NCBI GenBank assembly: GCA_029260715.1
Contig: JAJDCS010000013.1
Span: 1 to 64,000, forward strand
DNA from: Phycisphaeraceae bacterium
Lineage (GTDB): Bacteria > Planctomycetota > Phycisphaerae > Phycisphaerales > Phycisphaeraceae
Direction of reading: 5' to 3'
DNA: 64,000 nucleotides
The translations under genes were made by a program, and so were the position numbers. The notes under the pieces were generated by a model. The model did not search any database, had not been told where the DNA came from, and was given only the letters and a program-made list of their open reading frames with translations. This document shows positions 1 to 64,000 of this stretch, piece by piece. How positions within the stretch are numbered: position 1 is the first letter of the stretch; each line of letters begins with the position of its first letter.

Positions 1-1
1 C

Positions 2-879
2 CTAGGTGCTACGGACATTCATCCGCATGTTGTGATTCCGGCGGCGAGCCAGACGAAGGCGGCAAAGTTGGAGGCCTTCTTCTCGTAGCGGGTGGCAACG
101 CGACGGCACTGCTTGATCAGGCGGAAGAATCGTTCGATCACGTTGCGGTGTTTGTACCGTTGTCGGTCATAACGCTTCTTGCGTTTTCGGGTCGGGTTGG
201 GGCGGATGCACGCGCGAGCCTTAAGTTGGCCAACCCATGTGCGGATCGCATCGCTGTCGTAGGCCGCATCGGCTAGCACATGCCTGGGCTTCAATCCCAT
301 CAGCAACGCCTGGGCTTGGGGGGCATCGCCCCGTTGCCCCGGCGTGACGATTAGACGCAGCAGGCGACCTCGTTGATCCACCGCGGCATGCAGCTTAGTG
401 GTCAATCCGCCACGCGATCGGCCCAAGCATCGACGCGCGTCGGCGTCCTGTTTTTTTCGCCGTGCAACCGGCGTCCCGTCGAGGCCGTGGGGTGAGCCTT
501 CACACTGGTCGAATCCAATTGCACCTCATCCTGTTCACCGGCCCAGGCCGTATCTCCCAACGCTCGACCTACGCGTTCCCACACACCGGTTGCACACCAA
601 CGGTCGTAACGCTTCCACACCGAGTTGGGTTTGCCCAACCGCGTGGGCAGATCGTCCCAGGGGATGCCGGTTTTCAGCACGTAGAGCACCGCGTTAACGA
701 AACGACGGTTGTCCACAGCGGTGCGTCCGGGGTCGCCTACCTTGCCCGGCAGGTGATCGTGGACCCGCTCCCATTGTTCATCCGTGAGTTCATGGCGATG
801 GCGCATGGTGGCCCTCCTTGGCCAAAAACATGATGATCGGCAAACATCAGCATAGAATATGAATGTCCGTAGCACCTAG
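2..879 (-). mobile_element. IS5-family insertion sequence (IS427-like)
   Basis: A complete small insertion sequence. The left end (6-22) and right end (859-875) are perfect 17-bp inverted repeats, GTGCTACGGACATTCAT. Both are flanked by CTAG (2-5 and 876-879), which reads as a 4-bp target duplication; if CTAG is instead part of the ends, the inverted repeat is 21 bp. The interior holds one transposase split over two frames. Size (about 870 bp), two-frame organisation and CTAG preference fit the IS427 group of IS5 as I know it. The window begins at the left tip, so the flank on that side is not visible. Confidence 0.88.
19..806 (-). CDS. IS5-family DDE transposase, two frames joined by -1 frameshift
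   Basis: The first frame starts at 806, where AAGGAGGG lies just upstream, and stops at 402. The second frame is open to a TGA at 19 inside the terminal repeat. The overlap contains the heptamer A-AAA-AAC (minus strand, 450-456), with codons placed as required for -1 ribosomal slippage. Slipping there joins ...[14 protein letters not shown] to [11 protein letters not shown], which restores the usual IS5 sequence and gives a protein of about 262 residues. All three DDE acids are present: Asp in LDSTSVKAH (first frame), Asp in LADAAYDS and Glu in RNVIERFF...RYEKKASNF (second frame). The enzyme therefore looks intact if frameshifting works. It cuts and pastes its own element. Confidence 0.87.
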
Positions 880-895
880 CCCGCTGTCTGGCGCG

Positions 896-3800
896 TTATG
901 CCACAGCGTGCCGGCGCTTCGCCAACCCAAGCATCCCCAAGACGATCACGCCCAACGTGCCCGGCTCGGGGACGGTAGGGGCGCTGGCCGCCAGCGGGCT
1001 TGGGGTCGGGACTGAGTTGAACAAGTGGCTCTGCCAGATGAGCAGGTCCAGGCCGTTGACTAAGCCGTCGAGGTTGAAGTCGCCTTGATCCCATTTGTCG
1101 CCGCTGAATAGATTGGCTTGCCAACGCAGCAGGTCCAAGCCATTCACCGTGCCGTCGAGGTTCGCGTCACCGGGGATCGCCGCGACGAGGGTGAGGCCGA
1201 TGGTGCCGTTGTGGTCGTAGATGGGGGCGAGGGTCATATTGCTGTTGATGAATGCGCCGGTGATGGCGTTGAACTCGCCGGTGCGCGTGGCGGCGGTGAG
1301 GATATTGAATTCGTCGAAGTATTCGGGCATGAAACCGGATGCCAACACGATGTCCAGCGTACCGCCCAGCGACACGCCAGCCGTAACGTTGACTTGATCG
1401 AAGTCGGTGCCCGCCGCGCCGCCGCTGCCCGCCAATTCAACCGCCAACCTTGAGTCGGTCTCGAAGACCGCGGCGCCCAAGCCCAGCGCCCCGACGGAGG
1501 CGCCCGGTGCGACGGTGCCGCCCGAGTGGACGGTGGTGGTGCCGGCGACAAAGCCGGTGCCGCCGAGCGTGGCGAGTTTCATGACGGTGACGGGGCCTGT
1601 GCCGGTGGCCGAGCCGGTGGTGTTGTTCGCTAACAGTGTGCCGCCTTCAACAACCGTCCCACCGGGGTAGGTGTTGGCCCCGGTCAGCGTTAGTGTCCCG
1701 GTGCCGATCTTGGTCAGCATCCCGCCCACGCCCGTGCCAGTGCTATTGATAATCCCGGTGAAGGTGGAGTCGGTGTCGTTTTGTCCCACACGCAGGTGGG
1801 CCCCGTTGTTGTGCAATCCGACAGTCGCGTTACCGCTCAGTGAGCCGATGGTCTGGGTGATATCCTGCCAGAGCAAGAAGGTGCCGCCGTTGACCGTCAC
1901 GTCGGTGGTGCTGGGCAGTATTTCGCTTACGGTGCCGAAGAGCCCTAGTTGTCCCTGGTTGACGGTGGTCGATCCGGAGTAAGTTGAGACGTTGTTGCGG
2001 ATGTTCATGCCTGCGGGGCCGTTCTTGACCAGCCCGCCGTTGCCGGAGATCGGGCTTTGGATATCAAGGAGAGCGCCGGTGATCTGTGAGTCGAAAATCG
2101 CGTCGGCGTCGCTTGTGATAATGGATCGTGCGGCTGGGAGGGAGACCTGGCTCGTCCCGGTTGCCCGAAGCGTGCCGCCGGCGAAGGTGACCGGTGAGCT
2201 GTTGGCGCCGAGGTTTGCGTTTGCGGACACCTCCAGCACTCCGTCCTCGATGCGTGTGCCGCCGGTGTGGGTGTTGGCGGCGGTGAGGGTGAAGGTGCCG
2301 GTTCCGGTTTTCGTGAGGCCGCCCGGTCCGCCCGCGGCGTCGGCGATCGTGCCGTTGAAGGTGGACGAGCCGTTGTTCGTCCCAATGGTGAGGGCTGGGG
2401 CTCCGCCCCCGGAAGGGTCGGAGATATTGACCGTCGCGACCGCATCACCGCTAAGGGTGTTGGTCTGGAACGTGCCGCCGTTGACGACGATGGCGCCCGA
2501 TTGCCCTAAAACAAGATTCCCCTGGTTCGTCCAGCTTGAATCGGCGCCTGTAACCGTCACCGTGGCCATAGCCGTCCCGCCGCCGGTACCTATAACGGCT
2601 CGCCCGGTCGTCATGTGGCCCTGGTTGTTGATATCGATGGTGCCGACGGCGTTCGTGTCGGTGCCGAAAAACAAGGGACCGGACATCAGCCACTGTGAGT
2701 CCGCGTCGGTGATGGTGATGGACCCGGTGGAATTAGCGGTGCCCGCCACATCGGCGCCGACGCTGGTGACCGTGGACCCGCCGGATACGTTCAGCGTGCC
2801 GGCCCCACCGATGCCGATCTGGATGAAATCATCGGAGACCATGTCGGACCCCGAGTTCAGGGTGAATGTATTGTTGCTTGTGATGTTGTAGAGCCCATTG
2901 AAACTGACCTGGGCATTGTTGTTGGCGGTGAGGGTGTTGCCGGGGGCGAGGTTGAAGCCGCCGGAGACGCGTTCGAGACTACCGCCGTTGACATCGACGG
3001 GGCCGTTGGCGTTGAAGGCGCCGCCTTCGATGCGCAGGGTGGCGCCGTTCAATATTTCGGTGGCGGCGGAAGGGGTGGCGCCCGAGGCGATTGTCAGGGT
3101 TCCATCTTGGACGTGTATCGGGCCTGTGTTGGTGTTGGTCTGGTTGAGGGTCAGCGTGCCCCCGCCCTGCTTGAGCACGGTGCCGGTGCCGGAGATGACG
3201 CCGGCGTACGTCCCGTTCAACGTCTGGTTGAATTCGAGGGTGGCGTTGTTAGCGACGCCGTTGGACGCGGGCAGGGAGTTGGTGTTGACGACGAGTTTAC
3301 CGTCGTCGACGGTGGTGCCGCCGGTGTAGGCGTTATTGCCTGTGAGCGTCTGCGTGCCGGTGCCGATTTTGGTGAGTTGTCCGACGCCGCCTCCAGCTTG
3401 GCTGATGCTGCCCTCGTAAGTCCCGCTGCCATTGGCGGCCCCGAGGGTGAGATTGATATCCGGGCCAAAGGCGAACACAACACCTCCCGATCCGTTGAGG
3501 GCATCGAACGTTTCTGCTCCGCCGAAGGTTATCCAGTTGGTTCCGTTGTTGAGCGTCACATCCGTGTTGTCCGGCAAACGTTCAGGGCTGTTAGTCACCA
3601 AGTTCCCCTGGTTAACGATCGTCGGCCCGGTGTATGTGGCTGCTGTGTTTCGCAGCATCAAGCCCCCGGGGCCGTTTTTGATCAGCCCACCGTTGCCGGA
3701 AATCAGACCGTCAACGATGGTCTGATTTGTTCCGGAGGTAATGTCGAAGACCGCGTTGGCGTTGGCGGCTACAAACGCCCGGGCTGTTGGGAATTGGAGT

Positions 3801-6013
3801 TCAGCGGCTAGGCTGCTAACCCGTAGCGTCCCCCCGGCGAAGGTGACGGTGGCGGAGTTGGCTCCGAGATTCGCGTTTGTGGAAACGGCCAGTGTACCCG
3901 CCTCGATGCGTGTGCCGCCGGTATGGGTGTTGGTCTGGTCGAGGGTCAAGGTTCCACCGCCGCTTTTGGTCACGTTGCCGATGCCGGAAATGACGCCGGC
4001 GTAGGTGCCGTTGGCGGTCTGGTTGAATTCGAGGTTGACGTTGTTGACCACGCCCCCGGCTGCGGGCAGGGAATTGGTGTTGACGACCAGGGTGCCGCCC
4101 GAAACGGTCGTGCCGCCGGTGTAAGTGTTGTTGTTGGTGAGCGTCAGTGTGAAGTTTCTGGCCTTAACCAGTCGTCCGGAACCGGAGACGACGCCTGAGT
4201 AGGTTCCGTTGGTGTCTTGGCTGAACTCGAGGTTGGCGTTGTTGATTATGCCTCCGGCAGCGGGCAGGGAATTGGTGCCGACCACCAGGGTGCCCGCCTC
4301 GATACGTGTGCCGCCGGTGTGTGTGTTGGTCTGGTTGAGGGTCAAGGCACCGCCGCCGGACTTAATGAGTTGTCCGGTACCGGAGATGACGCCGGCGTAG
4401 GTATTGCTAGCGACCTGGTTGAATTCGAGGATGGCGTTGTTGACCACGCCTCCTGCGGCGGGGAGGGAATTGGTGCTGACCACGAGCTTGCCCGCGGAGA
4501 CCTTGGTGCCGCCGGAGTAGGTGTTGATGCCCGAGAGTGTCTGGGTGCCGGCGCCGACTTTGTTGATGGTCAGTGCGCCGGCGGAGTCGGTGATGGTGCC
4601 GCTGAAGGTGCCGGACTTGCCGTCTGCCCCGATCGAGAGGGTGAACGCGGTGCCGGTGAACATGTCGACGACGCCGGCGCCGCTTCCGTTGCTGAAAAGT
4701 GTGCCGACGGTCTCGGAGTCGCCGGAGCCGGTCGGGGCCAGGCGCAGGGACGACCCGGCATTGAGGAACCAAATCTCGGCGGCATCGGGGATGGTGCGGT
4801 TGCCGATCGAGTTGGCCACACCGAGCTGGAGGTGGGCGTCCTCGAAGATATAGACGTCTTCGGTGAAGTTGTTGGCGACGCCGGAGGGGCGGTTGATGAC
4901 GATGCGGCGGCCTGGGCCGAAGGGTGAGTTGATAACGAGGCCACCGGTGCCGGTGATCAGACCGCTGAAAGTGGTGCGGTCCGTGGAGCCGGCCTGTAGG
5001 ACGATAAAACTGTTAAGGGTGAGTTGCCCGGCGAACTCGCTGTTTGCCGGGCCCGGGTCGAAGTTGGTGGTGCCGATGATGGTGTCGGAGATGTTGAAAA
5101 AGGAGGCAACGATGTTGTTGTTGACCACGCCGGGTGCGCCCAGCAGCAGCGCCGTGTCGAAGAACTCGGTACCCAGGGTGACGGTACCGAGGCCCAAGGC
5201 GTTGGGGTGGGTGAGGACCAAGGTGCCTTCGACGATATCCGTCGACCCGGTGTAGGTGCTGTTTCCCGCAAGCGTGACCGTGGCCGAACCCGACTTGACC
5301 ACTTTACCGGTCCCGGAGATGTTGCCGGCATATGTCCCAGCTAAAAAATGATTAAACTCGAGGGTTGCATTATTCACTACACCGTTAGCGGCGGGTAGGG
5401 CATAGGGAGCCACACTGAGCGTGCCTTGCGACACCACGGTGCCTCCGCCATAGGTGTTGTTCCCATTGAGTCTCAGTCTGCCGGCACCGGTCTTTGTCAA
5501 AGAATGTACCAACCCGCCGTGTATATTGGAGATGGCCCCACTCACCTCAAGGGATGCCCCGGGCTCGACCCGCCAGGCACCGTCGGACTGCAGATTGATC
5601 TTATTGAAGATGAAGTGGACGGCTGACCCGGCGGGGTCCGCCAGGGAACGGACGATTTCACCCGTGCCCTGCAGCGTGAGGAAGCTGTCCCCGCTGAGGA
5701 TGTAGTTTAAATCACTCTGGAAGGTGATCGAGTCGACCGCCTGGTTCGCGTTGACATCAACATTGGTCAGCCCAGGGCCTGCAAGGTTATCCGTAAAGCT
5801 CACGGTATCGCCAACGGCGAACCCTGGGGGAGTCAAAAGGAACCAGTTGAATGCGTCGGTCCACAGGTTGCCGAAACCCTGGCCCTCCCAGAATCGCTCC
5901 GCCGCGTGGGCGGGGGTGCGGTGCGTCGTCAGCACTGCCGCCGCGAACGCCCCGGCTAGAAACGCGATGCGCAGGCCGGAAACGCAGGTCGCCGTTTGAT
6001 TCGGTACAAGCAT
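896..6013 (-). CDS. Giant autotransporter-associated beta-strand repeat protein with dockerin-like repeats and PEP-CTERM tail
   Basis: About 1,705 residues, exported. I start it at 6013 because GGAGGG lies upstream and a signal peptide follows at once (basic start, hydrophobic stretch, PAHAA near residue 37); an in-frame ATG at 6058 would spoil the signal. The body is many copies of the autotransporter-associated beta-strand repeat: G-G-L-x-K-x-G-x-G-x-L-x-L, then N-T-Y-x-G-G-T, then G-T-L-x-V, with the linker SLPAAGGVVNNA recurring. Such repeats build a beta-solenoid. From about residue 1613 two Asp-rich GDANLDGTVNGLDLL-type repeats resemble dockerin/EF-hand loops. The end is VPEPGT, a hydrophobic helix and KRRH, a PEP-CTERM exosortase signal. 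The C-terminal ~200 residues closely match the protein at 41579-45925. The role is probably as a surface or matrix component; the substrate is unknown. Confidence 0.88.
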   Translation of the reverse strand: MLVPNQTATCVSGLRIAFLAGAFAAAVLTTHRTPAHAAERFWEGQGFGNLWTDAFNWFLLTPPGFAVGDTVSFTDNLAGPGLTNVDVNANQAVDSITFQSDLNYILSGDSFLTLQGTGEIVRSLADPAGSAVHFIFNKINLQSDGAWRVEPGASLEVSGAISNIHGGLVHSLTKTGAGRLRLNGNNTYGGGTVVSQGTLSVAPYALPAANGVVNNATLEFNHFLAGTYAGNISGTGKVVKSGSATVTLAGNSTYTGSTDIVEGTLVLTHPNALGLGTVTLGTEFFDTALLLGAPGVVNNNIVASFFNISDTIIGTTNFDPGPANSEFAGQLTLNSFIVLQAGSTDRTTFSGLITGTGGLVINSPFGPGRRIVINRPSGVANNFTEDVYIFEDAHLQLGVANSIGNRTIPDAAEIWFLNAGSSLRLAPTGSGDSETVGTLFSNGSGAGVVDMFTGTAFTLSIGADGKSGTFSGTITDSAGALTINKVGAGTQTLSGINTYSGGTKVSAGKLVVSTNSLPAAGGVVNNAILEFNQVASNTYAGVISGTGQLIKSGGGALTLNQTNTHTGGTRIEAGTLVVGTNSLPAAGGIINNANLEFSQDTNGTYSGVVSGSGRLVKARNFTLTLTNNNTYTGGTTVSGGTLVVNTNSLPAAGGVVNNVNLEFNQTANGTYAGVISGIGNVTKSGGGTLTLDQTNTHTGGTRIEAGTLAVSTNANLGANSATVTFAGGTLRVSSLAAELQFPTARAFVAANANAVFDITSGTNQTIVDGLISGNGGLIKNGPGGLMLRNTAATYTGPTIVNQGNLVTNSPERLPDNTDVTLNNGTNWITFGGAETFDALNGSGGVVFAFGPDINLTLGAANGSGTYEGSISQAGGGVGQLTKIGTGTQTLTGNNAYTGGTTVDDGKLVVNTNSLPASNGVANNATLEFNQTLNGTYAGVISGTGTVLKQGGGTLTLNQTNTNTGPIHVQDGTLTIASGATPSAATEILNGATLRIEGGAFNANGPVDVNGGSLERVSGGFNLAPGNTLTANNNAQVSFNGLYNITSNNTFTLNSGSDMVSDDFIQIGIGGAGTLNVSGGSTVTSVGADVAGTANSTGSITITDADSQWLMSGPLFFGTDTNAVGTIDINNQGHMTTGRAVIGTGGGTAMATVTVTGADSSWTNQGNLVLGQSGAIVVNGGTFQTNTLSGDAVATVNISDPSGGGAPALTIGTNNGSSTFNGTIADAAGGPGGLTKTGTGTFTLTAANTHTGGTRIEDGVLEVSANANLGANSSPVTFAGGTLRATGTSQVSLPAARSIITSDADAIFDSQITGALLDIQSPISGNGGLVKNGPAGMNIRNNVSTYSGSTTVNQGQLGLFGTVSEILPSTTDVTVNGGTFLLWQDITQTIGSLSGNATVGLHNNGAHLRVGQNDTDSTFTGIINSTGTGVGGMLTKIGTGTLTLTGANTYPGGTVVEGGTLLANNTTGSATGTGPVTVMKLATLGGTGFVAGTTTVHSGGTVAPGASVGALGLGAAVFETDSRLAVELAGSGGAAGTDFDQVNVTAGVSLGGTLDIVLASGFMPEYFDEFNILTAATRTGEFNAITGAFINSNMTLAPIYDHNGTIGLTLVAAIPGDANLDGTVNGLDLLRWQANLFSGDKWDQGDFNLDGLVNGLDLLIWQSHLFNSVPTPSPLAASAPTVPEPGTLGVIVLGMLGLAKRRHAVA

Positions 6014-6081
6014 AAAACCCTCCGTAAGGAGACCTGGCCACACACTGAGAAATATCAATCACAGCCGTAGAGACATGGGCG

Positions 6082-6101
6082 GACCTGGCAAACCCCAGGT
6101 C
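6082..6101 (-). other. Short hairpin in the leader of the giant repeat-protein gene
   Basis: GACCTGG (6082-6088) and CCAGGTC (6095-6101) form a perfect 7-bp stem with a 6-nt loop. It lies between the putative promoter and the start of the minus-strand gene. It has no T-run, so it is not a clear terminator. It may only stabilise the leader RNA. Confidence 0.35.
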
Positions 6102-6147
6102 AACGACGCTCTCCCCTCAATCATGCTCCCCTCGTGGGAGTACAGCT

Positions 6148-6153
6148 ATTATA
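6148..6153 (-). promoter_or_regulatory. Possible -10 box for the giant repeat-protein gene
   Basis: Reading leftward, the sequence is a perfect TATAAT, about 130 nt before the chosen start at 6013. The -35 region at normal spacing (GTGTAT) is poor, so this is only a candidate. The rest of 6014-6403, which lies between two divergent genes, shows no further gene. Confidence 0.35.
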
Positions 6154-6403
6154 CTGGGCATCCGCGAAAATACACGCCCTTGTTTTTACAAAATGGCGGC
6201 GTTCCTCGGGTAGCGGTAGGCCCGCTGTTTCCATGGCTGTATCCCCGCCTGCTGTCGCGCCGTCCGAGGGCTTGGGGCGGTGCCCGTCTCGACGGCTGAC
6301 CCCGCAACGAACCTTGACCGGGCGCAGCCCGTAAGGTAGACCATCATCCCCGCCACCATCGCGTGGTATTGTGGCAACACTGTCTTTTGGCGTGGTGAGG
6401 CCG

Positions 6404-7360
6404 ATGATCGAAGTCGAAAACCTGGTCAAGTGGTACGGCCAAACGCTGGCCGTCGATAACCTTAATTTCACCATCCCCCGTGGGCAGATCGTCGGTTTTC
6501 TAGGGCCCAACGGCGCGGGCAAGACCACCACGCTGCGCATGCTCACCGGGTATCTGCCCCCCACGTCGGGGCGGGTGACGCTAGACGGGCACGACGTGCT
6601 GACAGACTCGCTGCGTGCGCGGGCCAAGATCGGCTACCTGCCCGAGAGCACGCCGCTGTACCCCGAGATGCGCGTGGAGGAATACCTGCACTACCGAGGC
6701 AAGCTGCACCGCATGGACCGCGACACGCGCCGCCGACGCATCGACACCGTCTGCGACCAGTGCGGGCTTGCCCAGGTCCGCCGCAGGTTGATCGGCCAAC
6801 TCTCCAAAGGCAACAAGCAGCGCGTGGGCCTGGCCCAAGCCATGCTGCACGAGCCGCCCGTGCTGATCCTCGACGAACCCACCGCCGGGCTCGACCCCAA
6901 CCAGATCACCCATGTGCGAGAACTCATCGACCAACTCCGCGGCGAGCACACGATCATCCTCTCCACGCACATCCTCCCTGAGGTTGAGCGCCTGGCCGAC
7001 CGGCTCATGGTCATCGCCGGGGGCGCGATCGTGGCCCAGGGCACGCCCGAAGAACTGCGCAGCAGCGTCTCAGCCGGGTCACGCATACTCATCGAGGTCA
7101 ACGCCCAGCCCCAAGACGTGTCAAAAGCGCTTGGCCAAGTCAGCGGCGTGAAGCAGGTGGAAACCGCCACGAACGACGGCTGGTGCCGCGCGACCGTCAC
7201 ACCCAAAGACAACGCCGACCCGCGCGAAGCGATCGGGCAAACCGCGCTGCACCACGGCTGGACCGTGCGCGAGATGCGGTACGAGACCGCCAGCCTAGAG
7301 CAGTTCTTCGTCCAGGTCACCGCCCAGCAGGGCCGCGCCGCCACGGAGGACGCCGCATGA
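6404..7360 (+). CDS. ABC-2 type transporter ATPase (GldA-like)
   Basis: 318 residues, starting at ATG 6404 just after GTGAGG. It has all nucleotide-binding motifs: Walker A GPNGAGKT (residues 34-41), a signature reading LSKGNKQR, Walker B LILDEPTAGLDP and the switch histidine in STHIL. The non-canonical LSKG signature is common in the GldA/NosF-type ATPases. The C-terminal ~100 residues form the usual small regulatory domain of ABC-2 ATPases. The stop codon overlaps the start of the permease gene (ATGA), so the two are translationally coupled. It powers the inner-membrane complex encoded by the next genes. The exported cargo cannot be told from sequence. Confidence 0.93.
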   Translation: MIEVENLVKWYGQTLAVDNLNFTIPRGQIVGFLGPNGAGKTTTLRMLTGYLPPTSGRVTLDGHDVLTDSLRARAKIGYLPESTPLYPEMRVEEYLHYRGKLHRMDRDTRRRRIDTVCDQCGLAQVRRRLIGQLSKGNKQRVGLAQAMLHEPPVLILDEPTAGLDPNQITHVRELIDQLRGEHTIILSTHILPEVERLADRLMVIAGGAIVAQGTPEELRSSVSAGSRILIEVNAQPQDVSKALGQVSGVKQVETATNDGWCRATVTPKDNADPREAIGQTALHHGWTVREMRYETASLEQFFVQVTAQQGRAATEDAA

Positions 7361-8076
7361 GCCAGACCCTCACCATCGCCAAGCGCGAGCTGACCAGCCT
7401 GTTCTGCTCACCGATCGCTTACGTCGTGCTTGGCCTATTCGCGTTTGGCACGGGGATGATCTTCTTCCTCGGGTTCGCGCCCGGCTTGGCAGCGGGCATG
7501 CGCTCGACGTTCGACAGCGTCGTGTGGCTGATGATCTTCCTGGTGCCGGCCATCAGCATGCGCCTGATCAGCGATGAGCTGCGCAACGGCACGGTCGAGC
7601 CGCTCATGACCGCGCCAATTACGGACGTGCAGGTGGTCATGGGCAAGTGGCTGGGCGCGATGGGGTTTTACGCGGCGCTACTGGCGCCCCTGTGCGTGCT
7701 GGTCCTGGTGCTTGAGGTCAATGCCTCGCCGGATTACGGGCCTATCCTGACGGGCTTGACGGGGCTGGTGCTCGTCGGCGGGCTGTACCTGGCGATCGGC
7801 ACGTTCGCTTCGGCCGCCACGCAGAACCAGATCATCGCGTTTCTCCTGACGGTGTTTGTGATCTGCGTGTTCACGATCGCGATGTACTTCCTGCCACGAG
7901 CGTCGTTCGTATCGCCGCCGTGGCAGCAGGCGATGTACTACCTCAACGTCAACATGCAGTTTGAAGACTTCAACAAAGGCCTGATCGATACGAGTAATTT
8001 CGTCTATTTCGTCAGCGGGATCACGCTGTTTCTCTTTTTGGCGGTGAAGGTGCTGGAAAGCCGGCGCTGGCGTTGA
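7357..8076 (+). CDS. ABC-2 type permease (GldF-like)
   Basis: 239 residues starting inside the previous stop codon. About six hydrophobic segments are visible. The motif ISDELRNGTVEPLMTAPI after the second segment is typical of ABC-2 permeases that carry a re-entrant coupling helix. The end, FEDFNKGLIDTSNFVYFVSG, is a hallmark of GldF-like permeases in Bacteroidetes and Planctomycetes. It forms the membrane channel for the ATPase encoded upstream. Some 40 bp separate it from the GldG-like gene. Confidence 0.92.
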   Translation: MSQTLTIAKRELTSLFCSPIAYVVLGLFAFGTGMIFFLGFAPGLAAGMRSTFDSVVWLMIFLVPAISMRLISDELRNGTVEPLMTAPITDVQVVMGKWLGAMGFYAALLAPLCVLVLVLEVNASPDYGPILTGLTGLVLVGGLYLAIGTFASAATQNQIIAFLLTVFVICVFTIAMYFLPRASFVSPPWQQAMYYLNVNMQFEDFNKGLIDTSNFVYFVSGITLFLFLAVKVLESRRWR

Positions 8077-8119
8077 CGCCCCGTGCCCCGCGTGACCGCC
8101 GCCGCCCGCAGGATCGACC

Positions 8120-10207
8120 ATGACGCAGACAAACGAGACACAAACCACCCGCCGCGTGAAATACGGCCTTAACGTCGCCGTCGCCGTGATCGCCGCCGTG
8201 GGCATCGCCGTGTTGATCAACTGGATCGCCTACCGGCAGTTCGTCCGGTTCGACTTCACCGCCACGCGCAAATACAGCCTATCGCCGCAGACGCGCAAGG
8301 TGCTGGCAGGCCTCGGGGACCAGCACAGGATCGTCACGCTCTTTAGCCGCGCCGGCGTCTACACCGACCAGGCGCGCGACCTGCTCGACGAATACCACCG
8401 TTACGCAAGCAGCGTCACCGTCCAGCACATCGACCCGGCGCGTGAGCTGACGCGCGTCGAAGCCTTCTACGACACGCTGCTGCAGCGTTACACAAAGCAG
8501 CTTGAACCGCTCGACCAAGCCGTCGCCAATGCCCGCGCCGCACTGGAAGAGATGCGGCAGTCCGCACCGGCCTCGCTGGCCCCGTTGGGACGACTCATGG
8601 AAGACCCGGCGCTGTCCGATGCGAGCCTTAAAGGCTTTGTCCAGCGCGTCGCCCAGGCGATCGGGCGGATCGGCGACCAAGCCGACGCGATCAGCGAACA
8701 AGTCGCGGGTGATCTAAACAGGCCCCTGCCGCGATACGCGATGGCGATCGACACGTTCAAAGCCTCGCTGAAAAACCTTGACGAGCAGCTCTACACACCC
8801 GCCATCGACCAGCTCACCAAATCCGTTAACACCGACGCCCAAGCCGGCTCGGTCGCCAACGCCCTGCTCGAAGCAGCCGACCTGCTCAAACGCACACGCG
8901 ATCAGTTGCGCTCCGCGTCGTCCGCGATGGAAGCCACGCCACGCGCCGAAGCCTACAACAAGGTCGCCGACCAACTCGACCGGCCCGACACCATGGCGAT
9001 CGTCTCGCCCGACCAGGTGCGCGTCGTTGGGCTCGACGAGATGTTCCGTGCCCCCGACCCCGACCAACTCCAACCCGGCCAGCAGCCGGAATTGCGGTTC
9101 CAAGGCGAGGAGATGATCACCGGCGCGCTGGTGAGCATGAGCCTCCAAAAGCAACCGATGGTCGTGTTCCTGACCACGGGCCAACTCCAAGCCACCGGCC
9201 CGCGTGGGCTGTTCCAAAACGTAGCCCAACGATTGCGCAACGTGAACTTCGACGTGCGTCAGTGGAACCCGTCCGGCCAGCCCGGCCCCATGGGCCAACC
9301 CATCCCACCCGGCAAGCCGCCCCAGCCCGAACCGGGTCAAAAAGCCGTGTGGGTCGTGCTGCCCATTGAACCGCCCAATCCCATGAACCCCATGGCCGCC
9401 GGCGCGGGACAGCAGGTCATCGAACTGCTACAGCAGCGCCTCGAAGCGGGCGACGGCGTGATGGCCATGCTCAGCTACGCGCCCATGACCCGATTCGGCG
9501 GGGGCGACCCGGTTGCTGCCCTGCTGGGGCCGTGGGGCATCACGCCTCAAACGGATCGGCTGATCCTCCGCCAGGTATCGCTGCCCGACAGCCGCACCCA
9601 GGCGTCGGCGTTGCTCACGATCGAGCGCTGGCCAGACAGCCTGCCAATCACCCAGGCCCTTGCGGGCATGCCCGCGTTGGTGGGCCAAGCCAGCCCGCTC
9701 GTGCTGGGGTCGGGCGGTGGTGACAATAAAAACACCGCGGGCGAACAAGCCAAAATCCAGACTTGGCCGCTGATCGAGGTGCGCGGCGACGACCTGTGGA
9801 CCCAACGCGACATCCAACCCGGCACGAACCCCACGCTCGACCCCGCCACCGCAGGCGGACCGTTCACCATCGCCGCCGCCGCCCAGCGCGGCGACAAGCG
9901 CCTGATCGCGGTAAGCGATCCGGTTTGGGCGTCGGACCAGATCACCACCATGGGCCCACAGGGGTTGCCCTCGGCGGTCTTCGGCTTGGCGTTCCCCGGC
10001 AACGCGGAGTTGTTCGTCAACAGCGTCTACTGGCTGGCCGGGCTGGACCAGTTAATCGCCGCCAGCCCACGCACACAGGACATCCGCCGTATCGGCGCGA
10101 TCACCGACGGCGGGATGCTGGCTCTGCGGTGGACGCTCTTGGCTGGGGTGCCGCTGGTGATTGTCAGCGTCGGTGTGGGCGTCTGGGCTGTGAGACAACG
10201 CCAGTAA
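8120..10207 (+). CDS. GldG-like ABC auxiliary protein
   Basis: 695 residues. One membrane helix near residues 14-33 is followed by FTATRKYSLSPQTRKVLAGL, the recognisable start of the GldG/ABC_transp_aux family (compare FDLTxxKxYSLSxxT). A long soluble periplasmic part follows, including a helical region at about residues 120-300 and a Pro/Gln-rich linker around 385-410. A second membrane helix lies near the C-terminus (about 668-690). The paired terminal helices are the standard GldG layout. It works with the ATPase and permease upstream; in Bacteroidetes the trio is linked to gliding or envelope assembly, and that role is not proven for Planctomycetes. Confidence 0.87.
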   Translation: MTQTNETQTTRRVKYGLNVAVAVIAAVGIAVLINWIAYRQFVRFDFTATRKYSLSPQTRKVLAGLGDQHRIVTLFSRAGVYTDQARDLLDEYHRYASSVTVQHIDPARELTRVEAFYDTLLQRYTKQLEPLDQAVANARAALEEMRQSAPASLAPLGRLMEDPALSDASLKGFVQRVAQAIGRIGDQADAISEQVAGDLNRPLPRYAMAIDTFKASLKNLDEQLYTPAIDQLTKSVNTDAQAGSVANALLEAADLLKRTRDQLRSASSAMEATPRAEAYNKVADQLDRPDTMAIVSPDQVRVVGLDEMFRAPDPDQLQPGQQPELRFQGEEMITGALVSMSLQKQPMVVFLTTGQLQATGPRGLFQNVAQRLRNVNFDVRQWNPSGQPGPMGQPIPPGKPPQPEPGQKAVWVVLPIEPPNPMNPMAAGAGQQVIELLQQRLEAGDGVMAMLSYAPMTRFGGGDPVAALLGPWGITPQTDRLILRQVSLPDSRTQASALLTIERWPDSLPITQALAGMPALVGQASPLVLGSGGGDNKNTAGEQAKIQTWPLIEVRGDDLWTQRDIQPGTNPTLDPATAGGPFTIAAAAQRGDKRLIAVSDPVWASDQITTMGPQGLPSAVFGLAFPGNAELFVNSVYWLAGLDQLIAASPRTQDIRRIGAITDGGMLALRWTLLAGVPLVIVSVGVGVWAVRQRQ

Positions 10208-10271
10208 GCCGACAGGCGAAGTTTCGGCGTGCGGCCACGCACACACACGCTTAAGATGGACCCAACCGATC

Positions 10272-12593
10272 ATGAACTACAAGACCACCGCAGCTTTGCT
10301 CGCTCTGTTCACGTGTGTCGGCGTGTACTTCCTGGTGTTCGAGCGCAACGCCGCCACCACACACGAGCGTGAAGCGGACGCCGCCCGCGGACGCCAACTC
10401 CCCGGCACCGCCCTGTTCACCGCCGACCAGGTGCCCACGGAATCCGTCGTGGGGTTCGAGATCAACGCCGAAGGGGCTGACACGCTACGCATCGACAAGC
10501 AAGGCCAAGACTGGTTCCAGACCCAGCCCGTGCGGTTCGGGGTCAACACCTGGTCCGCCAAGCAATTGGCCGACGCCGCCGCGGCGCTGCGGTACCTGGA
10601 AAAATTCACGCCCGGCGATGTGGCCCACCCCGACCTGCCCACGCTACAGCAAGCCTCGCTTTCGCCGCCGCTGGCGTCGCTGACACTCGTCTTTCAAGAC
10701 GGCGACCCACCGAATCAGGTGATACACATCGGCCGCAAGAGCGTGGGTGGGCGGGGCTATGTCATGATCAACGACGCGCCCTACGTGTACGTCGTCAACG
10801 ACACCCTGCACAAACACCTGCTCGATGAAAAACCAAGCGATTGGCGCAAGCGATCGGTCGGCGTGCCCGGCGAGGGGCAGGCCCAACGCGTGACGATCAC
10901 CCACAGCGAACAGACGCTGGCCATGGCAAAAAGTGACGGGCGGTGGGTTTTCGAAAACCCGGACACCGGGCGCGTGGGCCGTGAATCAATCACCAGCCTG
11001 CTCAACGCCGTCGGCACGCTCTACATCAAAGAGTTCGAACCCGACAACCCGCAGGACTTGGCCGTGTACGGCTTGGATCAACCCGCCACCACCGTCCAAA
11101 TCACCTGGGCCGACTGGGACAACGCGCAAACCGACCCCGCCACCACCCAACCCGAAGGCGGTGACGACGACGCGGCCGCGCCAACCGGCCCCGCCGAGAA
11201 AAACACGACGGGCACGCTCGCCATCGGCTCGCAAAAAGACCTCAGCGACGAGAGCTATTTCGCCGCTTGGTCCGTGGACGATAAGCCGATCGACGTGGTC
11301 TTTGTGATCACCAAATCGGACGCGGAGAAATTCCACAAGACAGCGGACGACCACCGCGACCGGCGGATCACCCCAGCCAAGGCAACGGACGTGCGAGAAT
11401 TAACGATTGAGCGCGCCGGCGGGGACACGATCCGCCTGCTACGTGGCCCCGGCGGCTGGTCGTTCGCACAGCCCGACCCGGGCTTCGAGATCGACAGCGG
11501 CGGGGCCTCTTCGCTGGTCGAATCGATCACCGACGCGCGAGCCGATTCGTTCCAACCCGCGCCGCCCACCGAGCCCGCCGACCCGATCGCGACGATCGCG
11601 CTGGGTGTCATCGGCCAAGCAGAGCCCGAGACGCTCCGCGTCTACCCCGGCCACAGGGAAGGCGACGCGCGGACACACGCGGTGCTGCGCAACGACGAGC
11701 GAGTGCTCTACCACGTCCCCGCCGAACAGTTGAGCAAAGCCTTCGAGCCCGTTGAACTCCTGCGCCAGCGCACCGTGTTGGACGCCGCCCCCGCCTCGCT
11801 GACCCGTGTGATGATCGAGCACCCCGGTGGGCCACGCTACGTGTTCGACCGCGACCCGCCCGAGGACACGTCCAAACAGCCCGATGTCTCCAACTTGGTG
11901 CCCGACATGGCGCCGACCGAACCCGGTTTCTCCCCGTGGCGCTTGGCCGGGCACGAGCGGTTCGAGTTGGGCCTGTTCAATGACCTGTTGGCTGCGCTGC
12001 TGCCCCTGCGCGCAAAGAACTGGTTGGCAGCCACACACAACAACGAAGACGATCAAAAGCAAACACTGGTCACCGTGACCCTGGAGCAAGCCAACGGCAA
12101 GCCGCATGTTGTCCTGGTCGATTTAGAAAAGGGCAGAGCTGTGCTGGTGGGCCACGGCGCTGATCAAGAATGGTTCGAGATGGACAGCCGCGCGATCGAG
12201 CTATTGGGCTCGGAGTTCCGCGACCGCACGCTGCTGCCGCTGAGCGTCGATCAGATCAAGCAAGTCACGGTCATCTCAGACGACGACTCGATCACCGTCC
12301 GCCAAGGCGGCGGCGGGCGATACGTGGCCGACACCACGGACCGAGCCATCGACCAAACCGCAGCCGGCGCGCTGTTCGACACGCTCGCCGGCCTGCGCGT
12401 TGAGCGGTTCATCGAACCCGCCCACGTCTCCGAGCCGCCCCTGAAAGTGTTGGTGGAAACACAGGACGGCCGCACGCACCGCCTGGCGTTTTCGCAGCCT
12501 CAAGACGGCGAAAGCATCGCCACCAACGGCGACCTGTGGTTTATCTTAAACAGCGATACCGTCAAGAAGCTCACGCCGTCACTCGAGCCGTAG
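10272..12593 (+). CDS. DUF4340 domain-containing membrane-anchored protein
   Basis: 773 residues. The N-terminus MNYKTTAALLALFTCVGVYF is a single membrane anchor or uncleaved signal. The rest is periplasmic and contains repeated DUF4340-type units of the form I-x-x-x-G-x-x-x-L-x-R/K-x-x-G-x-W, for example near residues 57-81, 212-232 and 376-396. A low-complexity acidic and Ala/Pro-rich linker lies near residue 290-315. It is the last gene of the ABC/Gld operon, 64 bp after the GldG-like gene. DUF4340 proteins routinely accompany GldG-like genes, so a shared complex is likely, but the biochemical role is unknown. Confidence 0.85.
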   Translation: MNYKTTAALLALFTCVGVYFLVFERNAATTHEREADAARGRQLPGTALFTADQVPTESVVGFEINAEGADTLRIDKQGQDWFQTQPVRFGVNTWSAKQLADAAAALRYLEKFTPGDVAHPDLPTLQQASLSPPLASLTLVFQDGDPPNQVIHIGRKSVGGRGYVMINDAPYVYVVNDTLHKHLLDEKPSDWRKRSVGVPGEGQAQRVTITHSEQTLAMAKSDGRWVFENPDTGRVGRESITSLLNAVGTLYIKEFEPDNPQDLAVYGLDQPATTVQITWADWDNAQTDPATTQPEGGDDDAAAPTGPAEKNTTGTLAIGSQKDLSDESYFAAWSVDDKPIDVVFVITKSDAEKFHKTADDHRDRRITPAKATDVRELTIERAGGDTIRLLRGPGGWSFAQPDPGFEIDSGGASSLVESITDARADSFQPAPPTEPADPIATIALGVIGQAEPETLRVYPGHREGDARTHAVLRNDERVLYHVPAEQLSKAFEPVELLRQRTVLDAAPASLTRVMIEHPGGPRYVFDRDPPEDTSKQPDVSNLVPDMAPTEPGFSPWRLAGHERFELGLFNDLLAALLPLRAKNWLAATHNNEDDQKQTLVTVTLEQANGKPHVVLVDLEKGRAVLVGHGADQEWFEMDSRAIELLGSEFRDRTLLPLSVDQIKQVTVISDDDSITVRQGGGGRYVADTTDRAIDQTAAGALFDTLAGLRVERFIEPAHVSEPPLKVLVETQDGRTHRLAFSQPQDGESIATNGDLWFILNSDTVKKLTPSLEP

Positions 12594-12615
12594 CGGCGAT
12601 TGCGACCGACCGTGG

Positions 12616-13167
12616 TTAATTCACTTCAAAGATCGACTGGGTCCGCAGCACCATGGAGCTGGACGCGATCATGTGGTAGCTCTGGACATGGAACTCCCGC
12701 CTGAACTTCTGGCAGTCCAAGACCGAGAGGTTCGCCACACCCTCGTTGCCGACCCATACATGAGACAACGCATCCGACTCGGCGGCGAAGTCTTGCATCT
12801 CACGGAGCGTGGCCTGGTAGAGGTTCTCGCTCAGGGCCTCGGTCTGGAGCGTGGTGACGTAGTTGATCCTGTCCTCGCCGTCGTCGAGTTGGTAGTCTTT
12901 TTCGCCCAAGCAAGCCAAAGCGTGGACCAGCCCCGTCTCGGGCAGGTGGTCGCCTTTTTCGATGACCACCTCGGTCAAAACGCTCTTGTCCACTTGAAAA
13001 CGAACGATGTGCCCAAGCGGGGCCACCCAGCACTCAGCCTCATATTCCCCATCCCCGTGCCGGTGCAGCCGCCGGCCCTGTAGGTCCAGCAACTCCGGGT
13101 GCAGCGGCCTGCGGTAGACCATCAGACGGAATAGCTGTGCATTAAAAGATTTGTGGCTAACACTCAT
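12616..13167 (-). CDS. Conserved-looking protein of unknown function
   Basis: 183 residues from ATG 13167, which has GAGG 11 nt upstream; two further in-frame ATGs lie upstream (13188, 13209). The protein is soluble, with no signal peptide or membrane helix. It begins FNAQLFRLMVYRRPLHPELL and has paired aromatic and charged beta-strand-like segments (HGDGEYEAECWVAPLGHIV). The fold might be related to DUF2617-type proteins, but that is a guess from the first 30 residues. The gene is convergent with the ABC operon and divergent from the HEAT-repeat gene. Confidence 0.6.
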   Translation of the reverse strand: MSVSHKSFNAQLFRLMVYRRPLHPELLDLQGRRLHRHGDGEYEAECWVAPLGHIVRFQVDKSVLTEVVIEKGDHLPETGLVHALACLGEKDYQLDDGEDRINYVTTLQTEALSENLYQATLREMQDFAAESDALSHVWVGNEGVANLSVLDCQKFRREFHVQSYHMIASSSMVLRTQSIFEVN

Positions 13168-13193
13168 TTGAGGGGTCCTCGAGTCCATTCGTG

Positions 13194-13207
13194 GTTCAGA
13201 ACTGAAC
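13194..13207. promoter_or_regulatory. Inverted repeat GTTCAG-AA-CTGAAC in divergent intergenic region
   Basis: Six-base arms separated by two bases, placed just upstream of the minus-strand unknown gene and about 240 bp before the HEAT-repeat gene. It could be an operator half-site pair, but no regulator is assigned. The remaining 13208-13443 contains AT-rich stretches suitable for promoters but no gene. Confidence 0.3.
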
Positions 13208-13443
13208 ACTTAGATGAAAGTCCTACATTATAGCAGGGCATCGTTCGATGGGAAGTATCCTTTGTGCTAAATCACGCGATTTTTTTAATGGCGTTTGCCG
13301 CTTCAGCGCCGCGCTATAAAAGCCCTGCTTTCAACAGCTAACAACCGCAGCGCCCCGACCTGACAAACGCACGCTGTCCGATAATCATCAGCCCCGCCGC
13401 CGGGCGGGTTTATGATCGGACTTGGCCGATCATGTAATAGCTT

Positions 13444-15360
13444 ATGTCGATACTGCCTGACATCTACAAACGCCTGCGCACAATCCCCGACGCCAGCGTC
13501 GACCGGGCCATGGCCGCCGCACTGCCCACCGCCGACCCGAAGGAGGCTCGCCTGATCACGCTGAGCCTGCTTGAACGGCGGAACCCGGAGGGGGTCGTCG
13601 CGGTGGTGCTTTATTACGACCGCCTGCCCGCCGACTTGCAGGAAACCGTTGTAAAACAAGCCCACCAGTGGTACCGCCCGCTGCGCGAGGCCGCGTCTCA
13701 CCCATCCCCCGACGCACCCGCCAACGTGATCCGCGTCATCGCCACCGCCAGAGTCGTCAAGCTGGCGTACCTCGTGGCCGAGCAACTCCACCACCGCCCC
13801 GAACCGATCCGCGCCCAAGCCGCCGAGGCGCTACTGGATCTGGCGCGATGGGTCGGGGCCCCAGCCCCGAATGATGCAGACACCCCCGCCTGCGACGCCC
13901 AGTCCGCCAAGTATCTCCAAGCCGGTATCGAAGAGGCTGTGCAGCACTACGACACCCACTGCCAGCCCACGACCCTGCTGGCGCTGGCGGCGCTGGCGCC
14001 CCGAGCCGTGACCGCAGCCCTGAAACACCTGAGCAACCCGCATCACCCAGCCGTGGCGCCGATGCAAACACTCTTAGCCACCGCCCAGCACCCAGACCTG
14101 CACCGAGCGATGCTGGTCATGATCCAAGTGCCGCCGTTGGCTAAGAGCGTTCTAAAGGGGCTGCCGGTCGCCCTAGAAGCAGGCGGATTGGCTGAAGTGC
14201 TGTCGGGGGCGCACCTGCTACTCAACCCCCGAGCCGCTGGGCCGCTTCAACGGCTGGCCCAGCCCGACACACTCTGGCCCGATGCGGACCAAATCGCCAA
14301 GTGGCCCCCACGCCTGACCCGAGCTTTGGTCCGGTGGGCGGTTTCACTACCCTTCTCCAAAGACCAGCAAGTCGCCAAGCTCAGCGAGTTGGGCAAAGCG
14401 GCGGACGACCTGACCCGCCTGTTGGCCTTGCGGCAGCTCGTCGCCGTGTGCGACGGGCGGGACGATCACCTCACCAACGAAGCGATCGCGCGGTATTGCT
14501 TTGACGTTCAGCAGACCGTGGCTTGGGCGGCCCTACGCCACCTGATCGGCGTCGACTGGGAGCGCCTGCCGCACATGCTCACGCGGCTGATCAACTCGCA
14601 GCACGAAGAGGTCTCGGGCCTGGCGCGTCAGCGGCTAGCGCCCATGGCGTTCGGGCGGCTGTGGGACGGGTGGCCACGCATGACGCCCAAGCAGCGGCTG
14701 GACATCGGCCGGGCGCTTATCAAGATCGACAACACCTTTCACAGCCACCTCGCCGAAAAGCTTGCCAGCCCCGCCAAGCGCGACCGGCTGCGCGCAATGT
14801 CGATGATTCACACGCTCAACCAGGGCGCGTTGTTTGAGAAGGCCATGCTCACTTTCGCCGCCGACCGGGACGAAAAAATCGCCGCGTCCGCGGTGCGGGC
14901 GCTGGGGTCCGCCCAGTCACAACGCGCGGTCACAGCCGTGGAAGGAACCCTGAACCACACCGACAGCCGCGTGCGCGCCAACGCCGTCGAGGCACTGGGG
15001 CAGCTACAGTCCACGCGTCACCTGCGTGAATTGGTGAAGATGGCCAAGGAAGACCAGGGCCGGCCACGCGCCAACGCCATCCAGGCCATCATGGGCCTCA
15101 ACACCGGCGCCGCATTCACCGCGCTGGACAGCATGCTCAACGACCCGCACCCCGCCCAGCGCATCAGCGCGCTGTGGGTGGTCGAGGCCATGGGGCTGTT
15201 CGAGCTGGCACGGCACGTGGCCGAGATGGCCGTCGCCGACCCCGACGGGCAAGTCAAGCAACGCGCCGACCGCGTCATCCACGAACTGATCCACGCCATG
15301 GACCCACGCGAGCCTCTGGCGGTCAACACGCAACCCGGCGCGACCAAGAAAGCGGGATAA
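13444..15360 (+). CDS. HEAT-repeat protein
   Basis: 638 residues, Ala/Leu-rich and almost wholly alpha-helical, with no signal peptide or membrane helix. Repeated two-helix units of about 30-35 residues are clearest near the C-terminus, e.g. DEKIAASAVRALGSAQSQRA, DSRVRANAVEALGQLQSTRH and PAQRISALWVVEAMGLFELA. The consensus D-x-x-V-R-x-x-A-x-x-A-L-G-x-L is that of HEAT/PBS-lyase repeats. It is a scaffold for protein binding. It lies 60 bp upstream of a small membrane protein and the CYTH gene, likely as one transcript. No strong ribosome site precedes ATG 13444. Confidence 0.8.
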   Translation: MSILPDIYKRLRTIPDASVDRAMAAALPTADPKEARLITLSLLERRNPEGVVAVVLYYDRLPADLQETVVKQAHQWYRPLREAASHPSPDAPANVIRVIATARVVKLAYLVAEQLHHRPEPIRAQAAEALLDLARWVGAPAPNDADTPACDAQSAKYLQAGIEEAVQHYDTHCQPTTLLALAALAPRAVTAALKHLSNPHHPAVAPMQTLLATAQHPDLHRAMLVMIQVPPLAKSVLKGLPVALEAGGLAEVLSGAHLLLNPRAAGPLQRLAQPDTLWPDADQIAKWPPRLTRALVRWAVSLPFSKDQQVAKLSELGKAADDLTRLLALRQLVAVCDGRDDHLTNEAIARYCFDVQQTVAWAALRHLIGVDWERLPHMLTRLINSQHEEVSGLARQRLAPMAFGRLWDGWPRMTPKQRLDIGRALIKIDNTFHSHLAEKLASPAKRDRLRAMSMIHTLNQGALFEKAMLTFAADRDEKIAASAVRALGSAQSQRAVTAVEGTLNHTDSRVRANAVEALGQLQSTRHLRELVKMAKEDQGRPRANAIQAIMGLNTGAAFTALDSMLNDPHPAQRISALWVVEAMGLFELARHVAEMAVADPDGQVKQRADRVIHELIHAMDPREPLAVNTQPGATKKAG

Positions 15361-15420
15361 CAACCCCTCGCGCAGGGCGCGAGCCGCCGCCACAAGGGCG
15401 GTGTAATCAGGAACCTAGCC

Positions 15421-15870
15421 GTGATCAACTTTTTGATGTTCGCCAAACGAGACCTCAGCGGCGCCGACCCCGTTTCGTATGAACGCCTACGCCAACAGTG
15501 GCAACTGACCGGGAAAGACCTGATCCCGTTGTGGCCGCTGCTGATCGCGTTGGCGGTGGCGTTGGGTGTGCTGCTGTACCTGCGGGTGAGGCGTCGCGGC
15601 GGCTTACGCGGCATGCGCGCCAAGCCGATCACGATCTTCTACAGCGTGCTTGAAAAATCAGGGCTCAACGTCGCGGATAAAAAGCTGTTGGTCCGCTTGG
15701 CCCACCAGCAGGAGCTGCCCGGCCCGCTGACGTTGTTGTTGTCACAGGGCACGTTTAATCACCACACCGCCGCGTACCTTGAATCGATCGACCCCGATCG
15801 GCGTGATAAGCTCAACGAACGGATCAACCGGGTCCGGCGCGTGGTGTTTGGCGCTGCCCAGCAAGCGTGA
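15421..15870 (+). CDS. Small single-pass membrane protein of unknown function
   Basis: 149 residues with a GTG start. A short N-terminal region precedes one hydrophobic helix (about residues 37-55, LIPLWPLLIALAVALGVLLY), then an Arg-rich cytoplasmic boundary and a soluble helical domain of about 90 residues (ITIFYSVLEKSGLNVADKKL and following). I do not recognise the family. Its position directly after the HEAT-repeat gene suggests a joint function. Confidence 0.65.
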   Translation: MINFLMFAKRDLSGADPVSYERLRQQWQLTGKDLIPLWPLLIALAVALGVLLYLRVRRRGGLRGMRAKPITIFYSVLEKSGLNVADKKLLVRLAHQQELPGPLTLLLSQGTFNHHTAAYLESIDPDRRDKLNERINRVRRVVFGAAQQA

Positions 15871-15919
15871 CAGGGGCTTTGAATGCCTGGCGACGCACAG
15901 CAGCTTCGAGGAGGTAGCC

Positions 15920-16489
15920 GTGGCGATTGAGATCGAAGCCAAATTCCAACTCGACGAAACCCAGAGCCTAGAGGCGAAGCTCGCGGCTGTCGGCGCGACG
16001 CGCGGCCACACGGTGATCGAACGAAACACCTACTTTGATACGCCCCAAGGGTCGCTCGCCGGCCAAGGCGGAGGGCTGCGCCTGCGTGTGGAGCGGCAAG
16101 AGGGCGGGCCCCAGCAGAAAAACATCATCACCTACAAGGGCCCGCTCATGCCCGGAAAGTTCAAGAGCCGCCAGGAGATCGAGGTGCAAGTCAACGACGC
16201 GGACACGGCGGTGCAACTGCTCAACGCCCTGGGCTACGTCGCACGGCTAAGCTTCGAGAAGCGCCGCGGCAAGTGGGAACTGGACGGCTGCGAGGTGGTG
16301 ATCGACACGCTGCCACACCTGGGCCACTTCACTGAAATCGAAGGCCCGTCCGAGCAAGCCGTGCAAGCGGTGCGGGGTAAGCTGGGCCTGGAGGGCTTGG
16401 AAGTGATACGCCGGGGGTACGCGTCGCTGCTGGCTCAATACGCGCAAGACCACCGGCTCGGTGACGCACACTTCACGCTAGACAGTTGA
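15920..16489 (+). CDS. cyaB: CYTH-domain protein (class IV adenylate cyclase / triphosphatase)
   Basis: 189 residues. I choose GTG 15920 because GAGGAGG lies 8-14 nt upstream and the family begins here with EIEAK, the ExExK metal/phosphate-binding motif (residues 4-8). Further CYTH features follow: YFDTPQGSLAGQGGGLRLRVE, YKGP, RKR-like basic strands (FEKRRGKWELDGCEVVIDTL) and the late acidic pair FTEIEGP. The fold is a beta-barrel that binds triphosphates. It may make cAMP (CyaB) or hydrolyse thiamine or inorganic triphosphate; sequence alone does not decide. Confidence 0.85.
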   Translation: MAIEIEAKFQLDETQSLEAKLAAVGATRGHTVIERNTYFDTPQGSLAGQGGGLRLRVERQEGGPQQKNIITYKGPLMPGKFKSRQEIEVQVNDADTAVQLLNALGYVARLSFEKRRGKWELDGCEVVIDTLPHLGHFTEIEGPSEQAVQAVRGKLGLEGLEVIRRGYASLLAQYAQDHRLGDAHFTLDS

Positions 16490-16527
16490 TTGAACAGCAC
16501 TCAACGCCAGCCGTAAGCAATGCCTGC

Positions 16528-17394
16528 CTAGCCCAAGCCGCATGCGTCTTGAATGCCGCGCATCAGTAGCGCGTGCAGCCGCTTGGTCACCGGGCCGACC
16601 CCGCCTCCGCCGATCATGCGATCATCAACACCGACCACGCCAGCGACAGGGTTGGTCGTGCCGCAAAGAATCACCTCGTCGGCTTCGAGCAACTGCGTCG
16701 TGGTAAACGGCTGCTCGAGGGCTGTCATGCCGGCTTGGCGCGCTTGGTCGAGCAGCATACGCCGTGTGATCCCGTCAAGGATCCACTGGTCGGCGGGGTG
16801 GGTCCATAGCTGATCCTCTCGCACAACGAACACGCTGGTGGCGGTGGCCTCGGTCACACGCCCGCCGCGGTGCAGGATCGCCTCGTAAGCGCCCGCTTGC
16901 AGGGCCGCGTTTTTCGCCAGCACGTTGGGCAAGAGCATCAGCGACTTGATCGAGCAAAGGTGCCACCGCAGGTCTTCGGTAAGAATCGCCCGTACTGCGG
17001 GCGGCTGCGCCGACGGGTCCAGCGGCGGCTGAGGGTAGGCGATCGCCAAGAGGGTGGGCGTTGGCCGGTCGGGGTAGGCGTGGTCACGCGGGGCGCTGCC
17101 GCGTGTGACCTGCCAGTAGAGCTTGGCGTCGGTTAGCCCGTTGCGGCTTAGCAGCTCATCGCTGATCGCGTCGAGCCGATCGACCTGCGGCGGTGGGGGC
17201 AGTTGGATCGCGTCGAGGCTGCCGCGCAGGCGGTCGATGTGCTCCCGCACGGCAAGCGGGCGCCCCGCGTAATACCGCACCACCTCGTACACGCCGTCAG
17301 CGAACAGCGCGCCGCGGTCTTCGATGTCCAGCGTGGCCTGCGACCGGGGCACGAACCGCCCGTTGAGGTAAACCTGGGCTTCGGGGCTGGTCAT
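16528..17394 (-). CDS. Class IV aminotransferase, D-amino-acid transaminase-like
   Basis: 288 residues, a usual length for the family. The PLP lysine is K150 in CSIKSLMLLPNVLAKN, which matches the D-alanine aminotransferase pattern. The N-terminus (VYLNGRFVPRSQATLDIEDRG...DGVYEVVR) and RVTEATATSVFVV are also family motifs. It probably makes D-alanine or D-glutamate for peptidoglycan by swapping amino groups with 2-oxoacids; a branched-chain aminotransferase or aminodeoxychorismate lyase role is less likely. It is convergent with cyaB (38 bp) and divergent from the FabZ gene. Confidence 0.85.
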   Translation of the reverse strand: MTSPEAQVYLNGRFVPRSQATLDIEDRGALFADGVYEVVRYYAGRPLAVREHIDRLRGSLDAIQLPPPPQVDRLDAISDELLSRNGLTDAKLYWQVTRGSAPRDHAYPDRPTPTLLAIAYPQPPLDPSAQPPAVRAILTEDLRWHLCSIKSLMLLPNVLAKNAALQAGAYEAILHRGGRVTEATATSVFVVREDQLWTHPADQWILDGITRRMLLDQARQAGMTALEQPFTTTQLLEADEVILCGTTNPVAGVVGVDDRMIGGGGVGPVTKRLHALLMRGIQDACGLG

Positions 17395-17526
17395 GGCCGG
17401 CTAGCGTACCCGAACACACCGACACCCGCCGCCCCAACGGCCACGCCGCGGTCACCCAGCAATCTTGCAGCGGGGTAGCCGAGGGGCTAAACTCCAGGGT
17501 TTGGTAACAGACGGGCAGGTGCGGCC

Positions 17527-17952
17527 GTGCGTTTCACGCTGATTGATCAAGTGCTTGAGCGCGGACCCGACCGGCTGGTGGCGGTGAAAAACCTGACCAG
17601 CGCGGAAGAGTATCTAGCCGACCACTTCCCCGGTTTCGCCGTGATGCCGGGCGTGATGATGCTCGAAACATTGGTGCAAGCAGCCAGGCTGCTGGTGAGC
17701 GGACCCGACAGCGACGACGCCCCCAATGGCTCAGACGCGCTTCGGCAACCCGGCAACCAACGCGGGCCGCTGGTGTTAACCGCGGTCCGCAGCGTCCGGT
17801 ATGGCCAGATGGTTCGGCCAGGCCAGACCCTGAGGGTAGAGGTTTCCATCCGCAGCCAAGACGAGCATGGCTGGGAACTGACGGGCGTGGGGCAGGTGAA
17901 AGACCAGGTGGCGGTGCAGGGGCGGTTCCGCGTCGCGCCGCTGGGCATTTAA
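17527..17952 (+). CDS. FabZ-like 3-hydroxyacyl-ACP dehydratase
   Basis: 141 residues with a GTG start. A single hot-dog domain carries the dehydratase active site: His33 in DHFPGFAVMPGVMMLE and Glu47 on the following helix. It would dehydrate 3-hydroxyacyl groups bound to an acyl carrier protein. Between Ser-rich residues 57-80 there is a polar insertion (PDSDDAPNGSDALRQPGNQR) compared with E. coli FabZ. It is the first gene of a FabZ-ACP-FabZ cassette and lies 53 bp before the ACP gene. Confidence 0.87.
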   Translation: MRFTLIDQVLERGPDRLVAVKNLTSAEEYLADHFPGFAVMPGVMMLETLVQAARLLVSGPDSDDAPNGSDALRQPGNQRGPLVLTAVRSVRYGQMVRPGQTLRVEVSIRSQDEHGWELTGVGQVKDQVAVQGRFRVAPLGI

Positions 17953-18005
17953 AAAACAGCGATCACCCGTGGCCAGCAAGGCCGCCACGACGGAGACAAC
18001 CGATC

Positions 18006-18392
18006 ATGACGATGACCAAAGATGACGTGTTCGGCAAGGTGCAAGAGGTATTGGTCGACGCGCTAGGCGTGGACGACGACGAGGTCACCGGGTCAGCCAA
18101 GCTCATCGCCGACCTGGGCGCCGAGTCCATTGACTTCCTAGACATCGTCTTCCGCCTGGAAAAAGCGTTCAACATCAAGATCGGTCAGAACGAGCTGTTC
18201 CCGGACAACGTGCTCAGCGACTCGACCTATGTCGTGGACGGCAAAGTCACCGACCTGGGCATGGCTGAGCTGCGCAAGCGGTTGCCTCACGCCGACCTGG
18301 ACCAGTTCGACACCACCCGCAACGTGGACGACTTTTCCGACATCTTCACCGTCGAGACGATCGTAAAATTCGTCCAGGGCAAACTCCAGTAA
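18006..18392 (+). CDS. Acyl carrier protein with C-terminal insertion
   Basis: 128 residues, against about 78 for a housekeeping ACP. The phosphopantetheine site is Ser41 in LGAESIDFLD (normally DSLD). Helices I and II look normal. About 45 extra residues (roughly 70-112, including GMAELRKRLPHADLDQFD) separate them from a last helix resembling helix IV (FTVETIVKFVQGKL). It sits between two dehydratase genes, so it is probably the dedicated carrier for their substrates and not the general fatty-acid ACP. Confidence 0.9.
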   Translation: MTMTKDDVFGKVQEVLVDALGVDDDEVTGSAKLIADLGAESIDFLDIVFRLEKAFNIKIGQNELFPDNVLSDSTYVVDGKVTDLGMAELRKRLPHADLDQFDTTRNVDDFSDIFTVETIVKFVQGKLQ

Positions 18393-18482
18393 CACTGGGC
18401 CGATCGGCTCTCCAAGGCGGCGGCGGCAACGGGTGTGAAACCACCGCCGCGCCGGCCAATAATCAATGCCGGTGGTATCACG

Positions 18483-19010
18483 ATGCGTTGGATCTGGATC
18501 GACCGTATCTTGGAGCTTGACCGGGCCAGCCGGTGCGTGGCCGTCAAAAACGTCTCGCTCGCCGAGGAGGTGCTACACGACCACTTCCCCGCGACCCCCC
18601 ACTACCCCTTCACGCCCGTGATGCCCAACACGCTTGTGATTGAGGGCATGGCCCAAACGGCGGGCATCCTGGTCGGCCACGCCAACGACTTCGCCGAGAA
18701 GGTCATCCTGGCCAAGATCGCCAAAGCAAGCTTTACCGCCGCCGCCCGCCCCGGCCACACTATCCAATACACCGCCACGATCGACCGCATCGACGCCACC
18801 GGCGCCTCCACCAGCGGTGTGGTGGACCTGATCGACCCCGCCACCGGCTCAACCCAGCCCATGGGGCAGATCGAACTCATGTTCAGCCACATCGATCACA
18901 ACCGGGCTGGCTTGGCGTTCCCCGAGCACAACTTTGTCTTCACCGACCTGTTCATGGACCTGCTACGACAAAGCGGCTTCGCGCCCCCGGCACACCTGGG
19001 CGCCCGCTAA
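18483..19010 (+). CDS. Second FabZ-like dehydratase
   Basis: 175 residues from ATG 18483; an upstream in-frame ATG at 18435 lies in poor context. Hot-dog domain with DHFPATPHYPFTPVMPNTLVIEGMAQ: His34 and Glu54 fit the FabZ catalytic pair, but the loop between them is six residues longer than usual. The C-terminus extends about 30 residues beyond FabZ (NFVFTDLFMDLLRQSGFAPP). It is likely a partner of the first FabZ, either in a heterodimer or acting on a different chain length. No ketosynthase gene follows. Confidence 0.85.
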   Translation: MRWIWIDRILELDRASRCVAVKNVSLAEEVLHDHFPATPHYPFTPVMPNTLVIEGMAQTAGILVGHANDFAEKVILAKIAKASFTAAARPGHTIQYTATIDRIDATGASTSGVVDLIDPATGSTQPMGQIELMFSHIDHNRAGLAFPEHNFVFTDLFMDLLRQSGFAPPAHLGAR

Positions 19011-19067
19011 CCACGGGCCGGGCCGGGTATGTGGCAAACACACTATTTTCCCCTCAAATCTAAGAAG

Positions 19068-19083
19068 TTGCGGAATTCCGCAA
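19068..19083. promoter_or_regulatory. Perfect 16-bp palindrome upstream of WYL regulator
   Basis: TTGCGGAATTCCGCAA is perfectly self-complementary and sits 100 bp before the regulator's start, in the 172-bp gap after the second FabZ gene. It is a good candidate operator for a dimeric regulator, perhaps the WYL protein controlling itself. Confidence 0.5.
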
Positions 19084-19182
19084 ACCGCTGTGGTATCCTG
19101 TTGCCGAGGGAACACTTCTCAAATTGCGCTAGCCGCGAGGCGCTGTCCCGACAAGGTTGCAGACAAAGGAGGCGACCCCGCC

Positions 19183-20172
19183 ATGAGCATGTCTCGTATC
19201 CACCGCTTGCTTCAGCTCATCACACTGCTGCAGAGCGGGCGAGCCAAGGCTACTCAAGACTTGATGGACGAACTGGGTGTCAGCCGCAGAACGCTCTTCA
19301 GAGACCTTAAAGCGTTGCAGGTCGCAGGCGTGCCGTACTACTACGACGCCGCGTCGGGCTACCGCATCGCGCGCAGCTTCTTCCTGCCGCCGATCAGCCT
19401 GACCGTGCCCGAGACCCTGGGGCTGATGCTGTTGGGCAAGCTCGTCGGCAGCCGCAAAGACACACCCCTCAAAGAATCAACCCTCAGCGCCCTAAGCAAG
19501 CTCACCACCACGATCCCCGAGCCCATCCGGTCCGCCTGCTCGGACTTGGTCAACTCCGTGAGTGTCGACCCCGGGCCAAGCCAGTTCGACGAAAGCCCCA
19601 ACAAGTATTACGCGGACCTCCAGCGGTACATCGACGAGGGGCGGGTCTGCCAGATGACCTACAAAAGCCCCGTCGAGCCCGAGCCGTTTACCTGCCGCTT
19701 CAAACCCTACGCCATGCACTTCTCCTCGCGCGCGTGGTACGTGCTGGGTCAGACCGATCGCCACGGCGAAACCCGCGTGTTCAAGCTCTCAAGGGTCCAA
19801 TCGCTCAAGCCGGTTGAGACGCGGTTCGAACGCCCCAGCCGATTCAAAGTGAAAAACGTGCTGGGCAAAGCCTGGCAGCTCATCCCCGAGGGCAAGGTCT
19901 ACCGCATTGAACTGGAGTTCACACCCAAAGTCGCCACGAACGTCACGGAAGTCCTCTGGCACCCCAGCCAGGAACACCGCCTCCTCCCAGACGGGCGGTG
20001 CAGGATGATATTCGAGGTAGACGGCTTAAACGAGATCGCCTGGTGGCTGTGCGGGTACGCGGGGCAGGTTGTTGTCCTCAAACCCGTGGAACTCGCCCGC
20101 CGCGTCCAGCGGATGCACCGCGAGGCCCTGAGCCGCTACGGAACCCACCGAACACCACAGCCGGTGAATTAA
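19183..20172 (+). CDS. WYL-domain transcriptional regulator
   Basis: 329 residues starting at ATG 19183, which has AAGGAGG upstream; the longer open frame back to 18934 overlaps fabZ and is ignored. The N-terminus (RIHRLLQLITLLQSGRAKAT...VSRRTLFRDLKALQ) is a DeoR-like winged helix-turn-helix. The middle and C-terminal parts form a WYL domain, seen in YADLQRYIDEGRVCQMTYKS and the FKPYAMHFSSRAWYVLGQTD strand pair. WYL domains bind ligands or nucleic acid and regulate many stress and defence genes. A strong terminator follows. Confidence 0.85.
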   Translation: MSMSRIHRLLQLITLLQSGRAKATQDLMDELGVSRRTLFRDLKALQVAGVPYYYDAASGYRIARSFFLPPISLTVPETLGLMLLGKLVGSRKDTPLKESTLSALSKLTTTIPEPIRSACSDLVNSVSVDPGPSQFDESPNKYYADLQRYIDEGRVCQMTYKSPVEPEPFTCRFKPYAMHFSSRAWYVLGQTDRHGETRVFKLSRVQSLKPVETRFERPSRFKVKNVLGKAWQLIPEGKVYRIELEFTPKVATNVTEVLWHPSQEHRLLPDGRCRMIFEVDGLNEIAWWLCGYAGQVVVLKPVELARRVQRMHREALSRYGTHRTPQPVN

Positions 20173-20277
20173 ACTACCAAATCTTGTCCTTTTGCCCTTG
20201 CCACAAATAACCGATAAACTAGAATCATTATATATTGAGAATTTAATGTAGAATATAAAAAGCAGCAATTGTTTATA

Positions 20278-20346
20278 AAGGTGAGCCGCACGCGGGCCTA
20301 AATTGGCCCCCCCCTACGGGCCCCGTGCGTGCTCGCCTTTTTCTTT
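20278..20346 (+). terminator. Rho-independent terminator after the WYL regulator
   Basis: A long imperfect hairpin (arms around AAGGTGAGCCGCACGCGGG and CCCGTGCGTGCTCGCC) is followed by TTTTTCTTTT. It also separates the convergent cytochrome operon. The 100 bp before it are unusually AT-rich. Confidence 0.75.
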
Positions 20347-22553
20347 TAAAACATTTTGAGGAACTCAATTAACGCACGCTTGTCGCCGTCGGGCAGCGTG
20401 CTGCCGTAGTAGTGGCCCCTGTCCTCGACCAGGTCGGGGCACTTGCTGGCCTTGAGCAAGTCGTCCACCAATTCGGCTTGCATCAGCGCCTTGGCCTCGA
20501 CCGGGTTCATCTTCTTCACCCGGACCTCCACGAGCGTTTTCTTGATCTTGACAATCAGCTTGGCCAGGTCTTTCAGGTTCGCGTCGGTGATGCGCAGGTT
20601 CGTGTTGGCCAACAGGTTGATCGGCGTGCCTTCGGGGATCGGCCCGATCTTCAGCAACGCGTCTTCGTCGATGATGTCTTTCAATAAATACCGCAACGCC
20701 GATGGAATCAGTGTGGCCGGCACTTCTAGATAGCTCTCGTTCACCGTGCGCCAGATCGAACCCAACCCCAACCGCTTCTCGGGCCACAACAGCTTCTCGG
20801 CCGCGTCGTTGAACGCTTCCATGCGCCCCGACACGGACGGGTCGCCCGTGTACCTGCCCAGGGCGTTGTTGTGCAGGAACGGCGCCGACGTCCAAACCCC
20901 GATCAATGACGGCACGCGGTAGTACCCCACGCCGCCGTCGGGCGCATTGAACACGTACGGCTTGTCGGGATCGATCGGGTTGTACGACTCGATCTGCCCC
21001 ACCGACGGTGTTTTCTTGTACGTCTCCGACGAGAAGTTGTCCCACACATTGCCGCGCGTCGCGTTCGTGGCCAACGCCCGAGCGGAGTTCGTCTCCACCT
21101 CGGTTACCGGGTAGCGCGCATCCGTGGACAGGAAGTTGTCCTCAAGGAAGTCGGGCTTCATCACCTCCCTGCCGTACCACGCCACCGCGTCACCACGGTT
21201 CGCCGCCACGCTCGCCGGTGGCTGCTTGCTGGAGTGGCACTGGGCGCAGTTCTCCGCGAAGACCAGCTTGCCCTGTGTCAGCACAGCCGGGTCGTCGGTT
21301 ATATACGCCTGCCCGCCCGGCGCGTCTGCAAGGCGCATGGGCCTGAGACGCATGAAAAACTTCGCCACGTTGTCCAGCCGCTCTTCGGTGGCCCGCCAGT
21401 AGACCGAGTTTTTCTGAGCCTTGGCGATCTGGAACGGCTTCTGTGGCCGGACACCGATCAGCGGGTTGTGCAGTTCCAGCCACTGCTGGGAGAACATCCC
21501 GATATTGATATACACGCGGATCGTCGCGCCCGGCACGCCGATCGAGTCGGCGCCATCTTTAAGGATGTGCGGCACGTGGCGTGTCTCGTTTTGATCGCCC
21601 GGCAGCAGCCGCCCGCTTTTAGCCATCGTCTCCGCGGGCAGCATATCCGCGGCTTTCAGCCTTGCGTTCAGGTCAAAAATCGCGTTGATCGCGTTGGGGT
21701 TGTTGATGTGGTCCGTGGCGATGCGCGACGTGTCCGACGTGCCGGGCGGCTGTGTGGTGATCATCTGCCACAGGAAGTTGCGAGGCTTCAGCCCGGTCGT
21801 AAACACCATGCCCTCACGGAAATACTGGTTGCCGATCGCCGACGCCAGGTTCTCCCACTTGGGCGCGTTCACGTCGTCTGGCGGGTTGAGCGGGTCGGGC
21901 GCGATGTGACACAACCCGCAGCTCATGCCCACGCGGTACGGCCGAACCAGCTTCGGGTCCGTGTAGTAGATCGGGTCGTTGTAATACTTGTTCGCGTCCC
22001 AGTGTTTTTTAGCCTCTTCGTCAAAATCAGGGTTGGGGAAGATGCGCATCCCGAACACACCCGTTGATTTTCCGTACACCGATTCATCTATCCCCTCCTT
22101 GGCGATCTGCGCGTCCACGGATTCGCCTTGCGCACCGGGCTCGGGCACGTCCAGCCACAAGCCGTACTCGCCGGGCTTCTGCGCCCGCCTAAACCCCGGC
22201 TCGTTGATCAGGCCCGCGTCTTGGAACCGCGTGCCACGCTTGCGCGAGTCGATCACCTTCAACACGTCGATCAGCCCGAACCCCTCGCGCGCCATCCGGT
22301 CCAGGAACACCTCGCTGCCCCCGGTCCAGAGGTTCCACGTGTTGCGACCCATAACCTCCTCCTGGGTCAGTTCAACGCCGCCGTCCATCTTCTTGAACAC
22401 GTCGGTCTTGAGCTGCGGGAAGTCAGCCGTCGTCTTGCCGGCCGCCGTGGCGTTGTCCACGGGGTCTTTCTTGAACAACCCCTTGATGAAATCGCACCCG
22501 CCCAGCGCCAACACCCCCAACAACAACGCCGATAGCACAGTCTTCTTCAGCAT
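20346..22553 (-). CDS. Di-heme c-type cytochrome lipoprotein
   Basis: 735 residues. The signal peptide ends in LALGGC, with lipid-modified Cys20. Two heme c sites are visible: CGLCH (212-216) and CAQCH (436-440). The C-terminal half has the motif VGYYRVPSLIGVWTSAPFLHN, typical of large cytochromes related to di-heme peroxidases and RoxA-type oxygenases, and ends GDKRALIEFLKMF. It is probably anchored in a membrane and moves electrons or oxidises an organic substrate. It is the last gene of a three-cytochrome operon, 54 bp after the second. The substrate is unknown; RoxA-like function is only a possibility. Confidence 0.82.
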   Translation of the reverse strand: MLKKTVLSALLLGVLALGGCDFIKGLFKKDPVDNATAAGKTTADFPQLKTDVFKKMDGGVELTQEEVMGRNTWNLWTGGSEVFLDRMAREGFGLIDVLKVIDSRKRGTRFQDAGLINEPGFRRAQKPGEYGLWLDVPEPGAQGESVDAQIAKEGIDESVYGKSTGVFGMRIFPNPDFDEEAKKHWDANKYYNDPIYYTDPKLVRPYRVGMSCGLCHIAPDPLNPPDDVNAPKWENLASAIGNQYFREGMVFTTGLKPRNFLWQMITTQPPGTSDTSRIATDHINNPNAINAIFDLNARLKAADMLPAETMAKSGRLLPGDQNETRHVPHILKDGADSIGVPGATIRVYINIGMFSQQWLELHNPLIGVRPQKPFQIAKAQKNSVYWRATEERLDNVAKFFMRLRPMRLADAPGGQAYITDDPAVLTQGKLVFAENCAQCHSSKQPPASVAANRGDAVAWYGREVMKPDFLEDNFLSTDARYPVTEVETNSARALATNATRGNVWDNFSSETYKKTPSVGQIESYNPIDPDKPYVFNAPDGGVGYYRVPSLIGVWTSAPFLHNNALGRYTGDPSVSGRMEAFNDAAEKLLWPEKRLGLGSIWRTVNESYLEVPATLIPSALRYLLKDIIDEDALLKIGPIPEGTPINLLANTNLRITDANLKDLAKLIVKIKKTLVEVRVKKMNPVEAKALMQAELVDDLLKASKCPDLVEDRGHYYGSTLPDGDKRALIEFLKMF

Positions 22554-22607
22554 GGCATCCTCTCTTGAAACTTTCGGAAGGTTAAACCAATAGCGCCGCG
22601 CGCCCGG

Positions 22608-24047
22608 TCACTGCGTCTTCATGTATTCGATCAACGCTTCTTTGTCCTGCTGGGGCAGGTCGGTGCCGTACAGGTGTCCGCCGTTGCCGTTGCCCCGCTC
22701 GCGTGTGTCGAAACGGAAGCCCACACGTTCGGCCTCGGCCCCCTGCGAAATAAACCCAAGATTCACCGCGTCCACCAAGTCATAACCCCGGTAGAACACC
22801 ACCGTGCGCTTGGCAGGCGGCTCGAGCAGGTCGCGCATCGTGGGCACCGCCCCGTTGTGCAGGTACGGCGCGCGCATCCAAACGCCATCCAACGGCTGAG
22901 CCACATAGCCGTTTGTCTTGACCATGTTTTTGCGTGTCACGCCCAGGTCTTTGACCACTTGGTTGGCGATGTCCGCCGCTTCCTGCGTCCAGGTGATCAG
23001 GCGTTCCGGGTCGGTGCCGATCTCGGCGATGTCGATCACCGTGCCCACGTATTCGCTGCCCATCTCGTGGCACGACGCGCACGCACGCTCATAAACCACC
23101 CGCCCCGCACCAGCCAGCGCCTCGTCGATCGGCATCGGGTACTTCGGCGGCGCCAGTTGTTTGAGCCACGCGTCCAGGTCTTCCATGCGCTTGACCCACT
23201 CTGCGGTCGGCGGCATGCCAAGCCCAAGCGCCGAGTCAATAATCACCGCGCGCGAGCTAAGCGTCTCACCCGCCCAGTTCATGGACTGACCCTCGCGTAG
23301 CTTCAGGTTCCAGATCGACGGGAAGTCCGCGTTGCCGATCGTGTCGTCCGTCGGCATCTCGGTCATGAAGTATTTCGTCAGGTTCATGGGGTCGTCGCGT
23401 CCCGGGCCCCAGTCCGCCCACCCCTCGCGGTTCATCCACGCGAACTGGTCGCGCTGCTCAAGGATCGCCTTCTTCGTGAGCGGGATGAGCAAGAACCGGT
23501 AGATCAGCCTGTCCACCCACGACAGCTTCTTGATCATGGCGATCTCAGCGAGGATCACGTCCGCGTTGAAACGCGGGTCGCCGGCGCAGTCCGACAAGAA
23601 GCGGATGTACTCCTGCACATTCGACGTGTTCGCCGGCGCGGCGGGCACGACAATCGGCGTCTGGTCTTCGCGCGTGCGGTAGGTGGCTGTGTGACACGCG
23701 GCGCAGTTGTTCGTCACCCGGTCGAACCCGACCGTTTTCTTGGAGAACCCCGCAGGCAGCTCCTTGCCCTCTTCCCACACCACGCCCAGCGACGCATACC
23801 CGCCAGGCCCGGGCAAATACTCCGGAAAAATACGCGGCAGCGCCAGCCATATCATGTACGGCAGCCCACGATCATCCTCCGATCCCATCGAGCCATACAT
23901 GAACCGCTCAGCCTCGCTGGCAAACGCCGGCTGCTCCACCTCACGGAAAAATTTGTACCACCCAAACCAGACGATGTACGCCACCGCGCCCACCACCGCC
24001 AACAACGCGATCTTTTTCTCTGCCCGTGCTAGTGAGTTTTTCGCCAT
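22608..24047 (-). CDS. Di-heme c-type cytochrome, membrane-anchored
   Basis: 479 residues. One hydrophobic N-terminal helix (about 12-28) acts as anchor. Heme c sites are CAACH (115-119) and CASCH (323-327). The segment GVWMRAPYLHNGAVPTMRDL and the ending GTDLPQQDKEALIEYMKTQ are shared with both neighbouring cytochromes, so the three are paralogues. The soluble part lies in the periplasm. The start is 11 bp after the stop of the upstream cytochrome gene, so the genes are co-transcribed. The pattern resembles RoxA-like or di-heme peroxidase-like proteins. Confidence 0.83.
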   Translation of the reverse strand: MAKNSLARAEKKIALLAVVGAVAYIVWFGWYKFFREVEQPAFASEAERFMYGSMGSEDDRGLPYMIWLALPRIFPEYLPGPGGYASLGVVWEEGKELPAGFSKKTVGFDRVTNNCAACHTATYRTREDQTPIVVPAAPANTSNVQEYIRFLSDCAGDPRFNADVILAEIAMIKKLSWVDRLIYRFLLIPLTKKAILEQRDQFAWMNREGWADWGPGRDDPMNLTKYFMTEMPTDDTIGNADFPSIWNLKLREGQSMNWAGETLSSRAVIIDSALGLGMPPTAEWVKRMEDLDAWLKQLAPPKYPMPIDEALAGAGRVVYERACASCHEMGSEYVGTVIDIAEIGTDPERLITWTQEAADIANQVVKDLGVTRKNMVKTNGYVAQPLDGVWMRAPYLHNGAVPTMRDLLEPPAKRTVVFYRGYDLVDAVNLGFISQGAEAERVGFRFDTRERGNGNGGHLYGTDLPQQDKEALIEYMKTQ

Positions 24048-24058
24048 GCGTGGTCGCC

Positions 24059-26392
24059 TTAGAACGTCTTGAGGTACTCCACAATCGCGTCTTTTTCAGC
24101 CGGCGACAGCGCCGTGCCGTAGGCTGGGCCCTCGTGCCCCTTATTCCCATTGCCGCGAACAGCCGTGTCGAACCGGGAATACTGCTTGCCCTTCTCCTCG
24201 GATACGTTCGACACAAACCCCACTCGCTTCTGGTCGTACACGTCGTACCCGCGGTAGAACACGCGCGGGCGGTTCGCGCTGGGCTCAAGCAAGTCGCGCA
24301 GCGTCGGCACCGAGCCGTTGTGCAAATAAGGCCCACGCAGCCACACACCGTCAAGCGGCATGTTCACGTACCCGTACGTCTTGCGGAAGTGGCTGAACCG
24401 CTCGCCCGGCTCACCGCCGGCGTAAATCGAGTTCTGCACCATGGCTAGCTGGTGCGTGTACGAGTCGAGGCGGTTGCGGTCGGTGGCGATCTTGTCGATC
24501 GGCACCACTTCGCCGACCTGCGAACCCTCGAAGTTCCGCCCGTCTTGGCCGTGACAATCGGAGCAGTATTGCTGGTACAGCGGCTTGCCTTTGGCCGCTA
24601 GAGCCTCATTAATCGGGAACGGGTACTCCGGCGGTTGTTTGTCGAGTAGCCAATCTTCAATCCGCTTCATGCCCACCCGGTCCAGCGTCGGCGGAAACGC
24701 GCCCGTGCCGAACGACGCGCTTCGGTTGCGCTCCTCGACCGAGGTGTTGTTCCCGTCCCAGTGCAGCTTCATGCCCTGGCGTGGACGCTGTAGCCAGATC
24801 GACGGGAAGTCCACCACGCCGAACCGCTCTCTCTCGGGTAGCTTCATAATGTCAAACCCCAAGAGCACCTTGGCCGGGCTGAACGTATCCACCCGCCCCG
24901 GCCCCCATTCGGCTTGTTTTTTCACAAACGTGAACCGGTCCATGATCATCAGCAGCCGCTCACGCATGTACCCGATGCCGAAGTACCGCATCGCCAACTC
25001 GCTCACCCAGTCCATGTCGCCGCCGATGCGTTCGATCTCCAGCAATATCCGCTGTGGCGTAAACTTCTCGTCCGTCACGCAGTCGAAGACGAACTGCTGG
25101 AACTTGCCCAGGTCGAACGTGTTCGCAGGCATCCCCGTGTAGATCACCGGCTCGCTGTCGGGCGTTTCGCGTACCGTACCCACGTGGCACACCGCGCAAT
25201 TCAGAAAAACACGGTCAACGCCCTGCACGTCCCGCTTGGAAACGCCCACCGGCAAATCATTGTCACCCTCAAACACAAACCCCAGCGACGCGTACCCCGG
25301 GCCCGGCAAGTGTTCGGGGAACAACTCCGGCAAGACGCGCCACACCCAGTACGGAATCCCCGACGCGCGCTCGCCGCCGGTCGAGCCGTACTTGAAGTGG
25401 TCCTCGTCCGATGCGTATGTCACAGGCCGATCAATGTTCAGCCGACAGGCCAAGTACCCTGCCGCCACCAGCAGCGCGATCACCGCCGCCCCCACGATCC
25501 GCGCGGGCCACTCATTCGTCCGCGCGATGTAACTCTGCGGCACTAGCGCGAAGTCGATCAGCCGCTTCTTGCCCCACCACACCTTGCCCAGATACAGCCC
25601 CGGCTGCACCTGCCTGATCTCATCGCGGATTTTCTTAGCCACGAACGACGTCTTGGCGTAATCCAAGACGATCGTCTCTTTGTCGTCGATCCAGCTCTTG
25701 TCCTTATAGACCTGCGCCTTGATCGCCCCGAAGCGCAGCGGCGTGAGCATATTAATCAGCGTCCCCTCGTCGGGGTCGAAAATCTTGCCCTGCCACACGA
25801 TCCACCGGGCGAGCTTGGCAAGCACTCTGCCCGTGCGCGTGCTCGGCAGAAAAATCGCCGTCCCTCGGGTCTGCCCCACGGGGATATCGCCAGCCGGGCT
25901 GTTTTTGTATAGCTCGTCGAGTTGGGCTTTGGAGCGGTAGAGCAGGCGAGCGTCCGGGCTCTCTGGGACCAGCGCGAAGTGGATCAACGGCGTCTTGCCC
26001 CACCACACCTTGCCAAGGTACACACCGGGCTTAATCTCCCGGATCTCATCGCGGATTTTCTTGGCCACGAACGACGTCTTGGAATAATCCAAAACAATCG
26101 TCTCTTTGCCGTCGACCCAGCTCTTGTCCTTATAAACCTTGGCCTTGATGCCCCCGATCCCCAGCGGCGACAGCTTATTAATCAACGCACCCTCGTCAGA
26201 ATCGAAAATCTTCCCCTGCCAGCAGACCAACCGCACAAAACAAGCGATCAGCCTTGCGAAAATACTGCCCGGCAGCGCGATCGCCACGCCGTGCGTGCCC
26301 CACTGGGGGATATCGCCCGCGGAGCTGCTCTTGTACAACTCGTCGAGCTGCTCCTTGGGCATCTTCAATAATTTTGTGAATTCGGAAGCCAT
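24059..26392 (-). CDS. Duplicated N-terminal domain fused to a di-heme c-type cytochrome
   Basis: 777 residues in three parts. Residues 15-142 and 157-284 are two copies of one domain (offset exactly 142 residues). Each has LDELYK-x-S-x-AGDIP, WQGKIFD-x-DEG-x-LIN, VYKDKSW and FVAKKIRDEIR near its centre, and an ending xPGxYLGKVWWGK. I do not recognise this domain. A membrane helix at about 299-317 separates it from a cytochrome with CAVCH (399-403) and CSDCH (610-614). There is no signal peptide before the first domain, so the duplicated part should be cytoplasmic and the hemes periplasmic. It leads the three-cytochrome operon. Confidence 0.82.
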   Translation of the reverse strand: MASEFTKLLKMPKEQLDELYKSSSAGDIPQWGTHGVAIALPGSIFARLIACFVRLVCWQGKIFDSDEGALINKLSPLGIGGIKAKVYKDKSWVDGKETIVLDYSKTSFVAKKIRDEIREIKPGVYLGKVWWGKTPLIHFALVPESPDARLLYRSKAQLDELYKNSPAGDIPVGQTRGTAIFLPSTRTGRVLAKLARWIVWQGKIFDPDEGTLINMLTPLRFGAIKAQVYKDKSWIDDKETIVLDYAKTSFVAKKIRDEIRQVQPGLYLGKVWWGKKRLIDFALVPQSYIARTNEWPARIVGAAVIALLVAAGYLACRLNIDRPVTYASDEDHFKYGSTGGERASGIPYWVWRVLPELFPEHLPGPGYASLGFVFEGDNDLPVGVSKRDVQGVDRVFLNCAVCHVGTVRETPDSEPVIYTGMPANTFDLGKFQQFVFDCVTDEKFTPQRILLEIERIGGDMDWVSELAMRYFGIGYMRERLLMIMDRFTFVKKQAEWGPGRVDTFSPAKVLLGFDIMKLPERERFGVVDFPSIWLQRPRQGMKLHWDGNNTSVEERNRSASFGTGAFPPTLDRVGMKRIEDWLLDKQPPEYPFPINEALAAKGKPLYQQYCSDCHGQDGRNFEGSQVGEVVPIDKIATDRNRLDSYTHQLAMVQNSIYAGGEPGERFSHFRKTYGYVNMPLDGVWLRGPYLHNGSVPTLRDLLEPSANRPRVFYRGYDVYDQKRVGFVSNVSEEKGKQYSRFDTAVRGNGNKGHEGPAYGTALSPAEKDAIVEYLKTF

Positions 26393-26608
26393 CGCGGGGT
26401 ATGCCTCCGTCCCCTCACACCCAACCTATCGATGCACAACCACCACCGGGCGTAACAATCTCGCGGAACAGCAGCCTGTCTCTTATTTTCCCCACTCTCG
26501 CTAGGTTAACCAGCCGCGCCATCATACAGCAGTTAGGCCTAAGCCACCAGCGCCAAATGCAGCCTTATATATAGCTATGAAAGAGTAGGAGGCCGACGCT
26601 CACGCGGG

Positions 26609-26640
26609 GTGCCTGGGGCTAAGCAAAGCGTGCCCCAGAC
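26609..26640 (+). repeat. Intergenic palindromic repeat, GGTGCCTGGGGCTAAG type
   Basis: GGTGCCTGGGGCTAAG followed by GCGTGCCCCAGAC; arms CTGGGGC (26613-26619) and GCCCCAG (26632-26638) form a stem. A second copy lies at 29261-29299. It sits in the 281-bp gap between the cytochrome operon and typA, which otherwise shows no gene. Confidence 0.6.
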
Positions 26641-26673
26641 TTGTAGGTCCAGGCCTGCCCGGACACGAAGGAC

Positions 26674-28545
26674 TCACGCCCCCGCGCGACGCGACTCGCG
26701 ACGCCGGTCAGACTCTTTGAGCATCCGCTTGCGCATGCGCACCGACCCAGGCGTAATCTCGACCAGTTCATCGTCCTGGATGTATTCCAAGCACGCTTCG
26801 AGTGACATCTCCCTGGCCGGGCGGATCTTCGCAGCGTCGTCCTTGCTGGTCGTGCGCATGTTCGTCAGCTTCTTGACCTTCACCACGTTCACCGTGATGT
26901 CGTTGTCCTTGCAGTGCTCGCCCACGACTTGGCCGTCGTAGACCTGATCGCCGGGCTTAACAAAGAAGAAGCCGCGGTCGAAAAGCGCGTCCAGCGCGTA
27001 GCTGGTGACTCGCCCCGTTTCCGTCGCGACCATGACCCCCGCCTGCCGGGGCGGGATCTCGCCACGCAGCGGCTCGTACCGCTCGAACGTGTGGTGCATG
27101 ATCGCCCTGCCCTGCGTCGCGTTGAGCATGCGCGTGCGTAGCCCGATCAACCCACGCGCGGGGATCGTGAACTCCATATGGATAAACCCGGTGGCCCCGA
27201 TCTTCGCGTCCATCGACACGATCTCCGCCCGCCGATCACCCAGGAGCGACATCACCGCGTTCTGACACTCCGACGGGCAGTCGATCACCAGCCGCTCGAT
27301 CGGCTCGTGCTGCTTCCCGTCGATCTGCCGGAAGATCACTTTCGGCTTACCCGCGGCGAACTCGTAACCCTCGCGACGCATGTTCTCCATCAAGATGCCC
27401 AGGTGCATAAGCCCGCGCCCCGCCACGCTGAACTCCTCGGGGCTCTGACCCGGCTCAACACGCAGCGCCACGTTCGATTGCAGTTCCTTATCCAGCCGGT
27501 CCTTGATCTGCCTGCTCGTCACGAACTGCCCTTCCTGACCAGCAAACGGTGAGTCGTTCACGCGCATCGTCATGTTCAGCGTCGGCTCGTCCACCGCCAC
27601 CGTCTTAAGCGCCCCCGCCCCCTCCGACCCAGCCACTGTGTTGCCGATGTCGATCGGGTCAAGCCCGACCACCGCGCACACGTCGCCAGCCTCCACACTC
27701 GCCGCGCGCTTGCGACCCAGCCCATCAAAAACGTACAAGTGCAAGATGCGTTGTTTTGTCACCGACCCGTCCCGTGCGAACACCGTCACCTGCTGCCCTT
27801 CTTCTATCTTGCCCGCGTACACCCGACCGATGCCCACGCGCCCCGTGTAGTCCGAGTATTCCAGCGTCGTCACGCGCATCTGCAACGGCTTGTCCGCGTC
27901 GGCACGCGGCGCCGGCACGTTTTTCACAATTGTCTCGAACACGGCCTGCAGGTGGTCGGGGCGGTTGTTCAAGTCGGTCGTCGCCCACCCCTCCTTGGCC
28001 GACGCGAAGATCACCGGAAAATCCAGCGCCGCGTCGTCCGCATCCAACTCCACCAGCAGGTCGAACACCTCGTTCACCACCTCGTCGGGTCGCGCGTTAG
28101 GCCGATCCGCTTTGTTCACCACCACGATCGGCCGAAGCCCGTGCCCCAACGCCTTCCGCAGCACAAACCGCGTCTGCGGCATCGGCCCCTCAAACGCGTC
28201 CACCACCAGCAGCACACCGTCAGCCATCATCAGCACACGCTCCACCTCGCCGCCGAAGTCCGCGTGGCCCGGCGTGTCGATCACGTTGATCTTGTAAGAC
28301 ACACCGTCCTGACCCACGTAGTTCACCGCGCAGTTCTTGCTGAAGATCGTGATCCCCCGCTCGCGCTCCAGGTCGTTCGAGTCCATGATCAGCCCGTGCT
28401 GACCCCCGGCCAGCTTGTCCAACTCCTCATCCCGGAACATCCCCGACTGATACAACAACTGATCCACAAGCGTGGTCTTGCCGTGGTCCACGTGAGCGAT
28501 AATCGCGACGTTGCGTAGCTGTGTGACTGACATGGTTGCTGACAT
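26674..28545 (-). CDS. typA: Translational GTPase TypA/BipA
   Basis: 623 residues, close to the usual 605-615. GTPase motifs are G1 AHVDHGKTTLVDQ (from about residue 17), G3 DTPGHADFGGEVERVL and G4 NKADRP. Domains II, III, the EF-G domain V and the TypA-specific C-terminal domain follow in order, with GLIGLRTRMLNATQGRAIMH and CLEYIQDDELVEITPGSVRM characteristic of TypA. It is a ribosome-binding GTPase involved in 50S assembly and stress or cold adaptation. Start at 28545 or 28533 (both ATG) cannot be separated; neither has a strong ribosome site. Confidence 0.95.
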   Translation of the reverse strand: MSATMSVTQLRNVAIIAHVDHGKTTLVDQLLYQSGMFRDEELDKLAGGQHGLIMDSNDLERERGITIFSKNCAVNYVGQDGVSYKINVIDTPGHADFGGEVERVLMMADGVLLVVDAFEGPMPQTRFVLRKALGHGLRPIVVVNKADRPNARPDEVVNEVFDLLVELDADDAALDFPVIFASAKEGWATTDLNNRPDHLQAVFETIVKNVPAPRADADKPLQMRVTTLEYSDYTGRVGIGRVYAGKIEEGQQVTVFARDGSVTKQRILHLYVFDGLGRKRAASVEAGDVCAVVGLDPIDIGNTVAGSEGAGALKTVAVDEPTLNMTMRVNDSPFAGQEGQFVTSRQIKDRLDKELQSNVALRVEPGQSPEEFSVAGRGLMHLGILMENMRREGYEFAAGKPKVIFRQIDGKQHEPIERLVIDCPSECQNAVMSLLGDRRAEIVSMDAKIGATGFIHMEFTIPARGLIGLRTRMLNATQGRAIMHHTFERYEPLRGEIPPRQAGVMVATETGRVTSYALDALFDRGFFFVKPGDQVYDGQVVGEHCKDNDITVNVVKVKKLTNMRTTSKDDAAKIRPAREMSLEACLEYIQDDELVEITPGSVRMRKRMLKESDRRRESRRAGA

Positions 28546-28571
28546 ACCTGTTTACCAGCGCCTCTCTCGAA

Positions 28572-28594
28572 GCCCGCGGAGTTCTTCCGTGGGC
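28572..28594. other. Nine-base-pair hairpin upstream of typA
   Basis: GCCCGCGGA (28572-28580), loop GTTCT, TCCGTGGGC (28586-28594), with one G-T pair. It falls in the likely leader of typA on the minus strand. There is no T-run on either side, so it is not a terminator. Confidence 0.4.
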
Positions 28595-28756
28595 CTAAAA
28601 CACCCGTTCATACGTTCATATATAGTCGGCCGGTCTACACCCGCCCGACGAAAAAGACCTAGTAGCATAGCCGCCCGCCCCCCACAGTCGAGCGACGCGT
28701 CAATATAGATAGAATCGCCCTGCGTTTACGAGGCTCCCGCTAAAAACCCCGTTGGC

Positions 28757-28787
28757 GTGCCACTGGCCGCTCGTCTGCCAGTGTCGG
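28757..28787 (+). repeat. REP-like palindromic repeat, copy A
   Basis: GTGCCACTGGCCGCTCGTCT followed by GCCAGTGTCGG; arms CACTGGC (28761-28767) and GCCAGTG (28777-28783) form a hairpin. It is alignable without gaps to copies at 30849-30879 (24 of 31 bases) and at 56855-56885 on the minus strand (26 of 31). It lies between typA and the DUF2007 gene; the 290-bp gap shows no coding region. Confidence 0.65.
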
Positions 28788-28835
28788 GTGCCCCACATCG
28801 CCCCGCGGGGCAAAGTGTGTCTTGTATGACTTCGC

Positions 28836-29066
28836 CTAACCCTCGCCCTTCTCCGCCTCGAACTCCGCCACGATCTCCCTCGCCTTCGCCGCGTCCGCAG
28901 GCAGCACGCGCACGATCTTCATCTGGTCCGCCGCCACCAACCCATCGAACGGGCTGTCCGCGTTCTCTATAAAGCTGCGAATCTCAGCCTCCTTCAGCCG
29001 ATCGCTTACAAGTTGAGCCTCCAAAAGGCCTTCCGCCTCGAATACATCCGTTAAATCGTCTTGCAT
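28836..29066 (-). CDS. DUF2007-family small protein
   Basis: 76 residues from ATG 29066 (MQDDLTDVF). The open frame continues to 29162, but the extra Cys/Arg-rich residues do not fit the family. The pattern EAEGLLEAQLVSDRLKEAEI, then a loop with N-A-D and FDG-LV, then VRVLPADAAKAREIVAEFE matches the DUF2007 putative signal-transducing fold, a small alpha-beta domain. Its role is unknown. It lies between typA and an unrelated forward gene. Confidence 0.72.
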   Translation of the reverse strand: MQDDLTDVFEAEGLLEAQLVSDRLKEAEIRSFIENADSPFDGLVAADQMKIVRVLPADAAKAREIVAEFEAEKGEG

Positions 29067-29223
29067 CGGTCGTCTCCATACGCGTCTCGCCACCCCCACC
29101 CGCCAAAGCAGCCCACACACCGCCCGGCACCGCCTGTGGCAAACCTGTTGATATCTACTCAATTCTACTAGGAATTGGCCTAAACAGTGGTATGGTTACA
29201 AAGGAAACTTCCACAACGAGCCG

Positions 29224-29299
29224 TCCGCCTCAGGCGGATAAGGGAGCGGTCCGAATGGTAGGTGCCTGGGGCTAAGTCCGCCTAAGGCGGATGCCCCAC
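29224..29299 (+). repeat. Paired palindromes with GGTGCCTGGGGCTAAG repeat
   Basis: TCCGCCTCAGGCGGA (29224-29238) and TCCGCCTAAGGCGGA (29277-29291) are near-identical palindromes. The second is embedded in GGTGCCTGGGGCTAAG...TGCCCCAC (29261-29299), a relative of the element at 26609-26640. The 259-bp gap between the DUF2007 gene and the next forward gene holds this element and no coding region. Confidence 0.6.
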
Positions 29300-29325
29300 A
29301 ACACACAGCCTCGCAAGGCAAGCCC

Positions 29326-29865
29326 ATGGCCAACTGGCACAAAGCAAATACGCCGCCCACCCCCCGCACGGTGCTAAGCGCCCCCCCGCCTGCCCGCCGC
29401 AGCCCCTGGGCACTCATGCCCAAAAAGCTCCGCGCCGCCAACCCCGCCAAGCCCCTGCGCCTCGTCGGACGCCTCACCGCCTCAAACAAAAACAAGCCAA
29501 CCGTCAAGCGGTTCGAGCAGCCCATCACAGGCCCGACCGACCCGCGATGGGTCTTAGCCGTCCGCACCGCAGAGCAACTACAAGGCGACGTCCTCGCACC
29601 CGAACGCCGTGAAAAACTCAACAAACTCGGCAAGCTCATGGGCCTGTCACCCTTCGCCATCAACCTCGTCGTCGCCATCGTCCAAGACCAAGCCCGCCGA
29701 GGCTACGAACCACACGACTGCCCCACCGCAAGCGAACCCCAACTCCGAATGATCGCCCTACCCGACCAAAGCCGCCGCCGCACCCGCGCCCTCCGAACGG
29801 CGCTGGCGGTCGCCACGCTGCTTGCGGTGGAACTGGTGGTGATTCAGTGGTGGTTGTTGAGTTAA
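29326..29865 (+). CDS. Hypothetical protein with C-terminal membrane helix
   Basis: 179 residues. The first 65 are Pro/Lys/Arg-rich and likely disordered. A helical domain follows at about 70-125 (DPRWVLAVRTAEQLQGDVLA, MGLSPFAINLVVAIVQDQAR). After a basic stretch RRRTRALR, one hydrophobic helix ends the protein (about 155-176), giving a tail-anchored shape. I do not recognise the family. GC content and codon use match the surrounding core genes. It stands alone between oppositely oriented genes. Confidence 0.6.
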   Translation: MANWHKANTPPTPRTVLSAPPPARRSPWALMPKKLRAANPAKPLRLVGRLTASNKNKPTVKRFEQPITGPTDPRWVLAVRTAEQLQGDVLAPERREKLNKLGKLMGLSPFAINLVVAIVQDQARRGYEPHDCPTASEPQLRMIALPDQSRRRTRALRTALAVATLLAVELVVIQWWLLS

Positions 29866-29958
29866 AACCCTGGCGTACACTTTAAAATAGACTCAGTCGA
29901 ATCGCTAACACGTGACACCCGGTTTTGATGCATCGGCTTTCTATGTCATGTACGTGAA

Positions 29959-30837
29959 TCATCCAGCATAGCCAGCACTAATATCATCTATTTGTGGAAA
30001 ACGGGTATATATCACCTCAATCTCCCCAAAGGACCAAGTCCATTGCACAGGCTCACCGGGCTTAACGCGAATATACTCTGGGCTTCCAATAACTGAATAA
30101 AGTCTTTTCTTCAGTTCTTCGGCAATACCCAGGCTTGTGAAAACGAGGTCAACGGTGTCCGGAAAAATATTGCCACCCGCTTTGAAAATGTAGATATCTA
30201 TCCTTTCAGGGGTCAGTGTTATGGAAATAGATTGGAAACCTCTTTTGTATTCGGCTGAGTAAAAATCCTCCTGCCGTTCTTTTACATTCCAGCCTCGAAG
30301 AACAAGCTGTTCGTTCAGACGGTTAACCATCGGTAGTGTGACGATCATTGCCCGCTGGTTTTGAATAGATCGATCAATCTCATTGACGAAGTAATACGGT
30401 TCCGCATCAATCCCGTACTCGTAAATAGCAATGTCAAGTTCCCATTCAGCATCCGTTTTTATACGGCTGATGACAGCCCAAGGCAGCGCGCCAGGCACCG
30501 GTGTTTTTAGGTATAAAAAAATTCGTCGATCCCCAAGAGTTGGGGCCATATGTTGCCACAATTCCCATAAATCCTCTTTCGTTGCATTTTTGGCGACTTC
30601 ATTAGTTGTTTCCAGATTGACAACGATTTGAGGTCCCCACGTAAGCAGCATTTCTTTTTTGCTGACGAGATGGTATTTAAAGGGAGCATTTTGGTTCTGG
30701 ACAGTCTTCCCAGAGAGGAACGGATTGGCACGGTTGGAATCCGTGGATGGCGCTAGGTTTTGTTCGTTGTCACAGCCAATTAGTAATGCTGCGATAAGCG
30801 TTGCGAGGCCAACCATGACGTAATGATTTAGCTTCAA
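29959..30837 (-). CDS. Putative lipoprotein, AT-richer than neighbours
   Basis: 292 residues. The signal peptide ends in ALLIGC with lipid-modified Cys22, so it is exported and membrane-anchored. The mature part is a mixed alpha-beta protein with no motif I know. Base composition is visibly lower in GC than any neighbouring gene, and codons such as ATA, TTT and AAA are frequent, which suggests recent acquisition. It stands alone, flanked by palindromic repeats on its upstream side. Confidence 0.7.
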   Translation of the reverse strand: MKLNHYVMVGLATLIAALLIGCDNEQNLAPSTDSNRANPFLSGKTVQNQNAPFKYHLVSKKEMLLTWGPQIVVNLETTNEVAKNATKEDLWELWQHMAPTLGDRRIFLYLKTPVPGALPWAVISRIKTDAEWELDIAIYEYGIDAEPYYFVNEIDRSIQNQRAMIVTLPMVNRLNEQLVLRGWNVKERQEDFYSAEYKRGFQSISITLTPERIDIYIFKAGGNIFPDTVDLVFTSLGIAEELKKRLYSVIGSPEYIRVKPGEPVQWTWSFGEIEVIYTRFPQIDDISAGYAG

Positions 30838-30848
30838 GCTCCCGCTGG

Positions 30849-30879
30849 ATACCCCTGGCGGCTAGTCCGCCAGTGTAGG
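30849..30879 (+). repeat. REP-like palindromic repeat, copy B
   Basis: CCTGGCGGCTAGTCCGCCAG is the core hairpin. It aligns base for base with copy A at 28757-28787 (24 of 31). It lies 11 bp upstream of the lipoprotein gene. Confidence 0.6.
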
Positions 30880-30893
30880 TTACGCCGTCAAGT

Positions 30894-30914
30894 CCGCCAC
30901 TGGTGGCGGTTTTT
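30894..30914 (+). terminator. Hairpin plus T-run
   Basis: CCGCCA-CTGG-TGGCGG followed by TTTTT. It has the form of a rho-independent terminator reading rightward. No forward gene ends just before it, so it may stop antisense transcription across the lipoprotein gene or be part of the neighbouring repeat. Confidence 0.5.
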
Positions 30915-31034
30915 CACCGGTCGTGCTCGATCTAAAATAAAGCCCCGTATCACTGCCAGCCAACAACAAAAACGCCCGCCCGACACGCTAAAATAAGACA
31001 GCCGATCCAGCCCCGCCTACACAAAGGGAACCCC

Positions 31035-31439
31035 ATGAACCAACCCAACCCCAACAAACCCCCGACCCTCCAGCGCGTCCGGGTCTGGTCCGGATGGATC
31101 ATCGTTGCGTTTATCACGTTCACCTTCGGCATGAGCGGGTTCATGAAGCTCAAAGGTGGCCCGGAATTGGACCAAGGCATGGCCCACCTCGGGTTGCCTC
31201 AAACCATGGTGTTCCCCCTGGCGATCCTCGAACTCACTTGCCTGGCCATCTACCTCGTCCCGCAGACCGCGGCGCTGGGCGCCGTCTTGCTGACCGGCTA
31301 CCTGGGCGGGGCGATCTGCACACACTGGCGCGTCGGAGACCCGTTCATCGTTCAATGCGGCATCGGTGTCCTGGTTTGGCTGGGGCTCTACCTGCGCGAG
31401 AAGCGGCTTTGGCCGCTGATCCCCGTACGGTCGCTATGA
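31035..31439 (+). CDS. DoxX-like family membrane protein
   Basis: 134 residues with four hydrophobic segments (about 19-38, 55-75, 80-100, 108-125). The pattern FGMSGFMKLKGGPE, then an L-G-L-P-x-x-M-V-F-P-L-A-I-L-E-L segment, then LLTGYLGGAICTHWRVG is that of the DoxX-like/DUF4345 group of small quinone-linked or unknown membrane proteins. AAAGGGAACCCC provides the ribosome site. The start is ATG 31035. The function is not established for this subgroup. Confidence 0.85.
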   Translation: MNQPNPNKPPTLQRVRVWSGWIIVAFITFTFGMSGFMKLKGGPELDQGMAHLGLPQTMVFPLAILELTCLAIYLVPQTAALGAVLLTGYLGGAICTHWRVGDPFIVQCGIGVLVWLGLYLREKRLWPLIPVRSL

Positions 31440-31583
31440 CCGCCCCCGCGTACGGCGGGCGAGGATCAGTCAAAATGTCGGCTGGGAAGGCGCCGGGCGA
31501 AAGGCAAGACCCACGCTCGATAGGGCTGCCGCAGAAGCGCTTTACACGAAGTGAAATCCCCCCTCTCTCACGCCATCCACTAA
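31440..31583. other. Intergenic region with no visible gene
   Basis: Between the DoxX gene and tRNA-Ile; together with 31658-31827 on the other side of the tRNA it makes the 388-bp space between protein genes. No terminator or promoter is convincing, and translations in all frames look random. Confidence 0.5.
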
Positions 31584-31657
31584 TGGGCCCGGGAAGATTC
31601 GAACTTCCGACCTCACCGTTATCAGCGGTGCGCTCTGACCAACTGAGCTACGAGCCC
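31584..31657 (-). tRNA. tRNA-Ile (GAT anticodon)
   Basis: 74 nt. Acceptor GGGCTCG pairs fully with CGGGCCC. The D-arm is GCTCAGTTGGTCAGAGC, the anticodon arm CACCG-CTGATAA-CGGTG with anticodon GAT, and the T-arm GGAAG-TTCGAAT-CTTCC. The discriminator is A. CCA is not encoded. It stands alone, not in an rRNA operon. Confidence 0.96.
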
Positions 31658-31827
31658 CAAACTGCAAAAAGTGCAGCATCGCCTGCTTTCACAGGAACGG
31701 GCGAGATTAGACAAAACCCCTGTCACAGTCAAGAGTAGCGATCGCGATACGTCCCCAAACCCTTGACCTTACAACGGTTGACGCTTAGCATCATAAACCG
31801 GGCCCACAAGCGCCGCGGCCTTTTTTC

Positions 31828-33288
31828 ATGGAGATTGATCACTCAGGTGCCCGCCCTTTCGTTCAAACACCTAATCAAGCCATGTTCGATCTAAAAAAAC
31901 TCCTTGACGACCACGACAGCCACCCGCTGGCGCTGATCGAGCAACACATCAACCCGGCGCTAGCCAAGGTGCTCAAGATCCTGGGCTACGACGTGCGCTA
32001 CACCCGCGGCCAAGGGGCGTACCTCTTCGACGACCGCGGCCAGAGGTACATCGACTGCCTCAGCGCCTACGCTGTGTTCAACTGCGGACGCAACCACCCC
32101 ACCATCCGCACCGCGCTCAAGCAGGCCATGGACATGGAACTGCCGGGGCTGGTGAAGATGGGGCCGCACCGCCTGGCCGGCATCTTGGCAAAACAACTGA
32201 TCGACTTGGCGCCGGGCGACTTGGACACAGTCTTCTTCGCCAACAGCGGCGGCGAAGGCGTCGAGACCGCTCTGAAATACGCTCGCGCCGCGACAGGGCG
32301 AGCGCGCCTGCTCTACTGCGACCACGGGTTCCACGGCCTAACACTGGGCGCGCTGTCCGTTAACGGCAACGCCGACTTCCGCGAAGGCTTCGGCCCGCTG
32401 CTCGAGCCCTGCACGGCGATCCCGTTCAACGACCTCGACGCACTGGCACGCGAGCTAGCCAAAGGCGACGTGGCGGGGTTTATTGTTGAGCCGATCCAGG
32501 GCAAAGGCGTGAACATCCCCGACGACGGCTACCTACCGGGCGCAGCCGAGCTGTGCCGCAAGCACGGAGCGTTGCTGATCGTTGACGAAGTGCAGACCGG
32601 CTTCGGTCGCACGGGCAAGATGTTCGCCTGCGAGCACTGGGGGGTGGAGCCTGACATCATGGTCACCGCCAAAGCATTGTCGGGCGGGTGCGTCCCGGTC
32701 AGCGCGGTGCTCTCCAAGCGGTGGATTCACAACAAGGTGTTCTCTAGCCTCGACCGGTGCGTGGTTCACTCGACGACGTTCGGGCAAAACGACCTGGCCA
32801 TGGCCGCGGGGCTGGCTACGCTGCACGTGCTCCGAGAAGAAAAACTCGTCGAGCGCGCCGCGGCCATGGGCAACCGGCTGATGGGCCGCCTAAACACGCT
32901 GGTGGACAAATACGAAATGCTCCACACCGTGCGCGGCAAGGGGCTCATGGTGGCGTTGGAGTTCGGCCCACCGAAAAGTGTCGCCCTCAAGATGGGCTGG
33001 AGCCTCTTGCACAAGCTCGACCAGAGCCTGTTCTGCCAAGCGATGTTGATCCCGCTCTTAACCGACCATCATATTCTTGCGCAGGTGGCTGGGCACCACA
33101 TGGACGTGATCAAGCTCCTGCCCACCCTGGTCATCAGTGAGCAAGACGTGGACGACGTCGCCACAGCCTTCGACGCGGTCATCGGCGCTTGCCACCGGTT
33201 CCCCGGCCCGGTCTGGGAAGTCGGCAAGCGTCTCTCTCAACAGGCGATCAAGCGACAGCCCAAGCCGGCGCACGCCACAATGTCTTAA
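31828..33288 (+). CDS. Class III (ornithine-type) aminotransferase
   Basis: 486 residues. PLP-dependent fold type [21 protein letters not shown], the motif [20 protein letters not shown] and the PLP lysine in [10 protein letters not shown]. Its closest known shapes are acetylornithine/ornithine aminotransferases and hopanoid-associated HpnO-type enzymes. The N-terminal ~60 residues are longer than in ArgD. No arginine genes are nearby; the next forward gene cluster includes ispG (isoprenoid synthesis). The start could be 31828 or ATG 31882; neither has a clear ribosome site. Confidence 0.82.
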
Positions 33289-33306
33289 GCGGCTACTTGT
33301 ATAAAG

Positions 33307-36300
33307 CTAATCTGAATTGTTTTGCCCGCCCCGCGGCGCGGGGGGCTGGGCTTGGTGGATATGCACGTCGCGCTGCGGGAACGCGATGACAACGCCGTGT
33401 TCACGGAACGTCTTGTCGATCGCCATGTGCAGGTCGTGGATAATCTCCGCGCGGCCGCGGTTGGTCAGCTCCGTTACGAACACCCTGGCCTGAAAGTCCA
33501 ACGAGCTGTCGCCGAACCCCAGGAAGTAGACCGTCGGCTCCGGCTCGTCCTGCACGGACGGGTGTCGTTTGGCTACGTCCATCATCAACCGCAGAGCAAG
33601 TTCCGTATCAGACCCGTAAGCGATGCCAACTTTGACAATCAAGCGAGTCACCGGGTCTGAGAGCGTCCAGTTGATCAGCCTATCCGTGATGAAAGACTTG
33701 TTGGGGACGATCAACTCCTTGCGGTCCCAGTCAGTGATGGTGGTGGCCCTGATCTTGATGCGCGATACGGTGCCGCTGATGTCGTCGATGGTGACGGTAT
33801 CGCCCACGCGGATCGGCCGCTCTAAGAGGATGATCAAACCCGACACAAAATTCGCCACGATCTCCTGCAACCCGAAGCCCAGCCCCACGCTCAGCGCCGC
33901 CACAAGCCACTGCACCTTCGACCAGCCGATGCCCACCGCCCCGAACACCGCGACCACGCCCACGGCCGTCAGCGCGTACCGGCTGATGGTGGTGATCGCG
34001 TAGCGCACGCCTGGCTCCATCGGCATGTGCTGGAGCACCATGATTTCCATGAACCCCGGCAGGTTACGCGCCGCCAGCACCGTCACCACCGCCACGACCA
34101 CCGCCAGCCCCAGGTCCGCCAGCGTGACGGCTTTGAGTGTTTCCTGACCCTCCACCACGGCTGTCTGGTACCAGAGGTGCACGTCGTTAAGGATGCCAAG
34201 CGCCGGCAGCACGTCGCTCCAGATCACCCACAACCCAACAGCGACCGACGCCCCCACAATCACTCGCAGCAACTGCCGCGTCTGTGAATTGATCGTCGCC
34301 AGGTTCACCTCGGCCACGTCCAGCGGAACCTGCTCACCCTCCGACGCGCCCTCTTGCGAGCCCGCCGCCGCCCTGGCCGCCATTTCAGCCTCACGTTTCT
34401 GACGGGCGCGCTCCAGCGCCAGCCTGCGCTGGGCGATGATCAGCCAACGGAACGCCAGCCCCTGCACAATAACCGCCACGATCACCAACATCCCCGCCGC
34501 CGCCATCCGCCTCGCCAGCATCAACGCCGTGTAGTAGTACCCCACCGCCGCCAGCCCCGCCAAGGCAAACGGCCCGCCCACCACCAGCGGGTACCACAGC
34601 CACCGCAGCCGCGACACCCACCCTTTGGGGTACCGCGCTAAATACTGCTGGGACACCCCGCCGTTCAGCCGCAACACGCGCTGAGCGAACACCCCCATCA
34701 CCGCCATGCCCACGATAAAAGCGACCCTGCCCAGGCTCTGCCTGTAGACCAGGTGCTCGTGCCATTCCGTAGCCGTGACCAGGAAGACCACCACCATCGC
34801 CACCGGCGTACCCCACATCAGGTTCCGCCTCAGCACACCGGTCGACTGCTCGCGCCACCGCAGGTGTACCTCCGCAAACCCCTTGCTCTTGCACAGCAGC
34901 CCCAGCCACTCCAGCGCTAGCAGCCACCAAGCCATCCCGATCAACCCCGTGCTGACCGCCTTGGCAAAGCTGGCGATCTCCGCGGGCCTTTGCAGCATCC
35001 AGTAGATCATCCACAACGCCAGCGGGAACGGCGCCGACAACAACAGCGTCGTGCCCAACGCCGCGAGCGTGACCCAGAAGCTGTCCGTGTCGACGCGCCC
35101 GACCTGCCCGTCATAGGCTGCCAACCGCGACCGCAGGCTCGGCCGCGTCACCAAAAGACCAACCAACACCACCAACCCCAACCCCGTCACCGCGATCGGC
35201 ACGGATAGCGCTTCATACCACAGAGACAGCCCGATCCCCGCCCACTGCGCCGGGTCGGCCAGCCACGCCACGCTCCCACCCAGGTTCTGCCACGTCTCCC
35301 ACCCCACCGGCGCCGCGCTTGGGATCCACAGCAGGCGCTCATCAAGAAACGTCGCGTACTGCCCGGCCCGGTCGATCAACATCTTCTCGGCAAAATCCAG
35401 CTCCGCTAACGCCTGGAGGCTCTTCGAGTACGTGTCCGCCAGCTTGCTAAGCATCTCCCGCTGATCTTCGAGCAGCTTGAGGGTTTGTTTTTCAAGGTCG
35501 ACACGGTTGACCTCGCCCTGGGGCGTCTCGAACGGCAGTGACATCAGTTGATGCAGCACCCCCGGCAGGTCGCTTAGCTCCCGGCGGCGGTCCTCCACGC
35601 GCAGGTACGCCAAGCCGACCTCCGACACCTGTTTCTTACGCTTGCTGGTGGACCTGTGGTAAGCGTGTATATCTGGCAACGACCGCCGCTGCTGGCGCAG
35701 CACCTGCCCCAACACGTCGCTGATCCCTGCGTACTGGAGTTTTTCTTGGGCGCTCTTGAAATCTTTGTCGATCAGTTCCAGTTGCTTGGTCACGCTCTGG
35801 TGCGACGCCGTGGCACGCTCCAGCACACCCGTTAGCTGCGACAGGTCTTTGCTGAACTCGGCGTTCTGCTCGGCTAGCTGGAGCACCGCCGGGTGTTGGC
35901 CCACCGCTTCGTGGCGGATGCGTTCAGCCTGTCTTTGAGCCTCCTCCGCTTCTTCTTTACGCAGGCGGTTGACCGCCTCTTGGGTCGTGAGGACGCGGCT
36001 CTCGATAACGGCTACCTGCTGGGCAGACAAGTCGCGCTGCGCGCGCGACAGGTCCAGGCGCGCGGGGTGGCTTAACAACTCCTGCTCAAGCGTGTTGATC
36101 TCCGTGACGCGAGACAGCTTCCTGGCCTCAAGGAACACCCGTTTGGCCTCGGTCAGCAGCGCGTCGTCGTTCGGTGTGGCCGGCGCCTTGAGTTCTTTCT
36201 CTATGCCGTCGAGCTTCTGCTTGGCGTCTGCCAGTTGCTGACGCGCCTGGTCGGGCCGGGTCTGCAGGCTGTTCAGTTGTTGGTCGAGCTCGACTAGTTT

Positions 36301-36756
36301 GCTCTTGAGTGCCGCCAACTCCGCTTGCTGGGTCGCCAGCAATTGCTCAAGGTCTTTCGCGGTTGTGCCGGGCGGGGTCTCGACGGGCACGGGGCCCGCG
36401 GCTTGCCCAACCAGGTCTTTGAGTTGTTCAGCGATGGCGTGGGTTTCTTGCGGGGCCGAGCCGATCGCCTGCTGGTACGCCTCGGCCTTGGCGATGTTCG
36501 TTTTGACCAGTTCAACTCGGCTCGCAGCCGCGCGGTATTGCTCCAACACATTGGCCTTGAGCGCTTCTGCTAAACCGTCAGCCGCGTCGATTTCTTTTAT
36601 CTTCGCGTCGAGCCACTCGGCGGTGAGCGTGCCCGGCTGGGCCGCCGCCTTGTCGCCGACGGCAAAGTTGGCGGGGGGGGCCGCGGTCTGACCCGCCGCG
36701 GGCAGCCCGCCTAAGAGCAGCAAGCACAGGGTCGCAGCCACAGCGGCGATACGCAT
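33307..36756 (-). CDS. Large MscS/MscK-family mechanosensitive channel
   Basis: About 1,149 residues from ATG 36756, chosen because a clean signal peptide follows (hydrophobic core then AAGQ); an upstream ATG at 36825 is possible. Residues 25-480 are a long periplasmic coiled-coil region rich in Gln, Leu and Glu. About ten membrane helices follow. The C-terminal MscS core is clear: the pore helix SVGLGFGLQEIVANFVSGLI, then LLERPIRVGDTVTI and IPNKS-like IVPNKSFITD. It releases solutes when membrane tension rises on osmotic downshock, and is closest to MscK/MscM in layout. Confidence 0.92.
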   Translation of the reverse strand: MRIAAVAATLCLLLLGGLPAAGQTAAPPANFAVGDKAAAQPGTLTAEWLDAKIKEIDAADGLAEALKANVLEQYRAAASRVELVKTNIAKAEAYQQAIGSAPQETHAIAEQLKDLVGQAAGPVPVETPPGTTAKDLEQLLATQQAELAALKSKLVELDQQLNSLQTRPDQARQQLADAKQKLDGIEKELKAPATPNDDALLTEAKRVFLEARKLSRVTEINTLEQELLSHPARLDLSRAQRDLSAQQVAVIESRVLTTQEAVNRLRKEEAEEAQRQAERIRHEAVGQHPAVLQLAEQNAEFSKDLSQLTGVLERATASHQSVTKQLELIDKDFKSAQEKLQYAGISDVLGQVLRQQRRSLPDIHAYHRSTSKRKKQVSEVGLAYLRVEDRRRELSDLPGVLHQLMSLPFETPQGEVNRVDLEKQTLKLLEDQREMLSKLADTYSKSLQALAELDFAEKMLIDRAGQYATFLDERLLWIPSAAPVGWETWQNLGGSVAWLADPAQWAGIGLSLWYEALSVPIAVTGLGLVVLVGLLVTRPSLRSRLAAYDGQVGRVDTDSFWVTLAALGTTLLLSAPFPLALWMIYWMLQRPAEIASFAKAVSTGLIGMAWWLLALEWLGLLCKSKGFAEVHLRWREQSTGVLRRNLMWGTPVAMVVVFLVTATEWHEHLVYRQSLGRVAFIVGMAVMGVFAQRVLRLNGGVSQQYLARYPKGWVSRLRWLWYPLVVGGPFALAGLAAVGYYYTALMLARRMAAAGMLVIVAVIVQGLAFRWLIIAQRRLALERARQKREAEMAARAAAGSQEGASEGEQVPLDVAEVNLATINSQTRQLLRVIVGASVAVGLWVIWSDVLPALGILNDVHLWYQTAVVEGQETLKAVTLADLGLAVVVAVVTVLAARNLPGFMEIMVLQHMPMEPGVRYAITTISRYALTAVGVVAVFGAVGIGWSKVQWLVAALSVGLGFGLQEIVANFVSGLIILLERPIRVGDTVTIDDISGTVSRIKIRATTITDWDRKELIVPNKSFITDRLINWTLSDPVTRLIVKVGIAYGSDTELALRLMMDVAKRHPSVQDEPEPTVYFLGFGDSSLDFQARVFVTELTNRGRAEIIHDLHMAIDKTFREHGVVIAFPQRDVHIHQAQPPAPRGGQNNSD

Positions 36757-36901
36757 GGGCTTGTGCGTTGTCGCTAAATGTAGAGCCGCCCTTGAATACA
36801 GAACGCAACGCATGGCTTCTATCATACCTTGACGGCCCCGCCTCGCTCACCGCCGGGCGGCTGATAGGTTTAGGGTCGCACAGCGGCTATACTGCACAAT
36901 C

Positions 36902-38161
36902 ATGATCGAACGCCACAAAACACGCCAGATCACGCTCGGCGACGACCGCCACGGGTTTGTCAAGATAGGCGGCGACGCGCCCGTGTCCGTGCAGACCATG
37001 ACCGCGGGGTACACGTACGACGTGGATGCCTGCGTGACCGAAATCCACAAACTCGCCGCGGCCGGGGCGGACCTGGTGCGTGTGGCGGTGCCCGAGCGCA
37101 AAGACACCGAGGCGCTCAAGCACATCCTCGATCAGGTCAGCGTGCCCATCGTTGCCGACGTGCACTTCCACTACCAACGCGCCCTCGAATCGCTCGAAGC
37201 GGGTGTCCACAAAATCCGCCTGAACCCCGGCAACATCAACGACCGCCAGCAGGTCACCCGCGTGATCGAAGCCTGCAAGGAACGCGGCGTGCCCATCCGC
37301 ATCGGCGTCAACGAGGGCTCCATCGTCGAACGCAAGGACAAGCAGAAGCGCATGAAGGAACTGGGGGCGGTGTTCTCCGACAACAAGCACGGGCACATGC
37401 TGGCGATCATGATCGCCAAGTTAGAAGAATACCTGGAGATTTTTGAAGCTTGCGATTTTCACGATATCGTGATCAGCGCCAAGAGCATCGACCCGCTGCT
37501 GGTGATGGCTGCGTACACGGAGATCGCCAAGCGGTTTGACTACCCGCTGCACCTTGGCGTGACGCACGCCGGGCCACGCGAGACGGGCGCCATCCGCTCC
37601 GTGGTGCCGCTGGGCACGCTTTTAGCCAACGGCGTGGGCGATACCGTGCGCATCAGCTACGCCAGCGACCCGGTTTATGAAGTGCAAGACGGCTTGGAGA
37701 TGCTCTACATCCTTGGCCTGCGCGAGCGCAAGGGTGCGGAGTTGATCGCCTGCCCCACGTGCGGGCGCATCCAGGTTGACCTGTTCCGCCTCGTTCAAGA
37801 CGTCCGCAAGAAGCTGGCGGAGGAAATCCAACTGCCCATCAAGGTGGCAGTGATGGGTTGCGTAGTAAACGGCCCGGGCGAAGCGGAGGGGGCGGACATC
37901 GCCATCTTCGCCGGCGACAAACGCGGCATTATCTACGTCCAGGGCGAGAAAGTTGCCAACATCCCCGAAGAGCAGATCCTCGATCGGCTACTCGAAGAGT
38001 GCCGCGTTTTTCAAGACAGGGTGCGCAGCGGTGACGCCCGCCTGGGTGAGAAAGTCGTCGACATCGTCCCGCCCGACCCGATCGGCGAGCTAGGCAGCGG
38101 CATGGTCAAGATCGCGGCGGGGCAGGTGGAGAAACTCACGCCGTTGAGCGTCAATAAGTAA
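36902..38161 (+). CDS. ispG: 4-hydroxy-3-methylbut-2-en-1-yl diphosphate synthase
   Basis: 419 residues. This iron-sulfur enzyme of the MEP isoprenoid pathway turns MEcPP into HMBPP. Visible motifs: VAVPERKDTEAL and VADVHFHYQRAL in the TIM barrel, KIRLNPGNI, and the cluster-binding CPTCGR and MGCVVNGPGE near the C-terminus. The third cluster ligand and acidic residues fall in the expected C-terminal domain. It starts at ATG 36902, is divergent from the mechanosensitive channel gene, and is likely monocistronic. Confidence 0.95.
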   Translation: MIERHKTRQITLGDDRHGFVKIGGDAPVSVQTMTAGYTYDVDACVTEIHKLAAAGADLVRVAVPERKDTEALKHILDQVSVPIVADVHFHYQRALESLEAGVHKIRLNPGNINDRQQVTRVIEACKERGVPIRIGVNEGSIVERKDKQKRMKELGAVFSDNKHGHMLAIMIAKLEEYLEIFEACDFHDIVISAKSIDPLLVMAAYTEIAKRFDYPLHLGVTHAGPRETGAIRSVVPLGTLLANGVGDTVRISYASDPVYEVQDGLEMLYILGLRERKGAELIACPTCGRIQVDLFRLVQDVRKKLAEEIQLPIKVAVMGCVVNGPGEAEGADIAIFAGDKRGIIYVQGEKVANIPEEQILDRLLEECRVFQDRVRSGDARLGEKVVDIVPPDPIGELGSGMVKIAAGQVEKLTPLSVNK

Positions 38162-38303
38162 TCCATTTATCTACGGAACCAGGTTACAAATCTCTATTTA
38201 GCTGTGGTTCTATACACCTGTTGTCAACCTCAAGGCTTGCACACCCAAGTCTGATAACAGTCGCACTAAAATCAGCGATGGATTAGAGATCTTAGAGCAT
38301 TCC

Positions 38304-38939
38304 TCACAAAGCATCTCCATATCCGCATGAGTTGAAGTAGTTGGCGTATTCGTTGACCTGGACGTCGCGCAGTGCGTCTGCGATGGCGTCGGTCAGGCCG
38401 TCGAACGTCTTGGCGGTGACGCGTCGCAGCCAGGCTTTGACCTTGCTCCATAGCTTCTCTGATGGGGTTGAGGTCGGGCGAGTACGGCGGCAAATACCAC
38501 AGCGCCGCGTCGGCCGCTTCGATCGCCTCGCGCACACCGGCGGCTTTGTGCGAGGTGAGGTTGTCCATCGCCACGACGTCGCCGGCCCGCAGCGACGGGC
38601 TAAACACTGTTGCGTGTAAGCCAGGAATGTGTCGGAGTTCATCGGCCCGTCGATCACCACCGACGCGTCTTGGATCACGCCGCTAACTCTGATCGCGCCC
38701 AGCACGGTCATGGTTTTCCAACGGCCGTAGGGCGTGCGGTCGATGCAACGTTGCCCCACCGGCGACCGGCCGTACAGGCGTGTCATGTGCGTTCGGGCCC
38801 CGGATTCATCGAGGAAAACAAAGCGGTCGGCCTCGGCGAACCGCCGGGCGATCGTGAACCGGCGAGCTACCTGAGCGATCGCTTGGCCGTCCTGCGCCGC
38901 AGCCACCACACGCCAACGTAAATCCATCGAATACGACAT
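38304..38939 (-). pseudogene. Broken IS630-family transposase
   Basis: The N-terminus MSYSMDLRWRVVAAAQ is the IS630 helix-turn-helix start, but after about 30 residues it jumps from ARRFTIARRF straight to DRFVFLDESG, so roughly 100 residues are missing. Near 38607 one base is lost and the frame switches ([30 protein letters not shown]); near 38460 an extra base restores the first frame ([13 protein letters not shown]). The three catalytic acids are still recognisable but lie in two frames. A dead copy; no clear end repeats were found. Confidence 0.85.
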
Positions 38940-39218
38940 GACAAAGGCCTCCTTGCCTTAAACCATCGTTATCGAACAAGGGAGAGGATTTTGTGAATTG
39001 CGATAATCTCACGGGATAGAATTGTTGAAACAAGAAGCGCTACGCCAATTTGGTCCCCGGCGATCTGTTTGACCAGATTGCTAGGGTCGATAAGCGGGTG
39101 GCGCAGAAAGCGGCGCATTGTCCAGCCACAGGTGGTCGCACAATGTTAAGGCTGACGATGCGAATCAATTTTTGCGGCTGTGCGCAAGGGTGAACGGGAC
39201 CACGCGATATGAAAAAAG

Positions 39219-39293
39219 GGTGAGCGAGGGGACTCGAACCCCCGACCCCAGGGATCACAACCCTGTGCTCTAACCAACTGAGCTACGCCCACC
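39219..39293 (-). tRNA. tRNA-His (GTG anticodon)
   Basis: 75 nt including the extra G at -1 that marks tRNA-His. Acceptor GTGGGCG pairs with CGCTCAC (one G-T). Anticodon GTG lies in the loop TTGTGAT. The T-loop is TTCGAGT. CCA is not encoded. The 279-bp stretch between the IS630 remnant and this tRNA shows no protein gene. Confidence 0.96.
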
Positions 39294-39493
39294 AAAATAC
39301 GGCCTAGTGCATCGCCAAGCGTGCTTTACAGCGAACAAAGCGGTGCGTGCCCGGATCATTCACGGGTTGAAGGTTACGCAGCATGTAGTGTGTGTGTCAA
39401 ACAGGCGTCGGCTTGGTATGTCGAGGCACCGTTACAAGAGAGTTATTGGATGTATTTGCTCCAGAAAACCCGCCAGGGGCGTCAGATGATGAT

Positions 39494-39520
39494 TAAGGAT
39501 AAGGCCCCGTTAGCCGATAA
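39494..39520 (+). promoter_or_regulatory. Sigma-28 (FliA) type flagellar promoter
   Basis: TAAGGATA, 11 bp, then GCCGATAA. The enterobacterial FliA consensus is TAAAGTTT-N11-GCCGATAA: the -10 is perfect, the spacing exact and the -35 matches 5 of 8. The predicted start of transcription is about 60 nt before the cheV start codon. It fits a late flagellar/chemotaxis gene. Confidence 0.7.
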
Positions 39521-39586
39521 GAATCGGGTAAATCAAAGCATAAAAAGCTGTTACGTGGTTTTACCTAAAATCGACGGAGACGATTC

Positions 39587-40540
39587 ATGGCTACAAGCAC
39601 CGCCCCTCCCGACGCCAAGCAAACGAAAGCCGAAATCCTGCTCGAATCGGGCACCAATGAGCTTGAGATATTGGTCTTCAGCCTCGGTGACGGGGTCTAC
39701 GGCGTAAATGTCGCGAAGGTGCGCGAGGTGATCCTGCCGGTGGAGGTTTCGTCGAGTCCCGAGCAGCCCGAGTCGGTGCTTGGGATGTTCAACCTGCGAA
39801 GCCGCGTGCTGCCATTGGTCGACCTGCACCACTACTTCGGCATCAAGCCCGCGGACGTGAACCCGAAGAACAGGCGGATCATTGTGATGGAGTTCAACGG
39901 CCAGCAGGCTTCGTTCCAGGTCGAGTCCGTGGACCAGATCTACCGGATGAGTTGGAAAAATGTGAAGCCCGTGCCGGAGGCGTCGAGCAGCCAGCAGTTC
40001 GCCGTGACAGGGATTACGGAGATCAAGGGGCAGTTGGTGCTGATGCTGGATTTTGAGTCGGTCTTCGATCACATCAGCATGCAGGACAACCTGCACATCG
40101 ACAGTGTGGAGAACAAGCTGGGCGTGGACCGCGGGCAGTGCCGCGTGCTGATCGCTGAGGACAGCAACTTTATCCGCGGCATTATAGAAAAAGTCTTGGT
40201 CAACAGCGGGTACACACAGGTGCAGAGCTTCACGAACGGCGGCGATGCATGGGATACGTTACAGGCTGCGGCGGGCAACTCGGAAAGCGCGCCCGACGTG
40301 GTGGTGACCGATATCGAGATGCCCATGATGGACGGGCTTGCGCTGACCAAGGCGATCAAGACGCACGCGCAATTGAAACACATACCGGTGCTGTTGTTCA
40401 GTTCGTTGGTCACCGACGACACCCGTCACAAGGGCCAGCAGGTCGGCGCCGACGAGCAGATCGCCAAGCCGCAACTGCCCGAATTGGTCGGCTATGTGGA
40501 CAAGCTTGTCCAGCAGAGCAGCCAGAAGAAGGCGGCGTAA
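39587..40540 (+). CDS. cheV: CheV-type chemotaxis protein (CheW + receiver)
   Basis: 317 residues. A CheW-like domain (about 20-165; ILVFSLGDGVYGVNVAKVRE, NLRSRVLPLVDL, GITEIKGQLVLMLDF) is followed by a receiver domain (185-310). Receiver landmarks are acidic Glu191/Asp192, phospho-acceptor Asp242 in VTDIEMPMMDG, Ser272 and Lys294. CheV couples receptors to the CheA kinase and adjusts sensitivity when phosphorylated. GGAG precedes ATG 39587. No other che gene is adjacent. A sigma-28-like promoter lies upstream. Confidence 0.92.
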   Translation: MATSTAPPDAKQTKAEILLESGTNELEILVFSLGDGVYGVNVAKVREVILPVEVSSSPEQPESVLGMFNLRSRVLPLVDLHHYFGIKPADVNPKNRRIIVMEFNGQQASFQVESVDQIYRMSWKNVKPVPEASSSQQFAVTGITEIKGQLVLMLDFESVFDHISMQDNLHIDSVENKLGVDRGQCRVLIAEDSNFIRGIIEKVLVNSGYTQVQSFTNGGDAWDTLQAAAGNSESAPDVVVTDIEMPMMDGLALTKAIKTHAQLKHIPVLLFSSLVTDDTRHKGQQVGADEQIAKPQLPELVGYVDKLVQQSSQKKAA

Positions 40541-40683
40541 CCCCCCAACGCATTATTAGCGAAGCCCGCAGGCGCGTGGGCCGCATGCCTATCAACCTGT
40601 GTTTCGCCTCCGCGCGCCGACCGTCTCGCAGCCGCTGTGTGAGCCCGCCGCCCAGCCGGTAGAATGGCCGCCCGAGGCCGAAC

Positions 40684-41379
40684 ATGAGTCGTTTGCAGAT
40701 CACTCAGCCACCCCCGCGACCGCTCGTTGCCGCGTCGATCTTGTCTGCCGACTTCGCCCACATGGCGAGGGAGTGCACCGACGTGTTGGGCAAGGGCGCC
40801 GACCTGCTGCACGTGGACGTGATGGACGGGCACTTCGTGTCGAACCTCACCATGGGCGTGGACATGTGCCGGGCGCTGAGGCGGCACTTCCCGGATGTGT
40901 ACCTCGACGTGCACCTGATGGTCGAGCGCCCCGGCGATTACGTGGACATGTTCGCCAAGGCCGGGGCGAGCCTGCTTTCGTTTCACCTTGAGGTGTGCAA
41001 GCCCACGCGCCCCGACGGGGTGGACGCTGCTGAACTGATCGGCCGCATCCACGATGCGGGTATGGGCGCGGGTATGGTCGTCAACCCGCCCACGGGCCCG
41101 GAAGGGCTAGCGCCATACCTCGACCAACTGGAGCTTGTGCTGATCATGAGCGTCAACCCAGGGCGGTCGGGTCAGAAGTTCATTCCTGAGGTGTTGGACA
41201 AAGCCCGCTGGGCCAAGAGCCGCATCGGGCCTGGCACGCGATTGGAGATGGACGGCGGGCTGAACCCGCAGACCGCCCCGCAAGCGGTGGCGGCGGGCGT
41301 GGATGTGCTGGTGACCGCCTCGGCCCTGTTTGGCGCCGAGGACCGGGCGGCCGTAATCCGCCAACTGCACGAAGCCTGA
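40684..41379 (+). CDS. rpe: Ribulose-phosphate 3-epimerase
   Basis: 231 residues, normal for the family. It interconverts ribulose 5-phosphate and xylulose 5-phosphate in the pentose phosphate and Calvin pathways. TIM-barrel motifs: VAASILSADFAHM, HVDVMDGHFVSNLTMG, HLMVERPG, MSVNPGRSGQKF and EMDGGLN, which include the catalytic Asp pair and metal-binding His. It is preceded by GAGG and followed 95 bp later by tRNA-Gln. Confidence 0.95.
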   Translation: MSRLQITQPPPRPLVAASILSADFAHMARECTDVLGKGADLLHVDVMDGHFVSNLTMGVDMCRALRRHFPDVYLDVHLMVERPGDYVDMFAKAGASLLSFHLEVCKPTRPDGVDAAELIGRIHDAGMGAGMVVNPPTGPEGLAPYLDQLELVLIMSVNPGRSGQKFIPEVLDKARWAKSRIGPGTRLEMDGGLNPQTAPQAVAAGVDVLVTASALFGAEDRAAVIRQLHEA

Positions 41380-41474
41380 TCGGGCTGACCGACGCCGACC
41401 CGGCTTGAATACCAACGGTTTTTGACGCGTCAGCCCCCGCGCCGTAGCATTCAATAAGCCGATTTACGTGACTT

Positions 41475-41545
41475 TGGGGATTGGTGTAACGGTAGCACGA
41501 CTGACTCTGAATCAGTTAGTCCAGGTTCGAATCCCGGATCCCCAG
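41475..41545 (+). tRNA. tRNA-Gln (CTG anticodon)
   Basis: 71 nt. Acceptor TGGGGAT pairs with ATCCCCA; short D-arm; anticodon arm ACTGA-CTCTGAA-TCAGT with anticodon CTG; T-arm with TTCGAAT. Discriminator G. CCA is not encoded. The T1-A72 pair is the usual glutamine identity feature. Confidence 0.95.
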
Positions 41546-41578
41546 TTTGGTTGATCTGCGATCTGCTCAATGTCACAT

Positions 41579-44500
41579 TTAAGCAGCGCGGCGGCGAATC
41601 AGCCCCATGCAGCCCAAGCATCCGATCAGCACTGCGGTGCTCGGTTCGGGGACAGCAAGGGTGTTAGCCGCCGGGGACGCCGAGCCGGCGCCCGGGATCG
41701 GGACGGAATCAAACAGGTGGCTCTGCCAGATCAACAGGTCTAGGCCGTTGACGGTGCCGTCTAGATTAAAGTCACCTTGCGCCCACTCGTCGCCGCTAAA
41801 CAGGTTGGCTTGCTGAGCCAGCAAGTCCAAGCCGTTGACGGTGCCGTCCAGGTTCGCGTCGCCGGGCAGCGCCGCGACGAGTGTCAGGCCGATATTGCCG
41901 TCGTGGTCGTACACTGGGGCCAGCGTCATGTCAGCGTTGATAAATGCGCCGTTGATCTGATCAAACTCACCGCTACGCCCCCCCGCTGCGATGATCTCAA
42001 ACTCGTCGAAGTAATCGGGCGTGAACCCTCCCAGCAAAGCAATGTCGAGCGTGCCGTCCAGCGAAACATGGTTGGTGACGGTGACCTGGTCAAAGTCGGT
42101 GCCCGCCACACCGCCGCTGCCCGCCAATTCAACCGCGAGTGTTGAGCCCGCCACAAACCCCACGCCCGGCGTGCCACCGATACCCAACGCACCGACAGAC
42201 GCACCCGGGGCAAGGGTGCCGCCGTCCCTAACGAAGACGCTGCCGGCCACAGAGCCGGTGCCACCGAGTGTGCCGCTGTTGAGGACGACAACGGCGCCCG
42301 TGCCCGTGGCTGAGCCGGTGGTGTTGTTGGCTAGCAGCGTGCCGCCGACGATGGCGGTGGGGCCGGAGTAGGTGTTGTCGCCGGTCAGTATCAAAGTGTC
42401 GTCGCCGGTCTTGGCGATCCCCCCGGGGCCGCCCGCAGCGTCGGTGATCGTCCCATCAAAGTTACCGCCTCCGACGGTCAACGCGATGCCGCCTGTGGGG
42501 TTGCTTAGGGCGATGGTGTGATTTGTTCCGCCAGATAAAGTGCCCGTTGTGAAGGTGCCTCCGTCAACGGTCAGGGCGCTGCCCGGCCTGTATAGGTTCG
42601 TCGTACCAGCCACACTGACCGCCCCGCCGGCCACTACGGTCAGCGTGCCCCCGTCGAATTGCAGGTTCCCGCTGTTATTCCACTGCGAACCCACACCCGT
42701 GACCGTCGCCGTCGCTGTGCCACTGACGGATATTAGGCTGGAGCCAAGAACACCGGTGCTATTACTCACCACGCCGCCGTTCTGAATGTTCAGCGTGCCC
42801 GTGCCCCCCCTGCCGACTTCCAAGTCGCCGCTGTTGTTCCATTGTGAGCCCGCGCCTGTGACCATCGCCGTGCCACTGGAGCCGGAGACGTTACCAAGAA
42901 TCCCAGTAACACTACTCACCACACCGCTGTCTTCAATGTTCAGCATACCCGTGCCAGCGTTGTTGCCGAGAATTAGGAAGCCGTTATTATTCCACTGCGA
43001 GCCCACACCCATCACCGTCGCCGTGCCACTGGAGCCAGGCTGGTCGCCGAGAATACTCTCGTCACTGCTCACCACGCCGCCAGCTTCGATGTTCAGCACA
43101 CCCATGCCAGCGTTGGCGACTTCCAAACGGCCGTTGTTGTTCCACTGCGAACCCGCGCCCGTCACCGTCGCCGTGCCGCTGGAACCGGTGGCCGCGCCAA
43201 GGAAGCCGATGCCATTACCCACCACACCGCCTGCTTGGATGTTCAGCACACCCGTGCCAACGTCGCCTATGACCAGGGCGCTGCTGTTGTTCCATTGTGA
43301 GCCCGTTCCCGTCACCGTCGCCACACCATTAGTGCCTGAGTTGTAGCCAATAAATCCTCTGTTGCTACTCACGACGCCGCCGTCTTGAATGTTCAGCGTG
43401 CCCGTGCCGCTCCTGCTGATTTCCAAATCGCCGCTGTTATTCCATTGCGAGCCGGCACCCGTGACTGTTACCGTGCCGGTGGAACCGGAGAAAAAGCCAA
43501 GAATACCGTCGTCATTACTCACCACGCCGCCGGCTTCGATGTTTAGCACGCCCGTGCCAGAGTCGCCGACGAACAGGTCACCGCTGTTGTTCCACTGCGA
43601 GCCGGCGCCGGTGACCGTGGCCGTGCCGGTGGAACCGGAGAAATAGCCAAGAATACCGTTGTAATTACTCACCACACCGCCGTCTTGGATGTTCAGCGTG
43701 CCCGTGCCGTCTCGGCCGACTTGTAGGTTCCCGGTGTTATTCCACTGCGAACCCGCACCCGTGACTGTTGCCGTGCCGCTGGAACCAGTGTTGTAGCCCA
43801 GAACGCCGACGGCGACACTCACCACGCTGCCGTTTTCAATGTTCAGCACGCCCGTGCCAGAGAAGCCGACGTACAGATGGCTGCTGCTATTCCACTGTGA
43901 GTCCGCGCCGGTGACCGTGGCCGTGCCGCTGGAGCCGGTGTTGTAGCCGAGAAAACCGTCGACATTACTCACCAAGCCGCCGGCTTGAATGTTTAGCGTG
44001 CCCGTGCCGGCTCGGCCTACATGCAGGTCGTCGCTGCTATTCCACTGTGAGCCAGTGCCCGTGACCGTTGCTGTGCCGTTGGAGCCGGGGTGGTAGCCCA
44101 GAAATCCCTCGCCCGAGAAAATTGCGGTGCCGTCGGCGATTGTCAGCGTGCCCACGCCGCGGTAGCTGGCACCCAGGGCGCTGGTATTGGCGGGGTCTGA
44201 GGCGTTGATGTTGATAGTGATGTTTTGGCCCGGTAGCGAGCTTAATACTTTCTGCTGCTGGAGGCCGTTGGCCGCGTCAAAGATCAGATCGATGTCGCTG
44301 ACCAGTGTGGGTGTGTTAATCGTGCCCGTGCCCGGCAGCTCGCCTGGCGACGCCAACAAGCCGGACGTGTTCAAAGTACCGTTGCTGAAATTGATCGTGC
44401 CGCTGCTACCGGAGAAGCGGCCCGTCCAGGTATTTCCCCCAACATTGACCACGCCGCCGTTTTCGATGTTCAGCGTGCCCGTACCACTACTGCCAACTTC

Positions 44501-45925
44501 CAGGTCGCCGCTGTTGTCCCACTGCGAGCCCGTTACCGTGGCCGTGCCGGTGGAGCCTGAGTTAAAGGCGAGATAGCCGGTGGTATTATTCACCGCGCCG
44601 CCGTCTTCGATGTTCAGCGTGCCCGTGCCATTTGAGCCGATGATCAACTCGTCGCTGTTATTCCACTGCGAGCCCGTACCCATGACCGTCGCTGTGCCGT
44701 TGGAGCCAAAGCCCAAGCCTAGAACCCCGTGGGTGCTACTCACGACGCCGCCAGCTTCGATGTTCAGCACGCCGATACCACGATTGCTGACTACTAACCA
44801 GCTGTTGTTATTCCACTGTGAGCCCACCCCTGTCACCGTCGCTGTACCGTTGGAGCCTGGGTTAAAGGCGACATAGCCGGTGGTATTATTCACCACGCCG
44901 CCGTCTTCAATGTTCAGCGTGCCCGTGCCAGAGGAGCCGACGGCTAACAATTTGCTATTATTCCACTGCGAGCCTGTCCCCGCGACGGTCGCGGTGCCGA
45001 TGGTGCCGGAGCGCTCGCCGAGGGTACCGACAGAATTACTCACCACACCACCGGCTTCGATGTTCAGCGTGCCCGTGCCAAAACTGCCGACGACCAGGTC
45101 ATGGTTGTTATTCCACTGTGAGCCCACATCCGTGACCGTCACCGTGCCGTTAGAGCCGGAAAAAAAACCAATAAATCCCCCGTATGAGAAAGCCGCCGTG
45201 CCGTTGGCAATCGTCAGCGTGCCAGCGCCGCGGTAGCCGGCCCCCAGAGAGGTTATGTTGGTGGGGTCTGAGGCGTTAATATTGAATGTGATGTTTTGGC
45301 CCGGCAGCGCGTTCAATACCTTCTGCTGCGGGAGGCCGTTGGGCGTGTCAAGGATCAGGTCGAAATCGCTGATCAGTGTGTCTGTGTTGATCGTGCCCGT
45401 GCCCAGCAGTTCGCCGGACGATGCCAGCAAACCCGACGTGTTCAAAGTGCCGTTGCTGAAATTGATCGTGCCGCTGCTACCGGAGAAGCGGCCCGTCCAG
45501 GTATTTAGCGCGACATTGACCACACCGCCGTTTTCGATGTTCAGCGTGCCTGTGCCCAACCAGCCGACATTCAGGTCACCGCCAGTATTCCACTGCGAGC
45601 CAGCGCCTGTTACCGTTGCGGTGCCGTTTGAGCCTGGTATGTGACCGAGAATAGCTGCTCTACTAAAGTTACTACTTGCCACACTGCCAGCATCAATACT
45701 CAGCGTGCCTGCGCCGGCGTTGCCGACGGTCAGCCCAATGCTCAGGTTCCACGGGTCGCTGCCGTCGTGGGTGGGGTTGACATCACCATTGGCGGTGATG
45801 TCCGCGTGGGCGGGGCTTAGGGCTACAACGAAGACCGCGGTGAGCGTGGTGAAAGCCAGCACGCATGCCAGCCTGTGATTAACGTGTAAACCTGCCCGTG
45901 ACAGTGAGACAAAGTCGATATGCAT
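41579..45925 (-). CDS. Giant T5SS/PEP-CTERM-associated repeat protein
   Basis: 1,448 residues with a signal peptide ending SPAHA near residue 41. The body holds sixteen 50-residue repeats of the form GSQWNNSGDLxVGxxGTGTLN, then IEDGGVVSN...GSSGTATVTG, the T5SS/PEP-CTERM-associated repeat. A larger block (NTWTGRFSGSSGTINFSNGT through ASDPxNxxxLGAxYRGxGTL) occurs twice, exactly 1,068 bp apart. Residues from about 1140 match the end of the protein at 896-6013, including two dockerin-like GDANLDGTVNGLDLL repeats (from about 1353). The end is VPEPST, a hydrophobic helix and IRRRAA, a PEP-CTERM signal. Likely a surface beta-solenoid. Confidence 0.9.
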   Translation of the reverse strand: MHIDFVSLSRAGLHVNHRLACVLAFTTLTAVFVVALSPAHADITANGDVNPTHDGSDPWNLSIGLTVGNAGAGTLSIDAGSVASSNFSRAAILGHIPGSNGTATVTGAGSQWNTGGDLNVGWLGTGTLNIENGGVVNVALNTWTGRFSGSSGTINFSNGTLNTSGLLASSGELLGTGTINTDTLISDFDLILDTPNGLPQQKVLNALPGQNITFNINASDPTNITSLGAGYRGAGTLTIANGTAAFSYGGFIGFFSGSNGTVTVTDVGSQWNNNHDLVVGSFGTGTLNIEAGGVVSNSVGTLGERSGTIGTATVAGTGSQWNNSKLLAVGSSGTGTLNIEDGGVVNNTTGYVAFNPGSNGTATVTGVGSQWNNNSWLVVSNRGIGVLNIEAGGVVSSTHGVLGLGFGSNGTATVMGTGSQWNNSDELIIGSNGTGTLNIEDGGAVNNTTGYLAFNSGSTGTATVTGSQWDNSGDLEVGSSGTGTLNIENGGVVNVGGNTWTGRFSGSSGTINFSNGTLNTSGLLASPGELPGTGTINTPTLVSDIDLIFDAANGLQQQKVLSSLPGQNITININASDPANTSALGASYRGVGTLTIADGTAIFSGEGFLGYHPGSNGTATVTGTGSQWNSSDDLHVGRAGTGTLNIQAGGLVSNVDGFLGYNTGSSGTATVTGADSQWNSSSHLYVGFSGTGVLNIENGSVVSVAVGVLGYNTGSSGTATVTGAGSQWNNTGNLQVGRDGTGTLNIQDGGVVSNYNGILGYFSGSTGTATVTGAGSQWNNSGDLFVGDSGTGVLNIEAGGVVSNDDGILGFFSGSTGTVTVTGAGSQWNNSGDLEISRSGTGTLNIQDGGVVSSNRGFIGYNSGTNGVATVTGTGSQWNNSSALVIGDVGTGVLNIQAGGVVGNGIGFLGAATGSSGTATVTGAGSQWNNNGRLEVANAGMGVLNIEAGGVVSSDESILGDQPGSSGTATVMGVGSQWNNNGFLILGNNAGTGMLNIEDSGVVSSVTGILGNVSGSSGTAMVTGAGSQWNNSGDLEVGRGGTGTLNIQNGGVVSNSTGVLGSSLISVSGTATATVTGVGSQWNNSGNLQFDGGTLTVVAGGAVSVAGTTNLYRPGSALTVDGGTFTTGTLSGGTNHTIALSNPTGGIALTVGGGNFDGTITDAAGGPGGIAKTGDDTLILTGDNTYSGPTAIVGGTLLANNTTGSATGTGAVVVLNSGTLGGTGSVAGSVFVRDGGTLAPGASVGALGIGGTPGVGFVAGSTLAVELAGSGGVAGTDFDQVTVTNHVSLDGTLDIALLGGFTPDYFDEFEIIAAGGRSGEFDQINGAFINADMTLAPVYDHDGNIGLTLVAALPGDANLDGTVNGLDLLAQQANLFSGDEWAQGDFNLDGTVNGLDLLIWQSHLFDSVPIPGAGSASPAANTLAVPEPSTAVLIGCLGCMGLIRRRAA

Positions 45926-46008
45926 CGTCTATCCTTGTTTTTCACCTTAGGGTTGTGTTTCGTCCGTCAGAAATGGCGTCCCTTCTCCGAGCAAAAAATG
46001 ATTTTTTA

Positions 46009-46014
46009 ATTATA
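46009..46014 (-). promoter_or_regulatory. Possible -10 box for the second giant repeat-protein gene
   Basis: TATAAT on the minus strand, 84 nt before the start codon, in an AT-rich 180-bp divergent gap. No good -35 at 16-18 bp, so it is a weak candidate. Confidence 0.3.
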
Positions 46015-46124
46015 CAGCGCACCGCTCGATCTTGCGCTACGAATTTTCAACTTTTTAATGATTAAATCAGGGTGTTTACTTAGTATCCTGTTGTCAAAGC
46101 CTGACTTTGCGTATGCTTACGCCC

Positions 46125-47633
46125 ATGGCACAAGCAACCGATGAACTGATCCGATTCGTAGACCGTTGGAAGACGCGAAAAATCGTTGTCGTGGGCGACT
46201 TTATGCTCGACCGCTACACGTACGGCAACGCCCAGCGGCTTAGTCCAGATGCGCCCGTGCCGGTCTTAGCCACGCAACGGGCCGAGGACCACCCCGGCGG
46301 CGCCGCCAACGTCTGCTTGGACTTGCTGGCGCTTCGGTGCAAGGTGGCGTGCGTGGGCGTGGTGGGTCAAGACGACACCGCCAAGCGGCTCAACGCGGCG
46401 CTCAAAAAAGCGGGGTGCGACACGTCCGGGCTGATCGACGCGCCCGACCGGCCCACGACCGTGAAGCACAACTTCATCGGCCTGGCCCAGCACCGCCACC
46501 CCCAGAAGATGTTCCGCGTCGACGAAGAGAGCCGCGAGCCGATCGGCGCCAAGCTCACCGAGCGTTTGTTGGCCAAGGCCCGCAGCCAACTCAGGGGCGC
46601 CGCGGCGTTGTGTCTAGAGGACTACAACAAGGGCGTGCTCACCGATGGGCTGTGCCGGTCATTGATCGCGTTGGCTAAGAAGTTGGGCATCCCCGTGTTG
46701 GTCGACCCCGCAGCCATCACCGACTACCACAAATACCGCGGTGCCACGTGTATCACACCCAACCGCACCGAGGCCGCCCTAGCCACCGGCACCGCCCTAA
46801 ACGGCGACGACGAGCAGCAGCGCCGCCGCAACACACTGAAAATGGGCAAAGCCCTGACGCGGCAATTAAGCCTTCAAGCCCTGGTGCTCACGCTCGACAA
46901 GCAGGGCGCGCTGCTAATGGAAAAGGGCAAGCCGCCGGTGATGGTGCCCACGCAGGCCAGGTCGGTTTACGACGTGACCGGGGCTGGCGACATGGTGCTG
47001 GCGATGCTGGCTGGGGCGCTTGCCAACGGGGCGGACTGGCGTACGGCTGTGGAGCTAGCCAACACCGCGGCCGGGCTGGAGGTCGAGAAGTTCGGCGTGG
47101 TGCCGATCGAGCTGGACGAGGTGCTGCTTAGCTTGCTTCGCCAGCAGCACGAAGAACTGGGCAAGGTGCGCACGCTCGACCAGCTCTTGGGGGAGTTGGC
47201 CGCGTACCGCAAGCAGGGCAGGCGTATTGCGTTCACCAACGGCTGCTTCGACATCCTGCACGCGGGGCACATCAGCTACCTGCGCGCCGCGCGCCAGGCG
47301 GGTGATCTGTTGGTCATCGGGTTAAACAGCGACCGCTCGATCAAACGGATCAAGGGCGAGGGCCGCCCGGTCAACTCGGAGGCCGACCGGGTGATGGTCC
47401 TTAGCGAGCTTGAGAGCATCGACTACATCGCCGTGTTCGACGAGGACACGCCCGTGAAGCTGCTCAAGGCGATTCGACCCGACGTTCTGGTCAAGGGCGC
47501 CGACTACCGTCGCGACCAGGTGGTGGGCGGTGATTTTGTCGAGTCGTACGGCGGGCGGGTCGAGCTGGTGAAGCTGGTGCGCGGCCGCAGCACCACGAAC
47601 ATCATCCAGAAAATCTCAGGTAAGAGCCGCTAG
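46125..47633 (+). CDS. hldE: Bifunctional heptose-7-phosphate kinase / heptose-1-phosphate adenylyltransferase
   Basis: About 502 residues. Residues 1-330 are a PfkB-family sugar kinase (VVGDFMLDRYTYGNAQRLSP, GGAANVCLDLLAL, and the GAGD motif in VTGAGDMVLAMLAG). Residues about 360-502 are a cytidylyltransferase-like domain with FTNGCFDILHAGHISYL. Together they make ADP-heptose for lipopolysaccharide core or other glycans. The full two-domain fusion is present as in E. coli HldE. ATG 46125 is my choice; 46113 is also in frame and neither has a strong ribosome site. Confidence 0.92.
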   Translation: MAQATDELIRFVDRWKTRKIVVVGDFMLDRYTYGNAQRLSPDAPVPVLATQRAEDHPGGAANVCLDLLALRCKVACVGVVGQDDTAKRLNAALKKAGCDTSGLIDAPDRPTTVKHNFIGLAQHRHPQKMFRVDEESREPIGAKLTERLLAKARSQLRGAAALCLEDYNKGVLTDGLCRSLIALAKKLGIPVLVDPAAITDYHKYRGATCITPNRTEAALATGTALNGDDEQQRRRNTLKMGKALTRQLSLQALVLTLDKQGALLMEKGKPPVMVPTQARSVYDVTGAGDMVLAMLAGALANGADWRTAVELANTAAGLEVEKFGVVPIELDEVLLSLLRQQHEELGKVRTLDQLLGELAAYRKQGRRIAFTNGCFDILHAGHISYLRAARQAGDLLVIGLNSDRSIKRIKGEGRPVNSEADRVMVLSELESIDYIAVFDEDTPVKLLKAIRPDVLVKGADYRRDQVVGGDFVESYGGRVELVKLVRGRSTTNIIQKISGKSR

Positions 47634-47900
47634 CCCGGCCGAACCCCCGGAGCCACAAGTAGCGGTTGTCTCTATTGGGGCGGTCGATCCGGCAGGCTAA
47701 GCGGGGTAAAAGCCGCAAGCCAGGCGGACCTGCACGCCGGTAACACGCCCTTATCAACGAAATATTGATCCCACGGTGCCGCCCGCTGGCCCAAGCGCGA
47801 CGGCGGGGTACATATAGTCGTACCCCCGCCCTGCGCGTAGCAGTGCGGTCATTTTGTAGACGTAAACCGAGGGAAAAAAAGGAAGGAAGGGAGAGAGACG

Positions 47901-48623
47901 ATGAGAGCAGAGAAATTGTTAAAAGCAGCCGCGTTGGCGGCGGTCGGCGTGGCGCTGGCCGGCCAGCAGGCGCAAGCCGTCCCGTCGTTGCTGTTGAGCA
48001 CCGACGCGGTGGTGGACCCCAACGCGCCCGGGCCGAACACCGTGGTGATCACCGACGGCGCCTTGAACGACATGATCGGTGACGCCGGGATCATTGGCTA
48101 TTTCGGGACACTGGGGAACTTCACCATCAACATGACCACCGGGCTGACCAAGCCGGCGATCGGCGACGAGGACGCGCCACTGATGGACATTATCTCCTTC
48201 AACTCCACGAGCAATAGCAACAGCGGCGGCACGCTGACGGTCATGTTCACCGACACGGGCTTCACCTCCACGGACCCGTTGACCTACATGAGCAGCATCG
48301 GCGGGACCACCTCCGGCGAGCTGACCTACCAGACCTACCGCGACGAGAGCAACACGGCCTTTGGCATGTCCTCGCTCTTGGCGGATATGGGCCCGTTGAT
48401 GGGTTCGCCGTTTGCGTTCAGCGCCGACCAGCGCACGAAGATCGCATCGGTGATGGACCCTTTCTCGCTGACCATGGTGATCACGATCGACCATGCTCAT
48501 GAGAATATGAACACGAGCTTTGACGCTGAGCTGCGTGGCAGCAACCCGGAGCCTGTGACGGCTGCGTTGTCTGTCATGGGGATGGCGGGGCTGCTGTCGA
48601 GCGTGCGTCGCCGCAGAGCCTGA
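47901..48623 (+). CDS. Small PEP-CTERM-like exported protein
   Basis: 240 residues. The signal peptide is KLLKAAALAAVGVALAGQQAQA. The mature part is Thr/Ser-rich with beta-strand pattern and no known domain. The end, NPEPVTAALSVMGMAGLLSSVRRRR, is a degenerate PEP-CTERM signal: PEP, hydrophobic helix, basic tail. A long purine tract GGAAGGAAGGGAGAGAG just before ATG 47901 is an unusually strong ribosome site. The 267-bp gap upstream shows no gene. A hairpin terminator follows. Confidence 0.75.
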   Translation: MRAEKLLKAAALAAVGVALAGQQAQAVPSLLLSTDAVVDPNAPGPNTVVITDGALNDMIGDAGIIGYFGTLGNFTINMTTGLTKPAIGDEDAPLMDIISFNSTSNSNSGGTLTVMFTDTGFTSTDPLTYMSSIGGTTSGELTYQTYRDESNTAFGMSSLLADMGPLMGSPFAFSADQRTKIASVMDPFSLTMVITIDHAHENMNTSFDAELRGSNPEPVTAALSVMGMAGLLSSVRRRRA

Positions 48624-48674
48624 TCGGCAACACGATCGCCGCTTCACGCAAGCGGTAAATGAATATCGCGTTCC

Positions 48675-48705
48675 AAAGACCCGCGGCTTGCCGCGGGTCT
48701 TTTTA
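48675..48705 (+). terminator. Rho-independent terminator after the PEP-CTERM-like gene
   Basis: AAAGACCCGCGG-CTTG-CCGCGGGTCTTTTT: a perfect 12-bp stem and T-run. Its right edge touches the stop codon of the convergent TPR gene, so it probably serves both. Confidence 0.9.
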
Positions 48706-49842
48706 TTTAGTGGTGGTGTTCGTCGCCGGCTGCAATGCGGCTTGCTCAAGCACCGCCCGTAATTCTTGAACCTCGGGCGCTTGGGGTCGCAGGCGGGTCA
48801 GCGTGGCTAAGTGCGCTCGGGCGGCCTCAACGTCGTTTGCCTTGAGACGCCAGCTCGTCGCCATCGCGACCAGCCGCCACCGCGTAGGGTTGGCTGCGGC
48901 TGCCTGCTCGTACAACTGGGCCGCCCGGTCCGGTTGATCGAGCATGGACCAGCACGTCGCCATATCCGCCATGACCTGCGGCTGGGCGCGCTGATCGGGT
49001 GTGAGGCTTTCAAGGGTCAGCAGCGCCTCTTGGGGTCGGTTGTCGCGCAGGAGCAGCTTGGTTTGGTGTCGCAGGTACTGCACCCGCTTGGCAGGCTCGG
49101 ACACGGGGGTGTGCTCCACCGCTTTTTGGGTCTGCGCCAGCGCCAGGGTGATCTTATTCTGCTGGGCGTAGAGCTGCGCCAGCGCCGCGTAGGCTTCGTG
49201 CATCGACGAGTCGGCGCGCAAGGCGGCAAGCAACTCGTTGCGCGCCTGTTCGTCTTGGCGCTGGCGCAGGTAGACCTGCGCCAGGTGCAACCGGTATCGC
49301 GGGTTCGCCGGGGCCAGCCCCACAGCCATCGAGTAGTGGCGGACGGCGTCATTAAGCCGGTCGAGCTTGTAAGCCAGTGTCCCCGCCAGCAATTGGACCT
49401 CGGGCTGCTGGCCGTCCAATTCCAGGCTGAGGTTGAACTGCTCGTAGGCCTGCTCGTATTGCTCGTCGTGGATCATCGCTTGAGCGAGAAGTATCCGCCC
49501 TTGGGCGTACTTCGGGTAGCGCTCAACAAATCGTTGGATTTCCGTGATCAGATGGTCGGTTTGGCCTTTCTTCGAGGCCAGTTGATTGAATTGTTCTTGG
49601 AGTTGTTGCAGTTCCACGCGCGCTGCGGGCTCGTCCCATACATCGGGGCCGGCGTCCTGCTCCGCGTCTCGCTCACGCATCCACTTGCCCTGCAGCCCCC
49701 AGTAGCTGACCGATGCCGTCCCAGCCACGGCACCGAGCAACAGCATCACCGCGACAACCCACGCGCCGCGGGGCGATCCGGCACGCCCCGGTGGTGTGTC
49801 GTGTTGTTTATCAGAGCCAGGCGGCTGTGGGGTCGAATCCAT
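48703..49842 (-). CDS. Membrane-anchored TPR-repeat protein
   Basis: 379 residues from ATG 49842; the open frame extends further to 50184 but that part overlaps the divergent pterin gene and lacks family features. A Pro/Gly-rich cytoplasmic start is followed by one membrane helix (about 27-47) and a helical periplasmic region. Repeated 34-residue TPR units show W/Y-G-Y-P pattern (AQAMIHDEQYEQAYEQFNLS, NDAVRHYSMAVGLAPANPRY, HEAYAALAQLYAQQ, RAAQLYEQAAAANPTRWRLV). It is a protein-binding scaffold with unknown partner. Confidence 0.82.
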   Translation of the reverse strand: MDSTPQPPGSDKQHDTPPGRAGSPRGAWVVAVMLLLGAVAGTASVSYWGLQGKWMRERDAEQDAGPDVWDEPAARVELQQLQEQFNQLASKKGQTDHLITEIQRFVERYPKYAQGRILLAQAMIHDEQYEQAYEQFNLSLELDGQQPEVQLLAGTLAYKLDRLNDAVRHYSMAVGLAPANPRYRLHLAQVYLRQRQDEQARNELLAALRADSSMHEAYAALAQLYAQQNKITLALAQTQKAVEHTPVSEPAKRVQYLRHQTKLLLRDNRPQEALLTLESLTPDQRAQPQVMADMATCWSMLDQPDRAAQLYEQAAAANPTRWRLVAMATSWRLKANDVEAARAHLATLTRLRPQAPEVQELRAVLEQAALQPATNTTTK

Positions 49843-49938
49843 ATGAACCAGCGTAGCGGATCGCCACGATCGGGCAATCCGCTTGCCTAGCACGCCGCCG
49901 CGCTTCGCTGAGCATTGTGCGTACAATTCAGACCAACC

Positions 49939-50760
49939 ATGATCCGCCTCACACGAACTGTGCGATTTTGCCTCAACGGGCCGCCCGCGACCGATGGCGG
50001 CCATGCCCCCACGCCGCCCAGGCACAACGGGTTTTCCGCGTGGCCTCCCATGCGCGGGTTGGGGCGGTTTTATCAGTTGCACGTGAGCTGCGCGGGGCAC
50101 GCCGACCCCACGACCGGGTACTTCATCAGCATCAAGCACATCGACAAAGCCGTCGCCCAGCACGCGGTTCCCTACTTGGACCAACTCATTAACACCACCG
50201 CCGTGACCGCGGCCGTGCCCATGGGCCGGCTCATGGCTACGCTGATCGACCGCCTCGGGCCACCGCTAGACCACACGGTCGCGGCCGTACAATTAGACCT
50301 CGCCCCGTATTACTGGCTGACGATCGAGAGCAACGACATGCAACACGTGACCATCCACCAGCACTACGAGTTCTCCGCTTCGCACCGGCTGCACGTGCCC
50401 GCCATGGGCGACGACGACAACCGCAGTGTTTTCGGCAAGTGCAACAACCCGTCCGGCCACGGCCACAACTACCAGATCAAAGTCGCCGTGCGCGCCCCGA
50501 TCGACCCGCGGGGGCACGCCACACCCGTTGAGCGGATCGACGCGTTGATCGACGAAGCCGTCCTCCAAAAACTCGACCACAAGCACCTCAACGTTGACGT
50601 GCCCCAATTCGCCGACCTCAACCCCACGGTCGAAAACATCGCACAGGTTATCTACGGCATGATCCAGCCACGGATTGGGGAACTGGGCGTGGAGCTGCGC
50701 GACGTGAGCGTCTGGGAAACCGGCAAGACGGTCTGCGTCTACAGCGGCGACAAAACCTAA
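49939..50760 (+). CDS. 6-pyruvoyltetrahydropterin synthase with degenerate N-terminal copy
   Basis: 273 residues, twice the usual length. The C-terminal half is a complete PTPS domain: zinc ligands His149, His174 and His176, catalytic Cys168 in FGKCNNPSGHGHNY, LDHKHLNVDVPQFAD and a late Glu260. FGKCNN...GHGHNY is nearly the animal PTPS motif. The N-terminal half resembles a second copy (HVSCAGHADPTTGYFISIKH) but lacks the HGHNY zinc site, so it is probably structural. The product would be 6-pyruvoyltetrahydropterin. A pteridine reductase-like gene lies downstream, suggesting tetrahydropterin synthesis. Confidence 0.85.
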   Translation: MIRLTRTVRFCLNGPPATDGGHAPTPPRHNGFSAWPPMRGLGRFYQLHVSCAGHADPTTGYFISIKHIDKAVAQHAVPYLDQLINTTAVTAAVPMGRLMATLIDRLGPPLDHTVAAVQLDLAPYYWLTIESNDMQHVTIHQHYEFSASHRLHVPAMGDDDNRSVFGKCNNPSGHGHNYQIKVAVRAPIDPRGHATPVERIDALIDEAVLQKLDHKHLNVDVPQFADLNPTVENIAQVIYGMIQPRIGELGVELRDVSVWETGKTVCVYSGDKT

Positions 50761-50792
50761 ACCGGGCCACCCGGCACGCTACAATTCTTTTC

Positions 50793-51032
50793 ATGGATTC
50801 CGACACCACACTGCCGATCAAGTTTGCGCTTTTGGCACTGCTGGTATTAAGCCTCAGCCTAGCCGGCATAATGTTGATGTGGCAGTTGCTGCGCTTGTGG
50901 CGGCGTCACGATCGCCGCCACGGGGCCCATAGCAAGGCCCGCAAACCGCTGCCCGATGCCTGGCAAGCGGCGGGGCACCGCTTGGAGAAAAAAATCGATT
51001 CGTTAACCGACAACGACCGACGCGACACATGA
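50793..51032 (+). CDS. Small single-pass membrane protein
   Basis: 79 residues. One helix (about 10-33, FALLALLVLSLSLAGIMLMW) is followed by a basic tail rich in Arg and His. Its stop codon overlaps the start of the SDR gene (ATGA), so translation is coupled. Position between the PTPS and SDR genes suggests an accessory role. The family is not recognised. Confidence 0.65.
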   Translation: MDSDTTLPIKFALLALLVLSLSLAGIMLMWQLLRLWRRHDRRHGAHSKARKPLPDAWQAAGHRLEKKIDSLTDNDRRDT

Positions 51033-51808
51033 CCGACGCGACACAAGACAACCCGCTAGCCGGCAAAGCCGCGCTGATCACCGGCGGCGCCAAGCGGCTT
51101 GGCCGTGCCATCGCCCTGGGGCTAGCGCAGGCGGGCATGGACGTGGCCGTTACCTTCAACACCAGCCGCGACGAGGCCAAGCAGACTTGCGAACAAATCC
51201 AGCGGTTGGGCCGCCGGGCGCTGGCGGTCAGCGCCGACTTGGCCGACCCCGCCGCCGCCGACGATATCCACGACGCCGTGATGGGAAAATTCAACCGGAT
51301 CGACGCGCTGGTGAATAACGCAAGTGTGTACGACCCCTCTCCCATCGGCACGATCACCGCCGACGGGTTTAGCCGTGTGATGGCTGTCAACACATGCGCC
51401 CCGCTGCTGCTGATCCAGCGGTTCGCCTCCGCTTTGTCCGCGAATTACCACGAGGGCGACCCCGCCACAGCCGGGCGCATCGTGAACCTGATCGACACCC
51501 ACGTGCTGGGTCAGCCGCACCGGGGTTACGCTGCCTACAACGCGTCCAAAGCCGCGTTAACAGAGATCACCATGACAGGGGCGGTTGAGCTGGCGCCGGG
51601 TATCACCGTTAACGCGATTGCCCCCGGGGTGATCGCTTGGCCGCAGTCCTCAACGCCCCAGCAACGCAAGCAGTACCTGACCCGCGTGCCGCTGAACCGT
51701 GAGGGCACGCTTGAAGAGGTGGCTGCCGCCGTTGTTTTTTTGGTCCGAGACGCGGGCTACTGCACGGGCCAGATCATCAGGTTAGACGGCGGCAGGCTCT
51801 TGGGGTAG
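51029..51808 (+). CDS. Pteridine reductase-like short-chain dehydrogenase
   Basis: 259 residues. The Rossmann motif is TGGAKRLGRAIA (18-29); the Arg in TGxxxRLG favours NADPH. NNAS is present at 97-100. The catalytic pair is Tyr170/Lys174 in YNASK. The position usually held by the SDR serine is Asp156 (NLIDTHVL), as in trypanosomatid pteridine reductase PTR1, where an Asp sits there. PGVIAWP matches the PTR1/FolM region. It would reduce biopterin- or monapterin-type pterins. Adjacent PTPS supports this. Confidence 0.83.
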   Translation: MTDATQDNPLAGKAALITGGAKRLGRAIALGLAQAGMDVAVTFNTSRDEAKQTCEQIQRLGRRALAVSADLADPAAADDIHDAVMGKFNRIDALVNNASVYDPSPIGTITADGFSRVMAVNTCAPLLLIQRFASALSANYHEGDPATAGRIVNLIDTHVLGQPHRGYAAYNASKAALTEITMTGAVELAPGITVNAIAPGVIAWPQSSTPQQRKQYLTRVPLNREGTLEEVAAAVVFLVRDAGYCTGQIIRLDGGRLLG

Positions 51809-51907
51809 AGGCAAGGCGTTATACGCATCTGGGTTAATTCGTGATCGTGGGAAATCGAGAAGAGACCGCTTCCTCACGGTCGCGGCTCGTAGCGGGCGAT
51901 ATATTGC

Positions 51908-51938
51908 AAAAAACAGACCCGGCGGTTGGCCGGGCCTG
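51908..51938 (-). terminator. Rho-independent terminator of glnA
   Basis: On the minus strand CAGGCCCGGC-CAACC-GCCGGGTCTG followed by TTTTTT. It lies 31 bp after the glnA stop codon. Confidence 0.85.
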
Positions 51939-51968
51939 CTTGTGAATCTGTTTTGTGAACCACGCGGT

Positions 51969-53381
51969 TTAGATGTCGAAGTACATGCAGAACTCGAACG
52001 GGTGAGGCCGCATGCGTAGGGCCTGGACTTCGTTGTCTCGCTTGTACTTGATCCAGTAGTGGATGACGTCTTCGGTGAAGACGCCGCCTTCGAGCAGGAA
52101 CTTGTGGTCGCGTTCCAGTTCGTTGAGCGCCTCGGCCAGGTCGACCGGCGCCGAGCCGATGGCCTCGTACTCCTCGGGCTCCAGGTCGTACAGGTCCTTG
52201 TCGAGCGGCTGGCCGGGGTCGATCTTGTGCTTGATGCCGTCGATCGCGGCCATGAGCAAGGCCGAGAACGCCAGGTACGGGTTGCAAGAGGCGTCGGGGC
52301 AGCGGAACTCAATACGCTTGGTCTTGGGGTTGTCCTGGTACATGGGGATGCGGATGGCCGCCGAGCGGTTGCGCGAGGAGTAAACCAGGTTGACCGGCGC
52401 CTCGAACCCGGGCACCAGCCGCTTGAAGCTGTTGGTGGTGGGGTTGGTCAACGCGATCAGCGCCCGTGCGTGCTTGAGGATGCCGCCGATGGCGTACAGC
52501 CCCAGGTCGCTTAGCCCGGCGTACTTCTTGCCGGCCATCAGCGGCTTGCCCGCTTTCCACAGCGACAGGTGCGTGTGCATGCCCGATCCGTTGTCCTGGA
52601 ACAGTGGCTTGGGCATGAAGGTAACGACCTTGCCATGCCGCGCTGCGACGTTCTTGACGATGTACTTGTAGTACATGCACGTGTCGGCCATATGGACCAA
52701 CTCTTGGAACCGCAGGTCGATCTCCGCCTGGCCGCCCGTGGCGACCTCGTGGTGGTGACACTCGACGGGGATGCCCATCTGCAGCATCACGTCGACCATC
52801 TCGGCGCGGATGTTGACGCCGGTATCCATCGGGGCGCAGGGGAAGTAGCCTTCCTTGAGGCGGACCTGGTAGCCGAGGTTGGACGGGTCCTGCTTGCCGC
52901 GGTTCCAGACGCCCTCGTAGGAGTCGACCATGTACCCGGCTTTGTTGACGGTCTGGTCGTACCAGACGTTGTCGAAGATAAAGAACTCCAACTCCGGGCC
53001 GAAGTAGGCCGTGTCGGCGATCTTCGTGTGCTGGAGGTACGACACCGCTTTGCGCGCCACGGAGCGTGGGTCGCGGGAGTATTCTTTTTTGGTGATCGGG
53101 TCTTTGATGTCGCAGATCAGTGACAGCGTCGGGTGTTGAAGGAACGGGTCGATCTTGGCCGTGTCCGACACGGGGACCAGCAGCATGTCCGACTCATTGA
53201 TCGCTTGCCACCCGCGGATGGACGAGCCATCGAACCCGAACCCGTCGATGAAGCTCTGCTCGGTCAGCTCACTAGAGGGGTAGGTCGTGTGTTGCCACAG
53301 GCCGGGGAAGTCCATGAACCGGCAGTCAACGAACTCAATGTGCTTGCTCTTGATCAGTTGGAGAACCTGTTTCGGTGTCAT
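51969..53381 (-). CDS. glnA: Glutamine synthetase type I
   Basis: 470 residues from ATG 53381, preferred because AAAAGGG lies about 8-9 nt upstream; an ATG at 53411 adds ten residues. It joins ammonia and glutamate using ATP. GSI motifs: [10 protein letters not shown], the metal-binding [17 protein letters not shown], the nucleotide-site region [18 protein letters not shown] and [20 protein letters not shown] has the tyrosine that is adenylylated in GSI-beta enzymes, so activity may be controlled by adenylylation. The gene stands alone. Confidence 0.97.
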
Positions 53382-53748
53382 CAAATGGCCCTTTTGTGGG
53401 TTTGTGTCCAATTTCCGATCGCTTGAACTCTCTCCTAACAGCGAAAAAACGAAGCCCGGAATATAAAGAATACAAACTAAACCGTCAGGGCAGGCCTAAA
53501 AGATGCCCGCAAAACGATTAAATGAAGCCGAAGATGGGGATAGCTTGTGGATAATGCCCGGAATTTGCCTAAATATTGGGCAGCTTGGCGGCCGTGCTCT
53601 AATTTCAAGCGATGTCGGTATGTTCACCGCTTGGTTTAGTGGCGGCAGGCTTTCCGTAGGCGTGCGCGGCCCAAGGGGCAGCAATACAACTTCATCATTT
53701 TATAGTTCGCCAAGCCGTGGCGGTTTCTATCGGCCGCTTGATTGTTAA
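53382..53748. other. Intergenic region upstream of glnA
   Basis: 367 bp between glnA and the phosphomannomutase gene. The part nearest glnA is AT-rich on the minus strand (TTTGTATTCTTTATATTCC) and could hold the glnA promoter. No sigma-54 GG-N10-GC element was found. A forward open frame of 81 codons here looks random. Confidence 0.4.
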
Positions 53749-55179
53749 TCAGTGCGCGTCGGCGGGTTGACCGAGGATCGGCTTAAGCTCGCCAAGCAAG
53801 CGGTCGAGCGTGGGTTTGTCCTTTGCCTCGGCGTTGAGGCGCAGCAGCGGTTCTGTGTTGCTGGCTCGCACGTTGAACCACCACCCGCCTTGAGCGCCGT
53901 TGCGGTCCCACGCGTCGATGGTGATGCCGTCGAGGTTGTCCTGGTCGGCTGCTGCGGCGTACTTTTGTTTGAGCGCGTCTAGGACGGCTTGCTTGGCTTG
54001 GTCTGCTTCTTCGGGCTTGGCGGTCGGCACGCGGTAGTTGATCTCACCGCTCTGGGGGTATTTGAGGTACGGCTCGATGAGCTTGCTGATCGGTTGGTCG
54101 GAGTGGCTAAGGATGGAGGCGACGGCCGCGAAGGCGATGGCGCCGGAGTCGGCGAAGAAGTTGTCGCGGAAGTAGAAGTGACCCGACAGCTCGCCGCCGA
54201 AGACGCCTTGTGTCTCGCGGAGCAGGGCTTTCATGAACACGTGCCCCACACGGCTGCGGTGTGGGGAGCCGCCGTGGTGGGTGATGGCTTCATGCACGCT
54301 CTTGGAGGACCGCAGGTCGTAGATGATGGTGGATTTGGGGCTTTGCTCGAGGAAGTACTCAGCCAACAGCGCGGTGAGGTGGTCGCATCCGATGATTTGG
54401 CCGTTTTCGTCGGTGAGGATACAGCGGTCGGCGTCGCCGTCGAAGCAGACGCCCAGGTCGGCTTTGTGTTTGATGACGCCTTCTTGAGTCGGCTTCATGT
54501 TTTCGGGGACGAGGGGGTTGGGCTCGTGGACGAACGAGCCTGAGATCTCAAAATTGAGGGGCACAATCTCCATCTGGTCCAAGTCATCGAAAACCTGGGG
54601 GACCATTTTGCCTGCCATGCCGTTGGAGGCATCGATGAAGACCTTGAGCTTTCTTTTGCCGGGCTTGTAGAAGCCGAGGATGTGCTCGCGGTATTCTTCC
54701 CAGAGGTCTTGCTGGGTGAGTTTGCCCGTGGCGGGGATCGAGCCGGGGTCGCCCAATGACTGGGCGATTTCTTTGATCTCGTTGAGCCCGGTGTCGGAGC
54801 CGATGGGTTTGGCCAGCGGGCCGGAGATTTTGAAGCCGTTGTATTGGATTGGGTTGTGGCTGGCGGTGGTCTGGATGCCCCCGGCGCTGCCTAGGTGGTT
54901 GATGGCGAAGTAGATAAAGGAGGTGTCGCACAGGCCTAGGTCGACGACGTCTGTGCCCGCGGCGCGGAGGCCTTCGATCAGCGACGCGGCCAGCGACGGG
55001 GAGTGCGGGCGCATGTCGCGGCTGACCAAGACGGTGTTCTTCAACGCGGAGTTCGAGTCCGTGGCTTTCTGCTTGAGGAACCGGCCCGCGGCGCAGCCGA
55101 CCTTCCAAGCGGCCTGCTCGTTGACCTTGTCGGGGTAGGTCGCCCGGATGTCGTAAGCTTTAAAGATATCTTCGAGCAT
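53749..55179 (-). CDS. Phosphomannomutase / phosphoglucomutase
   Basis: 476 residues of the alpha-D-phosphohexomutase family. The phosphoserine loop is TASHNPIQYNGFK, the metal loop DGDADRC, the sugar loop GGELSGHFYF and the phosphate-binding C-terminal motif RASNTEPLLRLNAEA. All four domains are intact. It interconverts hexose 1- and 6-phosphates for glycan precursors. It begins with ATG 55179 (GAGG precedes). Mannose versus glucose preference cannot be read from sequence. Confidence 0.93.
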   Translation of the reverse strand: MLEDIFKAYDIRATYPDKVNEQAAWKVGCAAGRFLKQKATDSNSALKNTVLVSRDMRPHSPSLAASLIEGLRAAGTDVVDLGLCDTSFIYFAINHLGSAGGIQTTASHNPIQYNGFKISGPLAKPIGSDTGLNEIKEIAQSLGDPGSIPATGKLTQQDLWEEYREHILGFYKPGKRKLKVFIDASNGMAGKMVPQVFDDLDQMEIVPLNFEISGSFVHEPNPLVPENMKPTQEGVIKHKADLGVCFDGDADRCILTDENGQIIGCDHLTALLAEYFLEQSPKSTIIYDLRSSKSVHEAITHHGGSPHRSRVGHVFMKALLRETQGVFGGELSGHFYFRDNFFADSGAIAFAAVASILSHSDQPISKLIEPYLKYPQSGEINYRVPTAKPEEADQAKQAVLDALKQKYAAAADQDNLDGITIDAWDRNGAQGGWWFNVRASNTEPLLRLNAEAKDKPTLDRLLGELKPILGQPADAH

Positions 55180-55351
55180 CTATTCTCCTCAAGTGAAAGA
55201 AAGGTATCGATTCCCGGGTAATTCCGACAAACCGAGCAGATCATAACCGCCTTGGCTGGGGTCGGCGAGCACTCGGGGCATACACGGGCGGACGCTGTTA
55301 GCATGGCCCGCACCGCGATCGATATGCAGGCGGTGCCGACACCCAGTGCCG

Positions 55352-57544
55352 ATGACTAATCACCCGCGTAATTTAGATGCCACGGACACCGCGCTGCCGG
55401 CGCGTCGAGCGACGCCGATCGCCACGCGGTGGTGCCGCGTAGCGCTGTCGGTCTACTGGCCCGCGTTGGCCCTGGCGACACACTGGCCGCGGCTGGACTT
55501 CCCCAACCCGCCGGTCGGGCCGATTAACTTCGATAAAATCGTCCACAGCGGCGCTTTTGCGCTGTTGGCGACGCTGATGATTTTTGCCCGGCTCGCCGGC
55601 GCTCGCGGCTCGTTTTTAAAGGGGATCGTCGCGGGCACGCTGATCGCCGCGGGCTACGCCGCGGCTGACGAATTCACGCAAGCGGCGTTCGAGCGCACCG
55701 CGTCCCTATCCGACCTTGTCGCCAACCTAGTCGGTGTGTTCGGTGCCGGCTTTGGCATCTGGTGGTTTTACACAGCGGCAAGCGGCGCCGATGCGGAGGG
55801 GGAGCTTTCCAGCCCGGGCGACGTCGAGCGAAGCCCGGACGCGCCAGGGCCGCGGCAGTCTGTCGCGTTTGTCGGCCACGCCGTGGTGGTGAGCGTGATC
55901 ACGATGGTTTCGCGTGTTTTGGGGCTGGCGCGCGACGCGGTGATGGCAGCGTGTTTCGGGATGACAGCCGTGACGGACGCGTTCTGGATCGCGTTTGTGG
56001 TGCCCAACTTGTTTCGCCGCCTGTTTGGTGAGGGCGCGTTGAGCGCGGCGTTTATCCCGGTGTACAGTGACCTGTTAAAAAAAGACGCGCAAGCGGCGCG
56101 GCGGCTGGCGTGGCTGTGCGTGGCTGGGCTGGTGGTGGTGCTTAGCGCGGTGACGGTGGTGGGCGAGTTGGTGTTGGTGGGGCTGCTCCAGGCGCGCGCG
56201 TGGTCGAGTGAAACAAGCCTGGCGTTGCGCCTGACCATGGTCATGCTGCCGTACACACCGATGGTGTGCGTGGTGGCGCTGCTGGGGGGTGTGCTGCAGG
56301 TGCACGGGCGGTTCGGGCCGCCCGCGGCGGCGCCGGTGGTGTTGAACGTAGCCATGATCGCAGCGGCTGTGCTTGCCACGGGCGCGGCACAGGGCGTGGC
56401 CGATCACGAACACGCGATCATGGCTGTCTCGCTGAGCGTGTTGGCTGCCGGGCTGGTGCAGATGCTCTGGCAGTTTCTAGCGGTGTTGCGACACCAGCGG
56501 CTGGCGGCGGACCTGGCAGCGGGTTGGCCGGCGATGCGCACGGTGTTGGCCACCATGGTTCCGATGGTGCTGGCCCTGGCGGTGTTCCAGATCAACACGC
56601 TCTTGGACAGCCTGATCGCGTGGGGGCTGTCGCCCAAGGCCGGCGGGCCCGAGACGCTGTCGCTGTGGGGGTGGGAGGTTCACTACCCAGTCCAGCAAGG
56701 CGCGGTGACCGGCCTGCAGTACGCCCAGCGGTTGTACCAGTTCCCGCTGGGCGTGTTCGGGATCGCCATAGCCACGGCTATTTTCCCGGCCCTGGCGCAC
56801 GCCGCGTCAGTTGGGTCAGCAAAGCCCCATCCGGAAACCCCGAACCGCGCAAGTTCCGCACTGGCAGGCAAGCTGCCAGTGGCACCCGAGCGGGTGAGCG
56901 GGGGCGGAGCTTTCAGCGAGATCCTCCGCCACGGGCTCCGCCTGACGGTGTTCGTGGGGCTGCCCGCGAGTGTCGGTTTAATTTTGGTTCGGGTGCCGCT
57001 GGCCCGGGTGATGTTCGAGCGGCGCGCGTTTGAAGCCCAAGACGCGATCCGTGTGGCCACGATCCTGGCTGGGTACGCGTCGGGCGTGTGGGCGTACTCG
57101 ATGATCCACGTGCTCACGCGAGCGTTCTACGCGTTAAAAAACACACGCACGCCGCTGTCGGTGAGCATGGCGATGCTCACCGTGAACGTGGTGCTGAACG
57201 TGGCGTTGGTGTGGCGGCTGGGTGCGGCGGCGCTGGCGTGGTCGACGGCGCTGTGCGCGGCGGGGCAGGCGGCGTGGCTGCTGGTGGCCTTGCGGGGGCA
57301 TGTCGATCGGCCGGTGGACCGCGACGTCTGGTCGAGCTGGGCCAAGTCGGCGACGCTGACCGCCTTGATGGCCGCCGGGCTGTGGCTGATTATGCGTGTG
57401 CTCGACTCGCCGGATTTGTCGAGCAGGGATATGGCTGTGATGCTGGGGGTGCTGGTCGTCGTGGGTGTGGCCATTGTGTTCGGCGGTGCCAGGCTGTTGG
57501 GCATGGAGGAGCTGGGCTGGCTGCTGCGACGCCGGGCGAAATAA
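55352..57544 (+). CDS. VanZ domain fused to MurJ lipid II flippase
   Basis: About 730 residues. Residues ~20-145 are a VanZ-like domain with four hydrophobic segments (DKIVHSGAFALLATLM, DEFTQAAFERTASLSDLVAN). From ~175 there is a complete MurJ/MviN with about 13-14 helices: SRVLGLARDAVMAACFG, TDAFWIAFVVPNLFRRLFGEGALSAAFIPVY, SMIHVLTRAFYALKNTRTP. MurJ flips lipid II for peptidoglycan; VanZ-like domains affect envelope antibiotics. The linker between MurJ helices near residues 500-515 is encoded by a REP-like repeat (56855-56885). GTG 55346 is an alternative start. Confidence 0.9.
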   Translation: MTNHPRNLDATDTALPARRATPIATRWCRVALSVYWPALALATHWPRLDFPNPPVGPINFDKIVHSGAFALLATLMIFARLAGARGSFLKGIVAGTLIAAGYAAADEFTQAAFERTASLSDLVANLVGVFGAGFGIWWFYTAASGADAEGELSSPGDVERSPDAPGPRQSVAFVGHAVVVSVITMVSRVLGLARDAVMAACFGMTAVTDAFWIAFVVPNLFRRLFGEGALSAAFIPVYSDLLKKDAQAARRLAWLCVAGLVVVLSAVTVVGELVLVGLLQARAWSSETSLALRLTMVMLPYTPMVCVVALLGGVLQVHGRFGPPAAAPVVLNVAMIAAAVLATGAAQGVADHEHAIMAVSLSVLAAGLVQMLWQFLAVLRHQRLAADLAAGWPAMRTVLATMVPMVLALAVFQINTLLDSLIAWGLSPKAGGPETLSLWGWEVHYPVQQGAVTGLQYAQRLYQFPLGVFGIAIATAIFPALAHAASVGSAKPHPETPNRASSALAGKLPVAPERVSGGGAFSEILRHGLRLTVFVGLPASVGLILVRVPLARVMFERRAFEAQDAIRVATILAGYASGVWAYSMIHVLTRAFYALKNTRTPLSVSMAMLTVNVVLNVALVWRLGAAALAWSTALCAAGQAAWLLVALRGHVDRPVDRDVWSSWAKSATLTALMAAGLWLIMRVLDSPDLSSRDMAVMLGVLVVVGVAIVFGGARLLGMEELGWLLRRRAK
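56855..56885 (-). repeat. REP-like palindromic repeat inside the murJ fusion gene, copy C
   Basis: On the minus strand GTGCCACTGGCAGCTTGCCT then GCCAGTGCGG; arms CACTGGCAG (56859-56867) and CTGCCAGTG (56873-56881) are a perfect 9-bp stem with a 5-nt loop. It matches the intergenic copy A in 26 of 31 bases. In the protein it gives SALAGKLPVAP, in a loop between membrane helices; the frame is kept. Confidence 0.65.
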
Positions 57545-57556
57545 GGATCAGAAGGT

Positions 57557-58042
57557 ATGCCGTCAACCCAAACCACGGATGAACAGTTCATGGCGATTGC
57601 CCTGGACGCGTGTCGCAGAGGCGTTGAAGCGGGGCAGACGCCGTTTGGGGCATGCATTGTTCGTGACAACCAAGCCGTCGTTGCGACGCACAACCGCGTG
57701 TGGCTCGACACGGACATCACCGCTCACGCCGAGGTCTGCTGCCTGCGCGACGCGTGCAAGACCCTCAACACGATCGACCTGTCGGGCTGCACGGTCTACA
57801 GCACGACCGAGCCGTGCCCCATGTGCTTTAGCGCGATCCACTGGGCTAGGGTCGGGCGCGTGGTGTACGGCACGAGCATCGCCGACGCCGCGGCGTTCGG
57901 CTTCAACGAGCTGCGCGTCTCAAATGAAAAGCTCAAGTCGCTAGGCAGCTTAAGCACCGAGATCGTCGGCGGCGTGATGCAACAGGAGTCGGTCGCGTTG
58001 TTCGAGCGGTGGCGGGCGCGCGGCGATCACCACGCGTATTGA
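57557..58042 (+). CDS. Zinc-dependent nucleoside/base deaminase
   Basis: 161 residues of the cytidine/guanine/adenosine deaminase fold. Zinc site: HAEVCCLRD (His ligand and catalytic Glu) and EPCPMCFSAIHWA (two Cys ligands). It lacks the C-terminal lengthening seen in typical TadA; ADAAAFGFNEL and the spacing suit guanine deaminase or a broad nucleoside deaminase. Thirteen bp after the murJ fusion, perhaps co-transcribed. The start ATG 57557 follows AGAAGG. Confidence 0.85.
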   Translation: MPSTQTTDEQFMAIALDACRRGVEAGQTPFGACIVRDNQAVVATHNRVWLDTDITAHAEVCCLRDACKTLNTIDLSGCTVYSTTEPCPMCFSAIHWARVGRVVYGTSIADAAAFGFNELRVSNEKLKSLGSLSTEIVGGVMQQESVALFERWRARGDHHAY

Positions 58043-58055
58043 AAGCGGCTGATCG

Positions 58056-58739
58056 CTAATCTCTCTGGCGGTCGGCCTCGCGCACCGCCTGGCAGAACGC
58101 GCGGATGCGGGCCGCGTCTTTCACGCCTCTACTCGACTCAACACCGCTGGACACGTCCACGCCGTAGGGGCGTACCAGTGTGATCGCCTGCGCCACGTTT
58201 TCGGGTGTCAGCCCACCGGCGAGGAGCGTGGGCGGCAAGCCCGACACCGCGTCTGTTTTTTGAACCGAGGCGAGTGCCCGCCAATCGATCGCCCGCCCGG
58301 TGCCGCCGTCGGGCGCGGACGAGCCTTCTTGATCGGCTGGGTTATCCCAGAGCACCCCGGCCAGGCGGTTCCGCACCGCACGCCACGGGCTAACCACGGC
58401 TTCGAAGCCTTCAGGCCTGAACGCCAGCGCCTTGATCACGCGCAGTGGTGCGAGCTGCGCCGCTTCCTCGGGCGTCTCTCGGCCGTGCAGTTGGACCGTG
58501 CGCAACCCCAGCGTTCGCGAAGTCTCTTGCACCTGCTCGACGGGTACATTCACGAACAGCCCGACCGGCTCCACAAACGCGGGCAGGGCATCGATGATCC
58601 GGCTCGCCTGTTCATGGGTCACCAGTCGCGGTGACTCCGGTGCGAAGACCAGGCCGATGGCGTTTGCCCCCGCTTCGGCGGCGGCCAGGGCGGTGTCGGC
58701 GTCGCGCACGCCGCAGATCTTGATCCGTGTGCCTGTCAT
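58056..58739 (-). CDS. trpF: Phosphoribosylanthranilate isomerase
   Basis: 227 residues from ATG 58739; the longer frame to 58865 is rejected because the family starts at IKICGVRD. A TIM barrel with catalytic Cys in KICGV and the phosphate-binding end GVDVSSGVESSRGVKD. It converts phosphoribosylanthranilate to CdRP in tryptophan synthesis. No other trp gene is near. It is convergent with the deaminase gene and divergent from the glycosylase gene. Confidence 0.93.
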   Translation of the reverse strand: MTGTRIKICGVRDADTALAAAEAGANAIGLVFAPESPRLVTHEQASRIIDALPAFVEPVGLFVNVPVEQVQETSRTLGLRTVQLHGRETPEEAAQLAPLRVIKALAFRPEGFEAVVSPWRAVRNRLAGVLWDNPADQEGSSAPDGGTGRAIDWRALASVQKTDAVSGLPPTLLAGGLTPENVAQAITLVRPYGVDVSSGVESSRGVKDAARIRAFCQAVREADRQRD

Positions 58740-58814
58740 AAGCGGGTATTGTAGACGCGTCCGGCGGGCTTGTCGGGCCGACGCCGCGTTTGATACCGGC
58801 TTCAAAATAGGGGT

Positions 58815-59654
58815 ATGCTTGAGCCGATGGGACCTACCCGTGTCAGACGCGCGTTCCGCCAGCACCTAGCGACCGACCTGTTGCTGGGCGTGGACCGCGT
58901 GCCGATCGGCGTGGTGTCACCGCCCGCCCAAGAGGCGCCAAGCCCCAGCCAACCCATGGCCCGCCCCATGCGTGACGACGCGGCTGACGCGGGCCCGCCT
59001 CCGCAGCGCGCCGCGCCGGAGGCGAGGGTGGTTATCGCTTCGGCGCCGGGTATCGCCGGGGCGGACCGGCAGCGCAAGTTGCAGTTGCTCGAAACGATCG
59101 ACGCCAGCGAGGTGCGTGGGTGTACGAAGTGTGGCCTGTGCGACAGCCGCACGCAGACGGTCTTTGGCGAGGGCGACCCCGACGCGGCGTTGATGTTCAT
59201 CGGCGAAGGCCCTGGTGTACAAGAGGACCGGCTGGGCCGCCCGTTCGTGGGGCCGGCCGGTGACATGCTCAATAAGCAGATCGCCGCCATGGGCCTCGAA
59301 CGCGAGCAGGTGTACATCGCCAACGTGGTCAAATGTCGCCCGCCCAACAACCGCGCGCCCACCCCCCAAGAGGCCCAGACCTGCGGGGCGTACCTGTACC
59401 GGCAGGTCCAGATCATCAGCCCCAAAGTCATCGTCGCGCTGGGCGGCCCGGCGACGAAGCTGTTGCTGAACACCGTCAAGGGCATCACATCGATCCGCGG
59501 CACGTGGCACAGCTTCGATCAAATCCCCGGCATGACGCCCATCCCGGTTATGCCCACGTTCCACCCCGCGTACCTGCTGCGCGCGTATACCCCCGACACC
59601 AGAAAAAAAGTCTGGTCCGACCTGCAGAAGGCGATGCAACGATTGGGGGAATGA
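58815..59654 (+). CDS. Family 4 uracil-DNA glycosylase
   Basis: 279 residues. Residues 1-85 are a basic, Pro/Arg-rich extension. The catalytic domain has FIGEGPGVQEDRLGRPFVG (uracil-binding), and HPAYLLR near the C-terminus. Four cysteines suit the 4Fe-4S cluster of family 4: CTKCGLC, CRPPNNRAP and TC. It removes uracil from DNA for base-excision repair. It starts at ATG 58815. Confidence 0.9.
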   Translation: MLEPMGPTRVRRAFRQHLATDLLLGVDRVPIGVVSPPAQEAPSPSQPMARPMRDDAADAGPPPQRAAPEARVVIASAPGIAGADRQRKLQLLETIDASEVRGCTKCGLCDSRTQTVFGEGDPDAALMFIGEGPGVQEDRLGRPFVGPAGDMLNKQIAAMGLEREQVYIANVVKCRPPNNRAPTPQEAQTCGAYLYRQVQIISPKVIVALGGPATKLLLNTVKGITSIRGTWHSFDQIPGMTPIPVMPTFHPAYLLRAYTPDTRKKVWSDLQKAMQRLGE

Positions 59655-59673
59655 GCCCACCAGCCGTGTTGCG

Positions 59674-60486
59674 TCAGCCCGCCTGATCGAACAGCGACAC
59701 AAGCGTGCGCCGCGAGTTCACGCCCAGCTTGCGGTAGATGTTCTTCACGTGGACGTGCACGGTGTGCGGCGAGCGGTGGATGGTGTCTGCGATACGGCGT
59801 TCGGTGGCGTCCGAACGCAGGTATGTGAGGATCAGCCGTTCGGTGCGGCTGAGCTTGGCTAGCAGGTTCGCGGTGGTTACGTGAGACGGCTTGACGTATG
59901 CGCCGGTGCTGCCGTTGAAGTGCGGCAGGTAGACCCCGATCTCGCGTTTGTAGCCGGTCTGGATCACACGCGCCAGGGCCGGCTTGAGTTGCTTGAGTGG
60001 CTGTATCTCGCTGTCATCGAACGGCTGACCGGGCTCAAACCGCAGGTAGGCGATCATGCCCCACACCGGCCCGGACACTTTGAACGTCATGCAGTAAGCG
60101 TCAGCCACAAGCTCGTGGTCTTCTAGAGAGCAAAGCAGCCCTTGTGCCTCGTTTTCCGCTTGGGTGGTCAGCCACCGCAGGCTGAACGCGTTGTCGGTTA
60201 GGCCTAGATCCGCGGCGCACTCAAACATCGACCCGTGCTGGCCGGGCCAGGCTTTGAGCGCATCAGCCGTGGGAGGGGCTATCGATCGCCCGTTGACCGC
60301 TGTGTAAATAGCCGGGACACCCTGGGGTGTTTCAAATAGCCGAGCCGCACACGCGTCGGCCCCGACAATCGGCATGGAAACACCCGTGGCGTGGATCAGC
60401 GAGCCATACACCGCCGATTCAAGCCGCGTATAAACGTCCACTTCTTCGTTGTCGGTGGCAAGCAATGACATGTCCTGCTGTATCAT
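59674..60486 (-). CDS. LuxR-family transcriptional regulator
   Basis: 270 residues. The C-terminal 65 residues are a GerE/LuxR helix-turn-helix: LSRTERLILTYLRSDATERR, IADTIHRSPHTVHVHVKNIY, RKLGVNSRRTL. The N-terminal 190 residues form a mixed domain of unknown ligand (YCMTFKVSGPVWGMIAYLRF). It has no receiver Asp motif, so it is not a response regulator. It is divergent from the fliD region, so a link to motility is possible but unproven. Confidence 0.85.
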   Translation of the reverse strand: MIQQDMSLLATDNEEVDVYTRLESAVYGSLIHATGVSMPIVGADACAARLFETPQGVPAIYTAVNGRSIAPPTADALKAWPGQHGSMFECAADLGLTDNAFSLRWLTTQAENEAQGLLCSLEDHELVADAYCMTFKVSGPVWGMIAYLRFEPGQPFDDSEIQPLKQLKPALARVIQTGYKREIGVYLPHFNGSTGAYVKPSHVTTANLLAKLSRTERLILTYLRSDATERRIADTIHRSPHTVHVHVKNIYRKLGVNSRRTLVSLFDQAG

Positions 60487-60876
60487 CTAAAGCAATAAGG
60501 CTTTGTCGTTTTCATCGCCCCGGTACACACCTTCAAAAAAACCGCGATTGGGCAGGGGACACCTGCCACATCACTTCTAAGCCGTTCTGGTCATCTATAT
60601 CTACTTTGCCCCCGTACCGGTTATTCCAAAAATGCGCGTTGCCATTGCCCGGGTGACAAGATTTCGGGGGTGTAGCTAATTGGCAGCCAGATTTTGTTCG
60701 TTAAGTATTTGTACACATTTAGTTATCGCGGCGTTGGCCGCGAGGCGCGTGTTCCGATAACTCTTGCTTCTCGCAGGCAAATCGGGCCATCTGTGCGGGC
60801 TGTATCGGTTGTGTGGGTGATTTCAAGTGTTACCTCTATTCACGTCGATAAAGAGCAATACGTCAGAAGGGTGTTG
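60487..60876. other. Intergenic region between luxR-type gene and small gene
   Basis: 390 bp, divergent. It holds a stretch (60666-60686) that resembles the first 20 nt of a tRNA but no complete tRNA. The forward frame is open from 60694, but codons before 60877 look random and lack a ribosome site. Confidence 0.45.
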
Positions 60877-61125
60877 ATGCGCCCTGAGTTAGCGCGTCTT
60901 AACCGATTAGCTGGAGACGGGTTTATGGATCGGCGTGTAAGTCACAGTAACGTCATTGCAAAAAACGGCTTGCGACAGATGTACGGCCGGGTGCTTGCGA
61001 TGTGGGCGTCGGACAGGCTGACCGCCAAGACGCCAATGGTCTGGCCTTGCGATCGAGACCCGCAGGGTGATTTTCGCGATCACGATTGGCGGTGCCTGTA
61101 TCTGGGCAGCGTCTTAGATGATTAA
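60877..61125 (+). CDS. Small unknown protein upstream of fliD
   Basis: 82 residues from ATG 60877, which has AGAAGG upstream. Trp- and Arg-rich (YGRVLAMWASDRLTAKTPMV, DHDWRCLYLGSV). No known motif, no membrane helix. It ends 72 bp before fliD and may share its transcript. Evidence for coding is modest. Confidence 0.4.
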   Translation: MRPELARLNRLAGDGFMDRRVSHSNVIAKNGLRQMYGRVLAMWASDRLTAKTPMVWPCDRDPQGDFRDHDWRCLYLGSVLDD

Positions 61126-61197
61126 GGCTGTTGAAGAGGCCTTTGGGGTCGTTGATAGGCCGGGGCTACGAATGAGCGTGTCGGAGGCAACCGGGTC

Positions 61198-64000
61198 ATG
61201 AGTGGGATTTCCAGCGGTATCGGCTTAATCAGCGGTATCAACACCGCCGAGTTGATCGATCAACTCTTGGCGATCGAAGCGCGTCCCAAGACGCTGGTCC
61301 AGCGGCGAAACGCCGTCCTGACTAGCCAACAGGTCGCCTTTCAAGACGTCAACGCCAAGCTGCTGGTGCTCAAGCTTTCGTCCAGCACGTTTTCCAGCGA
61401 CGGTGTTTTTAGATCGACCTCAGCCACGAGTTCCAATGAATCTGTATTGACAGCCACGAGCACCAACTCGGCGGTGCCCGGGTCTTACAACTTCACGGTG
61501 GACCGGCTGGTGACAACCCAGCAAGTCATCACGAGCGGCTTCACGGACCAGGACTCGGACCCGATCGCCCCGGCGGGCGGGACTTTGTCGTTCGAGTTCG
61601 GCGACGCCAGGCTCGACGCCGACACCGAGTTGTCCCAGCTTAACGGGGGGGTGGGGGTCACGCGCGGCAAGATCCGTGTGACCGATCGGTCGGGCGCGTC
61701 GGCGGTGGTCGATCTGAGTAAAGCTTTGAAAGTCAGCGACGTGCTCGACGCGATCAACAACGCGTCGGGCATCAATGTGACCGCCAGCGTCGACGGCGAC
61801 GGGTTTCAAGTGGTCGACAACACCGGCGGTGGGGGCACGCTGGCCGTGACGGACATCAACGCAAGCGGCACGACCGCCAGCCTCGGGCTCAACGCCGCGG
61901 CGGTGGGCGATACCCTCACGGGCACGCAGGTGAACCGCATCGGCGCGAATACCAGCTTGACGCTGCTCAACGACGGCAACGGCGTGCGCATCCGCACGGG
62001 CGTGAACGACTTCCGGGTCACTCGGCGAGACGGCACCACCTTCGACGTAAATTTGGAGAGCGCCGCGAACATCGGCAGTGTGATCGACACGATCAATGCC
62101 GCGTCGGGCGGCAACGTCACCGCAAGCATCAACGCCGCGGGGACGGGCATTCAACTCGACGACACCACCGGCAGCACGCTGACGAATTTATCCGTCGCCG
62201 CACAGAACAACTCGAAAGCCGCGTTGGACTTGGGCATCCTCGGTTCGGTGGGGTCGGACACGATCACAGGCACCCGCCTGGTCGCGTCGCTGAATACGAA
62301 GATGATCAAGAACCTCAACGGCGGGGCGGGCGTGACGCTGGGCACCATCGACATCACCAACCGCTTGGGGAACACCTTTGTCGGGCTGGACCTGACGCCC
62401 GCCGAAAGCGTGAGGGACATCCTCGACATTATCAACAACGCCGGGCACGGCGTGACCGCTTCGCTCAACGCCAAGGGCACCGGTATCTTGCTCACGGACA
62501 CCACCGGGGCCACCGCGTCGGACCTGATCATCGCCGACAACACCGGCACCGCCGCGACCGACCTGAACATCGCCGGCTCATTCGCGGCCAACACCACCAA
62601 CTCGGGCAACCTACAGCTGCGCTACATCTCCGAAGCCACGCGCCTCGACTCGCTCAACGGCGGTCTGGGTGTGTCCAGCGGCCGGTTCACGATCATCGAC
62701 TCAAGCGGCGCGTCGGCTACCGTTGACCTGTCCCAGGGCGAGAACACCGTCCAGGAGGTCCTTAGCGAGATCAACAGCCGCGGGCTAGCGATCAACGCGC
62801 GTATCAACGACAACGGCGACGGCATCCTGATCGAAGACACGGGCCCGGGCACGACCACGCTTGAAGTCAGAGAGGCCGGCTCCACCACCGCGCGGGACCT
62901 GGGCATCCTCGGTGTCGCGGAGAACCCCGGCGACGACATCGACGGCAGCTTCGAGAAGACGTTCAGCATCGGCAGCGTGCTCTCCCTGACCGGCGCCACC
63001 GCGCTGAGCGCCCTGAACGGCGGCGACGGGGTCGGCAGAGTTGCGGGGCAGAACGACCTGACGATCATTACGAAAGACGGCAACTCCCACAACATCAACC
63101 TCGACAGCGCCACAACCGTGAACGACGTGATCACCGCGATCAGCGCCGGCACGGGCGGGCTTGTCACGGCCGCGATCAACACGACACAAACAGGCCTGAC
63201 CCTCACCGACAGCTCGGTGGGCGCCACGACGTTCGAGGTGCTGGCCGCCAACGACTCCGACGCCGCGGCCGACTTGGGCATCGCCGGGTCAGACGACGAC
63301 GCCAACAGCGTGATCGCCGGGGGCACGATCATCGAGATCACCACGCTCCAGGACTTGGCCAGCCAGATCAACGACGCGGGTATCGGCGTGGCGGCGACGA
63401 TTATTAACGACGGGTCGTCGGGCTCGCCGTTCCGCTTGAGCCTCCAGAGCGAGACCGCCGGACGAGCAGGCGCATTTATCTTCGACGACGGAGGCCTGGG
63501 CTTCGGCGCTCAAACACTCACCGAAGCCCAAGACGCGGTGGCGTTCTTCGGGTCGCCCGACCCCGCCAAGGCCATCGCCATTACCTCTTCGAGCAACTCG
63601 CTGCGAACCGTCATCCCCGGCGCTACGATCGACCTGGTGGGCACCAGCGACAGCCCCGTGCAGGTAACGATCAACCGGGACAACTCGGTTATCATCGACG
63701 CGGTCGAGAGCTTCGTCGATGGCTTCAACGGCTTGATGGGCACCATCGGCAGGCTCGATTCGTACAACGCCGAGACCGAGCAGCGGGGCTTGCTCTTGGG
63801 CGACTCGACGCTGGCGAACATCCAGTCGTCACTATTCCGGCTGGTGAACTCGCGCAACAACGACCTGACGAGCCAGTTCGTGACGATGGCACAGATCGGT
63901 ATCACGGTGCGCAACGGCAACCAGTTGCGGTTCGATCAGTCGCGTTTCCTCTCGGCGCTTGCCTCTGACCCCGACGCTGTGGAGCAGATATTCACCTTCA
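61198..64000 (+). CDS. fliD: Flagellar hook-associated protein 2 (filament cap), partial
   Basis: More than 934 residues; the stop lies beyond the window. It starts at ATG 61198 with GGAGG upstream. The N-terminus ISSGIGLISGINTAELIDQL is the FliD_N signature and coiled-coil. Five tandem units of the form LNGGxGVxxGxIxITDxxG, xxVDLSxAxTVxDVLxxINxA and VTAxINxxGxGIxLxDTTG are flagellar hook-IN motifs. FliD_C begins about residue 815 (DSVIIDAVESFVDGFNGLM). It caps the growing flagellum and helps flagellin fold. Typical FliD is 450-700 residues; this one is much longer because of the repeats. Confidence 0.93.
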   Translation, partial: MSGISSGIGLISGINTAELIDQLLAIEARPKTLVQRRNAVLTSQQVAFQDVNAKLLVLKLSSSTFSSDGVFRSTSATSSNESVLTATSTNSAVPGSYNFTVDRLVTTQQVITSGFTDQDSDPIAPAGGTLSFEFGDARLDADTELSQLNGGVGVTRGKIRVTDRSGASAVVDLSKALKVSDVLDAINNASGINVTASVDGDGFQVVDNTGGGGTLAVTDINASGTTASLGLNAAAVGDTLTGTQVNRIGANTSLTLLNDGNGVRIRTGVNDFRVTRRDGTTFDVNLESAANIGSVIDTINAASGGNVTASINAAGTGIQLDDTTGSTLTNLSVAAQNNSKAALDLGILGSVGSDTITGTRLVASLNTKMIKNLNGGAGVTLGTIDITNRLGNTFVGLDLTPAESVRDILDIINNAGHGVTASLNAKGTGILLTDTTGATASDLIIADNTGTAATDLNIAGSFAANTTNSGNLQLRYISEATRLDSLNGGLGVSSGRFTIIDSSGASATVDLSQGENTVQEVLSEINSRGLAINARINDNGDGILIEDTGPGTTTLEVREAGSTTARDLGILGVAENPGDDIDGSFEKTFSIGSVLSLTGATALSALNGGDGVGRVAGQNDLTIITKDGNSHNINLDSATTVNDVITAISAGTGGLVTAAINTTQTGLTLTDSSVGATTFEVLAANDSDAAADLGIAGSDDDANSVIAGGTIIEITTLQDLASQINDAGIGVAATIINDGSSGSPFRLSLQSETAGRAGAFIFDDGGLGFGAQTLTEAQDAVAFFGSPDPAKAIAITSSSNSLRTVIPGATIDLVGTSDSPVQVTINRDNSVIIDAVESFVDGFNGLMGTIGRLDSYNAETEQRGLLLGDSTLANIQSSLFRLVNSRNNDLTSQFVTMAQIGITVRNGNQLRFDQSRFLSALASDPDAVEQIFTF

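Follow-up and report, generated by a model that had tools for sequence, protein, structure and literature searches.

A duplicated domain of predicted barrel fold fused to a RoxA/FadCcp-like di-heme cytochrome in a Phycisphaeraceae bacterium, with a possible role in lipid oxidation

The window analysed here, a stretch of 64,000 nucleotides from a Phycisphaeraceae bacterium, carries an operon of three genes on its minus strand, designated A, B and C, which are separated by gaps of 11 and 54 bp. Gene A (24059-26392, minus strand) is an open reading frame of 777 amino acids encoding a fusion protein, in which two copies of a domain with a predicted barrel fold are followed by a membrane helix and a di-heme c-type domain. 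This confirms the architecture proposed in an earlier sequence-only reading (two N-terminal copies of about 128 residues, a helix and a di-heme cytochrome), with the copies measuring about 130 residues. Copy 1 comprises residues ~13-142 (25967-26356) and copy 2 residues ~155-284 (25541-25930), with no signal-like segment having been found ahead of copy 1. The single membrane helix, residues ~297-317 (25442-25504), has a hydropathy of 2.09, is helical from 295 to 317 in the model and has its counterpart in the N-termini of homologs. The di-heme domain is RoxA/FadCcp-like and of a type here called A (24062-25435); it matches RoxA (4b2n) at 2.3e-10 and contains the heme motifs CAVCH (residues 399-403; 25184-25198) and CSDCH (residues 610-614; 24551-24565), all of these features lying on the minus strand. 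Gene B (22608-24047, minus strand) encodes a signal-anchored di-heme cytochrome of B type, 44% identical to A, and gene C (20346-22553, minus strand) a larger di-heme cytochrome with two CXXCH motifs and a lipobox-like LGGC N-terminus, which is probably a lipoprotein.

Profile searches have placed A and B in NF040606, a RoxA-like subfamily of the di-heme cytochrome c peroxidases related to PF21419, with 176.4 and 173.3 bits against a cutoff of 150. Both also match PF21419 itself (1.1e-15 for A and 2.7e-16 for B; scores of 57-59 against a cutoff of 26.7). Gene C reaches 40 bits against NF040606 and falls below the cutoffs of both profiles, so that it is not a member by score. The earlier statement that the operon holds two further cytochromes of the same family consequently stands for B, while C is a more distant member. 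Membership in the RoxA, RoxB or RoxC equivalogs was rejected, with A scoring only 60-79 bits against 900-1000 and both A and B lying far under the cutoffs. The A and B types belong to distinct lines of orthologs. Around the O2-binding heme, where RoxA has the hydrophobic distal residues F301, W302 and F317, the A types retain W302 and F317 (as W545 and F561) and carry a histidine (H544) in place of F301; in the B types the three places are taken by Asn, Trp and Leu. In RoxA the two phenylalanines stabilise the heme-bound O2 (PMC6797691), and with H544 the chemistry of the A types may differ. The oleate-diol synthase pair of P. aeruginosa offers a functional precedent: its di-heme proteins are RoxA-like, carry a PYFHNGSVP motif and oxygenate fatty acids (PMC4496055). 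The rubber oxygenases RoxA/B/C and this pair of fatty-acid di-heme peroxidases (FadCcp), PA2077/PA2078 (10S-DOX and 7,10-diol synthase), share with the window proteins the di-heme c architecture, the RoxA-like PYLHNGS motif and the tandem A-B arrangement (PMC4496055), but the window proteins differ in the replacement of F301 by His in A or Asn in B, in their membrane anchoring and in the cytosolic barrels.

The heme groups of c-type cytochromes are attached outside the cytoplasmic membrane. The window helix 297-317 aligns with the signal anchor of unfused A-type cytochromes, which in those proteins is preceded by a short tail of positive charge. Because the free homologs of the domain lack a signal peptide, the unfused cytochromes have an N-in signal anchor and c-type heme is attached outside, the N-terminal copies of gene A should face the cytoplasm, which agrees with the previously proposed placement of the domains inside and the hemes outside. 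The one-helix topology has one possible weak point, a hydrophobic stretch within copy 1 (residues 35-53). This stretch forms part of the domain, is modelled in part as a helix (46-56) and may come into contact with the membrane.

The two copies are set at an exact offset of 142 codons (426 bp), at which 88 of 128 residues (68%) are identical, compared with 5-7 at neighbouring offsets, and within the genome they match each other at E ~1e-58. At the DNA level the likeness noted earlier at the 426 bp offset is borne out, with 83% identity in the best-matching 275 nt and 75% across 387 nt, but it is uneven along the domain, ranging from 40-62% at codons 28-57 to 91-93% at codons 88-117. In the tree, the window copies are sisters (98/75) placed beside a Planctomycetota homolog (97/74). 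The NG86 estimates for copy 1 against copy 2 are a dN of 0.20 and a dS of 0.76, and both copies are under purifying selection. The duplication is therefore real but not recent, given the dS of 0.76 overall (0.49 in the C-terminal half and 1.15 in the N-terminal half); the description of it as recent was overstated, though the copies are each other's closest relatives. The pair fits an older duplication within the lineage with stronger constraint on the C-terminal half, or else partial conversion there. A second tandem pair of the domain, unfused, occurs in Nitrosospira (L022).

The suspicion that the domain is unnamed held up in searches of Pfam (E<=10), NCBIfam and PDB sequences, which returned no match, and so did the expectation of a conserved stand-alone family, since a scan of a genome collection yielded 118 confirmed relatives, of which 80 loci were kept for analysis. 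Nearly all members are free proteins of 143-151 amino acids without signal peptide or heme motif, the longer frames at a few loci stemming from first-start calls. R114 and Y103 are among the conserved residues. Two distant relatives from Planctomycetota (L007:1501-2262 and L008) join the domain to a membrane segment of several helices that weakly matches DUF4383, and a distant Nocardia relative has a signal-like N-terminus, so that the cellular location may not be uniform among the outermost members.

Structure prediction for the domain (pLDDT 75.9, pTM 0.73) gave two N-terminal helices, a lid helix and about eight strands, with low confidence in the stretch leading from the lid to the barrel. 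Foldseek searches of this model against the PDB returned 4mve first (E 2e-4, prob 1.00), followed, among the top 50 matches listed, only by retinoid-, bile-acid- and fatty-acid-binding proteins, with CRABP, bile-acid-BP and FABP chains at probabilities up to 0.93 and E-values of 0.02-0.2 to the FABPs proper; a viral structure library gave no match. A full-length model, in which the cytochrome half is poor (mean pLDDT 68), again had 4mve first (E 4e-4, TM 0.63 on the target, rmsd 3.4). Taken on these predicted models, the comparison places the domain and 4mve in the same fold (TM 0.56-0.63, prob 1.00). 4mve is Tcur_1030, a GXWXG/DUF4334 protein (PF14231 and PF14232), which was the best fold match in two separate models and shares a W-x-G-K-x-F motif with the domain. 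Membership in these families was rejected, with no Pfam match at E<=10 and a non-significant hhalign probability of 13%. Because the sequence profiles do not join the families, the modelled domain is described as resembling GXWXG/DUF4334 in fold and membership is not claimed; unlike those proteins, it occurs as free proteins next to lipid oxygenases and in fusion with a cytochrome. The likeness to FABP/CRABP proteins (calycin fold) lies in the predicted small beta-barrel and the similar length, but the domain is bacterial, has extra N-terminal helices and is without sequence similarity to them. Of the features anticipated for the domain, the ligand pocket is thus suggested by one result, the predicted FABP/CRABP-like barrel.

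The gene neighbourhood of the free domain was surveyed by searching the 80 loci with representative neighbours in tblastn. Among the neighbours of recognisable type, the most frequent were a catalase/allene-oxide-synthase-like protein (63/80 loci) and a DyP-type peroxidase (58/80), followed by a di-heme cytochrome of a further type, C (42/80), a GMC oxidoreductase (34/80), which a Nocardia DUF4334 gene likewise adjoins, and a fatty-acid alpha-dioxygenase-like An_peroxidase (31/80), with patatin at 7 loci. These neighbours lie mostly on the strand of the domain gene. The best match of the catalase-like profile is coral allene oxide synthase (3.7e-7), and that of the An_peroxidase neighbours is fatty-acid alpha-dioxygenase (1.2e-57, and 3.7e-112 for one in a Planctomycetota MAG, beside a P450). 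Fatty-acid alpha-dioxygenases and a catalase-related allene oxide synthase are thus the best matches of the neighbours of the free domain, but the window operon holds no alpha-dioxygenase, catalase-like or DyP gene. Two An_peroxidases in the bacterium's own genome were considered as partners and rejected, being unlinked to the operon and resembling PEP-CTERM secreted enzymes (about 600 amino acids, with PEP-CTERM-like C-termini; L098:1633-3441 and L099:5839-7662). Several arrangements at individual loci may also be recorded. An unnamed protein of about 434 amino acids (L017:6456-7760 and relatives), without Pfam or NCBIfam match and with hydrophobic segments in its middle part, is found at 63 of the 80 loci, and in most proteobacterial clusters its gene immediately follows that of the free domain; the bacterium's own genome has no copy. 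The ammonia oxidiser Nitrosomonas europaea (L023, 5965-10510) has a row of domain, unknown, DyP-type and allene-oxide-synthase-like genes that adjoins genes for a di-heme cytochrome of C type and for a GMC oxidoreductase. In a Planctomycetota MAG (L028:5854-10235) the domain gene has as neighbours a cytochrome P450 and a fatty-acid alpha-dioxygenase-like peroxidase that carries a TPR fusion.

Cytochromes of the A and B types accompany the domain at 9 of the 80 loci, with the domain gene directly before A in most of them, which supports the idea of a repeated co-occurrence with exactly these cytochromes. In five Alteromonadaceae loci and two from Verrucomicrobiota (L073, L086) the distance from the end of the free domain gene to the start of A is about 0-16 bp, and the B gene follows next after A where the contig reaches. 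The Verrucomicrobiota loci have homologs of gene C, 58% identical, beside the domain gene, and their order C-domain-A-B contains every part of the window operon. In gene A, two conserved products whose genes normally lie next to each other are joined in one chain. Given how close the stop of the free gene comes to the start of A at these loci, loss of that stop together with a tandem duplication would yield the window protein. The same fusion was found in none of 294 genomes of the same phylum, 338 Verrucomicrobiota genomes or the 80 loci. The operon is patchy and was probably acquired, as it was not found in 150 other genomes of the same order.

The best explanation of the locus, for which the chances appear about even, is that gene A joins a duplicated small cytosolic barrel handling lipids or oxylipins to a periplasmic di-heme enzyme of the RoxA/FadCcp kind, and that the operon is a version of a widespread lipid-oxygenation gene set. 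From the computed fusion, duplication, topology, fold class and conserved association, we infer a ligand, a direction of transfer and a reaction. At the inner leaflet, each barrel would take up its ligand, either a fatty acid or a fatty-acid product that has been oxygenated, and the hydrophobic helix at ~46-56 may act as a membrane-contacting lid. The barrel would exchange this ligand with the membrane, in one direction or the other, close to the enzyme, while oxygenation or peroxide chemistry would take place outside, performed by the tandem pair of di-heme enzymes, A and B, together with lipoprotein C. Against this stands the separation of a cytosolic barrel from periplasmic hemes, direct hand-over between which would need diffusion through the membrane. 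The occurrence of the free form beside fat-oxidising heme enzymes points to an uncharacterised bacterial oxidised-lipid system and not to a new electron wire. The wire, proposed in the sequence-only reading as a redox link from the N-terminal domains across the membrane to the outside hemes, draws on the topology that places the domains inside and the hemes outside, but it is not supported and is very improbable: the domain has a predicted fold of lipid-binding type and showed neither a motif for heme, Fe-S, flavin or nucleotide nor a match to such a family, none of its invariant or near-invariant positions is His or Cys among 44 members, and the protein has one membrane helix and no cofactor within the membrane.

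The main rival to the lipid reading is a heme-binding barrel. Since the conserved neighbours of the domain are nearly all heme proteins (di-heme cytochromes, catalase-like, DyP, An_peroxidase and P450), heme could be the ligand, and heme-binding FABP-like barrels exist. The domain would then be a cytosolic heme handler of the nitrobindin or heme-carrier kind, buffering or delivering heme or detoxifying peroxide or NO for the many heme enzymes encoded nearby. This is rather unlikely, with the lack of conserved His and Cys leaving only Tyr to ligate heme, the best fold matches being lipid and retinoid binders and 4mve, and the heme enzymes of most genomes doing without such a partner. A second rival, likewise improbable, gives the domain no small-molecule role. 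It would serve in assembly or docking and, from inside, would tether the di-heme enzyme or regulate it, with two copies for avidity. Its direct fusion to the anchor and the other fusion, to the multi-helix membrane segment of the two Planctomycetota genomes, would suit such a role, but most members are free and soluble in clusters without A/B cytochromes, and the conserved residues are distributed along the entire domain and not gathered in one patch of sequence.

Extended beyond the window, the lipid reading leads to a more tentative proposal, with somewhat less than even chances, that an undescribed oxylipin system exists in Pseudomonadota, Verrucomicrobiota, Planctomycetota and others, in which a dedicated family of FABP-like cytosolic carriers brings fatty acids or oxygenated products to membrane-anchored di-heme oxygenases or takes them away, and in which carrier and enzyme have here been fused. 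Literature searches on the operon gave nothing relevant, and within the literature searched neither the domain family nor its setting among lipid-oxidation genes seems to have been described. To our knowledge, little has been established about the binding and movement of oxygenated lipids in bacteria. A small conserved protein encoded beside alpha-dioxygenase-like, allene-oxide-synthase-like, DyP and di-heme oxygenase-like genes provides a testable handle, of which Nitrosomonas europaea, too, has a version. One partner pair, the barrel domain and the A-type di-heme enzyme, is directly named by the natural fusion. In Pseudomonas aeruginosa, bacterial oxylipins are known to act as signals (PMC6377657). 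Elsewhere in the window, a row of FabA-like, acyl-carrier and second FabA-like genes (17527-19010, plus strand) constitutes a lipid gene set near the putative lipid-oxidation operon, and is followed by a WYL regulator (18934-20172) whose end lies close to the cytochrome genes.
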